Source: Kryptolebias marmoratus (taxonomy: Eukaryota; Chordata; Actinopteri; Cyprinodontiformes; Rivulidae). Taken from it: a stretch of DNA of 64,000 bases. The DNA is taken from the NCBI RefSeq assembly GCF_001649575.2, contig NC_051433.1:18632326-18696325 (forward strand), read 5' to 3'. The position numbers were made by a program, and so were the translations under genes. Below are positions 1 through 64,000 of this stretch, in pieces (the first letter of the stretch is position 1; every line of letters starts with the position of its first letter). The notes under the pieces were generated by a model that was not told the DNA's origin, ran no database searches, and was given only the letters and a program-made list of their open reading frames with translations.

Positions 1-620
1 TTATTTGTTTAATAAGCTTTATACGCACATATTTCAATTTGAACGCATTCAAACTTCATCTCAGCAAGTGTCTGGTCTGAGTTCATGTTCCTTTTTTCAG
101 GGAGGAAAATATACAGCCAATTACTTCTCCATAATGGGGAAGATAAAATGTGTCCCGCCTGGGTTACATTCACTGTTTTCCCTGTGTCCGCGGACATCCC
201 TCTCCTCTAGGTAGGCTTTTCACGTTGAATTTTATTCCACATTAATGTCAGAGTTTAGTGGCGAGAAATAGCTCAGAGGTTGGCTGGAGTGAAACTTCGT
301 GTTCAATACGTTTCTCCGTGTGAGACGTGGTGACAAAGTAAGGTCTAGCCGGACAGCTGAGAGAAAGAAGTAACAAACGAGGAAGTGGAAGTAACAGTAA
401 ACAGCGGAATGATCGATGGAGGACTGACATGACTCAGCTCTGTGTTGCCGGCCAGCATTTCTATGACTGGCGAGCGGCCTGCATGACGAAGACAAACGAG
501 CCGGCAATGAAGGAAAATGAGGATTTTATCACCCATTTCCCTCTCACATCGTTGCCGGCCCACACTCCCTAGATTGCTTGTATATGCGCGTGCGTGCCTG
601 TGTATGGATGTATGTATGCA
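1..620. other. Unannotated spacer
   Basis: Mixed-composition sequence with short open frames on both strands and no recognisable protein motif, repeat or RNA. I see nothing that can be supported here. Confidence 0.5.
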
Positions 621-649
621 TGTGTGTGTGAGTGTGTGTGTGTGTGTGT
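621..649. repeat. (GT)n microsatellite, interrupted
   Basis: Alternating TG with one A interruption, preceded by a degenerate TATG stretch. It is a simple-sequence repeat with no evident function. Confidence 0.95.
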
Positions 650-796
650 TTCAGGACTGGGAAGTTAACCAAATGTGCGCTTTCCTGAGAGTCTGGCTTA
701 TGCTCATGCGTTGGCCCAAGGGGGCAGTTTGGAGAAATCACTCACACAGTTGGAGACTCGTGGAAAAAAGCCCAAGGTCTGGCACGTTTATATGTT

Positions 797-800
<4 letters not shown>

Positions 801-830
<30 letters not shown>
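801..830. repeat. (GT)15 microsatellite
   Basis: Fifteen uninterrupted GT units. It lies only 150 bp from the GT tract at 621-649, so the two are probably parts of one low-complexity neighbourhood. Confidence 0.97.
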
Positions 831-833
<3 letters not shown>

Positions 834-992
834 CAATAGAGTGTTTTTACAAGGACATTTATCTCATCCTCAGATATAATTACAATGCCCCAGGTAAAAG
901 GGGGGAGATATCAGCCACTCCCTCCTCCTTCTCAACTCCACTCACCCTCTTCCTCTCCCTCTATTACCTTCCCTCTCTTATCTAAGCTCACA

Positions 993-1018
993 AAATAAAT
1001 AAATAAATAAATAAATAA
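993..1018. repeat. (AAAT)n microsatellite
   Basis: About six tandem AAAT units. The stretch just upstream (about 915-980) is strongly C/T rich. Confidence 0.95.
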
Positions 1019-1029
1019 AAGAAGGCGAT

Positions 1030-1350
1030 CTGACGTTTCTGTCATCCCAAGTCATTATGGGATTAGCTTATTCCTGGAGTATGGATCTCATCCTCGGCGC
1101 CCATGGAGGGGGACTCTGGTTCTTTGTTTCCCTGCAGTGCTCCTTCCTGCAGCCTGGAGCTCCACCTCAAAAGGGATTTAATCTCTTACTTCTTCCTCGC
1201 ATCATCCGAAAATATTAATCTCGGTGAAATCCACTCAGAAGCACCTAATTAAATCTGTGTTCTTGTTTATTTGGGAGTGGGTTATTAGGCTAGAAGAACG
1301 GGCTTGGGAAAATGTCGGCAATTCTCCTTTTAATCTTCGCCGTGTGAAGT
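1030..1350. promoter_or_regulatory. Putative conserved non-coding element (cis-regulatory candidate)
   Basis: This is a non-repetitive island of balanced base composition. It contains several homeodomain-like cores: GGGATTAGC near 1060, GGGATTTAATC near 1175, AATATTAATC near 1211, and TAATTAAATC near 1247. The GGATTA/TAATCC types are the sites usually bound by bicoid-class (K50) homeodomains. That is what is seen; conservation across fishes is an inference from character only and needs alignment. No exon signal is apparent. Confidence 0.3.
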
Positions 1351-1354
1351 AATA

Positions 1355-1376
1355 GCTGCTGCTGCTGCTGCTGCTG
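1355..1376. repeat. (CTG/CAG)7 trinucleotide repeat
   Basis: About seven GCT units in a row. On the minus strand this encodes a short poly-Q tract inside the window's longest open frame (1290-1889), which I do not accept as a gene. Confidence 0.93.
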
Positions 1377-1379
1377 GAG

Positions 1380-1998
1380 CTGACGAGCAAATGGGAAGCT
1401 TTGTAACGACAATAACGACTCTCCCACAAACCTGAAAGGAATCTGCAGCCCGAGGGGAGGTGGGGATGAGTGTAATATCATCACTTCCTGTTTGTAAATC
1501 CCCCCCCTTCTCGCCCCCCGTGAAGCTGGAGGTAATGACACCTGCCAACAGCTCTCACCTACTCTCAGGGCAAGATTACCAGATGAAAGCAAAACAGTTA
1601 GCTCAGAAGGAAGAAGCAGACTGAACAGACTTTTGCCGGATTTGTGATGCTCTTCACCTCCAATCAACTCCACTTCATCGGCCATTAAAGTCACACGCAA
1701 GGCTGCAAACAACAAAAACAGCACTGCTCTGCGCTCTGCGAGCAGAAACTGTACATAGAGCGGCTCTTTATGATTTGGGTGGGGAGAGAAGAGGCAGAAG
1801 AGGAGATTAATTTGTCGTGTCACATAATGTGTCTGTTGATAAAATAGTTGTGTGATTTCCCAGGCCACCAGGCACTGTTTTATGAGCATGTGATGTGGAG
1901 AAATGGCCTACACTTGGCCTTTTCTGTTCTCTTACTGTCTTCACAACCACGCAGCTGTCTTTAGCCTTGCCCTGGGGCATAATAACAATGACTGGGTG

Positions 1999-1999
<1 letters not shown>
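1380..1999. other. Unannotated spacer with a long chance open frame
   Basis: The minus strand is open for 199 codons over 1290-1889, the longest frame in the window. Its translation is low complexity, runs through the poly-Q-encoding repeat, has no domain I recognise and shows no splice or promoter context. Parts around 1500-1700 have the balanced composition of a regulatory island. No gene is claimed. Confidence 0.4.

Positions 2000-2041
<42 letters not shown>
2000..2041. repeat. (CA)21 microsatellite
   Basis: Uninterrupted CA units, followed by a short ATGCACACACGC tail. Confidence 0.97.
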
Positions 2042-2043
<2 letters not shown>

Positions 2044-3033
2044 CACACACGCAGACTTATCATCACCCTGAAGTTTTTTTTTCTTTTTTCTTTCTGTCTT
2101 TTTATACATAGAACCGTGATGCAGCCTTCTGCTATAAAGACGCCACACATATTTCGGTGACGGCTGCACATTTATCCAGCATAATGTGATCATGGTGATG
2201 TGCCCTCGCGCTCCGTAACGAGCGGTCAGGGTGGGCCACATGGTCTCAGGTCGACCCCTCCTCCGGGGCCTGGCTTTTACTCACAGCAGTGCTGGGTTTT
2301 GTTCAGATGTCATCTATCAGGAGAAGCTGGCTGATCAAAAGTGACAACTCCTTATTTATAGTCTATTACTCTTCCTTTTGCGGTCTTGTGTCTTTGTGCG
2401 GCAGCCTGCGACTGTGCCACATTATCAGACAAACGACTGAAAATGTGGCCACTGTCAGTTTTAAGCACTGTGTGCTCAACTTTTCGGCAAATATCTGAGG
2501 AATGGGTTCTGTTTTTCTCAGAAAACGGGATATTGTCAGCACACTGCATGAGCTGTTTTGCGACAAAAGAAACAATGCAGGCAAATTTCGGCGTCATGTT
2601 CAAATATGAGAAATTCTATTCACGGATTATTTATAAAATGCAGGTTTTCAAAGAACCACCCTACATTCTTCACCAAATATTGCATTTTTATTTGAATTTG
2701 GTCCAAATGATAAATTTGAAAGTTTGTTAAATCAGTCAACATTCAACCCATTTGATTCAGTTAGGGCCTCATACTGTTCATGTAAACCAGAGCAGAACGT
2801 ACAAACTCACACAGGAAGGCTAATGTGGAGAAGAAGTGATTGTCAACTGGTGGTCCAAGGGCTATATTTGGCCAACAGGCTCTTTGCATGTTGTCCACAA
2901 ACTTTTAATCAGTAACAAATCAAGATGCAGTTCTCAGTTTGCTCGTTCAGAAAAAAACTGATCTGACCTGACTCAAAGGAAACCTGCTGCAGAGTCTGTT
3001 AAATCACACAGCTATAACTCAGGAATATGAGTA
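2042..3033. other. Unannotated spacer
   Basis: Single-copy-looking sequence to about 2650, then AT-rich sequence that reads like old repeat debris (2700-2950). Open frames of up to 114 codons occur on both strands without protein-like features. Confidence 0.45.
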
Positions 3034-3260
3034 ACATGTTATCCGTTTGAAGCCACTTGGAGAAGCAGGGGTTTGAAACCCAGCCCCTGCAGGGTGCTTG
3101 AATGTCCTTGAGCGAAACACTGCCCCTGATGTGCCTATTGTGTGAGTGAGAATATTACAAAAGTAGTCAATGAAAACTATATAATAGAAAGTACTGTATG
3201 AGTGTGTGTATGAAGGGGTGAATGAGAAACATTGTAAAATACTTTGTAGAACCTGGGACA
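3034..3260 (+). mobile_element. Degenerate tRNA-derived SINE relic
   Basis: It carries a B-box-like GGTTTGAAACC at 3070-3080, then TGTCCTTGAGCGAAACACTG. It ends in a GGGGTGAATGAGAAACATTGTAAA block near 3210-3240. These blocks occur in the same order in the better copy at 9515-9830, so this is the same family in a more decayed state. The A-box end is not recognisable. SINEs are transcribed by RNA polymerase III; this copy is presumably dead. Confidence 0.6.
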
Positions 3261-3899
3261 AGTGTTTCTTTCATAGTGTGTTTGCATTTTGTTTTGATTC
3301 CACTATCAGACTTTTATTCTTTATTTTTGCAGAGCATTACGTTTTTCTGAATGTACGTACTGTATACCAAATCCAACAGAAACCATACGACATGCACCTT
3401 TAATGACGCTGTCTGCAGACTTTTTATTTTGTTTAATTCTTTAGGAAGTTAGATTTTCTTCCTGTTGATTGGAGCCCCTGATCTGCATTGAGTTGGGTTG
3501 CATTTGAGAGTACTTTTAAAAGTATTTTTCTTTAAGTTTAGCTTTTTTTTGAAATACGTGTCTGCAAATAGCAAATGTAGTAAAGTAGGAACCGTTGTCT
3601 TATATATGAATAATTTAAAACAAAACGTAAAAGCACTGATTGATTAAGAATGACCTTGGTTTAATTCTGACCCTTTAATATGTCATTTGTCATATTAAAC
3701 AAGCACATTTAAAATATTCATTTCATACTTTCCATTGTTTAACTCACAAGTTACCCGAACAACAAATAAACTGGAGTCTTCGGAGCCTTGCCGTGGTTTC
3801 TAGAAAGTCCTGCAGGAAATGTTTGTCTTCAGCTGCGAAATGCTCCACAGTTTTCATGGTGTAAACACTGAGTTTGCCGGGATTATGTTTGATGTCAGG
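3261..3899. other. AT-rich unannotated spacer
   Basis: T-rich and A-rich sequence without a recognisable repeat boundary, exon or RNA. Confidence 0.5.
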
Positions 3900-4135
3900 C
3901 AAATAGGATTAAAAAGGGTTTAAAAGTCTTTTTAAAACCGCCGCCTTCCAAAATTCGCATTTTATCAGCTGCAGCACAGAATCAAAAACCGAACGCTGTG
4001 CTGAGAAACGCTGAGCGGCAGGAGCTGAGATCAGTGTGCCAGCGTGAAAAACGTTGATTACATCAGCTTTAATTAGCACAATTAGCATCTTTAAGATCTG
4101 ATGAGTTTTTTTATGAAAAGCGGTGGCACCAAACA
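3900..4135. promoter_or_regulatory. Putative conserved non-coding element
   Basis: A balanced-composition island with a cluster of homeodomain-type sites near 4055-4090: TTGATTACATC, TTTAATTAGC, and CAATTAGCATC. It is flanked by AT-rich filler. The regulatory role is inferred from site clustering; conservation was not testable here. Confidence 0.3.
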
Positions 4136-4364
4136 AAAATAACTGACTTTCATCAAGCCATCAGTTTTCTTTATTCTCCCCCTTCTGCCACAAAATAGTG
4201 ACAGTTGGTTATACATTGCATGTCGATTATACATTACAACCAGTCATTCTTTATGATTGTGTCCCTATTTACCATCTGCTACCTGACATTATGTTTCTTT
4301 ACCTCCAAACCTCAGTCCTCCTCTCCTTTACCCCCCTTCCATTCGCCCTTTTCCCCACAGGGAG

Positions 4365-4760
4365 CCAGAAAGCCCATCTCCTGGATAACGAGTCATTCTA
4401 AATAAGCGTTTCAACTCTTTACCTCGCGAACGCTTCTTGAGCGACAGCGTTGGAGAGGAGAAAATGCCAGCCAGATTGCAGTTTAAGATTGGCCACGCAG
4501 GAGGAGAAGCGCGACCCATCTCTGCCGGCTGAGTTTAAATATCCCACTTAGATTTTAGCTTCGGCGACAGTGCTGCGAGACAAGAGGCCCCCCTCCCGAC
4601 TTCAGAGACGATTTCCACCGGCTTTGGTGAAGAGAAGAGTAAGGTTGTCGGCTCAACTCCCTGTGGGGAATGAAGGGCGTACAGTTGGGCAGACGTATGA
4701 GGTTTATCCTGAGTCTCTGCCAGCTGTTTATCCACAGACAGGGAGCTCTCAGATAATACA
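4365..4760. promoter_or_regulatory. Putative regulatory island
   Basis: CpG content is higher than in the flanks (for example CTCGCGAACGC near 4423 and GCGACAGCG near 4440). The island also has a TTTAAATATCCC stretch near 4535 and no repeats. A donor-like AGAGTAAGG near 4635 is present, but no convincing exon accompanies it. It may be an enhancer, a weak promoter or an unrecognised non-coding exon. Confidence 0.22.
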
Positions 4761-4932
4761 TCTCTCCATCTTTTTCTGTCCTTCTCTTTTTTTCTCATGT
4801 CCCCCCACCCCCCACCCATCCCTTCTGTTTTCATTCTGCTCATCTCTGTGGTGGGTTCAGTTCTTGACAAGGCCCTACATCCAGCTAGTTGCTAAATGAA
4901 TAATACATGCATGTTCTAGCAGCGCTGTAAGA

Positions 4933-5020
4933 CAGAGGCAGAGAGAGAGAGTAAAGCAGGGAGAGACAAAGGGAGAGATGCTGTGTGTGTTTGTTAGTGT
5001 GTGTGTGCGCGCGCGCGTGT
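4933..5020. repeat. Purine tract followed by (GT)n(GC)n
   Basis: A GA-rich stretch (about 4933-4980) runs into GT units and then GCGCGCGCG. Bases 4997-5020 form a strict purine-pyrimidine alternation, the classic Z-DNA-prone pattern. Confidence 0.85.
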
Positions 5021-5536
5021 TCCAGGGACTGTTTGGTCTTGAAGCCTCACTATGGAAAGGCCAGAGCTGTCAGAGAACTTTAGATCCAGTCTATATTCAG
5101 CCTGTACACGAGGAGGTGTCTGCAGTCGACAGGCTCGAGTCAAACACTCCTCCTCTTCTTCTGTTCTTGTTTTCAGTCCGTCGGCAGAAATAGCAGGCCG
5201 AGGTTGTCGGTGAAATTCCCACTTGANGGGGGGGAAAGAAGAAAGAAAACGAAACCAGCACCGACCGCCCTGAGCTGAGTGATAAAGAGCGTTGTCTCAG
5301 TCGGGTTCTTGAGGGCTTTGATTTTCACCATTTGTCCCGAGCGTCACAAGTTCTCCTTAACCCGGCAGAACGGGGGCCGTCCCTCATTTTATCAGCTGCT
5401 TTTATTCAGTTTCGATGGAGATCAAAGCAACATGCCAGCAGCCAGCAGAGCATGCATGCATTATCAATCATGTCTGTGGCTTTTTGTTGTTCAGGAAAAT
5501 ATATTGTTGGGATCAAAAGGAAAGGGTCATCAAAGG

Positions 5537-5538
<2 letters not shown>
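5021..5538. other. Unannotated spacer containing a one-base assembly gap
   Basis: No gene or repeat is recognised. Position 5227 is N and is followed directly by a run of seven G, which marks a probable contig join. Confidence 0.5.

Positions 5539-5598
<60 letters not shown>
5539..5598. repeat. (AT)30 microsatellite
   Basis: Sixty bases of uninterrupted AT. The tract is self-complementary, so cruciform extrusion is possible, and repeat length is likely unstable between individuals. Confidence 0.97.
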
Positions 5599-5601
<3 letters not shown>

Positions 5602-6692
5602 CATAGATGCAGCAGGGCAATTTTACACGTGCGTACTTAGATATACAAGCAAATCTAAGCACTTTTATTTGCATGCAAATGGACACTTGTGTATGTTTGT
5701 GACAAAGAAATGAAAGTGAACAATCTCTGACCTCCAAAATTAGACTGTTTTCTGTTTTCTTAGGACAGTTTTTTTTTTTTTTTGGTCTTATTCACTCCCC
5801 ATTCCCCTTTTTTTTGTCTCCTTTCTAAAGACAAGAAATTTCTGGTATGAGCGTGGCGCCTTATCTCAAAGGACACATGTGGAGTCAAATGATTTGCCTC
5901 TCCCTCTGAACTGCTTTCACTCTTTATTAGGAAAAAACAGAGCAAATGAATGGGAGCAGCGGGGGTCTCTGAGCTGAAGTATGTAGAAACAAGTGCGGCA
6001 GCCTTGTTTTGAGACAACATCTGCAAAGACGGGGTTTTAGTGGCACTTTTAAAAAAAAAAGAAAAAAAAAAAAAGAAAGAAAAGGATGAAGTGAGGTTTC
6101 GGGTGTTTCCAACGCTGCAGGTACAGAAGTTCTGGTATTTTCCATGGCAGGTTGTCAGCTAAGAAACCTGTCTCACCGGCTCTGTTCCAGACTCACACAA
6201 ACTCTTTATCTCAAGGCAGATAAATCTTTTCCTTAGGCACTGACTTTAACCTTGACTCACGCTGGATATGACTCAGATTTGTGTCTGTTTGTCTTTTTTT
6301 CTCGCGGCCGCCCCCACACACAGCAACACTCACACGCCCGAGACTTTAACACCTCGTGCTGTCAGTCCTAACAGCTTTTCGGATTGGCTTTAATGTTGTC
6401 ACATCACTCGGAAAGCTAAATTAACGAGATGCATCAGATCTGGGAAGCTTGTGTCTGTGCAAAAGAAGCTGCATGGTTATTTTGCAGTATTTCATCATTG
6501 ATTTCTGGGCTTCCAGTGGATTCCATGTTTGGTGTATTAATGCTGACATGGGTTAATGGCACCTGTAGTACACCTGGCAACACAAATTTATTCTAATGTT
6601 TTTAGCAAATAAAAACTGAATGATTTGATCTTGTTGTAAAGCATAATGCAAAGCAGCGATTCAGCCCCGTTTTGAAGCTGTTGTTATGCTTA
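5599..6692. other. Unannotated spacer with homopolymer tracts
   Basis: Poly-T near 5770, a poly-A/AAAG tract near 6050-6082 and mixed single-copy sequence. No exon, RNA or mobile element is recognised. Confidence 0.5.
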
Positions 6693-7030
6693 AAGGGACA
6701 GTTCAGATTTTTGGAAGTGAGGTTTTGTGGACATTTGTGCAATTAAGAAGCATCAATATCATACCTGTTGCAGATAGCTCTTTGAATAATCTCAGTTTGG
6801 AGAAAAAGAGTAAAATGACGAGTTAACAGCTACTCCAAGTGGTACCAAGACCAAAGTACATTGATTGCTTTTTGGAAACAATGCCAATCACAAAGATTTT
6901 ATAGTGGTTCATGCAAATGCTATTTTATAAATCGTTACACCACTGTAAGTGTAGCTTCATTCCAGCAGGATTATGATGATAATGCTATGGCAAGCTGCTG
7001 CTGCTGCTATTTGTGCTTGCAAAAAAACAA
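6693..7030 (+). repeat. Dispersed repeat family B, copy 1
   Basis: It starts with AAAGGGACAGTTCAGATTTT and contains GTTGCAGATAGCTCTTTGAA, CTCAGTTTGGAGAA and TAGTGGTTCATGCAAATGCT. It ends near an ATTTGTGCTTGCAAA block. The same blocks in the same order recur near 18962, 22900 and, in part, 21420 (plus their 8.08-kb duplicates). No ORF, clear terminal inverted repeat or pol III box was found, so the class is unknown; a non-autonomous element is likely. Confidence 0.7.
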
Positions 7031-7332
7031 AGAAACAATCAAACAAAACATAGAATTTGATGCAAATAACTGAACGCTGGAACAGCAATGTATAGATCTA
7101 AAACGTACCATTTGCATTACCTGCAATGAAATGTTTGCGATTGATGTTCTATGGTCACTGACAGATGCAAACACACAGCAAACAGCTAAAAGCGCTGCAA
7201 AGAGTGAAAAATGCTGCAAACACATGGCCTTGTATAATCCATGTATACACGGATCATGCATTATTACTATTAATATTATTTTTAGGAAAAATCATTAGTT
7301 TTTTTTCTCAATAGCTTCCATGTCTTGAGACC

Positions 7333-7428
7333 AGGTGATGAAAAATTTATGTTGAACTGTTTCATTAGACTGGAGTAATAGGACACACCCAGCTATTGAA
7401 ACAATTCAACATTAATTTGTCATCACCT
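7333..7428. repeat. Long imperfect inverted repeat (hairpin)
   Basis: The left arm 7333-7368 and right arm 7393-7428 are reverse complements at 32 of 36 positions, separated by a 24-bp loop (7369-7392). CTGG and CCAG within the loop could add four more pairs. It sits just before a family-A repeat. Possible origins are a decayed miniature transposon, a local inversion-duplication or a hairpin RNA; the sequence does not decide between them. Confidence 0.9.
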
Positions 7429-7440
7429 AGGGACTGGGTG

Positions 7441-7800
7441 TTTATGTTTTTGACCATGCATATGTGTGTGTGTTTGTGCATGACTGCGTCTGCAAAATAT
7501 CTCATGAACCACTGGATGGATTTTCATTAAACTCTCAGAAAGCAATTCTTGGATGAACATCTACAGCTGATTAACTTGTCTGGTAACTTCAATTCAAGAT
7601 GGCTGCCACAGCCACTTAACCTTAGGAAACACAAACAGGGCTATAACTCAGTTTTTCTTATATTGAGCTAAAAGTTGATTTGGTAGTAAAGAAGTAGTCT
7701 GAAGTACACAAGAATGTGCCTAAAGATGGCTGTAAACGTTATCCAAAGACTCTGGCATGAAAGTCAATAAATAATATGTGTTCCTTCGAGGAGTGCTAGG
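7441..7800 (+). repeat. Dispersed repeat family A, copy 1
   Basis: In order it shows AAAATATCTCATGAACCACT, ATGGATTTTCATTAAACTCT, CTACAGCTGATTAACTT, CAAGATGGCTGCCACAGCC and a GGAGTGCTAGG end. The same string of blocks is found at 16470-17440 (opposite strand, tandem), 24560-25265 and 37300-37620. No coding potential is seen. It is a repeat family of unknown class. Confidence 0.8.
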
Positions 7801-8430
7801 CTTTTACTTGTCTGACTTTTCACGTCTTTATTTCAGGGATATTGCCATGCACGGTGAAAAGAAATAACAGCTGTATTCTTTAGATGATGACCTTGTTGTG
7901 CAGGAACTTAAAGCAGCAGCGTCGGGGTTTTCTGCGAAAAGATGTTTGGGTTTGAGTGGCTGCACACAGAGTTACAGAGCAGCCAACACATCCTCAGAGG
8001 CTGAGAGGCTGAGAGGTCTTCAGGTTGCTTTTTGTTTGTTTGTTTTGTTTTTGCCAATGTTCTAATGTTTAACCCCGATAAACTGATGCAACACAAGCCT
8101 TTTTGCGTTTTTTTTTTTTCTTTTTCTTTGTTTTGACTGACTGCAGACTGTGATTCAGAGTGGGCTGCAGTGTGAAGACTGACAAGTCTGTCCAACGAGC
8201 CAAGGTCACAAAAAAATATAAAGCTTTATTTGTACAACTGGACAAACATCGTTTCCATAGCAACTGTACTGACAGATCAAAGAGAATCTGCCTGCATGTG
8301 TGGATCTGTCTTGTAGCCTGCCCTTAAATGTAAGTCATCATGAAAAGGCCAGTTCTTCTTTTTGTTTTTACTATCTAATAGTTTATTTAGCATGTGACTG
8401 TCACTACAGGGACAGAACTAAATAAATCTG
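7801..8430. other. Unannotated spacer
   Basis: Contains a GTTT-rich stretch (about 8025-8060) and a T tract near 8110. Nothing else is recognised. Confidence 0.5.
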
Positions 8431-8595
8431 ATGATGAAGGAGGCAGAAGATGAGCTTAAAGCTGACAGCAGAACCTTTCGTGGAGAAGCTCCAGCCAACA
8501 CAAGCAGCTCAGCATCAACAGTGAAAACCACAACCCAGCAGCATGTGAAGGCATCCTACTTTATGACACCCCCACCCTCCTCCCCGTGTCTATAA
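8431..8595 (+). other. 54-codon open frame overlapping a TATA-like motif (doubtful)
   Basis: An ATG-initiated frame starting MMKEAEDELK is rich in Ser, Thr and charged residues and ends at TAA (8593-8595). Its stop overlaps TATAAATG (8591-8598), which would fit a TATA box. An acceptor-like CACTACAG lies just upstream (about 8402-8409). I recognise no family. A frame this short is expected by chance, so it is recorded only because its composition is more protein-like than its surroundings. Confidence 0.12.
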
Positions 8596-9514
8596 ATGTG
8601 CTTCAACACACAGGAAGGAGCGAGGAGGTGAGGACAAGTCTGCACTCTCCTCTGCATCTCGATCTCTCTGATTGCATTGGCACTGTTGTCTGACTCTTGT
8701 TCTCTCACACGAGCCCGCAGTCTCTATTTTACCTTCGCCGTCCCAAGTGCCTCTTAATCACCTCTTCTTTCGCCTCCTCCTTTTCCTCCTCCTCGAAACT
8801 CTTTGTCTTTCTCTCCTCCTCCTTTACCCAAGACTCCGCTGAGGATTCGCAACAATAGAGTTGTTGACTGGATTAGGCGGTACAATGCCTGATGTAGGAG
8901 ACGGACTTGGGGGAAATCAATGGGCACGTGTGATTTACTAAGCTGCTAAACATCCTCTGACATATCGACCAATTAGCTTCGTTAAACGGGGATATCTTTG
9001 CTGTGGGTACAAGGTCATCAGATAAGTGCGCAAGAAACTGTGGAACTTTATGCACTTGTGAGAAAGAAAGAGAAACAGAAAGCACTAAGACAAAGGATTT
9101 ATAAAATATAGACATTTATCAGTACAACATATAGTTTGTTTGTCTAAATTAGCTGGCTACTTTGGTTAAAAGCATTTGGCATTGAACCTTAGGACACAGT
9201 TAAGTAGTTATGTGTTGTTTAGAGCGATGAAGGAGTCATTTCCCCATCCAGTCTGTCTTTCATGATAAGTGATGAGTGCTGTATTGGATTGCACACACAC
9301 ACCTTTCAATACACCCACCGCTTTTCATTCTCTTCTATCTGGTGTCAAAGGATACCTGTTAATGGAAATGACTGGCTGAATGACATTTTGCTTTCTTCTC
9401 TGCAATGAAAAACAGAAAAAATGAGTTGAAATACTGTGAGCAACTGTCTGTTTTTCCAATGTGTTTTTGATTAAAAGTTGCTGTTTGGGAGGAAAAGATA
9501 ATAAATTTATCAGT
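8596..9514. other. Unannotated spacer with a pyrimidine-rich stretch
   Basis: About 8750-8835 is strongly C/T rich on the plus strand (CTCCTCC-type units). The rest is AT-rich with no recognised element. Confidence 0.5.
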
Positions 9515-9830
9515 GGGCGGCTGTGGGTCAGTGGTGAGAGCAGTCGTCCTCCAACGAGACAGCTGGAGGCTCGAGTCCACTCGTATGCCACATGTCCAAG
9601 TGTCCCTAGTCAAGACACTGAACCCCTCACTGCCTCCGATGTGCCCCTTTGGTGTATGAATGAGATCTAAAGCACTGATTAGACTTTATAAAGTGATTTA
9701 TTCAGGTTAGCGGTGTAGAGATTCAGTAGGGTGCTGTATGAATGGGTGAACGAGGGCACAGATTGTGTTGTAAAGCATTTTGTTTGATTGGCCAGAAAGG
9801 TGCTATATAAGTACAGTCCTTCAACCATTA
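9515..9830 (+). mobile_element. tRNA-derived SINE, near full length
   Basis: The head GGGCGGCTGTGGGTCAGTGG holds an A-box-like TGGGTCAGTGG, and GGCTCGAGTCC near 9570 matches the B box GGTTCGANTCC with one transition. The body contains CAAGTGTCCCTAGTCAAGAC and TGAATGGGTGAACGAGG. The tail reads GTGCTATATAAGTACAGTCC. This layout matches a common teleost SINE-type family. I saw no clear target-site duplication. Relics of the same family lie at 3034-3260 and 46590-46655. Confidence 0.75.
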
Positions 9831-11208
9831 TTTCTTCAAGAAAATACACTTCTTTGGTAAAAAAATAAATTAATTAAAACAAAACGCTTTTTGAGACAAA
9901 ACTCAAAGTCATTTTGTCCAAAGGCTGGTTTCGCCAATGAATTGACTTTTTCTTTTTATTGTTATTATTTCATTAGATTCCTGGTATAATTAAGACTAAA
10001 TTGCTACATCAAAGATTCCATGCTGCTGTGGCCCAGGTGCTGATCTACAGATCCAAACTATGATAATGCCACCACCATGCTCCAAAATGGGACAATCTAC
10101 TTACGCTGCAGGGCAGTGTTTTCCTTTTTTTTTTATAACCTCATAAATTCTTCATGATCTTGGAAAACGTCAGATGATGATTAGATTTTTAAAAATTTGT
10201 CTTTGCAAAACTGTCATATAAATCTTTATAACAGGCATTTTAAACGATTTCTTTTCACCCTGAAAATCCTTGACAACTCTTTTTCTGTGGTCTTTAGGCA
10301 CTTTTGTGTAAGAATACTGCATTCATATAAAACTACATGCCCACTTAATCCAATTATTGAAGACATTTGACTTATTTTAACATTTGAAGCAACAGCTGAC
10401 CATGAATTCACATGTGACAGATACATGTTGTCAACAAAACAGCTCATTTGTTCAACCTGGTTCTCTTTTACTTTTGGGACAGTATTTTCACAGCCTGTTT
10501 TCGCACCATGTTAATAAAATTGCTCACAATTTGCCACATAATCACATAAAGGGACTTTTTATTTTTGTTCCACGGCCTCCCGTAAGACCGATTCGTCCAG
10601 GTAGCAACTAGAAACCTGTCTGTAGTCACGGCGACAAGTTGCATTGTTTAGCATTTAAATAGCTGCGTTTGCTGCTGTCTATTCCAGAAAAGAATGAATA
10701 AATAAATAAATAATAAAAAAAAAACACATCCCTGCATCCCAGCATTCTGTGTTGTTTTCCAGGGTTGAGGTGTGCTCGGCTGGCTGAGTCCAGGACAGTT
10801 GTGAGTGAGGACCATTCGGCTCTCCGTCGGGGATGCAGATGGAGGCACTGAACTGAGGCCTCCCATCCTCTGCTACTCCTACATGTCACTTCTTTCCCTC
10901 TCTCTAATAATTTCCTGAGTGGAGGACAGCTTATAGTGAAAATGGAAAATATAAAAATGCTTGTGTGTTTGTGTCTCAGCCAAAATAAGGCAAAAATATA
11001 TATATTTCAGGTAACAAACTGCGTCAAGCCCTCGAGCACGATCCTTCACTGTCCTGCTGTACAACAGATTATGTAAGATCCCTTGTCCTGATTATTTAGG
11101 AACAACTGCAGTGTTGTTTGACCTCCACTTGCCATGTTTTGGGACATTTGCAGACTGACCAGCTTGGAGTGAGAAATGATTATAAACGATTTAGTCGTTC
11201 AAGCATTT
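9831..11208. other. AT-rich spacer with possible transposon debris
   Basis: Near 10058-10085, ATGCCACCACCATGCTCC resembles a motif I associate with old fish DNA transposons, but too little remains to classify it. An A-rich AAAT/AAT tract lies at about 10693-10727. No exon is recognised. Confidence 0.4.
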
Positions 11209-11715
11209 CAGGCCCAGTTTACACAGGATCATATCCTGGAAATGTTATAGATTTTCCAATGTTGATTGTATGCTGTGCTTATAATCACTGTTTAGATGAG
11301 ACCCCCTGTAGTTTCCATGCCGTGTCACTAGCTGGGGCTGCGATTTCTGTATTTTAACAGCACGTGCAGACACTTCAAGCATGAGAACAGTTGCATCCAA
11401 AATGGTGAATACATGAACGCTTAAACGAAGCTCTGATGAGTTGAAGGAACTGAGCAGCACAAACTCTGCTATCCGCCATTGTTGCTGTTGCTGTTGCTGA
11501 TCTACTTGTGCATATGCAGAATAACTGTTAATTGACTAGTGTGCATGTGTGAACACTTCCGCTTTCAGGTAAATTGTGGTTTCCTGTGAATTGATGCCTG
11601 TAGTTTAGAAAAACTTCCTCTCTGAGAGCTGGATTTAAAAAAGTTTCGGCGTGAGAGATTCCGATCGCTGTTGTCACGATTTCACTTAAATATGGCGTCG
11701 TGTAAACCAGACCTC
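11209..11715. mobile_element. Short non-autonomous DNA transposon (TIR element)
   Basis: The left end reads CAGGCCCAGTTTACAC and the right end reads GTGTAAACCAGACCTC. The ends are inverted repeats, AGG-Y-C-Y-R-GTTTACAC. The element is about 505 bp with no transposase frame. An 8-bp target-site duplication is not clear: AAGCATTT and CAGCTTTT agree at 6 of 8 but do not fit the termini cleanly. The hAT superfamily is a guess from the CAGG start; TIR and size support a MITE-like element. Confidence 0.6.
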
Positions 11716-13559
11716 AGCTTTTGTGGTTGTTCCACAAAAATAAGACAAAATGCATGCCGTGCTTCATGTTCATTAGGCTTGTTCTCTTGAGTCACAAAGA
11801 CTTCTGTGAAACATGCGACCACTTGTTGATTCAGTGAAGCGTGTCTCTCTCAGACTGCGTCTTAAAAAAGGCAGAGCATTCACTCTAAATGTAAAACAGA
11901 CTAACAGCTTGAGCACAAACAGGAAGGACCGCAGGCTGAAGGACAGTGGTGTATGAATTACAAACCCTGTGATGCCATGGTAACTCAGCGGTGCAGGGGT
12001 TAGCTGTGAGCAGGAACAAGGTAAAAGGTTTTCCGTGCAAACTGCGGGTAATGAAATGCCTTTCACGGGGTACATTTAATTATTAAACAATTTGCTTTGC
12101 AGGAGTGTTTCATTCATGCCAGAATCATTTTTGTCTTTTTTTTTTTTCATTTGCAGACAGGCCACTGTTAGAGAAAATCCACCTTTTTGCAAGAAAAAAA
12201 ACCTACAGAAAACATAATGACCTTGGGCTGCTGCTCAGGAGGGAATTAAAAACAACAAAAAGCCTCTCGTCTTTGCAATAAAGCTCCTGGAAATGAAGTG
12301 GACAGCTTAGCAAACATGTTAGCCTTATACGTCTTGCAATGAAATAGTCTACAGAAGCTGTTTGTGCAGAACTGTGTGTTTTGTTTGCGGCAGCTGAGGC
12401 TGCGTTCTGCGCATTTTATGGCGTCTATAAATACTGTGAAATACCACCAGGAGCAGATTCTGCACAAGCAGGAACTGGGTTCTGAGCGGAGACATGGCAA
12501 AACTTTCTGTGGAATCACACATGTCTCTGCGGGGACTGCTGCTGAAGACTGCAGCACTGACATTTGCATTATCTGTCCCTAAATGACATGGATGTCAATC
12601 TTATTCTGCAGGAAAAGGATCACCGTGGAATATATAGTGAATAACAGCTGCCACGTTGTAGATATTCACACGGAGCGGTAGAACTCGGGCTGGTTGAATA
12701 TGATCGTTTAGATAAAAGTGAAACCCAATCTGAAATCCAGCAACAAATCTAACCTTACCTGTTCCTCCGACCATTCTGAAGCTTTTTTTTTTTTTTTTTT
12801 CCCAACGCGGTAAGACACATTATCCCTCTGTGGGAGTCCACCTCTAACAAACACTGCTTTTGCAACAGTGTTTATGTGGGCGGTTCTTGTCAAACAAACA
12901 TCCCCATGAATGCTAAAACTGTATCTCTCACAGCAGAGCACCGGCTTGTGACGAGATGAACATTGTTGTTCTCTTCCCAAAGGAAAAGTTTGCTTTTCTA
13001 CATTTAGCGGGATTGTAGTGAGATTTTCATTCCAGTCTTGTATGAGTTTCTAGTTTGTCTGTTGTGGTTTTAGTTGTTCTATTTTTCTGCTAAAACTCAC
13101 CAGGAGAGATATTTTGCTTCTGGTGTACTAAAACAATTGTTCAGATCTTCTTAAGTGTGGTTCTGTAGAAAACATGACAAATTAAGATCTTACCTCGTTG
13201 TGTATAGTTCTTTATTTAGGATTTATGAGCTAGTATTTGTATGAATCACTGTGAAACTTTGGCAGTCAGCAATCCACTTTGGTCATACAAGCCATTACCT
13301 CACTAACCTGGTCAGAAATAAACTTTACTTCTCCAAACTGAGGCTGTTAAACAAGCTATAGCTCAGAAATAAAAGCTGTGTTGTCAGCAATAACATATTT
13401 TTAATACAGCACTGAAACCCTTTTTGGGCCGCTGAAACTGGCTGCAACTGAAAGACTCAACAGTATCATGTGCAGGTGGTTTGTTTCCGCCCAGCAGTGT
13501 CCATTTTGGTTTTTTGCCCCGAGGCCACAGGGATGTGTCTCCCTACATAGGATCCTGTG
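11716..13559. other. Unannotated spacer
   Basis: Contains a possible SINE-head fragment near 11990-12055 (ACTCAGCGGTGCAGGGGTTAGC), T tracts at about 12138 and 12785, and otherwise mixed sequence. Open frames of up to 107 codons lack recognisable domains. Confidence 0.45.
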
Positions 13560-13800
13560 TCCTCTCCACCTTCTCAATAATTCAATGGAAAGAGGAGATG
13601 TCAGCTCTGGTATAATTACTGTGTGAGGGTGACAAGCTCCTCTGTCAAGGGCAAGATGGGAAGCAAGCCTCGCAGTGCTGAGAAAGCCAAAAGACACTGT
13701 GACAGTGTTTGTGCCGCACACGCTGTTGATGGCAAATGCCTCAGCCTCCACGAAGTGATGAAACCGGAGGTAATTTGGGTGGAGAGCACTGTGACAACAT
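13560..13800. promoter_or_regulatory. Putative conserved non-coding element
   Basis: A balanced, non-repetitive island with CAATAATTCAATGG near 13575, GGTATAATTACTGTG near 13609 and GGTAATTTGGG near 13769. Both strands are open for about 140 codons here (13401-13820 minus, 13623-14069 plus). That is what a GC-balanced island without stop-rich AT sequence would give. No protein family is recognised, so a regulatory element is preferred. Confidence 0.27.
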
Positions 13801-14812
13801 GCGCTGTTTTTGTTTTTCATAAGAACTCAACTCACCACCACGGCCCACTGCAAAGCAGCTCCAACGCGCTGACAGAGAATCTGCTCCCTAAAAAAGGAAG
13901 AATCATTAGGCCCTGGTGCAACATCTCATTTATGGGCTTCTATGTGCGTCTCGGGGTTCTGGTTAGGTTTGCAAGTTTCCAGTGGTCAGGAAGCAATGCA
14001 ATCCATCAGCTCTTATGGAGAAGTACAGTACAGTGTGTGAGATTTGATTTCAGCTCTGGGCCCAGCTGAGATGACAGACTGTGTTAATTTAACACCAGGC
14101 AAACCCCAAACTTCCTGCTCAGAGAAAGCCCCACCATGAGCAGATCTGCCAAGATGTGACTAAAACTGTTAATGTCACTGAGACCTAAAATCTTGGCATG
14201 GACAAAGGCTTGGCTTAAAGCCCCCGGCTTTACAATGAGCCACACAAAGCAGGCAGTCTTCATTAGACGTAGACGTTTTGACACACTGCTACCCACAGGT
14301 ACCCAGGAAGACGTCTCGACCAGAATGTAACATCTCTGCCAGAGTAATCATTTGGACTCAGAGCGAAGGCTTCCCCCCCCACCCCCTTACTGTCATATTC
14401 ATCCTCATGTAAAAGTCTGGGCTGATCCAAGATCTGCGCCGATGATGAAACTCTTTTCATTCATCTGAAAGCAAACAGAATGGGCTCAAGTTTCGAGAGA
14501 AATTCATGGATTTCATTATATCCTGGTATGTATATTTCCCAACATTTGACAATGTCTCAGTGTATAAATTTTTCACACATTCAGCCTGTACCTTATAAGT
14601 TGGGAGTCAACTTTTGAAAGAATTTGAACTTGCTCATAGATTTTACAGTCGTTCTATTGCAGCTTTGTGAGGCACAAACTAACAGTTTTTATAAATAGGC
14701 TTCAGAGATCTAAACACAGAATTGAAAAATGTAGGACCCCATTAACGATGCCAAAGTTTCAGCCTTAACTCTGCAGTTTCATTTGTTCCAGTTTCACTAA
14801 ACACAGATGTCC
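13801..14812. other. Unannotated spacer
   Basis: Mixed sequence with a C-rich run near 14375-14388. No exon or repeat boundary is recognised. Confidence 0.5.
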
Positions 14813-15110
14813 AGAAGTCCCTCAATACTCTCTATTTGTCCGAACAGGATCTGTATGAATTTGGTCCTCTTTTGGCAGCTGTAACAGCTTCCTTTCTTCT
14901 TGGAAGGCTTTCCACAAGGCTTTGGAGTATTTCTGTGGGAATTTGTGCCCATTCCGTCTGTAGAGCATTCATTCAGTGATGATGGACAAGAAGGTCTGGC
15001 TCACAATCACCGTTCCAGTTTATCCCAAAGATGCTCCACTGGGCTGAGGTCAGGGCTCTGTGCAGGCCCGTCAAATTCTTTCACATCAAATCAGGCCTTT
15101 TATTCCCATT
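14813..15110. mobile_element. Degenerate DNA-transposon fragment
   Basis: Segments such as GGAAGGCTTTCCACAAGGCT, GGGAATTTGTGCCCATTC, TGCTCCACTGGGCTGAGGTC and GGGCTCTGTGCAGGCC match, from memory, a repeat very common in teleost genomes. The superfamily cannot be fixed here. Ends are not visible and no intact frame remains. Confidence 0.5.
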
Positions 15111-16169
15111 TGTTAAGTTATTTTATTATTTACTTGAGCTTGCGTTTTGGCAGGACTCCTGAGGCCTGGTTGCTGTACATATAGATGAAAAAAAACGTCT
15201 CAGTTAATGTTGCGGGGGAATGAGGTAGCATCTGGATGACCCAAGCTCTGGACTAACAAGCAGGAGACCGCAGGTGAGAGCCAGTAATAAACTGTAATGG
15301 GGTACTTAGCGAAAGCAAAAACACTAAAAAGCACTGCAGGACAAAGTACAACCGTAAATTTAAAAGACTGGAAAAGCAGGCAGGAATGAAACCAAGAAGA
15401 GTGACAATAATCCAGGGGAAAATGACTGGATCTGGGCAGAATATATACTAACAAAGGAAACAACATATGTAGCCCATAAAGAGGCAGATTGTAAACAAAG
15501 GTCTAACATCTGGATTAAGAAAAAATACAAAAAATAAACCTGAGATGAACTCACCATTTTCGGATTCTGTATAACCTTGATGACAAAAAACTTTAAGCCA
15601 GTAAGTAAGGTATAAAAAAATAATTGGACATTTTGAAAGAACATAAAAATGATAAATGAATAAAATCACCCCTCAGTTAAAACTATTATATATTTTTGTA
15701 CAATTTTGAATCCCTTTAGTTAAAATAAAGAAATAAACTTTTGTACCTGGAGGAGGAAGAGTTCTCTAAAGGGTTCTTGTTTTTGTTATGGTTCGTCTTT
15801 ATTTTTGGCTTTTTTGTGTGTATGTGTGTGTCTGTTCACAGGCTTCGAGTGTCCCTCCGAGGTCAAATTTGTGACACGTTTACATCATGTTACATTTAAG
15901 CTGCGTGTCGTTCCAGTTGTTCTGGGTCCTGACATTTCTTGTCCTCTTTTGCCAACATGCACTAATCTCGTTCAAAGCCCGCATATTTCGCAGCAAAGTA
16001 AGCTTAAACTCCTGAAGGACGTCGACACAAGCAGCTGTGTGGTTCGCGCAACTACAGCTTCAAAGCTTCTTTTATTGTCTGTGTCCTCATTGTCCTACAT
16101 CCTTCACACTGTAAGATGGGGGCTGGGGGGGAGATAAAAGCCAATATCAAAAGTAATGTAATTTTTGAT
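15111..16169. other. Unannotated AT-rich spacer
   Basis: A- and T-rich sequence at 15470-15760, then mixed sequence with short open frames. Nothing is recognised. Confidence 0.5.
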
Positions 16170-16440
16170 CATAGTAGAATTTATGGAGTTTAATCAAAGG
16201 ACCTATTTCCTGGTCTCTCTCTGCCGTGCACACCTTGAGGCGAGCACATCAGAGGCCTGCAGAGAAAGGCCACATTAGCTGTTTGATGGCAGCTGAGACC
16301 CGACACAAAGAGGCTGTTTGTCACTAATTATGTTCACTTCACCTCCGTCAGGTTTTAATTACGATTCAAAACAGAGGAAAGAGTGCAGGCCTAACGTGCC
16401 TTGAGGGAATGCCTATCGCCCGCTGCCTTTCGTACTCGAG
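16170..16440. promoter_or_regulatory. Putative conserved non-coding element
   Basis: A non-repetitive island with TTTAATCAAAGG, CACTAATTATGTTC and GTTTTAATTACGATTC (about 16190-16370). These are homeodomain-like and TCF/LEF-like (ATCAAAGG) cores. It stands out from the flanking AT filler and the adjacent tandem repeat. The function is inferred. Confidence 0.33.
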
Positions 16441-16469
16441 TTTGAGACAAAGATCGTGGCATGTTGAGA

Positions 16470-17440
16470 AATGTTGGTGTTGTAGCTGTTTTGGTCAAAT
16501 CTTGGAGGAAATATAATGTGACACACAATCTCATGCATGATTACAAGAAGTCGCGCTCAGAATATGTGTTGTGAATGACTCTCAGCTACTACCACATCGA
16601 GTTTTAGCTCAATATCTGTAAAACTAACTGAGTTATAGCAACTTTTGTGTTTGATAATGTTGATTAGTTGTGGAGGCCATCTTGAATCGGATTTACTCCA
16701 AAAGTTAGTCAGTTGTAAATATACATTCATTGATTACTCTCTGAGAGTTTCATTAAAATCCATCCAGTGGTTTGTGAGATATTTTGCTAACAGATAAACA
16801 TAGCTGACTGCTAAAGTTTAAAGCAAATATGTCACACAATAAGTAGCGCTGGGAGTATGTGTTGTGAATGACTCTCAGCAACTAACAAACCAAATTTTAG
16901 CACAATAGCTGTAAAATCAACTACATTATAGCCATGTTTGTGTTTTATATTGGGAGTTGGCTGTGGTGGAAAGCTTAAATTGGATTGGCTCCAAAAGTTA
17001 ATTAGTTGTAGAGGTACAGCCAGTGATTATTTCCTGAAAAATTCATTGAAACACATTAGTAGTTCATGAGATATTTTGCTAACAGACAGACAGAGTTGAT
17101 TCCAAACAGTAATGGCAAAATTTTTAACAAAACTCTTGAACAACCTGTTAGTGCTCAGGATATGTCTGGGGGTCAGTCTCCATTACAAGCACACTGAGTT
17201 TTAGGTCAATATATGTAAAATTGATTGAGTTACAACCATTTTTGTGCTTTTAGACGTCAGTTGGCTGTGGCAGCCATCTTGAATCAAGTTGATTCCAAAA
17301 GTTAATCAGCTGAAGATGTACGTCCAATGATTACTTTCTGCAAGATTCAATTAAATCCGTCCAGGGGTTCACAGGATATTTTGTTAAGACAGACAGACAC
17401 ACAAACACACACGGAAAAGACAAGGGCAAAAACATTATCG
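16470..17440 (-). repeat. Tandem array of family A, three units of about 300 bp
   Basis: Motif GATATTTTGCTAACAG-type recurs at about 16777, 17070 and 17376. TGTGTTGTGAATGACTCTCA and its variant recur at about 16565, 16857 and 17160. Unit length is therefore about 292-306 bp. Each unit also carries the complement of the CAAGATGGC block and GAGTTATAGC/ACATTATAGCC-type blocks. The units are diverged, so the array is not recent. Orientation is opposite to the copies at 7441, 24560 and 37300. Confidence 0.85.
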
Positions 17441-17755
17441 CCCACCTTCATAGCAATAATAAGCACTATGTAAATGGGTAAATGGGTACCAACCTTCAGG
17501 CCCCTGAAGAAGCGTTTTATCCTAAAGTGAGCCGCTTTTCTCTGCCTCCTGGAAGAATGAATGTGTTTTGGTCAGGATGCTTACAAAGTGTCCTTTCTGG
17601 TGCTTCTAATCATGCTGCTCCATCAAAGTCGCTTTTTGTTCTCGATTCCAGTTACACGCGTCATAAAACCTCTGCCACTAATTGACTTTGAACAGTCATG
17701 TAGTGGATATTAGTTTTCCACCAAAGCTTTGAGGTATTTATAAAGTTACAGAAGA
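17441..17755. other. Unannotated spacer
   Basis: Nothing recognised. Confidence 0.5.
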
Positions 17756-18500
17756 GACCTCTAGCTCAATTTAACACCTAATGAGGTCCATCAAAGCAAA
17801 GATCCCAAATCATTATCATCACTGCGAGCTTCCTGTATCTTCATGGCGATCAGACTCTTCCGCCGCGTTCATAATTAGAGGAATCAGTCTCCGGGCTTGC
17901 CGCTCATTCACTGGGAACCAAACTTTTAATCAGATTTAAGAGTGCTTAAAATGTTCCACGGGCAGCTGCAAATGAATAACTTATAGTCTTTCTCCTCTCT
18001 GTATGACAGATCTGTGCCCGGAGGAAAACATTCAGCAGGAAAGGAGCGCAGACAGGTGATTCACGTCTAATGGATGTTAATGCGGCAGACACAGCGGAGG
18101 ATATTCCCAGTGGTGTACACTCACAGCTAATTGATAACTATGAGGTCTATGAAAAGACGCACACTAAATCATGGCCAACGAGGCTGCCTATAAGGTTGCA
18201 GCGATTTAAAGAACAGGTCTCCAGAGTCTCGTAAGGTTTTTCCAACAACTCAAATGCTCCCTGAATTAGTAATTAGGCTGGAAATATTCCTAACCCGTAG
18301 TACTTTACTTCAGAAATTACAATTTCAAACATGTAGCGTTCGCAGAATGTTGCCAGGCATAAATACTTTAACCTCCACCAACTCCAGGTTACTCACTCCT
18401 CTAATTGATGTCTCCTTATGTTACTGTTTGATTAGCGTCCCTCCTAATGAGCTCCTATTACCGAAGGTTGCTTTGACATGATTCAACATTTTTATTATGC
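17756..18500. promoter_or_regulatory. Putative cluster of conserved non-coding elements
   Basis: This is the longest repeat-free island outside the promoter. It is dense in short motifs: CACCTAATGAGG, TCATAATTAGAGG near 17867, TTTTAATCAGATTTAAG near 17924, AGCTAATTGATAAC near 18126, GAATTAGTAATTAGG near 18263 and TCTAATTGATG near 18397. Many TAATTA/TAATGA cores in balanced sequence are typical of developmental enhancers. No frame is protein-like. The assignment is inferred. Confidence 0.38.
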
Positions 18501-18961
18501 GTCGTGTTTTAGCGAATGGCACGGCAGAACCTAAGAGCGCAGGCAATTCATAAAGCCTTTTAATAAGGAAACTCCAGGACGGAGCGAGAGAGCTACATCG
18601 GAGAGCCTGACAGGGGGACAACGAGTTTATATGAGCAGGGAGGAGTGATTAGTGAGTGAAACAGGTGTGCTGGTTACAAATGGCTGACAGGTGTGTGAGA
18701 CAGGGCAACCAATGGCTGAACAGGTGGCAAAAGAACTGATAGCTACAAACCGAAAAAAAAAAAAAAACACTTGTGGAAATAAATTATACAAAAGCGCACT
18801 TAAAGAAGGTTCCTGCATCTAATTTCAGACACTCCTTCAAACAATCTAATGTTGTGTATTTGAATTTGAGTGAAAAGGTTTGAAACAGGGGAGTAACTTG
18901 GAGGCTATTTGTTCTTATCTTTTAAAAGCATTAAAGAAATAAGTGAGATATTATAAATTAG

Positions 18962-19290
18962 GGTTCCTTGAAGAGGTTGTGAACTATTATTATCTTACCT
19001 GTCGTACATAGTTTTTCGAACTGCTTGTGTTTGGAAAAAAAAAGGTTTTTAATTCTGACCAGATTGACAAACTAATTGCTAGTTTGAGTCGGCACAAGAA
19101 CAAAATGGATTCCTGTCATCTAGAAACAACTCCAGTCTTAAAGGTTTCATGGTGGTTTATGCAGATATTATTTTCTGAATCTTTACATCTCTTTTGTTTT
19201 TGTATTATGTGAATGTTCTAGCTGAAATACATTCCTGCTTGAAGGGCCTCAGGTTGCATTGGGAGAGCTACGGCTAGCTGATGCTGCAGA
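18962..19290 (+). repeat. Dispersed repeat family B, copy 2
   Basis: Shares GAAGAGGTTGTGAACTATT, CTTACCTGTCGTACATAGTT, CCAGATTGACAAACTAATTG and GGTTTCATGGTGGTTTATGC blocks with the copy at 22900, more diverged from the copy at 6693. No coding sequence is seen. Confidence 0.6.
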
Positions 19291-21419
19291 TCCTTGCATT
19301 TGTGGAAACCATAACATTCAGCAGAAAACAGTGAAGTGTGACTTTAATGGCAAATTCTGGTTGTTTTTACAAATTGCATCCATTATCCATTCTTTTTTTT
19401 TTCTTTTTTTATAAACCAATTACATCTTTCATGGTTTGTTTTCTGTTTTCTGTTTTCTGTTTTCACGACATTCATACGGCCCAAAAATAACAGTCTGGGG
19501 TATTTTTGCCACTTGGTGGGTGGAACCCTTGTATGAGGCGCCTGCAGCGTCATCACACGCCTCTTTGTGAGGAAAGCCCGAGTCTTTTGACAAGCTGTAT
19601 TTTACAACAAACACAATCTCCTTCTAACCCCTAAACCTGGTTGTTTTGGCGAAAATCCCTAACAAAGAAGTTTATTTGTTTGAAACCTAAACAGTGCGTG
19701 ATTACAGATATACATTAGAACAATGGGCTCACAGGGAGCTGGAACAGTTTCATCAGAACAGAGTAAAAACAAATAGAAACTCGGGTTTGTCGAACTCCTT
19801 CTCTGTTTAATCTGTTTATTATGAGCGCAAAAGGCGAGATTCCAAAAGCGGTGAAAAAACAAAGAGGTGAAATGGGTTTGAAGCGACTGCATGAACAGAT
19901 CAGACGGGTCCAGCCACGTGATACCCTCTGACTCGGCCACCCAGCAGTCGTCCGTCCTGTTGGTACCCAATTAATGACTCATTAACCTGTTTAGATGGAG
20001 CTGCTGCGCCTCAGGTTACGAGGCCAGCAAACCTGCACTTCACCCCGCTGGCTCGGAATCAGATTAGTTTCACCTAATTGGTGGCGGTCATTGTTTTAGC
20101 TTTTTAAGGAGGAAAGATCCAGTTTCATAAGCGGCGGGAGAGAAAGCATGGGCTGACAGAGATTGCAGATTGTATGAATAGAAGTGTTATTTTGTGTTTG
20201 CTGCAGCTCCACTCAGACACACACGTCCTTTCTTCTCGTCTTTGCACAAAATTGTATGCATTTTAAGCCTTCATTATTGACATTAGTGTGCATTTTTGTG
20301 TATTCTCAAGGACGATGGGGTCTATTTCAGTCCATTTTTGTGTCCCTCTGTTCACTTAAAATGTTTGTTCTTCTTGCCAAACACAGGCCCATTAATAGTG
20401 CATGAATTTGAAAAATAAAAATAAAAAGCAAATTGAGAGCAAACAGCAGCAATACATAAATTTATTTAATATTCTCTGTGCTTTCAGCACAAGCTGCTCA
20501 GCTTGTGCACTGCCTGGTGAAATCATGACAGCTAAGATTAATCTTGCTCATTTGAAGAAGCATCACTGAGCGCTGCAGACAAAACAACTTTTCCTTTTTA
20601 CACCGGGGTTGTATCTTTATTCCAACTGTTTCATTATTTAAGTATAACTCAACATACATCTGTGTTTAAAAAAGAAGTGACTACTCATAGCGCATGCTGC
20701 CTTTTGATCCTGGTTTTCATAAGGTTAAAATGTACTTCATTGTTCGTTCAAACCTTCCCACGAGAATGACACCGGGCCTGAAGTGAACTGGGAGGATGTG
20801 AGCCTCAGTAATCCAAAGCTAATCAATGTGTTAGTGTTCAAGTGTTACATGGAGACTGGCTCTGTCCATGGGCCTTTCACGTGGTAAGTGAGACTAATCT
20901 CACAGCATTACTATAGCCAAACTAATCATTTCTAAAGGCAGACAGTAGGCTTTTGGAAACCATTCAAAGCTGGGCTGTGGCACAGGCTCATGGGAAATTT
21001 TCTGGCAAGTTCTGAAATTCAGCTGCTCTTTAATTCACGAAACGCGCACGTGTCCTTATCATCCTCCATCAAAAATTCCCATCCACCTGTCTGTATGAAG
21101 CACTTACTGCCTCCCTCTCTCTCTCACACACAGACTCCCTCCCGCTCAGTGTACGAGGCCAGGTGGTGTGGTTAGAGCCAGATCTTGCTCTCTGCTCTCC
21201 TGAGTGCAATTGGTAACCCGAGCTGCCTGTTTGAATAACTCACTTATCCCAAACGCTTCCCCACTGCAGAGACATACGCTAATATAAGAGTGCTCTAAAC
21301 AGACTTTCTCTAAACTCATGATATTCACCGATTCTTAGGTGATCGCCCAAAATCCAGTGCTGTACAGAGTTCAATTTAGGGTTGTAATCTTTTTTTTGGT
21401 ATCTGATAGGATATCTGAA
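19291..21419. other. Unannotated spacer within duplication copy 1
   Basis: Contains four tandem TTTTCTG units near 19436-19463 and a small hairpin at 20487-20508 (GCACAAGC, 6-base loop, GCTTGTGC). A CT tract lies near 21115. No exon is recognised; open frames reach 103 codons without motifs. Confidence 0.45.
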
Positions 21420-21720
21420 AAGGGATAGTTCAGATATTTTGAAGAGGGGTTCTGTGGACACTGTCCAGGGAGTACCCCGCTTCTCGCACAGCGAGTGCTG
21501 GAGATATGCATTAGCTCCCTTGCGACCAGCGACATGTATGGATGGTTATTTACATAGAATTCTGTTTATTTAAAAGCACGGTAGCGGCAACAGCAACTAG
21601 CTGTAGCACTTCCAGCAGGGATATCGTAACATTTCTGCTGGGATCACCATGCAAAGTGAAACGACAGCACTGTAAACGATTATATAATATTGTTTCAATA
21701 AAATGCTTTGAAATTTTGGA
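21420..21720 (+). repeat. Composite: family B ends around a common fish repeat fragment
   Basis: It begins like family B (AAGGGATAGTTCAGATATTT, GGGGTTCTGTGGAC). It then switches at about 21464 to CCAGGGAGTACCCCGCTTCT, GAGTGCTGGAGATATGCA and ATGGATGGTT. That resembles the frequent teleost repeat with GGGTGTACCCCGCCTCTCGCCC from memory. A family-B-like AGCACTTCCAGCAGGGAT follows near 21605. Confidence 0.5.
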
Positions 21721-22899
21721 TTTTTAAAAAAATCTGATCCTTGGCTTTAACTCAATCATATTTAATAGTACAGACACTTGTACACATACTATATACTGCC
21801 GCGTCACCTCTTTTCATTATTTTTGTTTAAATGTTCACTTTCAGCACTTTCTAGGCTCTTCAACAATTATGTACTTTTCAAAAAGGCAGCATCTGCTTTG
21901 ATTAGTTAAAAGGCTGGGATGTGCTAAACTGGCCAATATCCAAATATGTTTCAAGACATTGCTGTTAATATATAAAAAAAGAAGGCACTACCAGCATTTC
22001 AGCTATTTTAGTTGCAGGATTTCTGGTCACCTAGATGATGTTTCCCAACAAAATTAAATAGAAAGAAAATGTCAAAACTCAAATTTTGGCCTGTTTCAAG
22101 TTATTTTGAAGTTACTTATTGTTTTGTATTAAATATATCATAAAAAAAAATACTTGCTTAAATAGCTTGACCTTTAAAAAAGTTCAAACGTGTCACAAAA
22201 TGTCACCCATTATATCCCATTTGTTTGAGTGTCTCTGCTGATAGAGTTACGGCACACGGGCTTCAAGCATCTGTGTTTAATTTGAAATTCCCCTTGTTTG
22301 CTGAAGCTCCCCGCCAAACGTATCGGCCATCATTTTGTGAAGGAATTTTCTCATTTAAACACGGCTCCCTGTAAATCTGTCTCTGACTCGTCGCGCTGCA
22401 GACGGAACCTGCAGATGCAGAGTGTCCTGCAGCACGCTGAAGTTAAACCGGGCCCGTCAGAGGGTAACTCTGAGTGTTATCTCAGTTGTCCCGTAAAGAT
22501 TTGTCGTCACCCTGTCCCAACACCAGCACCAAGTAGACCCTAAACATTACTGCCTGGGGGGCTTCTTTACTATTGTGTAGCTTCAATGTAAAGCAAGTGT
22601 GTGTGTATTTGTCTCGCTTGACTCGAACAGAAGAAGAACTTGAAGAAACAATTCTAAAAATTAACATAAAAGATAAAAATTAACCTCATTGTTACGGACA
22701 TGTTTTGTAGTGACTGACAGAAGCAATGTTTTTAATGCCCTTTTAAGATGAGTTTTTTTCTCTTTCATATTGCCATTTGCGAGGTTTTGTTGGTATTTGT
22801 ATTTTGGGCTATGGAAATAATGACATTTTTTTAAAATTTAGACCACTTTCATTGAAACGGAACAATAAATAACAGATGATGCTAAGGGAGGCTCACTCT
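21721..22899. other. Unannotated spacer within duplication copy 1
   Basis: AT-rich to about 22300, then a more balanced stretch (22300-22560) with CpGs and PstI-type CTGCAG motifs. No exon with credible splice sites is recognised. Confidence 0.45.
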
Positions 22900-23215
22900 C
22901 AGAGTTCTTGTTCGTTGACAGAGATGTGAAGAGGTTATGAACACTTAACATCTTACCTGTTGCAGATAGCTCTTTGAATGACCTCAGTTTGGAGAAACTG
23001 AGAATAATGACTGACTGGATTGACGAGCTAGTGGCTAGTTTGGGCGCGGCCAAGACCAGAGTGAGTCGTATCTGTCTAAGAAGAACTTGAATCTTAAAAG
23101 AATTATAGTGGTTCATGCAAATGCTCTTTTATAAACCGCCATCAGAATTGCATTGCATTATGAAATTCCTGTTGGAAGTGTCACAGCTAGCTGTTGCCAT
23201 TTGCACTTGCAAATA
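22900..23215 (+). repeat. Dispersed repeat family B, copy 3
   Basis: GAAGAGGTTATGAACACTTA, CTTACCTGTTGCAGATAGCT, CCTCAGTTTGGAGAAACTGA and ATTATAGTGGTTCATGCAAA match the copy at 6693 closely. It ends in ATTTGCACTTGCAAAT. Confidence 0.72.
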
Positions 23216-24559
23216 ACCATGCAGTTCTGCATAAATAACCATGACATATCTTTGCCTGAACTCAACTGATCAGTTCTGAACATACAAGTGAGGAAGAGGC
23301 AATCATCAGCCGATCAGCCGCTGTATTAAACTACCCGCCTAATTTGGGACCTCTTGAGTCCTGAATGGATTCTGCAAGACCTTTAAAGGTCTCCTGGGTA
23401 TCAGCAGGTGATTCAAGTCTTGTAATTTATAAGGTTCGTGGATGCGACTTTTTGCTTTTGTTTTCCAGCACATCTGGCAGATGTCGAAGTGACACTCACT
23501 TTGGCACCGTGACCAAAAAGAGGAGCGTGACAGTGATTTGTGGACAAGGCTTTCTCCCAAACTGCATCCTGACACCGTGTCTTCAGATAAAATATGCTCT
23601 CTGGATCTGACCACATGCCTTTGCTTTCTCCACGAGGATCTGTGATTTTTGGGTGCCCATGACCCTGTTGGCAGTTCTTACTCGTGCAACTTCTCTCCGG
23701 TGACCATTAGTGAACAACCCGCAAGATGCTCCGACCCGGTTGTCTACTTATCACAATACGGCTCTCGTCAAAGTGGCTCAGGTCCGTGTGCTTCTTCATT
23801 TTTCTTGCTTCTAACACATCAACTTTCAGAACTGACGGGTTGCTCTCCGCCTAATGTATCCCTCCCACAGACAGGTGCCACTGGAAAACAGATAATGGTG
23901 TTATTTACCTCCCGTGTCAGAGATTTAAACTTTACAGGCAAACATTTTACTTTGCCACTTTATTAGTTTACTTTCCAGATTCATTCGTAAATACAAAATA
24001 TAAATTCTTTATAGTTTTTCCTTGAGTGTTGGAATGGGGGAACACAAACAATGATTAAATGGAATTAGCCAAACTAAAACCTATATTAACTAAAATAAAA
24101 CTTATTATACATCGAAAATTGAAGAAAAGGGTGGTTTTCTACACAATGTGAAGGCAATCCCACGTGCTTCAGTAAACTAGAATCTTATAATTCCTGTCAT
24201 TATGTTGCTTGTTTTAACTTTTTAAAATAAATATATAGGTCACCCGCTAATTTATCCGCTATTTCCTTTGATCCCTGCTTAAAAACCATTTGTTTTTACT
24301 GGCTTTTAGTTTGAGTTGAGCAGGTCATTTGTCTTTCAAGTTTATTTGATTTATTTTTAAATTCATTCGAAGCTATTTTATTGTGTATTAGTTTATCCTT
24401 ATTGCTTTTATACTATTACCGTTTATTACATGACTCGTTGTACAGCACTTTGGTCAATGAAAGCTGGTTTCAAATGTGCTATAAACAAACTTATTTTATT
24501 TAATTTCATCGTTACTTCCTGGATTGTTCATAGCCTGTTGCCGAAAGCTCTGGTGGACA
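23216..24559. other. Unannotated spacer within duplication copy 1
   Basis: Mixed sequence to about 23950, AT-rich from 23950 to 24420. No gene or element is recognised. Confidence 0.5.
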
Positions 24560-25265
24560 ATGCTTTTGCTCATATGTGTGTGTTAGCATGTCTGTCTGTT
24601 AGCAAAATAGCTCATGAACCACTAAGCAAATTTGAATGAAAGGTGTACAGAACAGTCACTGTGTGTATATCCACAGCTTGATAACATTCAGACTCAATCC
24701 AGTTCAAGATAGCTGCCACAGCCAAATGACCTTAACAACGCAACAATGGCTACAACTCAGCTAATTCTCCAAATATTGACCTAAAATGTGGTGTGGTAGT
24801 AGCTGAGACTGATCCCCAACACATGTGTTGAGTTCTAACAGATTGAGCAAGATCTTTCTTTAAAATCTCGCCGTTACCTATTTGGTGCCAACTTTGTCCG
24901 CAAAAAATCTCATGAACCACTGGATAGAGGTAAATGAAACTTTCAGGAAAAAGTCATTGGATGTAGCTCTACAACTGATTAGATCCAGTTAAAATCAAGA
25001 TGGCTACCACAGTCAACTAACCTTGGAAAACACAGAAGTGACTATTCGTCTGTCAGTTTTACAGATATTGTGCTGAAATGTGGAGACGTTGGAGCTGGAA
25101 GTTATTCAGAATTCGTCCTCTTTTTGTGAGGTCTTTGCTTCAAATGTTGGAGTCAACCCTCCCTGTTTGTCTGTTAGCAAAATATCTCATGAACTACTGG
25201 CCAGATTTGAATGAACTCTCAGAAAGTAGTAGATGTGGTAGTAGCCGAGAGTCAGCCACAGCACA
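24560..25265 (+). repeat. Family A, tandem copies upstream of the promoter
   Basis: CTCATGAACCACT-type blocks occur at about 24611, 24910 and 25187. CAAGATAGCTGCCACAGCC and CAAGATGGCTACCACAGTC lie near 24706 and 24998. Two complete units and a partial third are present, spaced about 270-300 bp. The last ends only about 40 bp before the CpG-rich promoter begins. Confidence 0.78.
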
Positions 25266-25449
25266 TAGTCTGAGCCATCATTTCTCCTCGAGGGATATTT
25301 GACTTCAAAACTTTGGCACGAAAGGCGGCGGGTGATATGCATTCCCTCCAGGGACGCCGGCGAAGCTCTTCAGTGTTTACATCTTGTGCTGTGAAGCCCT
25401 CTATGGGCGGGGCGCGGTACTGCAGCGGCGGGGCGCCTCCTCCTCCCTC

Positions 25450-25613
25450 CTGGAGCCGGGGCTGCATTCCTCTCCTCTCGGCTCCATTCACACGCAGGGA
25501 GACGTCGCAGAGAGAGCACCGCGCCACCTCCGTGACCAGCGTGGAAATGTACCCAAGTTTTGGAATTTAAAAAACCATGGCCGGGACACCGACCCTCCGG
25601 ATCACTTGAATCT
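25450..25613 (+). other. Probable 5' non-coding first exon with splice donor
   Basis: The exon ends at the donor CT|GTAAGTACC (GT at 25614-25615), a good match to the vertebrate consensus. A second possible donor, GGGGTAAGCC, lies at about 25639. The 5' limit is uncertain. All ATGs inside open only short frames: MYPSFGI (25547-25570) and MAGTPTLRIT (25577-25609). The main start codon must therefore lie in a later exon. No matching downstream exon was found in the window. Confidence 0.5.
25577..25609 (+). promoter_or_regulatory. 10-codon upstream ORF with strong Kozak context
   Basis: AACCATGGC has A at -3 and G at +4. The frame MAGTPTLRIT ends in TGA four bases before the splice donor. A uORF with this context in a 5' leader usually lowers translation of the main frame. 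That effect is an inference, as the main frame is not visible. Confidence 0.45.
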
Positions 25614-25960
25614 GTAAGTACCGAGAGCAGCCCGGCGCGGGGTAAGCCCTCGAGTGGAAGGAGCAGGGGGTTATGTTTTGTTTTTGTTTTTGTTTTATGT
25701 GGAAAAACATTCCCATTGGTGGGTTATAGTGCTTCCCCCTCTGCGCGACACGGACCCCCCGTGGACACTCGGGGGGGTCTTTTAGGAGTTTAGCAGGCGC
25801 GAGGAAGACGTGTAGGAAGAAGCCTTCACGTTACAGTTAAGTGTAAGGAGAGCGGCTCGTACCCACGGAGAGGAGCTGCGGGCAGCGCGAGACTTCAGCT
25901 GGCGAACTTCATCCATTTAAACGCGCCTTTTAGCCCTCTTTAATTACCACCTGGTGCTGG

Positions 25961-26719
25961 AAACTAAGAACTGTGTGTGTTTGTCCTCCGATATGTGGCG
26001 GAGCGTGATGCGAGTTTTCCGGCTGCAGTCAGGGAAAAAAAAAACTTGCGCGTAATAATAAAGCAAAGCTGTAAAAAAAAAAAAATATTCGGACCTGCTT
26101 GTTGCTCACAGGGAGGAATGTTAATGTCACCGCCGACACATATAATTACATATATTCAAGAGGCTGACACTTCACTGTCGCCTGGATAAAATGGTCCCGG
26201 GGGACTGCAGGTGGCTTTAATAAATACTAAAAAAAAAACCTCACTAAATAAGCTCGTGCTTCTATTTATTCTATTTCTTTTCTCAAACTGGACTGAATCC
26301 GCATGTTTAGAGGACCTCAGGGAGGAGTTGGGTTTGAATGTGTCTCCAAGGGGTTAGGGACACACTGTTTGCTAGAAGAGGGTGGGAAAAGGAGAAGGAG
26401 AAATCGATCTCCCCCTCTTATTAGCTTTGAAATAATTAGAAATTGCGCCGGTGTGGTGTGAAAAGCGCGTTAATCTGTTAACGAACGAGAGGCAATTTGG
26501 GAGCTTTGTTATTCGACAGCAATTGAATCCCCCTCTCTGCGCGGGGATGGAGTGCTGAGGGCTGGCTGTGGGTGTGTTGGAGTGCGCATTTGCTTGTCAG
26601 CTATTGAAAATGCTCTCATTGCTCTATTGGATTCTCCTCAGTTCCATTTTTATTGTCATTATCATTATATTAGTCTATATTTTTAAATCAAATCCCGGTT
26701 CACCGAATTAGTGTGTGCA
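25961..26719. other. First-intron start with putative regulatory sequence
   Basis: Follows the donor. Contains A tracts (about 26035 and 26073) and a balanced stretch 26380-26560 with GAAATAATTAGAAATTG and GCGTTAATCTGTTAACG. The latter resembles a conserved intronic enhancer. No exon is recognised. Confidence 0.35.
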
Positions 26720-26750
26720 CCCCCCCCCCCCCCCACACACACACACACAC
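26720..26750. repeat. C-run plus (CA)n, altered microsatellite of copy 1
   Basis: Fifteen C are followed by about eight CA units. The equivalent site in copy 2 (34797-34827) is pure CA and two bases shorter overall. It lies about 80-110 bp before the N at 26832, consistent with poor contig-end sequence. Confidence 0.9.
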
Positions 26751-26831
26751 TCCCTCCCCACATGCTGTGTGAATTCATTTGGAGCCCGTTTTAAATATGT
26801 ATTCATGAATCAATTTGGATGAGCAAAGGCT

Positions 26832-26832
26832 N
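26832..26832. other. One-base assembly gap at the duplication junction
   Basis: A single N separates the end of copy 1 from a 14-A run that starts copy 2. A one-base N often stands for a join of unknown or negative length. Confidence 0.9.
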
Positions 26833-27040
26833 AAAAAAAAAAAAAACACTTGTGGAAATAAATTATACAAAAGCGCACTTAAAGAAGGTTCCTGCATCTA
26901 ATTTCAGACACTCCTTCAAACAATCTAATGTTGTGTATTTGAATTTGAGTGAAAAGGTTTGAAACAGGGGAGTAACTTGGAGGCTATTTGTTCTTATCTT
27001 TTAAAAGCATTAAAGAAATAAGTGAGATATTATAAATTAG

Positions 27041-27369
27041 GGTTCCTTGAAGAGGTTGTGAACTATTATTATCTTACCTGTCGTACATAGTTTTTCGAAC
27101 TGCTTGTGTTTGGAAAAAAAAAGGTTTTTAATTCTGACCAGATTGACAAACTAATTGCTAGTTTGAGTCGGCACAAGAACAAAATGGATTCCTGTCATCT
27201 AGAAACAACTCCAGTCTTAAAGGTTTCATGGTGGTTTATGCAGATATTATTTTCTGAATCTTTACATCTCTTTTGTTTTTGTATTATGTGAATGTTCTAG
27301 CTGAAATACATTCCTGCTTGAAGGGCCTCAGGTTGCATTGGGAGAGCTACGGCTAGCTGATGCTGCAGA
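27041..27369 (+). repeat. Family B, duplicate of 18962-19290
   Basis: Same sequence as the family B copy in duplication copy 1, shifted by 8079. Confidence 0.6.
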
Positions 27370-29498
27370 TCCTTGCATTTGTGGAAACCATAACATTCAG
27401 CAGAAAACAGTGAAGTGTGACTTTAATGGCAAATTCTGGTTGTTTTTACAAATTGCATCCATTATCCATTCTTTTTTTTTTCTTTTTTTATAAACCAATT
27501 ACATCTTTCATGGTTTGTTTTCTGTTTTCTGTTTTCTGTTTTCACGACATTCATACGGCCCAAAAATAACAGTCTGGGGTATTTTTGCCACTTGGTGGGT
27601 GGAACCCTTGTATGAGGCGCCTGCAGCGTCATCACACGCCTCTTTGTGAGGAAAGCCCGAGTCTTTTGACAAGCTGTATTTTACAACAAACACAATCTCC
27701 TTCTAACCCCTAAACCTGGTTGTTTTGGCGAAAATCCCTAACAAAGAAGTTTATTTGTTTGAAACCTAAACAGTGCGTGATTACAGATATACATTAGAAC
27801 AATGGGCTCACAGGGAGCTGGAACAGTTTCATCAGAACAGAGTAAAAACAAATAGAAACTCGGGTTTGTCGAACTCCTTCTCTGTTTAATCTGTTTATTA
27901 TGAGCGCAAAAGGCGAGATTCCAAAAGCGGTGAAAAAACAAAGAGGTGAAATGGGTTTGAAGCGACTGCATGAACAGATCAGACGGGTCCAGCCACGTGA
28001 TACCCTCTGACTCGGCCACCCAGCAGTCGTCCGTCCTGTTGGTACCCAATTAATGACTCATTAACCTGTTTAGATGGAGCTGCTGCGCCTCAGGTTACGA
28101 GGCCAGCAAACCTGCACTTCACCCCGCTGGCTCGGAATCAGATTAGTTTCACCTAATTGGTGGCGGTCATTGTTTTAGCTTTTTAAGGAGGAAAGATCCA
28201 GTTTCATAAGCGGCGGGAGAGAAAGCATGGGCTGACAGAGATTGCAGATTGTATGAATAGAAGTGTTATTTTGTGTTTGCTGCAGCTCCACTCAGACACA
28301 CACGTCCTTTCTTCTCGTCTTTGCACAAAATTGTATGCATTTTAAGCCTTCATTATTGACATTAGTGTGCATTTTTGTGTATTCTCAAGGACGATGGGGT
28401 CTATTTCAGTCCATTTTTGTGTCCCTCTGTTCACTTAAAATGTTTGTTCTTCTTGCCAAACACAGGCCCATTAATAGTGCATGAATTTGAAAAATAAAAA
28501 TAAAAAGCAAATTGAGAGCAAACAGCAGCAATACATAAATTTATTTAATATTCTCTGTGCTTTCAGCACAAGCTGCTCAGCTTGTGCACTGCCTGGTGAA
28601 ATCATGACAGCTAAGATTAATCTTGCTCATTTGAAGAAGCATCACTGAGCGCTGCAGACAAAACAACTTTTCCTTTTTACACCGGGGTTGTATCTTTATT
28701 CCAACTGTTTCATTATTTAAGTATAACTCAACATACATCTGTGTTTAAAAAAGAAGTGACTACTCATAGCGCATGCTGCCTTTTGATCCTGGTTTTCATA
28801 AGGTTAAAATGTACTTCATTGTTCGTTCAAACCTTCCCACGAGAATGACACCGGGCCTGAAGTGAACTGGGAGGATGTGAGCCTCAGTAATCCAAAGCTA
28901 ATCAATGTGTTAGTGTTCAAGTGTTACATGGAGACTGGCTCTGTCCATGGGCCTTTCACGTGGTAAGTGAGACTAATCTCACAGCATTACTATAGCCAAA
29001 CTAATCATTTCTAAAGGCAGACAGTAGGCTTTTGGAAACCATTCAAAGCTGGGCTGTGGCACAGGCTCATGGGAAATTTTCTGGCAAGTTCTGAAATTCA
29101 GCTGCTCTTTAATTCACGAAACGCGCACGTGTCCTTATCATCCTCCATCAAAAATTCCCATCCACCTGTCTGTATGAAGCACTTACTGCCTCCCTCTCTC
29201 TCTCACACACAGACTCCCTCCCGCTCAGTGTACGAGGCCAGGTGGTGTGGTTAGAGCCAGATCTTGCTCTCTGCTCTCCTGAGTGCAATTGGTAACCCGA
29301 GCTGCCTGTTTGAATAACTCACTTATCCCAAACGCTTCCCCACTGCAGAGACATACGCTAATATAAGAGTGCTCTAAACAGACTTTCTCTAAACTCATGA
29401 TATTCACCGATTCTTAGGTGATCGCCCAAAATCCAGTGCTGTACAGAGTTCAATTTAGGGTTGTAATCTTTTTTTTGGTATCTGATAGGATATCTGAA
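27370..29498. other. Unannotated spacer within duplication copy 2
   Basis: Same content as 19291-21419, including the small hairpin (here 28566-28587) and the TTTTCTG units. Confidence 0.45.
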
Positions 29499-29799
29499 AA
29501 GGGATAGTTCAGATATTTTGAAGAGGGGTTCTGTGGACACTGTCCAGGGAGTACCCCGCTTCTCGCACAGCGAGTGCTGGAGATATGCATTAGCTCCCTT
29601 GCGACCAGCGACATGTATGGATGGTTATTTACATAGAATTCTGTTTATTTAAAAGCACGGTAGCGGCAACAGCAACTAGCTGTAGCACTTCCAGCAGGGA
29701 TATCGTAACATTTCTGCTGGGATCACCATGCAAAGTGAAACGACAGCACTGTAAACGATTATATAATATTGTTTCAATAAAATGCTTTGAAATTTTGGA
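29499..29799 (+). repeat. Composite family B / common fish repeat, duplicate
   Basis: Duplicate of 21420-21720. Confidence 0.5.
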
Positions 29800-30978
29800 T
29801 TTTTAAAAAAATCTGATCCTTGGCTTTAACTCAATCATATTTAATAGTACAGACACTTGTACACATACTATATACTGCCGCGTCACCTCTTTTCATTATT
29901 TTTGTTTAAATGTTCACTTTCAGCACTTTCTAGGCTCTTCAACAATTATGTACTTTTCAAAAAGGCAGCATCTGCTTTGATTAGTTAAAAGGCTGGGATG
30001 TGCTAAACTGGCCAATATCCAAATATGTTTCAAGACATTGCTGTTAATATATAAAAAAAGAAGGCACTACCAGCATTTCAGCTATTTTAGTTGCAGGATT
30101 TCTGGTCACCTAGATGATGTTTCCCAACAAAATTAAATAGAAAGAAAATGTCAAAACTCAAATTTTGGCCTGTTTCAAGTTATTTTGAAGTTACTTATTG
30201 TTTTGTATTAAATATATCATAAAAAAAAATACTTGCTTAAATAGCTTGACCTTTAAAAAAGTTCAAACGTGTCACAAAATGTCACCCATTATATCCCATT
30301 TGTTTGAGTGTCTCTGCTGATAGAGTTACGGCACACGGGCTTCAAGCATCTGTGTTTAATTTGAAATTCCCCTTGTTTGCTGAAGCTCCCCGCCAAACGT
30401 ATCGGCCATCATTTTGTGAAGGAATTTTCTCATTTAAACACGGCTCCCTGTAAATCTGTCTCTGACTCGTCGCGCTGCAGACGGAACCTGCAGATGCAGA
30501 GTGTCCTGCAGCACGCTGAAGTTAAACCGGGCCCGTCAGAGGGTAACTCTGAGTGTTATCTCAGTTGTCCCGTAAAGATTTGTCGTCACCCTGTCCCAAC
30601 ACCAGCACCAAGTAGACCCTAAACATTACTGCCTGGGGGGCTTCTTTACTATTGTGTAGCTTCAATGTAAAGCAAGTGTGTGTGTATTTGTCTCGCTTGA
30701 CTCGAACAGAAGAAGAACTTGAAGAAACAATTCTAAAAATTAACATAAAAGATAAAAATTAACCTCATTGTTACGGACATGTTTTGTAGTGACTGACAGA
30801 AGCAATGTTTTTAATGCCCTTTTAAGATGAGTTTTTTTCTCTTTCATATTGCCATTTGCGAGGTTTTGTTGGTATTTGTATTTTGGGCTATGGAAATAAT
30901 GACATTTTTTTAAAATTTAGACCACTTTCATTGAAACGGAACAATAAATAACAGATGATGCTAAGGGAGGCTCACTCT
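29800..30978. other. Unannotated spacer within duplication copy 2
   Basis: Duplicate of 21721-22899; nothing further is recognised. Confidence 0.45.
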
Positions 30979-31294
30979 CAGAGTTCTTGTTCGTTGACAG
31001 AGATGTGAAGAGGTTATGAACACTTAACATCTTACCTGTTGCAGATAGCTCTTTGAATGACCTCAGTTTGGAGAAACTGAGAATAATGACTGACTGGATT
31101 GACGAGCTAGTGGCTAGTTTGGGCGCGGCCAAGACCAGAGTGAGTCGTATCTGTCTAAGAAGAACTTGAATCTTAAAAGAATTATAGTGGTTCATGCAAA
31201 TGCTCTTTTATAAACCGCCATCAGAATTGCATTGCATTATGAAATTCCTGTTGGAAGTGTCACAGCTAGCTGTTGCCATTTGCACTTGCAAATA
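30979..31294 (+). repeat. Family B, duplicate of 22900-23215
   Basis: Same sequence shifted by 8079. Confidence 0.72.
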
Positions 31295-32638
31295 ACCATG
31301 CAGTTCTGCATAAATAACCATGACATATCTTTGCCTGAACTCAACTGATCAGTTCTGAACATACAAGTGAGGAAGAGGCAATCATCAGCCGATCAGCCGC
31401 TGTATTAAACTACCCGCCTAATTTGGGACCTCTTGAGTCCTGAATGGATTCTGCAAGACCTTTAAAGGTCTCCTGGGTATCAGCAGGTGATTCAAGTCTT
31501 GTAATTTATAAGGTTCGTGGATGCGACTTTTTGCTTTTGTTTTCCAGCACATCTGGCAGATGTCGAAGTGACACTCACTTTGGCACCGTGACCAAAAAGA
31601 GGAGCGTGACAGTGATTTGTGGACAAGGCTTTCTCCCAAACTGCATCCTGACACCGTGTCTTCAGATAAAATATGCTCTCTGGATCTGACCACATGCCTT
31701 TGCTTTCTCCACGAGGATCTGTGATTTTTGGGTGCCCATGACCCTGTTGGCAGTTCTTACTCGTGCAACTTCTCTCCGGTGACCATTAGTGAACAACCCG
31801 CAAGATGCTCCGACCCGGTTGTCTACTTATCACAATACGGCTCTCGTCAAAGTGGCTCAGGTCCGTGTGCTTCTTCATTTTTCTTGCTTCTAACACATCA
31901 ACTTTCAGAACTGACGGGTTGCTCTCCGCCTAATGTATCCCTCCCACAGACAGGTGCCACTGGAAAACAGATAATGGTGTTATTTACCTCCCGTGTCAGA
32001 GATTTAAACTTTACAGGCAAACATTTTACTTTGCCACTTTATTAGTTTACTTTCCAGATTCATTCGTAAATACAAAATATAAATTCTTTATAGTTTTTCC
32101 TTGAGTGTTGGAATGGGGGAACACAAACAATGATTAAATGGAATTAGCCAAACTAAAACCTATATTAACTAAAATAAAACTTATTATACATCGAAAATTG
32201 AAGAAAAGGGTGGTTTTCTACACAATGTGAAGGCAATCCCACGTGCTTCAGTAAACTAGAATCTTATAATTCCTGTCATTATGTTGCTTGTTTTAACTTT
32301 TTAAAATAAATATATAGGTCACCCGCTAATTTATCCGCTATTTCCTTTGATCCCTGCTTAAAAACCATTTGTTTTTACTGGCTTTTAGTTTGAGTTGAGC
32401 AGGTCATTTGTCTTTCAAGTTTATTTGATTTATTTTTAAATTCATTCGAAGCTATTTTATTGTGTATTAGTTTATCCTTATTGCTTTTATACTATTACCG
32501 TTTATTACATGACTCGTTGTACAGCACTTTGGTCAATGAAAGCTGGTTTCAAATGTGCTATAAACAAACTTATTTTATTTAATTTCATCGTTACTTCCTG
32601 GATTGTTCATAGCCTGTTGCCGAAAGCTCTGGTGGACA
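31295..32638. other. Unannotated spacer within duplication copy 2
   Basis: Duplicate of 23216-24559; no gene or element is recognised. Confidence 0.5.
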
Positions 32639-33344
32639 ATGCTTTTGCTCATATGTGTGTGTTAGCATGTCTGTCTGTTAGCAAAATAGCTCATGAACCA
32701 CTAAGCAAATTTGAATGAAAGGTGTACAGAACAGTCACTGTGTGTATATCCACAGCTTGATAACATTCAGACTCAATCCAGTTCAAGATAGCTGCCACAG
32801 CCAAATGACCTTAACAACGCAACAATGGCTACAACTCAGCTAATTCTCCAAATATTGACCTAAAATGTGGTGTGGTAGTAGCTGAGACTGATCCCCAACA
32901 CATGTGTTGAGTTCTAACAGATTGAGCAAGATCTTTCTTTAAAATCTCGCCGTTACCTATTTGGTGCCAACTTTGTCCGCAAAAAATCTCATGAACCACT
33001 GGATAGAGGTAAATGAAACTTTCAGGAAAAAGTCATTGGATGTAGCTCTACAACTGATTAGATCCAGTTAAAATCAAGATGGCTACCACAGTCAACTAAC
33101 CTTGGAAAACACAGAAGTGACTATTCGTCTGTCAGTTTTACAGATATTGTGCTGAAATGTGGAGACGTTGGAGCTGGAAGTTATTCAGAATTCGTCCTCT
33201 TTTTGTGAGGTCTTTGCTTCAAATGTTGGAGTCAACCCTCCCTGTTTGTCTGTTAGCAAAATATCTCATGAACTACTGGCCAGATTTGAATGAACTCTCA
33301 GAAAGTAGTAGATGTGGTAGTAGCCGAGAGTCAGCCACAGCACA
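32639..33344 (+). repeat. Family A tandem copies, duplicate
   Basis: Duplicate of 24560-25265. Confidence 0.78.
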
Positions 33345-33378
33345 TAGTCTGAGCCATCATTTCTCCTCGAGGGATATT

Positions 33379-34039
33379 TGACTTCAAAACTTTGGCACGA
33401 AAGGCGGCGGGTGATATGCATTCCCTCCAGGGACGCCGGCGAAGCTCTTCAGTGTTTACATCTTGTGCTGTGAAGCCCTCTATGGGCGGGGCGCGGTACT
33501 GCAGCGGCGGGGCGCCTCCTCCTCCCTCCTGGAGCCGGGGCTGCATTCCTCTCCTCTCGGCTCCATTCACACGCAGGGAGACGTCGCAGAGAGAGCACCG
33601 CGCCACCTCCGTGACCAGCGTGGAAATGTACCCAAGTTTTGGAATTTAAAAAACCATGGCCGGGACACCGACCCTCCGGATCACTTGAATCTGTAAGTAC
33701 CGAGAGCAGCCCGGCGCGGGGTAAGCCCTCGAGTGGAAGGAGCAGGGGGTTATGTTTTGTTTTTGTTTTTGTTTTATGTGGAAAAACATTCCCATTGGTG
33801 GGTTATAGTGCTTCCCCCTCTGCGCGACACGGACCCCCCGTGGACACTCGGGGGGGTCTTTTAGGAGTTTAGCAGGCGCGAGGAAGACGTGTAGGAAGAA
33901 GCCTTCACGTTACAGTTAAGTGTAAGGAGAGCGGCTCGTACCCACGGAGAGGAGCTGCGGGCAGCGCGAGACTTCAGCTGGCGAACTTCATCCATTTAAA
34001 CGCGCCTTTTAGCCCTCTTTAATTACCACCTGGTGCTGG
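33379..34039 (+). promoter_or_regulatory. CpG-island promoter, duplicate
   Basis: Identical to 25300-25960, with GC boxes at 33484-33492 and near 33504. If the duplication is false there is one promoter, not two. If it is real, two identical start regions 8.08 kb apart would drive the same downstream gene. Confidence 0.6.
33529..33692 (+). other. Probable 5' non-coding first exon, duplicate
   Basis: Identical to the exon at 25450-25613, with donor CT|GTAAGTACC (GT at 33693-33694) and the same uORFs (MAGTPTLRIT at 33656-33688). This copy is contiguous with the unique downstream sequence. Confidence 0.5.
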
Positions 34040-34795
34040 AAACTAAGAACTGTGTGTGTTTGTCCTCCGATATGTGGCGGAGCGTGATGCGAGTTTTCCG
34101 GCTGCAGTCAGGGAAAAAAAAAACTTGCGCGTAATAATAAAGCAAAGCTGTAAAAAAAAAAAAATATTCGGACCTGCTTGTTGCTCACAGGGAGGAATGT
34201 TAATGTCACCGCCGACACATATAATTACATATATTCAAGAGGCTGACACTTCACTGTCGCCTGGATAAAATGGTCCCGGGGGACTGCAGGTGGCTTTAAT
34301 AAATACTAAAAAAAAAACCTCACTAAATAAGCTCGTGCTTCTATTTATTCTATTTCTTTTCTCAAACTGGACTGAATCCGCATGTTTAGAGGACCTCAGG
34401 GAGGAGTTGGGTTTGAATGTGTCTCCAAGGGGTTAGGGACACACTGTTTGCTAGAAGAGGGTGGGAAAAGGAGAAGGAGAAATCGATCTCCCCCTCTTAT
34501 TAGCTTTGAAATAATTAGAAATTGCGCCGGTGTGGTGTGAAAAGCGCGTTAATCTGTTAACGAACGAGAGGCAATTTGGGAGCTTTGTTATTCGACAGCA
34601 ATTGAATCCCCCTCTCTGCGCGGGGATGGAGTGCTGAGGGCTGGCTGTGGGTGTGTTGGAGTGCGCATTTGCTTGTCAGCTATTGAAAATGCTCTCATTG
34701 CTCTATTGGATTCTCCTCAGTTCCATTTTTATTGTCATTATCATTATATTAGTCTATATTTTTAAATCAAATCCCGGTTCACCGAATTAGTGTGT

Positions 34796-34796
<1 letters not shown>
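34040..34796. other. First-intron start, duplicate
   Basis: Duplicate of 25961-26719, including the TAATTA-bearing stretch at about 34460-34640. Confidence 0.35.

Positions 34797-34827
<31 letters not shown>
34797..34827. repeat. (CA)n microsatellite of copy 2
   Basis: Pure CA units of about 31 bp. This is the only site where the two 8.08-kb copies visibly differ. Confidence 0.95.
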
Positions 34828-34829
<2 letters not shown>

Positions 34830-34908
34830 CCTCCCCACATGCTGTGTGAATTCATTTGGAGCCCGTTTTAAATATGTATTCATGAATCAATTTGGATGAG
34901 CAAAGGCT

Positions 34909-36648
34909 TAAGAGTTAATTTTAACCTTTTTTTATCACCTCCCAGAAAGATAGGAGGGGAAGTGAGGCCAGACTGGAGCTTATCAATAAAATCACTGCAG
35001 TTGTCCTTAAATATTGATGCAGGACTCCTGCAATCTAAATTGTAGCACAAAGGCATGAGTTTTCTATGATTATTGGGGGTGATTTTTTTTTTCTTCTTCT
35101 TCTTGCATCAGTTTCTGCAAGCAGCAGCTTCTTACTGACAGTTTTAAAATAAGGGATGGGAACTGAAATGAAACTAAATAGGAATTTGAACTGTGACGAG
35201 CGTTTACTTAAGAAGTGGCGCCCAACCTGACTGCAGGCAGAGAGGGACATTTCACCAACACACAGCAGAAGTGAAATGATCGTGTTCCTTCGCAGCAAAC
35301 GGTTTCGCGAGCGCAGGACTGCCAGCCAGGAGAGGCCATATGTTATACGACACATCCTGCGAGTACTTGTTGAGATCTGTAACCGGACCCAGACTTTCTT
35401 GCAGTGTCAAACCATCCGTCGCTGCGTTTGCTGCAAGGATCTGAGTTTAATTTCCTGATGATCAGATCACGATGAGCTGGGTGCAGGTTCAGGCATGTCC
35501 CAATAACCACACTGTCATAACCTAAATTTAGCCGAGTTCTAATAATCAGGCTGTGTCCCAACAAGTTCCCAATGTAAAGCAGAGGAAGAGAGGCTTTTTT
35601 AAAAAAAATCTATTGATATATAAACATTTTGTTTTGCCAAAGCATCCTAACGTAAAAGCTGGCAAACCAGCCAGAAAATTACAAGCAATTTGCCTCAATC
35701 ATCCCTAATTATGATAGGGATCTTCTCCACTGTGGGACCTGCGGTGTCATGAAGTTTCCGAGCCTGCCCTGTCCGGTCTGTCTGCTGGTGCCGCTGTGAA
35801 GAGTGAACCGGTGATGTCCAAACTTTGGAATCTGAGCTGACACGTGCACTTTGCACCGCTCCAGCCGTGCTTTTGTGTGGCTGCCCCTGCGTCGCATTCC
35901 TCCGGACCTTTCAGTCGGCGGTATAGTCAGGGTCTAATTAGATTGTTGCTGGATGACAAAGCAGACTGGCAGGGTTGAAAACTGAAATGCACACAGTTAG
36001 ACTGGTGGTAAATGTTCTGTTTTAATTTGTGTATTGATGAGTTTGGTGGGTGTTTTGTTTCTTTTTTTTTTTTCTTCTTTTAGAAAAAAGGGGAATAAAA
36101 CGAGGATTTAAATTAAACTCCTGGAGGCACACCTGGGACTTTCTCAGCTTGAATGAAAAGGGGAAAAAATGCCTCACGGAATCGAGAAAATTGTTTATGA
36201 ATACGGAAAGATTTTCAGCACGTAACTGTAGTCTGCAGGGTGTGTGGTGCTGTGATTCATGACTTTCGTGCTGCAGACCAATACATGGACTGCGTTAACA
36301 TTCACAGTCTGTTGTATTGCCACGCAATAAAATCCAACTCATTTTCCAGTTTCCTTACTGTTTGACATTCTGAACCAATGTGACAACCTCATCTTTAGGC
36401 ATTTCCTCCTCCCGCCTTCCCGCTCTGCCTCTGCTCTTCTTCTCTTCAGACTTGTGCTGCTCACTGCTCACCGTTTTCTTCTCCTCTTCCTTGCTGTCAG
36501 AAACCGATCTCTCCCTCCCCGTCACGCTCTCATGTATATATATGTTTTTATTTTTCCAGTTAATTAGCCTATTCTTCTATCCTTATCCTCACTAAGTGGA
36601 CAGACCTCTTTATTGCCCCTATTCCAAACGACGAAGGCAGATAATAAT
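34909..36648. other. Unannotated spacer
   Basis: Unique sequence resumes. It includes a T/C tract near 35085-35105, a C/T-rich stretch at 36400-36530 and open frames of up to 106 codons on both strands without motifs. No exon is recognised. Confidence 0.5.
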
Positions 36649-37305
36649 GGTGTTGCTAGGGATGCACCAATAACAGTATCAGGTATCGACCCGATACCGT
36701 GTGTGTGTACTCATACCCATAAAAGTGTTCTAATACCACTTTACGGCAGCATGACGTTTACCTCTCAGTTGAGCTATTTGCTGGTAGAGGAGGAGCAACG
36801 TCAGCAAGCCTTACCAGTTGTTTGTGGCAAAGAAAGCACCATAAACATGTTTGCTAACCGCCAATAAACACCACCAGGAGAAGAAGAACATGCGTGGAGG
36901 GATTTCAAAGTGAACGGCGGTGACAGGAGTTAAACAAACCGCTCAGCAAAGTTGTCGAGAGGAGGGACAGAATTTAGCACTTTCAACGCAAGCGATTTGA
37001 TAAAAGGTCTTAAATACCAGCGGGAAATGGCTACAGTTTCTCCTTGAGCAGACCCTGGGAATATACAGATCTGAGCATGAGGTTCCCAACGATCTCACTG
37101 CTCTCCAATGGGCACGTTTGCTGCTCTCCTGGCTCTTTGAGGAGTTATCACAAAAAGAAACCTACTCCAATTTTTCTAAGTCGTTATAAGAAGTGTAATG
37201 ACATTTATTAGTATTCACATCAGTACTAGGTGTTGGCAAGTGCTCAAATGTTCGTACTTGTACTCAGTTTGACCAAATGTGGTACAGTGCAACCCTAGTT
37301 TTTGC
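36649..37305. mobile_element. hAT-like non-autonomous transposon with target-site duplication
   Basis: The element body is 36657-37297 (641 bp). Terminal inverted repeats are TAGGGATGCAC at the left and, read on the other strand, TAGGGTTGCAC at the right (10 of 11). They are flanked by 8-bp sequences GGTGTTGC (36649-36656) and GTTTTTGC (37298-37305), agreeing at 6 of 8. TAGGG/CAGGG ends and 8-bp duplications define hAT elements. A subterminal palindrome GGTATCGACCCGATACC lies near 36682. No transposase frame is seen. Confidence 0.75.
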
Positions 37306-37620
37306 CTGTGTGTGCACGTGTCTGTGAATAAAATATCTCATAAATCGGTGGACAAATTGTAATGAAACTAGCAGAAAGTCATCGTTAGATGCACATCTGT
37401 AACTTGATTTAAAATGACTGCCACAGCAGACTGGCCTTAAAAACACAAAAAGTTGTGACATCTCGAGAAATCGCCCAAGCTTGTTCGTAAGGTTATTTTT
37501 AAGGTTTGATCAAACAGCTCCAACTCTGTCATTTCTCAACACAAGATGATCCTAAATTCTGGCCTGAAAGATGGCGGTCAATTCGCATTCCTTCAAAGAA
37601 TGCTAGGTGTTTTATTTTTG
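37306..37620 (+). repeat. Dispersed repeat family A, copy 4
   Basis: AAAATATCTCATAAATCGGT, AATGAAACTAGCAGAAAGTC, AAAATGACTGCCACAGC and AAAGAATGCTAGG appear in the usual order, in the same orientation as the copy at 7441. It abuts the 3' target site of the hAT-like element. Confidence 0.75.
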
Positions 37621-38353
37621 ATATGAAACCATACACACCTAATGCCTCCCTTCCTCCTCTTTTGTCATCTTCTGCCTCTCCTTTTTCTTTTTTAGACTCA
37701 ATGGCTGCACTAAAATCCTCCCCCTTCACTTCACAACCAGTTCTCCTGCATGTTTCTGCTGGGATAATTGGTCTTCATAGTTTACTAGTGTCTCTTTGCT
37801 GTTTTGTTTTGTTGTGTTGCTCATTGAAAAAGCATTTATCACTCTGAAAGAGGACCCCCCTCCCTTCTCAAATCTATACAGCGGTTATGTCAGAGACAGT
37901 TGGTGTAATCTCAGCTCTTTCCGCCATGCGTGAGCGCCTTCGCAGCTCACCGGCGCCTTAATGCAATATCTGATTTCATATAATAGCTGGTGAGGATGGC
38001 TTGTTTTTATTACATAAGTTTTCATTTGTGTCAGTCTTCCTGAAGAGGTTAGCTGGAGTGGCGTGCCGCTGCTTCTCTGCCTTTAGGTGTGTTTCAATCA
38101 GCTTGTCTATTCTTTTTCCTCATGTAAAACACTTCTGTCTAAATTTTCTTTATTTTGATCTTCCCTCGCTTCTTTGCTTCTGACACATCCTCTCCTGCTT
38201 CCGCGTGGTGTCACCTCTCCATCTCTCGGAGTGTTTCACTCGGGGTTTGTGTGGTTCCCCGAGGCAAGGAGCCACACAGCAGCAGCAATATTAAAACGCA
38301 CTAAAGAGGGGAGCAGCAGTAGGGTTCCATCTGAGGACTCCATTCTCCACATG

Positions 38354-38356
<3 letters not shown>
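37621..38356. other. Unannotated spacer with a small candidate regulatory stretch
   Basis: Around 37885-37990 the sequence is balanced and CpG-bearing (CCGCCATGCGTGAGCGCC, CACCGGCGCC), unlike its T-rich flanks. It may be a short conserved element. The rest shows nothing recognisable. Confidence 0.35.

Positions 38357-38405
<49 letters not shown>
38357..38405. repeat. (CA)n microsatellite
   Basis: About 24 uninterrupted CA units. Confidence 0.97.
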
Positions 38406-38409
<4 letters not shown>

Positions 38410-38989
38410 CTCTCATGGTAGCAACACCTATCCAGCCTACAAGCCTTAATATGAAATAAACTCACTTGCCAATACCTGGCGGGCCTGTCTTGACTGACTG
38501 CTCAAATTGGAATGACCTCTATTTGGCCCATATAAGAAGCTGGGATTGATAGTCAGTAGGTGGTGCTGAGCCGCGGAGTGCTGGTGCATTACCAATGATA
38601 CCGAGAGGTGAATATGCAGGTGAGCTTGCAGCATAAACCCTCATCAGTGCCAATCAGACTAAAATTTAAAGGTAGATGGGGGCTATCAGCAAGCTCAATC
38701 ACATTTTTAACAAAAGAGGCTGCACTTCTTTCATCCCTGGAAACTGTCTGAATTAAAAGACCTACATGATGTGAATATGTGTGTGCAGGATTAAAAGCCA
38801 AAGCTCTGTGTGTATTGTTTGATACCCTGCCCTCTCTGTTAAAAAAAAAAATTGTTGCATCGTTCTTTTCACTTGTATTAATTTGACCAGAGCAGAACTT
38901 TCAGCAGCCATCAAATGACTTTCCTTTTCTTTGAGGAAAGCAGCCTTAGTTTCGCTGTCTCTCTGTCGTGCTCATCCAAGCGGACTGTC
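38406..38989. other. Unannotated spacer
   Basis: Mixed sequence with an A run near 38840. Nothing recognised. Confidence 0.5.
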
Positions 38990-39520
38990 TGTTATGTATA
39001 ATTAATTTTCTCCTCTCTCCCAGTTTATTTTTATCGCCCACTTTTAGCAGTTTCTTCAAAGGACCCCTCCCCCCCGCTTCCGTCCTCCTCTGTGCCTGCT
39101 GAAAGTGACAGCTGCTCGGGTACGCGAGATGCGTTTTGAAGCAGGCACTAAAAAGGCCAGTCTCGCAAGATGACTTAGAAATAGACAAAATGTTGACATT
39201 ATCAACAGAATGTGCCTGCTAATCTCGCCGCAGGTTGAGAATAAGTTTTAACCACGGTCCACGCCGCCTGTTTGGATGGTCCTCTGTTCAAACAGTTGTT
39301 GATTGGTTTCATGTAAATGTAAAGCAGACCGACAAGATTAAACCGCGCTGAATTTATTGTCTTGTCAAGTCAAATTGACAGTCTCTCATTTAATTTGTAG
39401 AATGGGCTCTCATCCAGACCAAAGAGGCATTTTTTTATCGGTCGCATATGACCCTGCAGCCTGTCACTGCTCGGGATAGCTGCACAGTCATCCTTCAGGT
39501 TCTGTCAGACGGTCCGGTTC
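38990..39520. promoter_or_regulatory. Putative conserved non-coding element
   Basis: A repeat-free, balanced stretch with TATAATTAATTTTC near 38998, TAATCTCGCCGCAGG near 39220, GTTGTTGATTGG near 39295 and GACAAGATTAAACC near 39330. It has the site density of an enhancer and no protein-like frame. The assignment is inferred. Confidence 0.3.
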
Positions 39521-42500
39521 CTCTTCTGACCCACTGGCCTGGGGTAGAAATCCCACAGCCGCTGCAGCTAGTGGGCACAACCTCAGCATCTGTGGTTTCC
39601 TCCATGGCATGCTAATACTCTTGTCAGCATTCTATCCGTCTCCCTTCAGACACTGACTCAGACAGGCAGCCCGGGTCTCTGATTTATGTGGGCGTAGAAA
39701 AGGCCCTATGTTGTTGGGTTTCCTCATGTGAAGAAGAGGCTGAATCTTGTATCGATTGCAAAGTCACAGTTTCTTCCTGTAACACGAGACGACACCTATA
39801 GATGCCATGTTTATTGTTCCGTAATTTTGATTGCTAAGATTTACAACAGAAAGGACTAAACATACACTTACATCTAGTGAATTTTATTGTTGGTGGACCC
39901 AGGTTTGTCAAGAAGCTTCCTCAGTAATGAACTGAGTGCTTGTGAGCTGCTATTTTATCTTCAAACCACAGCCAGCTGGTTAACTACGCACAGTTTTTTA
40001 TAGTGCATAATCATTATTCATTCATATCTAAACAAATCACATTTAAACTGTATAATCTGAACAGTGTTTTGTAAAGATACATGCTAAAGACGAGTGTAAA
40101 GAATGCTCTGTGTGGACTGAACCTTCCTGCCGATGTACATATCGAGGTGTCACTGTGGACTATTGGTATGGCGATGGGACTTTTCACACAGATTCAGTGT
40201 CTACTTTCTTCACTGAGACAGTCTGAGCTTAGATGAGGGAGCCCACTGGTTGTTTACCGTGCTCACTAGAGTCTGTCAGCGTCTTCAGGCATGTTTGGCT
40301 TGTTAATGAGAACCACTGTGTGAGAGATGAGGCAGCGTGCTGTGGGTGTGTGCCTTTGCATGTATTTGCATTAAGATAAGCAGCGCATCGTCCGTGCGCG
40401 TTCCTCGGTGTGCACACCGTACGAATGACGCCGTTTTAATGGGCATGTGCAAGATAAGACTGTCCACTGTGGAGGATAAAACAGGGTTTACATATAGGAC
40501 ACGGCATTTATCGTTTTGATTAAGATTAACTCATAATTGCTCATCTCGTTCTTTTTTTTTCCAAATTCTGCTCACTTTTAGTATCTCTTTGCCTTTTTCT
40601 TTCCTTTTTTTATCCTGCACACACACTCCTGGTTCCTGTTGTGTTTACCAAAAGGAACCTTAAATAATTCAGGCCGTCCGTACTCTCCAGCCCTGTAAAT
40701 AAGACTAATAGAAGGCAGGTTTCTGAAAAGAACCACTTGCCCAGGGAAAGCATGGCTGTGGGCTAGCCTATAAATCAGCTAGCTGCCCGTTTGGCCCCTT
40801 TACTGTGGTTGTGTTGTGGACTACAAAGCAGAAACCTCCATGTTAGCGGAAGGGGAGGGTGACTCATTCTTAAGAGGTCAGAAGTTTGATGGCATTGCCC
40901 CTAAGGCAATGATAGGCAGTGAGAGTTTGTGTGCCCATCTCTGTTGGAAACTGTTTTTAAATGTGTGTTTTTGGCACACTCCTAGATTTGTGCACCACTG
41001 CTCATGCACCACACATGCTGATGTCAGCATCTGCATGTGTGTTTACCAGATGGAGATAAGCGCTCATTTATTAATTTTGTTTACCATTCATTAAATTTCC
41101 CTAGTGCTGGAATTTGATTGATGCTTCTGGCGAGCTGGGTATGCCTGTGTTTTTGGTGAGGGTTTTTTAAAGACGGTTTGCAAAAAAAACAATCAGTGTA
41201 GAGAAAAACATTTTTAAAGAGTAACTGCAGACACATAAACAGAGGGAACGGACAATTAAAAAAGTATTTATTTGTAAATAATGCCATGGGACACCATGCA
41301 GATGTTATTTTAAAGAAAACTAAAATATAAGTGTTCGTAAAAAATACTATTAGAAAAGTAAGTGTGTGTAAAGTAAGGACGTAACTCCACACCTCTACCC
41401 AGAAGTTTATGGCCTTGTTTAAGAAACCGTTTTAGATTTCTGCATCTGTTGCTCTGTGCTTAGAGTGAAGCTGAATTTAAATCTGATCTGAAACTGTTCA
41501 AATGGCTCTGAAGCAGCTTGGAATCTCCTACACCTCCTCCCTTTCACAGCCCTTTCTCTTTCCACGGCCTCTGTGTCAGCTCTCTTTTGTACTCTTCTCA
41601 AAGGGTTAAAGAGGGAGAAGTGATGAGTGGCTCGCTGACTCTGGTCTCCATTGTGTGCTGGCATTGTGCCGCTGCATAGCATGTCGACCACAGACCTATG
41701 TACAAGAGACTTTCCTCTATTCAGCAGGGCTACAGTTACGCAGCAAGATCACCTGCTGAAAAGCAATGCAAATACCACAAGCACTGATACTTTCTGTTGC
41801 AGCTTGATGGAAATGGGTGTGTAATAGATTTTAAGGGTTTGCATATGACAGTTTTGCTTTCCATTTGCACTTTCTTAGTTGTTTTGTAACATGTTTAAAA
41901 CTTCCGAAAAAAAGTTTTGATGTCACCGAAAGATTTTTTTCCCCCCCTTCTGCCTCAGTGGAAACATGTGCTTGCAGACCATAAAACTCTGCTTCCCCTC
42001 TGTCTCCTCCCTTACATAGCTTGTTAAGAGAAAAACCACTCTGCTGCATGTTGTGCAGAACATTAGTGGCTTCTCAGGATAATTCTTTCAGCAGGCCTTG
42101 GTTTACCTCCACGCTGCAACAGAACAAATCCTGGGGGTGCTTTTAAGTCGCCTCTACCTCCTCGGCCCCCTACAGAGAAAAGGCAAGCAGAGTAGGGCGG
42201 CTCTGGGAATAAGTGCTCCGGACCAGACAATGGTGGACCGCCGGGAAGGGGGTGGGGTGTAAGATGTAGCCAGAAATAGAAGAAGAGCAAGAGCAGGGGG
42301 GGTAGGAGGCCTCCAGACTAGAAGGAGGGATGGTATAGGGAAGGTCAGGGGTTAGACTGATCACTGCTTTAAAGATGTAGCTGGGACCATGGAGGTTTTA
42401 TTGCCAGGCCTCTCTTGTTGCTTTTTGCCCAGCTTGAGGTTTTCCTCTACCACTGCGTCATTGAGGAGGGTTATTGTGGTGGGCGTGAGTGCGGGCTGCA

Positions 42501-42835
42501 CATTGCTGTCCCATGATGGCTGCAGTCTTGCTTGCTGACCTTTGACCCCGGCCTCTACTCTCCTTTCCATGAGCTGTCACAGAGGTCAGCAAAATGCCTG
42601 CTCCCACGTGAACAGAGGTAGGGCTGTGAGGAGCGTCTTCTCCTCAACGCGTTTTTCTGAGAAAGATAAAGAGACCGAGCATGTGATGAAGCAGCCAGCA
42701 AACAGCAAAGGAATGTGTCAATGATACCATTCAGCGTTTTAAATGAAATGGGGTGTGTAACTTGTGACTGGTGTGCTGATGCGTGCAAGCAGGAGGTGTT
42801 GCCTTTCTCTGCAACTCCTTTTCTCTAGGGGGACG

Positions 42836-42836
<1 letters not shown>
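39521..42836. other. Unannotated spacer
   Basis: About 3.3 kb of mixed sequence without recognised repeats or exons. Local features are a T/C tract near 40550-40610 and a G/A-rich stretch 42240-42340. Short frames (up to 103 codons) occur on both strands. Confidence 0.45.

Positions 42837-42872
<36 letters not shown>
42837..42872. repeat. (CCTG)n microsatellite
   Basis: About nine CCTG units, the last imperfect. Confidence 0.95.
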
Positions 42873-42874
<2 letters not shown>

Positions 42875-44799
42875 TCACCAAGATCCATGATTTCCTTGGT
42901 TTCCAATGCATGTGAAGGAATGTGGCTGTTCTGGTTGATCAGCTCTGCTTTTTATCGTTACAGATTGTGAACCCCTTTGGCTCCATAGACCATGTGACGC
43001 GGCCTCTGATGCACTAACAGACTAGCTCTGTCTGTTGTCTGAGACATGACTGATAGTACTGGCATTTCCAACTACACAAAATGAGTGTAGCTTGAAAACA
43101 GAGCTTAAAACCATTGATTTTGTTTTCAACAGACAACAAGAGCAGAGAAGGCTACATTTTCCAATCAAAAAATACCTTTCATAGGCACAATAGGACATTT
43201 TAGTGCCATTGTCCTCAAGCATGACAACAAGCTGGTTTTAGATCGTCCAGGAGGCACACCCCATCCTGTCCTCTGCAGTCACTGCTGCTCTAAAACTTGG
43301 CCACCGCACAGACACTTTCAAAAGTAGCCCATCTCCCTGTCTGCTTGTAGCTTCATTACCATAAAAGCCTTGAGTGTTAAGTTTTAGTAAAAGGCGGGAC
43401 AGGAGGAATCTTAACAAAACGATTCCAGAAACCGCAAAGGGAAAAGAATGAGACAGCCAAGAAATGAGGGAGGGAACTTGGCAGCACAAGCTAACTCAGA
43501 GCAGCAACAAGGCAGCTCACACCAAAGAATAATAGATAATGTTGCACAGAAAAGCTCTCGTATGCATGGCAGAATGAGGTAGAGGACTGATGTGAAAAAG
43601 GGATAAGGGAAAAGTGTCAGGAAAATGATTCAAAGTTTAATTAAAGCCTGAACGCACACTGGAACAGCTGCTGTTGCTTGCAGCACCCTGCCGTACCCAA
43701 TTTATAGCTTTTTTTTTATTTGTAAGGCAAACAGATGTTATGAGGGGGTGGCGACTTTATCGGACTAGAGGTTTGGTTTAAGGGAAGAGGAGGAAATTAA
43801 AACTCTCTCTCTTTTTCCAGTGATTGCTGCAAATCAGTGTTGACATCTGCTGGTCACAGCAATGGAGAGCGAGGCTCTGATATCTTGTTAGCTGCTCTAG
43901 AATGTCAGCAGGCTCATTGTTTCAGCTTTTACATTGAAGTGCTCCTAAGCAAGATGTGGAGTACATAATTTACTAAGATGCTTGGTCATTGCAATCTTGA
44001 AATATGAAAGTCTTGAACTGTAGTTTGTAATTCGGTGCTTAATTCTAAAACCATGAGACTGGATGAGAAAACAGATTTTAGAGTTTGGTGGTGAGCTTTC
44101 AAAATAAAAATCAGTCATAAATTTATCTAAATCACAATTATTAAAACTAGTTAGCAATACCAACCTTTGACTTAAAACAGCAAGGTAAAGGGCAGAACAA
44201 AACTAAGCTTTGAGCATCTATCAGAACCTTTTGGACTTATTGCTATGTTCTATTTCTGCTTGTAAGTTGAAATTTTGTAATTAAAACTTTAAAGTAATAC
44301 ATTTAATTGCCCCTCAGCTGGGATTCTGACTTGAAAAGTTGAAGGTTTCTAACCAATCCTGATCTCAAAATCCAACATGGCTGCTTATTGCATCTAAAAT
44401 TGTGATAACTGCAGAAATGAAGAGCTTTTTTTCCTTTGTTGTGATTTTGTATCTCAATAAATCAGTTGCACATTTAGTACTCTACAACCTCTTTTATGAG
44501 ACATTTTGCTACAACACGTGAATGCATAAAACAAGGAGAAAAACACTGGTTTGTATCGCAAATATGAGTTGGTATGGTGACTGAGTGCAACCATTAGCGA
44601 ATTTCACTGATTTTCCTAATAACAAGTGGATCACAGCTGTGACATCATTCCCAGATCCAAGTTTGACTTTCTAGGTAAATTGAACACAGTATAAGAGAAG
44701 ATCTGCTTTCACAGACTTTTGTAGCATTTACTATTAACATATAATGCTATTCTGATTCAGTTTTAGCCCCTCTTTGTTTGGATATGGACCTTTAACTGT
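42873..44799. other. Unannotated spacer
   Basis: Mixed to AT-rich sequence; 43930-44760 is AT-rich. No element or exon is recognised. Confidence 0.5.
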
Positions 44800-45125
44800 G
44801 CTTGGCATTCTTGGTCAGAGTTCAGTCATGGTACTTATATTCACTGGAAGCTGTGTGCTATATTTTGTCTGATATTTCCACCATCATGCACTCTGAACTT
44901 TCAGTCTCCCCTTCTGAGCCAAATGTCTGTCATCATCAGCGTGGCGATATTCCAGGCGGTAGGGCTCGATCACAATTCAGATATGTGCGACTGTCCCCCT
45001 CCTCCTTTCAATCTCCTCTTTTCCCTGTCACTCTCCCATGGAGGGCGTGATGAAAATGGCTGTTTAATCATGCAGAGAAGTCAACCAATCAAAGGGCTCA
45101 GGCCGAGTGATTTAAAGACCCTTTC
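44800..45125. promoter_or_regulatory. Putative conserved non-coding element
   Basis: A balanced island with GGCTGTTTAATCATGC near 45058, CAACCAATCAAAGGGC near 45082 (CCAAT-like and TCF/LEF-like) and GTGATTTAAAGACC near 45108. No repeats. Regulatory function is inferred only. Confidence 0.28.
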
Positions 45126-46589
45126 AGAGCACAGCTGGAGGGGGAGAGAAAGGAAGGGTGATGAGGAGAAGGAGAGAGACGGGTTGGTGTTGACTGCTCC
45201 ATGCCACAGGTCAGCTCTCATCTGATACCTTTGGTCTCATTTCCCTGATAGATTGATGCACTGGCAGAGAGATGTGTGAACAGAGAATGCAGAGGGTGGA
45301 TAGGTGAAGAAATGAGCATTTTAATGAGCTGACCTACTTGGGATGTGATACATGCACTCACCAAACAGCAGCATATACCCAGCTCCTTCTTTCTTAAAGT
45401 TTGTTAGACCCCTTCACTTCCAAGTACACAAAGATACATGGATAGGTGTCCTTAATCTAGGCAGTTTCCACCTGAATGTGAATGGATGAGAATGAAAGAC
45501 AGCTGGAAGGAGCAGGGAAAGTAAAGACGGGAACAACTAGTGGTTTCCAGTCCTAGCTCCTTTGAGTGCATCAAGGATATCATGTATTGTAGATATTCAT
45601 GCAAGTATGTTATTAAATATAAACAGGCATGCAAACTGTTATTGTCTATGTACATATAAGGCCTGAAAGGCGTTCAGGAATACTATAAAAGAAGTTGCTA
45701 TATTCTGAGCATGAATATACAGTAATTATTGCCTTTCACTGTTAGAGTTGTTGCAACATCTTTTTTTAAGAATTTCTGAAGCAACTAAAGCTTGTACCAT
45801 TGAATAAAGCAATTTGCTTTTTGTGATACAACTTGGTCCATTCCATAGCATTTTATGGATTCTTTTTGTTTCTTCTGCTGCATATGTTTACAGAAGATAA
45901 TAGAAATATAGCTATAGCATTGTTTTTGATTTATTGCAGTGAACTATTCACTGAAGTTAAAAACCCTGTTTAAAAAAAGTTTAGTGAAAAATGTATGTCT
46001 TAGTATGTGTTAATGCATGACCGTCCACTCATTCCCACTCACATTGATGGCAACAACCTGGTATTTTCTTTTTATATTTTGTCGGTAACCACATCTGATT
46101 AGCGTTTAACTCCTAAAACTGGTTTTGTTTGTGTGGAACTTCAATATAGATTGCACTCAAATGAAGTTTGTCATTGCTCAAACCAGATGTTGTTAATGTT
46201 TAAATGTAGTCTTTCTTTTTCTCTGTAGTGTTTCTTTACTTTTTGGCCCTGTTAAGCTGAATCTTGCGTATCTGGTTAGTAGCTTCATATTAGTTTCATA
46301 TTAGTTATACTTGCTGTTTTCACTTCATTAAAATGAGGAGCTCTCTGAGTTTGTCTTTGTTTTGGACACAGTGTGCCATGATGCCTTGTAATACCTCTGT
46401 GCTGGATTTGAAACATTTTTTATTGAAAGTTAGAGTTATAAAGTCCATATCTCTTAGCCCATAGGAACAGTGTGTCTGTTGTGTGAAGGAGAGAGGACGT
46501 TGCCAGTTATGGCCAATTTAAAGATATGTAAATTAATTTTGGCACAATTTTCATATCATTCAAGGTGTAATTATGAGTGACTGTTCGCA
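45126..46589. other. Unannotated spacer
   Basis: A purine-rich stretch (45130-45180) is followed by AT-rich sequence with no recognised feature. Confidence 0.5.
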
Positions 46590-46655
46590 CCGCACATGTT
46601 GAAATGCCCTTTGGCAAGACACTGGAGGCAATGTTGCTGCGGATCTGCTGATGAA
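46590..46655 (+). mobile_element. SINE fragment, same family as 9515-9830
   Basis: CATGTTGAAATGCCCTTTGG, CAAGACACTGG and TGATGAATGTGTATG follow the order of the central SINE body. Both ends are missing. The fragment runs into a TATG/GT microsatellite. Confidence 0.5.
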
Positions 46656-46665
46656 TGTGTATGTA

Positions 46666-46709
<44 letters not shown>
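46656..46709. repeat. (TATG)n(GT)n microsatellite
   Basis: A few TATG units are followed by about 20 GT units. Confidence 0.95.
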
Positions 46710-46711
<2 letters not shown>

Positions 46712-47251
46712 AACAGGCGAAGATTTTTTGAGTGATCAACAAGACCAGCAGAGTTGAGTGTTATATAGTTTAAATTAGTCCATTTATAATTGGTAGTTCA
46801 TTTGTTTTTTTTAATTTAAAGTTGTCAGGAGCAGAAATGTATTAAATTAAAACTGGAACCAGGATGCTTGCCAAACCAACAGCTTCAGGATGAAGTTTTA
46901 CGTATTGACTTGTGTTATGTCAGCTGGTATGTTATAGTTGTCCCTACGTTATGAGTCAGATATCAGCCTCTTTTGTTTTTTAACAAAGGTCGAACCAAGT
47001 TCAATAAGCCTCTTCTTGAAAAGTATTCATATCTTCATGACAGCTTTAGTACCCAGTTATGGAGATTTTGTTACTTTGTGCTGTGCTCGTGTTTCAGATA
47101 CAGCCAACAAGTTAGTAGTTGTGGAGTGCCACTCCAGCAGATAGCTGGCCTCTTCCTCTCTCTCTCTTACGCACGCTCTCCCTCCCTCCTCTTCTCCATG
47201 ACCTTGTGTCGGCGTGTGCTGATGAGCGCTGAGTGGATACGCTCGTGAGTG
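46710..47251. other. Unannotated spacer
   Basis: AT-rich, then CT-rich near 47145-47190. Nothing recognised. Confidence 0.5.
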
Positions 47252-47282
47252 GTGTGTGTGTGCGCGCGTGTGTGTGTGTGTG
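47252..47282. repeat. (GT)n(GC)n(GT)n alternating tract
   Basis: Strict purine-pyrimidine alternation with a central GCGCGC. This is a Z-DNA-prone sequence. Confidence 0.93.
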
Positions 47283-47299
47283 AGGGCTCGAGAAACCGT

Positions 47300-47420
47300 G
47301 GGAGCTCCATTTGTTGTGTAAATGCAAGCCGCTAATTGACTGCCGGGCACGCAGCCTCTCCTTCAGCGGCTGAACCCTGCCCTCCGCCGGGTCCCGGGGA
47401 TCCTGCCAGGGGAATGTTTG
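47300..47420. promoter_or_regulatory. Putative regulatory island
   Basis: CpG-bearing, repeat-free stretch with GCCGCTAATTGACTGCC near 47328 and GCCGGGTCCCGGGG near 47386. It lies between two simple-repeat tracts. A short enhancer or a weak promoter are both possible. Confidence 0.25.
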
Positions 47421-47424
47421 CCCC

Positions 47425-47454
47425 CTCTCTCTCTCACACACACACACACACACA
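47425..47454. repeat. (CT)5(CA)10 microsatellite
   Basis: Compound CT then CA repeat. Confidence 0.95.
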
Positions 47455-50400
47455 TCCACACATGCTCTCGACAGCCTCCCTTTCTCTGTTTTCCTCTGCT
47501 GGAGCACGCCTGGCATGAGGCCAAAGTGAAGATGGGCAGTCCTCTCTCTGTTCTCTGTCTGTGATGAGGGCTCCTAATGAAAAAATACTCTGCGCTGGTA
47601 TGATGTGCTTTTTGATAAAATTGATCATTTCAAGAATTCCTTTTTTTCTTAGAAATTGTAGAACTGCAGAGTGCATTTGAGATTTTGTGAAACAAATGAA
47701 CTGTGGGGAGTGTTTAATGTTTGGCAGGTGTTAGATTCACACATTGCTGGTGTAACAAGACAATGAGGGATCTCTCCAGGAATTAAATGAAAATCTAAGT
47801 CTGCATGCTTTAGATTTTATTGCTGGATTTTTGTTGTTAGATCAGTGATGGACCGGTCACAGTAGCCATATCAATGTTTGCCTCAGTGGTAAGCCCACAT
47901 GAGACTTGTAGTCCAACTGTTGGCTGGCTGGAGGCCCAGATCTTGCACACATGCACTCATTCACCCACACACACACACACAGAGACTGACAAATGTTGCT
48001 CAGCTGGACATGTGATATCTGCTGCTTTCAGAAGGTACAGGTGCCTACGTGATTTAGAGGAATAATTTATGGTAAAGATTGTTTGATACCCAAAGCAATT
48101 AATAACTGGTTCAATGAATCATTTAGCAATACCTTTAACTCTATTACAGATTTGCACAGCTTTTAATTAAATAGATGGCAACTGAATATGTTGTCCTTAT
48201 GTGTGAATGACCTCCATGGTGTTATTTTCATTCAAAATGTGTCGGACCTAGTTACAATTGTATTTAAATTTATATATATATATGCCACAAGTCTGAACTG
48301 CAGGAGCTGCATTAACTGTCAAACACAACAGGTTAATTTAGCTTCTGATCAGCTGATCAGAGGAAACAGTATCTCTGTCTAAACATTGCTCCTTTATCTA
48401 CTATATTGACCTAATTGTTTTTATTTTCTCAGCGCCTGAGCCAAATTAAGGAGTGGTAAAACTAATAAAAAGTGTTAAAGCTTCACCTGAAGCTTCTGCT
48501 CCCTGGTTTTATATCAATGTTTGTAGATGCTTTAGTCTTGTCATTTTATTAATCTGCTGATTACATTTTTATCTAAACAATATACTGAGCTGTTACGTTT
48601 GCAATTTAACTCTGACAAGTTAATAATCTTGCAAAAGCAATAAACATATCAATTGTTTCCTTCCACTCCTGGCATGTTTTAGGCAACTGTTGTACATTTG
48701 GTGCTCAAAGGTCAGTTTTAAAGGTTGATGACATGCTGTGGAAGAAAAAGTCTACAACTTGTTCACTGTCCAGTCTCAAGCCAGTGACAAATGTTGAGCA
48801 CACTCATGGTTGTCTTTGTCACCTTCACAAGCATGCCTGAATGAAACTGTAACAAGCTGAAAACGGATAATAAAACCTTTCATTTTATGCATATCATGCC
48901 TGAAATGGCAGTTTGAGTAAAGCTCCATAGACCCATGAATGGTTAGATAAATTCATGAATCACACGATCAGTTATGCTGTAACTCCAGAATGAAGGCCAG
49001 CTTACATATCTTTAAATGTCATTAATCTTTCACAAATAAGTTATAACCTCTGAATGTGTGCTATAAGCATCACACATTATTTTCTCCTCTTTTGGAGTAA
49101 AAAGTGCCTAAACTGTGTTGCTTTTTATTCATTTAAATATAATTTCTGCAGTTTTCCTTTGACATCGTTTATATGATTTACCACCATATAAGGTGCTTAC
49201 ACTAATACTTTGTTTATAGTTCTTAGCTGCAGTAGGAAGTCATATCCCTGTGTTATAAAGGAATTTCAACAGATAAGGGACAACACACAGATTTAGATTA
49301 AAATGCAGCTGGTAAATGTTTGACATAGCTGTAAATAAATTTAAAGAACACTGTTATAATTGATCTTACTGTGCAAAGTGGTGCTGAAATGTAAATGCAA
49401 AGAAATCCACATGCATCTCGTTTAGGGAAATGAGCTAAATTCCTCAGCTGGATTTACCTTTCACGCTGGAGAAAGTTTTTTTTTTTTTTTTTTGTGGGAT
49501 TACCTGGTGTACAAGTATTATTGCTAAATTGTGTTTCAGTCATGGGAAGGAATGTGAGATAAAACACACAAATCAAAGGAAGTTGTTGACCTGGCCTCAT
49601 AGTTGTGTGTTGTTTTATGTAGCAGGGAGCTCCCTATTAGGAAAACATTACAATACAGTCATAATTGAAATAGTTACAAAAATACACACAACACTAGACC
49701 TTCAGTGGTCAGGTTTTCCCATCCCTGTCCATTGTACGGTCAAGGTAAACATCTGGAAACAGAGAGAGGAACGGACAAACAATAACCTGACACACTCTTC
49801 CGTTACACTCTGTTTAGACTGCAAACACAAAGGAGAAGGAGTGCTTGTGTGTCTGTGAGTACATGTTTGTGTACAAGTCTGTGAACTAATGTCCTGAGAG
49901 AAAGAAAGGAGGAGAGTTTCATTGTGCACACTGATGTAGCAACAACTTGAAAACTTGACGTCACTGACCTTACCAGAAAGTATCAATGAAGTCACCTCAC
50001 ATTCCTGTTGGTTCAGGATCACTAGGTTGTTGTTCCTCTAAATGTTCAATCAGTGCTGTATTTTCTCCAGGTAAGAGAACCAAAATGATCCTCCACTTTC
50101 AAAATTATCCTACATTTAAGTTCAACTTGGGCTCGTCTATTTTTTCGGGGCCATTGGATTCAAAGAGACCAATGCTGGGATTTTTCATGAAGCTCATCAG
50201 CTATGTTACAGAGATAACAACAGTAGGATTAGCTGGCTTACTAAGGCCCGAGCCATGATTCTTTTAATGTTTGCTCATGAAATGACTTGGCAATTTAATG
50301 ATAAATTGAAATGTAATGCAAAATTTCTGTGACTAATATTTCTGATAAACATAAAGCTTTGTAAATGTGACAAAAAGATGATAGTGAGAATATCTCAGGG

Positions 50401-50649
50401 TCCTTTGAGGGTCACCTCGTTTCTGTTTGTGTTTTTGTTGCACAACATGATGAACTGAGCCACAGGACCTGTTAATTCCCAAACTTGACCGACGGGTTTG
50501 ATTCACTACAACCGCTGAAGGAGAACAAGAAAATCTAGTTTCAACAAGTGGGAACGAAAACAGAGAGGAACGGGGAAATGAATTCACTGTCTAGGAAGCT
50601 GATTACTATTTAAAGCAAATGTATTTCCTGTTTTGATGCTCCATTTATA
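47455..50649. other. Unannotated AT-rich spacer
   Basis: About 3.2 kb. It includes a short CA run (47965-47980), an 18-bp perfect palindrome (48344-48361) and a T run near 49478-49494. No exon, RNA or transposon is recognised. Confidence 0.45.
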
Positions 50650-50669
50650 GTCTCTCTCTCTCTCTCTCT
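50650..50669. repeat. (TC)10 microsatellite
   Basis: Ten TC units. Confidence 0.95.
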
Positions 50670-50967
50670 TGACACTGCTAAATAAAGTTTATTAAATCGT
50701 ATTGCTGAATCTGCATGAGCAGAGGGGAAAATTCTGGGAAAGAAAACATGGTGGTTGATAACTTGGATGAGTGAGTTAAGAAAAAAAAAAGTGGAAGTAA
50801 AACTGAAACACACATAAACTTGGTGACAGAAACAGCGAAAGAGCAATTTGCTCTTCTTCCACCGCTTCCAGCTATGCTAGTAGGACTGCAGCCAGACAGG
50901 CAGTGTTGAATCTGAGTCAGCAAGAGTTGAACTGGGGCCTTACCCTAAAGCCTCAGGGCTGCTAGTA

Positions 50968-50970
50968 ACA

Positions 50971-51014
<44 letters not shown>
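50968..51014. repeat. (CA)n microsatellite, one interruption
   Basis: CA units with a single TA near 50977. Confidence 0.96.
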
Positions 51015-51016
<2 letters not shown>

Positions 51017-53199
51017 TATACACATCCAGTCTCACGCAGGCACAGTGTCAGACCTGTCGCCCTATCCTCCTCAGCCCTCCAGCTCCAGCCCTAACTATAA
51101 CTGTTCAGCCAGCAGCTCCTAATTAGTAGCTGCTGCTGCCGCCTGCCCGGCCCCGGCGCCACCGTGGTGAAGCCCCGGCCCCACGTCTGCGGGTGTGTGG
51201 TGGGTTTCAGTATGTGTTTACTCTGAGCTTCGGCTGCAGTGTTGCCTTTGTGTCTTATTTGCAGTGTGTGTGCATGCCTTCTCTTGTGATATTACAGGTG
51301 CAACAGGAAAAGCGAGGTATAAACTGCAGATTGCCATGTTTGCTCTGCAGACTGTGTGGTTATGTGCATCAGATCCTTGTAGCACGGTCTTGTCTCTTAT
51401 GTCTCTGAAAAACTTCCTGTTTAACTTAGACTGGTGCCTTAGACACCCGCTTCTTTAAAGCTTCCATTAAAGGAAAAAAATAGAAATAAAGGCTTTTTTT
51501 GTGCTTCCTTTTCTATGAGTAACTGCAGAAAAATGAATGGATTTTGAAAACCTAAAGGTACTCTCAGGGAAGTGTGCATATTTATTTCCACTTTCCTATG
51601 TTCAAGGCACAAACATTCATTGTCTGTTCAGTATTTTCTGGTTGTATTTTTGTTTTTTAGGTTTATGTCTGTTAGACAAGCAAAGTGTGTGCAATAAACT
51701 TAAACATTTAGCTGCAACTCCAGCTATTATAGATGACAGAAATGCAGTGCTTTCTCTCTGCCCTTGTTCAGACTACATCTTTGTACAACTTTCCTTTTCT
51801 TCGTCGCATCTTGCGTTCAAATTGTGAAGCATCAGTGAAGGCTCTTGTCTTTGCCGTGGATCAGGCTGACACATGTCTCCCCGAAGACCCACCCCAGAAC
51901 AAACACATAGCTGGAATAACTTTGCCATGCAGACACCACAGCCACTGGCCTTCTAATCAGGACCATATCACAAAGAAAGAGCCAGAAGACTTGCTTAGTT
52001 CAACACAGGAAACGCAAACAGCTGAAGAACAGACAATCGATGAAGTCTAACAAGCCCCACATGCATGCTTTTCATACATGCCCTTTATCTGGCGATCTAT
52101 GCTTCTGCAAGCAACACAGTGACCCAAATTGGCAGCAATGCAGCCCCTATGCTCTCAGCCCTGATCTGGGCCAGTCACTCATCACGCTTCTTGAGTGAAA
52201 CACCTAAAGCATCGTCTGTTTTTGCCATTTATTCATACACAATCACAGTCATCTACACACTGATGGCTGTCTTACAAATGCTTTGTGAAATGAGAGACTT
52301 GGTTGCGAGCTGAGCTGAGAACATGGAAAATGCGCGCTTACAGCGTTTTGCTGCAGTTGAGGTTTTCCAGGAATTCCCTTATTTGACAGAATATTTAAGA
52401 GGGGTTTCCTTGATGGCCACTTTGGTTGTGATAACTTCATGATCTGTTTATCCATTTTAATTCAAATGCTTAATTGCTTAACTCCTCTTCTTCCATCCTC
52501 TATAAATCTGCTGAGTAAAATGTATTTTTTGCTGCATAATTCCTTTTTTTGGTGTAAGACTGATGCATGAGGCTGCCAAACAAGAGAACTGAATCAGGAC
52601 TTATCGATTAGGCCTTAATCCATCTCCATCAGGTTTAAAACCCAACAGTTTACATCCCTGTTGCCAAAGCTCAAATCAAAGTTTTTGTTTTTCCTTTGAT
52701 TTTAGAGAAATCATTCATGTTTACTGTAGTCTTTTAGTTTCATATGTGCTTGCAATGTTTACTGGTCAGTTACAGAGTCAGAGAAGAAGTCTTATTTTAT
52801 ATTTTAGTTTTCTGCCCTCGAGTGCAACTTGTCTGTATCATGAACAGAATTTTCATTTGCATTGAAGACGCCAATGTAGCCTTTTGGGTGGACAGAAATG
52901 GCACGAGTGTGTTGCTGCTTTGTTTTGTTCCATTTGTTCATTAGTTTTCAGTAATTACTGCCTTGTGCTTCATACGAACGCAGCCAGGAGAAATGGATTC
53001 ACTTTGTTTTCCTTGGAAAGGTCAGGGCCTAGAGTGAGACACATCTTCAGCAAACACATTCACAGTTTATTTGTCACCTCCTGGAACTTTCTCTCAGCTT
53101 TCTTTCAGACAGTTGAACTATAAATCTGCTGTTTCTCTCTCACTTGCTCTCTCTGTGTGTGTATGTGTGTGTGTCAATTGCTGTAAATTCAAATGAAGC
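51015..53199. other. Unannotated spacer
   Basis: 51060-51190 is GC-rich (GGCCCCGGCGCC near 51149) with GCTGCTGCTG units. 51730-52315 is balanced, with two successive plus-strand frames (51733-52050 and 52065-52313) that I do not recognise. The remainder is ordinary spacer. Confidence 0.4.
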
Positions 53200-53540
53200 G
53201 TGTAGGCTGAGATTTGAAATATCCCTCAGAAGAGCAACAGGGACCTTGTGAGATTGTCTCTTGCTGCTTGGGCTTGGCAGGTAGAGGTCGCTGGCCCCAC
53301 CCTGGTGGCAAGTTCTTGTCGTTGAGCGAGCGTTACCCTTTTCCCCCCCTAGAAATCTCACGAGTTTTAACAAGCTGGAGCAGATCATGCAAGCCAATAC
53401 AATGAGCACATCAAGGGAAGGGGTCATCTCACCTGCACAGAAATTGGATTGCAATGCTGTGACGGAGACCAGCTTTGCTCTGAATCCCATTATCAAACAG
53501 TATTTGTCAAAAATTAGGTCAAGACCCACTTGTAATCTTT
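53200..53540. promoter_or_regulatory. Putative conserved non-coding element
   Basis: A repeat-free island with CCCATTATCAAACAG near 53486, GTCAAAAATTAGGTCAAG near 53506 and GGTCATCTCACCTGCAC near 53422. The last holds an E-box-like CACCTG. The minus strand is open for 129 codons (53140-53529), but its translation matches no family I know. Confidence 0.32.
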
Positions 53541-53809
53541 AGGTGATGGATTAACTCCAGTTGTTTTATGAATAGATTATGGCTCATTGCAAAGTAATTT
53601 AATAAATGAGGATTTTTTTTTTTAAAATCCTTTCAGACTTTTGTCAATAGGAAAATCCTGATCTTAATTGCCTTTCTGAACAGCCTGATTATAAGGCTTG
53701 TAATAACTAAAAAGCATGCATAAATATAAGTTAACATTTGGACCTCAATTTAGTTTTGCATTGATTATTTCTGCAGTTTTGTGGTGACAAAAAAATAACT
53801 TTTTTTGCC

Positions 53810-54075
53810 TTTTAGCTCTCCTTTGCCACGACGACTGAAAGAAAAACAACCTTTTGGAGCCCCCATGCCTTTGCGCTATCCTGTTTGCGCCTCGCATGGC
53901 ATCCATACCAGCATTTCTTGCGTCATTACCAATGCCATCCACCTCACTTTGAAACAGAGCGACCTAGCTTGCATAAATATCCAAACAATGTATGATAATG
54001 GTGATCAAATGACACCTCTGACATATTTTCAGTCTGCTGTGAAAGCGGTGGCGAGTTTTGGAACTAAGCAAGGGA
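53810..54075. promoter_or_regulatory. Putative conserved non-coding element
   Basis: Balanced sequence with GCATAAATATCCAAAC near 53971, TATGATAATGGTGATCAAAT near 53991 and TGACACCTCTGACATATTTT near 54010. It stays open for 94 codons on the plus strand without a recognisable domain. It ends shortly before an N and a 15-G run. Confidence 0.32.
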
Positions 54076-54106
54076 TTTGGAAGTTATGACTGGCAGTAGT
54101 TCCCCT

Positions 54107-54122
54107 NGGGGGGGGGGGGGGG
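54107..54122. other. One-base assembly gap beside a G15 run
   Basis: N at 54107, followed directly by G at 54108-54122 and preceded by CCCCT. This is the same signature as at 5227 and 26832, so probably a contig join. Confidence 0.85.
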
Positions 54123-55954
54123 AGAACATGGCAGGTCATTTGCATGATCAGTATTTGTGTGATATTTCTGTATGCAACTGTGAGATGCCTGGGAGAGAAT
54201 GCAGAAGACGAGGTGAGTTATTAATTCAGTAGCCTGGGTTTAGATATAAACAGAGGGGGGGCTTAATCATACTCTGGCAAATAACATTTAAACACATTTA
54301 AAGCCACAGGAATCTTCCCTGTCTGTCTTGAATTTTCAGATCTGACTTGAATTGTCAATTGTTTGACTCTGTAAGCCTGAGAAAAGTCAGCCTTCTTCTC
54401 GAATCCACTTGTCCACAAGTTGTCCAACCTATTGGGAAAAGAGCAGCGGATCAGCTGTAACATTCAGTTCTCCTAGAAGTCACAGTCGCACCTCAGACTG
54501 TTAATGTCAACACCGTGTTGAGCAAGGAAGTGATATATTTAGTTCCTCCTGTCTTCCTCCCTCTCCTTACCTCTTTTTCCCTGGCATTCCTCTCACTCAT
54601 CACTCTTCCTCTCATCTTCCCCCGCTCGCACCGGTCTGCTTATCTCCTTTCCTCCGTGCTCACATTTCTGTCTTTCCAACACATCTCCCACTGTGTTTTT
54701 CTTTTTCTCCATGTCTGTTCTTATCCTCCTCCGCACGCTCCTCTTCCCCAGAGCTGTACCTCGTCCTGGGCTCTGTTCCTGTAACGGCACTGACAAGCTC
54801 TTTAGACACACTTTTGGCTTTTTTGTCTCTCATCCGCCTTGGTGTCACATTCTGCATTTAATAATAACTAATGTAAACTTCAAGAAACACAAAGCTTGTC
54901 GGACACCCACCAAATATGGCTTCATCTTTAGTTTACATTAGCTGCATCTTTATTAATTGTACTCTCCGTCAAGCCTAAAGACAAACCCTGTACTTTGGCG
55001 TCAGGAAGATGAGTCCGATGTGTGTTTAGCTGTACCTTCCTGCTCTCTCCTCATGTCTGCCCTTTGAATGACTCAGAACAGCAGATGTTACTTGTCCTCC
55101 TGGACTGACCAGTAGGCCCAGCCCTTCCTCTTGGGCTGGCTCCAAGAACATCTCGGCATCTCACATGCTGTTCTGATCATGTTTGGCGGAAAGACTGGAA
55201 TTCTACTTGGACTGTAATGCTGCAAGTCTTAAGCCTTGAGCTTATGTAGATCATTTTTAAGCAAAGACAATTTGTTCTCAGATTACATCTTAACACTATT
55301 ACTGTTGAACAAAAAAAAATTACACCTCAGTTTTACTTGTGAGCAACAATATTTTCAACAAATGTTGATTCTTTTAGAGTAGATGAAGCACTTGAATCAG
55401 ACTTTAAAAGGGTCATTTTTGTGAAAGTTATATTTTGGAGTGTTGTTTTGAAGCACTTTGTTGAAATTAAAGTGGTATTAGCTGTTGTTATGTGACAGGC
55501 ACTCTGTTGCCCACTAGCTGAGGGGAAAAAAATCATTTTTGCTGAACATGCACAGACAGGTTGCTCTCTTCCTATCTCTTTTCATTCCTCATTATTACCC
55601 AGTGACAATCTGTAGATTTATCGCCAACTTCTCTCACCTCCGTCAAATTCCTCAAGCATCAATACCACACCTTTTAACCTTCAGCAGTTTTTTTTCTGTC
55701 CCCCCTTCTTCTATTCCAAACCTGCTTTTACTCAATATTCTTCTCTGCTCATGACATATTTTCCCATTCTTTTAGCTGTTAATAAGCAAGTTTGTCCTTG
55801 TCATTACAAACATTACTTTTTCTGAGTAAATTAAGATCTAGCTTTAAAAGTGGGATAACTCTACACGTCATAGTTATGCCTTCTTTTTGAAAATGATGTA
55901 TTAGTCACATGCACCTACATATTCCTACACAAACCTCCGTTTTAGTCTCCCTCT
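54123..55954. other. Unannotated spacer
   Basis: 54540-54760 is strongly pyrimidine-rich. 55240-55760 is AT-rich. No exon or element is recognised. Confidence 0.5.
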
Positions 55955-56250
55955 TCTCTTGCTGCCTGTATAAGCAGTGATGCATGCAGAGCTGAGTGAA
56001 TGTGAATGATCAGGGACAAGACAGGAAGTCACCGGAGCTCGCAGGCCCCTATTCAAACACAAACTGACTGCCGGCTGGAATAAAACGGGGCTCCTGAGCT
56101 GGAAACGGACGGGATAGATGGGCTTTCTTTGTTTCAGTTCCATAACAGCACGACAGGAGATAATTGGCATTGGCCTCACATAACTCAAATGTAACCGTGC
56201 CAAACAAAATGAATGGTCCCTTCCCACTGAGTTCCTGGACATGATGCCAT
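55955..56250. promoter_or_regulatory. Putative conserved non-coding element
   Basis: Balanced, repeat-free sequence with GATAATTGGCATTGGCC near 56159, TTTGTTTCAG near 56128 and GGAATAAAACGGGGC near 56078. Both reading frames on the minus strand are open but unrecognisable. The assignment is inferred. Confidence 0.27.
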
Positions 56251-56569
56251 CTTTGTTTAGTGCTCACACTGTCGTGGATCTTACTGTTTATTGTGATGAC
56301 ATCAGCCATGTGGGTCAGAGTGTTTCTGGCTGATCATCGTCCTTTGGCTGTCATACAAAAGTTTGTTTTTACTTTTCTTAGTAATGCAATGTTTATAACA
56401 GCATATGGGAGTGCTCTAGAAAACTGGCTTTTCCATTATATACTTATAATCACACAGGAAATTAACTGAAAGTTTATTTTTTGGGGATTTATTGTCTTTG
56501 ACTTTTAGGTATTCACCATGTCTTCCACTGATAACAACACAATTTTTCTGTTGACGATTTAATTCTCAT
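56251..56569. other. Unannotated spacer
   Basis: Nothing recognised. Confidence 0.5.
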
Positions 56570-56710
56570 TCCCCTGTGCTCAGATATCTGCATTTAGCCA
56601 GCTGTCTTGTGACCCATCGGGGGACATAAATCGGCTAAATGCCATGTGACACAAGCCACATGCCCGTCTTAAAGCATTTAGAGCAGGGCCACAGCCATGC
56701 AGTCATAACC
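56570..56710. promoter_or_regulatory. Putative conserved element with an inverted repeat
   Basis: GCATTTAGCC (56590-56599) and GGCTAAATGC (56633-56642) are perfect inverted repeats 33 bp apart. Each is followed by a CTTGTGAC/CATGTGAC motif. The surrounding sequence is balanced and repeat-free. It could be paired binding sites for a dimeric factor (inferred). Confidence 0.32.
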
Positions 56711-57569
56711 AATGATATGGTTACAGATCCTTCTCTGCAGCATATATCCGGAAACAGTATGGCCCTAATGGACAGAGATGGATAAAGATGCTGCCTGAGT
56801 CAATTGTGAACCAGCCCTTTCCCAGCGTGTATGCTTGTTTGTGTGCGTCATTGTTCTTTTTTTTTTTTTTGCTGGTCCTACAACAGAGCAGGACATCTAT
56901 TTGTATTAACATTCTCTGAATGATGTCATGACTGAAGCAAAAAGTAGAACAGATGGTCAGTTTGTGGACTTTAATACAAAAAAAATTAGGTTCAGGATAC
57001 TTTGCTTGTGACAAGGCAGAAAAAAAAAATCACAACTGACTAAATTTAAGATAACCTGTTTTGACATGAGTCTTTGAAGAACCTATCAATTTCTTTAGAA
57101 TTTACCCGAGAGTTAAAGGTCAAAGATACAAAGTCTTTCATTGCATTCCTTCCATTACTAAAACCACTGATAGTAATGAAGTGTTGAGGTAATGTGGGTT
57201 CAGTTGCTCAACAGGAGACCAAAAAAAAACTCATTACGATGATCTAAACTATGGAATTCATTCATTCAAGATATAAGTTATGAGTAATATAAAAATAAAT
57301 TAATTTATAGTTCATCAGCTGTTTGTGACAAACAAAAAATTGGCTTTTCTTGTGACGTATCTTTCTCCTTGAGTTGATTACTCAATACACTGATGACCAA
57401 AACTGTCCTTGGATCATTTGGGAGAAAAGTTATCATACAGTGCATATTTTTGTTGCAATCAAACCTTTCTGGCAAGGCTTTACAATGCAGCACCCCATGT
57501 GTCAGAGGTCAGGCGCGCTCATAGATAAAGGATGTGAGGCAAAGAAAGTAAACAGAGTTGCAGTCGAAG
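56711..57569. other. Unannotated spacer
   Basis: T run near 56857, A runs near 56980, 57021 and 57222. Nothing recognised. Confidence 0.5.
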
Positions 57570-57800
57570 ACCACAGTGTTCGGTAATAAGCTGTTTCGGG
57601 CTGAGAGGGCTGCATTCCATTACAGTGAGCTCAGAGGGAGAATATAAGCAGCGCTATGGAGGAATGCACAGGCTTTGTTTTAACAGACAGAGCTTGGAGC
57701 ACGTTTGTTTTCATGGGGACGGTATACGGTGCATAATCAGGCCCGTTTCATAAACGTACATCACGGTCAGTTTTTATATAAATCCTTTATGCTCTGATTT
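57570..57800. promoter_or_regulatory. Putative conserved non-coding element
   Basis: Balanced sequence with GGTAATAAGCTG near 57582, GAATATAAGCAGCGC near 57640, GGTGCATAATCAGGCCC near 57729 and TCATAAACG near 57749. No protein-like frame. Confidence 0.27.
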
Positions 57801-60800
57801 CATCATAGCTGTGCCCCACTTCACCCATTCTGCTGACTGAATCTTTTCACAACTGTGGTTTCATTATATCAACACCTGTACAACCAACCCCACAGCTACA
57901 ACCACAAGATTCACAGTTCAAGCAGAAATTCTGCAGTAAAATCTCTGCTCGTTTTGAATAAATTAAGGTGATGGTTAGTCATAAGGATCTTTTTTTGTAT
58001 ATGGACACTCTTGCTCTCAGTCCTGGCTTCATGTTTTTTTATGTCATATTGTCCCAAAACTTGAGTTAAAGATGTCTTTGTCATTGTTAGTTATCACTAA
58101 CAGCGTTTTTTGTTACTGAGCACATTTATAGATTTATATTGAGAAACGTAGACTAGTCCATGAGGGTGGAGCAGATGCAAAGATTTTAAAGCATCTCTAC
58201 AGAGACACAATCAGTTACTTTCTGTCCAAGGGTTTTCACATTGTTGTGGTTGTGGTACAGCCACACAAAAAAATTCTAGTGTAATTCTCAGCTTGCGTTG
58301 CAAAATAAGAAATTAGGTCTTCCCAGGGAGGACAGAAATGTTTTTTTTGTATAACAAAGACCTGTTCAGGTTACTGTCCTGTTGCTGCGCGTCATCAGCT
58401 CCTCTGATCATTCATCTTCACCGTTGTTCACCTAAAGCCTCATCAAACACAAAGAGCATTAGCCTAATGCTTCAGACAATAGTTTTAGGCTCAGGGTTGT
58501 TCTGTTTCAGTGGGTTGATGGTAAAATGCTAAACTACAGCTCACTGTGAGATTCTCTTTTCCAAACCTAGGCAATCTTTGGCCTTGACCTACATATCGCC
58601 TACCTCACCCACCTTATACAGAGACACACACACACACACACACACACTACAGACACAGGATTTGTCATAGAAAGAAAGACCCAGTCGCAAAACACAGCCC
58701 AGAGATTAAGAGCAAACCACTAATCTGTGTGTTTGTGTGTCTGTGTGCTTCTTTTTTAAAATGTGGGTTGCATTTTAGCTGATTCCTGGTACAGCCGGGC
58801 TTTATTTTGTTGCAGCAGCTCGAATGAAGGTTTTTTTTTGTTTGTTTTGTGAGGTATTTCACCCCAGAGAGAGGAAACTGGGAGGGGAAAATGTGCTTCC
58901 ATCTTTATGCCTTTTAATTTGGTGTGTTAAATTTGTATTTTAGTTGGATGTCTGTATTGCGGAGAGTCTAAATCATGGAAAGCGTAAACAAAGAAATACA
59001 GAAACGTGAGCTTTTCAGCAAAACAGAGGAAAAAATAAGGGAGTATGATTGAATAGGGATTATTGTGATAGATGTGAAGAAGGAGACAAATACAGTCATT
59101 CTGCTCTTCATGTGTTATTTTAATGACAAGGGCTGTGTGCCTGGGAGACAGCCTGGAGCGCTCAACTCGGTGTTCACCAGCCAAATTAGACACAATGCTC
59201 ATAAACCGTTCAGAGGAGTAAGATGGTGGTGTTCACCATCCAGCTCAAACAGCTCAGAGCAGATTCAAAATGGCTGTCCAACGCTTTGTTGTAAACTGAT
59301 TGATAAGCTGGGAGCACATTGCTTGTTATGTAGATAACCTCGCTGTTTACACAAACCTACGGTATGTGTACATTTGATGAGGTGTTGGATTCCACACTGA
59401 TGTTTGTTTACCACACAATCCCTCTGCATTCCAGTTTGGAGAAGACTTGATGTCAGAGGTCAAAACTGGATAGCTGGAGATGATATGAAGGCTACAACAA
59501 GCTGACGAATATCTGTAGGGGCTCGCTGGTAGCATTGGTAAACATCTGTTGCACTATTCTGTAAATACCACGTGGTACTGCTGTCCTTTTTTTATGTTTC
59601 GTGTGCGGGCACAGATTGTACCTCTAAATAGATGAAATTAAGAAAAATCTTTGCTGCATTTAAGTTATGTTATAGTGTTTTGTTTTGGTCCAGAACTTGG
59701 CAACGTTGGCAAACACTGTGGGGAGCCTATTCCCACTTGCTCTTAATGTTTTTTGACAAACAAATACTTACATGTTTCTGTGTGGTTGTAAGGACTATCG
59801 TATAACATTGAGCATCTTCACTACTGCAGCCAAATTCAAGTTGTTGCTTTAAACAAATCTTGTCAGTAAAGAGAACTCCTGTCTGTGAATAAATACGGGT
59901 TGATATCCATGAGCAACATGCCATTGATAAATCCGTGTTTTTCAAAATGTATTTTGCACTTCTGCCCTGGCTTCATTTTGTGACCACTGAACAAATTATT
60001 CTGAATGAATATCAATCAATAAAGCTATGTGAACCATTAATCAGAGCAGTTTTATAAGATAAAATTGACAAATGAAGGCAGATCAGAGACAAGTGTCCAT
60101 AAGGCTTCAGAGCACACACACACAAGATGCTAATTATTTGTGTGTTTCTGAAGTACGTTGATGTGTCATCAGGTTTTACTCTGAAAATCCTTGTACACGT
60201 GTGTGACTTGATATGAGGAGAGTGAGAACTCGTGTGATGTAGTGCCCACAGTCTGTCGCCAATCTTGGAATGGCAGGTGTCACACTCTGACACACACATC
60301 TGTTACCCAGCGTGCACACAGGTTTTCCGGGGAGCAGTTGTCCTTGCTCTTCCTGCTGCTCCAGATCTTTTAACATGTGTGAAGACGGTCCTAAAGTTTC
60401 TACCTTCAGACTTCTGCAGGCTGTCGAAACCAAACTTTCCTGCAGAAAAAGTTTTACTATCGCAAGAATCCATTAATCCATCTCGTAAAGTGGCCGCTGT
60501 AAAACATTTATTTATGTCAAATGTACTTGAGCAAAATAACAAAGTAGAGGTGGGCCGGTGGTTGAAGCATTTCTTGAAGTATTCACATCAGTGGAAGCAA
60601 GTCATCATATGTACACAAGGTTTTATTTGAACATTTGGGCTGATGGGGTGAACCTCTCACTAGTAAGAGGCTAAATTTCCTCTAATGCCTGACCTCCTGA
60701 GGGACACACAAACACTTTTACACTACATTTGTGCTCCGGAACAAGGCATTTGTTTTGGCAAAGGACCTCCGTGGAGAAATGTAGAAAGGCCACAGGCACT

Positions 60801-61879
60801 TGTCTTCGCAAAACTGATTGACGTTGGCTCAAAAACAAAAGTCATAAGGGCTTTTATTGCACCTCAAGACGTGCCAGTCAGTTTGTTCCTCTAGCTAAGG
60901 CAAGAAGTAAACGATACAAGATATCACATAATACACTGCTGTTTTATTGCCTCCTCTCTTTTAAAATCAGTCTTCCTCCCTCGGAAATTTGTCATGTGTT
61001 ATTGGATGACTTCAGTACGATGCAGTGCCAGTTGTCTTTGGAGTCTAAATTTTTCATTGTTCCTTCTCAGTTCCAAACGCCTTTTTTTTTTTTTGTCACT
61101 TTCTAGTGACACAAAAATAATTGCTACTATTACTGTAGCCATTTACATTGACCTCAGGGTTACTTTAGAAATCAAGTTATATTCTGCTGCCAACCTGCTG
61201 AAAAACTGGTCCCCTTTAAAAACAAATGTCCCTGCATGAGTGTGACAGATGGGCTTGGATATTTTTTTGATAATTTTCCAGTAATCCTCAGTAGAAGAGT
61301 GATTAGTTTGTTGCTGTGAGGTTTTAGTTTTTGGTATGGCTCATGCACTTTGTAAACTAGTGTGGTTTAGATTGTTAGTCCTACCCCCCTCTGTCCCTCT
61401 TAGCGTTTGAGACAGTCTCTGATTGGGACACGTGAAGGGTGGGGGGGGGGACCAGTAGGACAACCAAACTGCAAATGACTAGCTGACACCTTGCCTACCT
61501 GCATTGTGTGTGAGAGGAAAAATATAATGGCCTAAAAAAATTTAAGCACTCCAAGTAGAACGACACACAAATTCTATCATCCCACATCCTAAAGCACACT
61601 TCAGGTTTTTTTTTATTTATTAATTTTTGAGTGTGCAGTGTATCTAAGGATTGTTACTCCTTCCCTTGTCAGTCTATTCCTCGGTGTATTGGGGGGAGGG
61701 TAATCCATCCTTCCCATATGTTAGATTGTGACTGTGAGATTAGGCAGACCCTGCGAGAGGATTAAGGCATCAGGGTCTGGGTCCCCTTCTATCTTGCCTC
61801 CTCTCTAACCGGCCCACCCCCTCCACCTGCTTCCTGCCATCTTCTCCGTGCTGTTCAGCCCCCTCGCCCTTCTCCCTTT
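57801..61879. other. Unannotated spacer with small simple repeats
   Basis: About 4.1 kb. It includes (CA)12 at 58624-58647, T runs near 58831 and 61082, a G10 run at 61441-61450 and a C/T-rich stretch at 61765-61880. A 121-codon plus-strand frame (60265-60630) has no recognised domain. No gene is claimed. Confidence 0.45.
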
Positions 61880-62015
61880 CCTCCCCTGGGCAAATATCCA
61901 ATCTCTAGAGTGTTTTCGCTGTTGAATGAAGAGGCGGAGGCCAGATTAATGCAGAGGTCATTTATTTAGTGCACATGCGAGTTTTCATTTACACATAATA
62001 ATTTGATAGTTATGG
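61880..62015. promoter_or_regulatory. Putative conserved non-coding element
   Basis: CAAATATCCAATC near 61891, CCAGATTAATGCAGAGGTC near 61941, TTATTTAGTGCACATGCG near 61962 and CATAATAATTTGATAG near 61995. The region is AT-balanced, repeat-free and rich in homeodomain-like and octamer-like strings. The assignment is inferred. Confidence 0.3.
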
Positions 62016-63054
62016 TGAAGGACAGGAAACTGAACTTGGCTTATCATGCAACTAAAGTGTATACTGCTTATTTGCCAGTAAGAGTGTATCTAGTGTTTGT
62101 CCACAGTCAGTAATCTGCATGTTAAAACCAGGTTAGAATAATTGACTTGTGTGTTAACAAAATTGTAGTACACAGCCACACACACTTCTACTTCACACTA
62201 CTTCCTTTTACACTACTTCTTCTTACTATTGCTAGAAACAGACAGACTAGATCAAGCTTATTGTTCTCTCCTCCAGTTAATGTATTTACTGTAGTTATTA
62301 GTCTAATATCTCTACTCTTATGTTATCTTTTTCTTCTGTGGCTGCTGTCTTTGTAAAATCTTTAGCTTGGTGATTTTCCTGGTGTTGCAATATTAATGTA
62401 ATGGCCCTTGTTTATTAGGGCATTGGTTGGTAGAAGTTGGTTGTTTGGGGAGTTTTCAGATCTTTAGAAATCAGGGCAGCTGATAGCAGATAAAGCCGAT
62501 AGTTTGTGTGCACATAGCTAAATATTGGGGGAAGAAACACACCGAAAACAATCAAACAAAAAGACTGGCAAAATTTGGCTAATTGTTTAAAGTTAAAACA
62601 CCCTTTTAAATTTGTCCTGAAATGTTCTTTTTTTTTTACATGTTTGTTCACTGACACTGTTACAGACTAAACATAAACATCCCTCTCATTAAAGGCATCC
62701 TAATTGCTGAAAGTGCATTGACCCAACTTCTGCAGTTTGGCCCCAAAATGTGCCTTTTGCTTTAATCGGCTTCATATGCCACGGTATGATCAATTCTTAT
62801 TATTTAAAAAAGAAGTTACAAACGGCATGTCTTTTTGTCTTTCAGCAGTAAAATAAAATTAGTCTTCTCTTTAATTTATTACACTTTCTTTTTTTAGTAA
62901 TTTAGTGATTCTGTTCTTGAACTCCCAGTTCCACCTTCTCTCTATTTGCTTTTATCCCAAATGTGACCCAGATGTTGTAATGCAACACATATAAGACAGA
63001 GAATTTGTCCGAGTGCCGCTCTTCTTCCTTCCTCCTCATCATCTCCCGCTCGGC
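62016..63054. other. Unannotated AT-rich spacer
   Basis: Nothing recognised beyond a T run near 62629 and an open frame of 80 codons without motifs. Confidence 0.5.
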
Positions 63055-63240
63055 ACTTTTCTCCTCCTCCTTCTCCCCTCTGGTGTCGAGGGCTGTAATT
63101 GATATGCCAGCGGCAATAAATCAGTACAGCTTTATGCCCTGACCATTATCTGAACGGACAGATTTGGAGAAGAGGCTGAGGGCGCAAGTTATCCAGCTCT
63201 GCTCCGCCAACACCTCACAAATTCTTCAGTGCCTGGAATA
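63055..63240. promoter_or_regulatory. Putative conserved non-coding element
   Basis: CTGTAATTGATATGCCAGCG near 63091, GCAATAAATCAGTACAGC near 63112 and GACCATTATCTGAACGG near 63140. The sequence is balanced and free of repeats. The assignment is inferred. Confidence 0.32.
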
Positions 63241-64000
63241 AAAAAAAAATAAAAAGGCACAACTAACTTGTCTGTCCTAAAATGAGGATAATAAAGAAAA
63301 AAAGCTGTGGATAATCTCTGTCCCTTATGACTTCCCCTCCCCCCCCTTTAGGAAGTGTACTATCTTATTCCAATTTCCAATGTCTATTGGGTTGGGATTC
63401 AGTCTTGTCAGTTGATAGGATGTGCCAAGATCAAATTCAATCAACTTGCCCCTTTTTACAGCCCACTGTCTCTAATGCTTTCCCCTTAATTGATAAAGGC
63501 TTCGGCTTCCCCAATTCATTCATTGCTTATTCCCAGAGTGGCAGACATGCTCCAGCCCAAAATGATTGACATGTTTTCCCTGATGGTGCCAGATATGATA
63601 CGCAACCTCCCCACCATTTCACCGAAACTCTGGAGAAAAGTGAAATTGAAGAGGGTTTTGAGGGATAAGGGTGGAGAGAAGTAAATGGGGAAATTTGAGA
63701 GAAAGTAATTTGTGCAAGAGTCAGAGTCAGAACCTGTCATCTACAGCAAGGTGTGTCAAGTAAGGGAGATGGGGCGTGCATTGGTAAGGAACATATTCAG
63801 TGATGATTTTTTTTAACATCTCGTTTCCTCCTCTCTAAGTATTGAAGTGTGTTTCATTATGCCCTATTGACTAATAGATAAAAAGCAGCCATAGACTCCA
63901 GATGCAATTTGTCGTTAGATTCACAATCCCTTACATCAAACTGTAGCTGGCCTAAATGAAGAGAAATTACAGCAGGGACGGGTTTTTTTTTCAGGTTCTC
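63241..64000. other. Unannotated spacer at the window end
   Basis: Begins with an A-rich stretch (63240-63256) and has a C run near 63341. An open frame at 63490-63684 (64 codons) is unrecognised. Confidence 0.45.

Follow-up and report, generated by a model that had tools for sequence, protein, structure and literature searches.

An 8.08-kb tandem segment near plexin-A1 in the Kryptolebias marmoratus assembly, probably a false duplication left by two unmerged contigs

The window, that is, the whole 64-kb stretch of DNA analysed here (C4:18632326-18696325), probably belongs to the plxna1-chchd6 locus. Downstream of it, at a distance of 2.2 kb, an open frame (L019:2216-3403) scores 679 bits against solved structures of plexin-A1, 440 bits against plexin-A4 and 436 bits against plexin-A2. 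By this sequence comparison it is best described as a plexin A, closest to plexin-A1 among A1, A2 and A4; the 22 hits include no plexin-A3 chain, and A3 thus lies outside the comparison. Two upstream open frames match Pfam families, one of them MIC19/MIC25 (PF05300, in L010), a match that does not separate MIC19 from MIC25, the other CHCH (PF06747, in L014). Since the human PLXNA1 and CHCHD6 (MIC25) genes are neighbours, the presence of a plexin-A1 and a MIC19/MIC25 frame makes this assignment of the locus probable. The same region has two neighbouring open frames (L009:864-4730); from the look of the sequences, the one on the minus strand is gag-like with a CCHC-type motif, and the other, a long frame on the plus strand, resembles a RING and SPRY (TRIM-like) protein.

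The window carries the same segment twice, with the following features.

18754..26831, plus strand: copy 1, the overlap segment of 8078 bp, read as the right end of the left-hand contig
18753..18767, plus strand: A15 run inside the left-hand contig; copy 1 starts at its second base
25251..26250, plus strand: CpG-rich block of copy 1; CpG observed/expected 0.81, 0.95 and 1.0 in three overlapping 500-base windows, GC 0.48-0.56
25614, plus strand: GTAAGT splice-donor-like site of copy 1, a sequence motif
26720..26749, plus strand: the differing microsatellite in copy 1, C15 followed by CA repeats
26832, no strand: single N, the seam of both copies (self-BLAST and base-by-base comparison), read as a contig join
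26833..34908, plus strand: copy 2, 8076 bp, the same segment as in copy 1, read as the left end of the right-hand contig
26833-26846, plus strand: A14 run, the start of copy 2
33251..34250, plus strand: CpG-rich block of copy 2; CpG observed/expected 0.79, 0.88 and 1.01
33693, plus strand: donor-like site of copy 2, a sequence motif
34797-34827, plus strand: the microsatellite in copy 2, pure CA

The plexin-A1 open frame starts about 32 kb past the donor-like site at 33693 and on the same (plus) strand. By its position and strand, the CpG-rich block may represent the plexin-A1 promoter together with a first exon that is non-coding. We compared ten candidate open frames from the window with Pfam, of which five lie in the repeated unit and four of these five in its GC-rich block, and none matches at E up to 1; one candidate frame compared with the PDB sequences yielded no match, and Rfam at gathering scores yielded none within the window. 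Coding content of the unit, short exons apart, is disfavoured by the Pfam and PDB results, and the block would be better read as a non-coding first exon.

Self-BLAST of the window aligns 18754-26834 with 26833-34911 in the same orientation. When the copies are compared base by base, a prefix of 7,967 bases and a suffix of 98 bases are identical, so that none of 8,065 positions differs outside one CA microsatellite. With the microsatellite left out, the 95% upper bound for the divergence is about 0.04%. An identical direct repeat of 8 kb far exceeds what chance could produce. The original prediction had described an 8.08-kb tandem segment without visible divergence, with copies at 18754-26831 and 26833-34908 differing in a single microsatellite; all of this holds, including the coordinates. 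The sole mismatch is in the CA tract, where 13 C in copy 1 stand against 11 alternating A/C bases in copy 2 (approximately 26720-26733 and 34798-34810, respectively), the length difference being 2 bases. A C-run had also been reported close to the end of copy 1, and it is indeed present as sequence (C15 at 26720); copy 1 ends at 26831, 82 bases past the microsatellite. Judged by its letters, the mismatch looks like a miscall, with A replaced by C at alternate positions, but it may also be allelic. The consensus would usually be weakest near contig ends, where the CA tract is written partly as C15.

We searched the genome (680,653,423 bases in 300 contigs) with three probes from the repeated unit, 19000-20000, 21000-22000 and 25260-25760, scoring the best 40 of 601, 461 and 387 candidates, respectively. 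Among the matches listed, each probe has 100% matches at two places only, both being the window copies on C4. The remaining matches listed (40, 41 and 38, in the same order) are short and 69-97% identical, like dispersed repeats. Neither a third copy above 97% for the three unit probes, nor another contig carrying the probed parts as a near-identical haplotype, was found among the matches listed. The right flank (34908-35500) has one match in the genome. Dispersed repeats, present in parts of the unit, were considered as a cause of the repetition and rejected, as they fail to account for an identical copy of 8 kb.

The seam lies at chromosome position C4:18659157. The join had been described as a single N beside a poly-A run, and copy 2 as starting at the same run as copy 1; this is what we observe, with the N at 26832 and A14 from 26833, the counterpart of A15 at 18753. 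The 300 bases immediately preceding the N recur 7.8-8.1 kb beyond it with 97% identity, and the first 300 bases after the N match upstream sequence with 100% identity. Hence the left-hand contig ends in the sequence with which the right-hand one starts, as in the criterion of Kelley and Salzberg, the full overlap being 8.08 kb. A gap between the copies, which Ko et al. 2022 list among the marks of a false duplication, is present as the N at 26832. A sequenced read-through junction, the mark of a true tandem duplication, is absent between the copies, the junction base being N. Given six gaps in 264 kb, the chance that a gap falls at most 1 base from the seam is about 7e-5. In copy 1 the sequence continues across the A15 run at 18753, and thus a poly-A run alone is not always an assembly stop.

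The gaps were surveyed in 264 kb, made up of the window and two flanks of 100 kb each. N runs occur at six places in this region and measure 1299, 10, 205, 1, 1 and 1 bases. The window contains exactly three N, all single, at 5227, 26832 and 54107; the two away from the seam are as follows.

5227, no strand: single-N join, followed by G7; flanks without overlap
54107, no strand: single-N join, followed by G15; flanks without overlap

For each gap, 300 bases from each side were compared with 12 kb across the gap. The flanks overlap at one of the six gaps, namely the one at 26832, while by the same comparison no overlap was found at the other five, including the single-N joins at 5227 and 54107. 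Since these two joins lack an overlap, a single N alone is not a proof of overlapping contigs. Five of the six gaps in the 264 kb, including 26832, are directly followed by a homopolymer of 7-15 bases; among 198,645 random positions, 0.5% have a run of at least 7 bases beginning at their right edge and 0.9% have one touching either edge. As five of six gaps precede homopolymers, the left edge of the repeated unit looks like an ordinary contig end. From the sequence around the gaps, the contig starts of this assembly seem to fall in homopolymers, at least in these 264 kb.

We conclude that the two copies are an assembly artefact, a false duplication, with a probability of about 0.93. The proposal that two contigs overlapping by 8.08 kb had been laid end to end is supported by the N on the seam, the lack of divergence outside the microsatellite, the absence of a third copy above 97% among the matches listed, and the homopolymer edge. 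The left-hand contig would end at 26831, just past the CA/C-run microsatellite, and the right-hand contig would start in the poly-A run 8.08 kb earlier (26833 corresponding to 18754). The scaffolder would then have set both contigs side by side, unmerged, with a one-base placeholder between them, and the shared 8.08 kb would thereby have been written twice. We infer that the N at 26832 marks the contig join. As three of the six gaps have size 1, one N may be a floor value for a gap whose size was estimated as zero or negative; the accessible passages from papers on negative gaps and scaffolding, and from a wheat paper, name no one-base placeholder. The position of the N is a stronger argument for an artefact than the identity of the copies, since identity alone does not decide the matter: a young real duplication would be identical too. 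Both contigs presumably come from one haplotype, and it is likely that the artefact is of the homotype kind, with a single haplotype written twice.

An artefact of this kind is already documented, and there is nothing new in kind here. The portions available of Ko et al. 2022 (PMC9516828) give the hallmarks of a false duplication as a gap between the copies, low read depth and discordant read pairs, the depth being half for heterotype and very low for homotype duplications. According to the accessible part of the VGP paper (PMC8081667), homotype duplications often lie at contig boundaries and are approximately of the read length. The present case resembles the homotype duplications in these portions of the two papers (PMC8081667, PMC9516828) in that one locus appears in duplicate where two contigs meet, its copies separated by a gap, and 8 kb would fit the length of long reads in the VGP description (PMC8081667), if the assembly used such reads. 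In contrast, the class as set out there rests on depth and k-mers, whereas here it is proposed from the assembled sequence. The duplicated overlapping contigs of Kelley and Salzberg 2010 (PMC2864568), in the parts available, are likewise adjoining contigs with mutually aligning ends, placed side by side; a mate-pair test is applied there, and the cases are attributed to haplotype differences, whereas our copies are identical save one microsatellite. Similar, in the accessible text of the BiSCoT paper (PMC7649008), are the overlaps that optical-map scaffolding leaves unmerged and that the program corrects: contig 1, a short fixed gap and contig 2, with kilobases of the shared region duplicated. 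However, the Bionano tool discussed in that text writes 13 N, whereas there is one N at 26832.

A false duplication could also have arisen from contigs representing the two parental haplotypes (heterotype), which would be a sub-case of the artefact just described. The 2-base difference in the microsatellite length is what two alleles could show, and the literature leans this way: heterotype duplications far outnumber homotype ones in the portions available of Ko et al. 2022 (PMC9516828), duplicated overlapping contigs are ascribed to haplotype differences in those of Kelley and Salzberg (PMC2864568), and unmerged overlaps are usually allelic according to those of the BiSCoT paper (PMC7649008). 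However, there is no substitution in 8,065 bases. The probability of such a match is 3e-4 at a heterozygosity of 0.1% and 2% at 0.05%, both heterozygosity values being assumed; moreover, the sole difference has the miscall-like pattern described above. This origin is therefore unlikely.

Less probable still is that the 8.08 kb were truly duplicated in tandem, very recently, and that the assembler left the seam open. Such an event could produce identical head-to-tail copies whose left edge falls in a poly-A run, and an unresolved true repeat could itself break the assembly at the seam. No changes in 8,065 bases would set the age of the duplication below approximately 19,000 generations at 1e-8 per site per generation, or approximately 62,000 at 3e-9, the rates being assumed. 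However, the junction of a real duplication should read like other DNA, yet the N sits exactly there. Both contigs extend from unique sequence across an entire copy without any N; for an unresolved identical repeat this would be atypical. The edge also resembles the homopolymers that border other gaps in the neighbourhood. That the animal itself has two identical promoters, owing to a young 8-kb tandem duplication of the plexin-A1 promoter and first exon, is still slightly more doubtful.

If the copies are indeed a false duplication, the chromosome is lengthened by 8 kb, and plexin-A1 is given its presumptive promoter and first exon in duplicate. Since the duplicated unit holds the CpG-rich block, the annotation may show two plexin-A1 promoters in place of one. 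Such an artefact could mislead promoter annotation, copy-number calling and reporter design at plexin-A1. For short reads from the segment, mapping would be ambiguous and the apparent depth roughly halved. The exact seam at C4:18659157 makes the error easy to flag.

The survey of the 264 kb yielded several minor observations. Four gaps (5227 and 54107 in the window, both a single N, C4:18600897 and C4:18603150) directly precede G or C homopolymers of 7-15 bases, which suggests that the contigs of this assembly are prone to break at G/C runs. By megablast, there is only one other repeat of at least 150 bases at no less than 90% identity in the 264 kb, a tandem at L027:9078-9368, which is a direct repeat of 150 bases with 98% identity. 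The gap of 1299 N at C4:18569027 has inverted flanks, in that 23 bases to its left recur in reverse complement to its right; it looks as though the assembly had been stopped by a hairpin or an inverted repeat.
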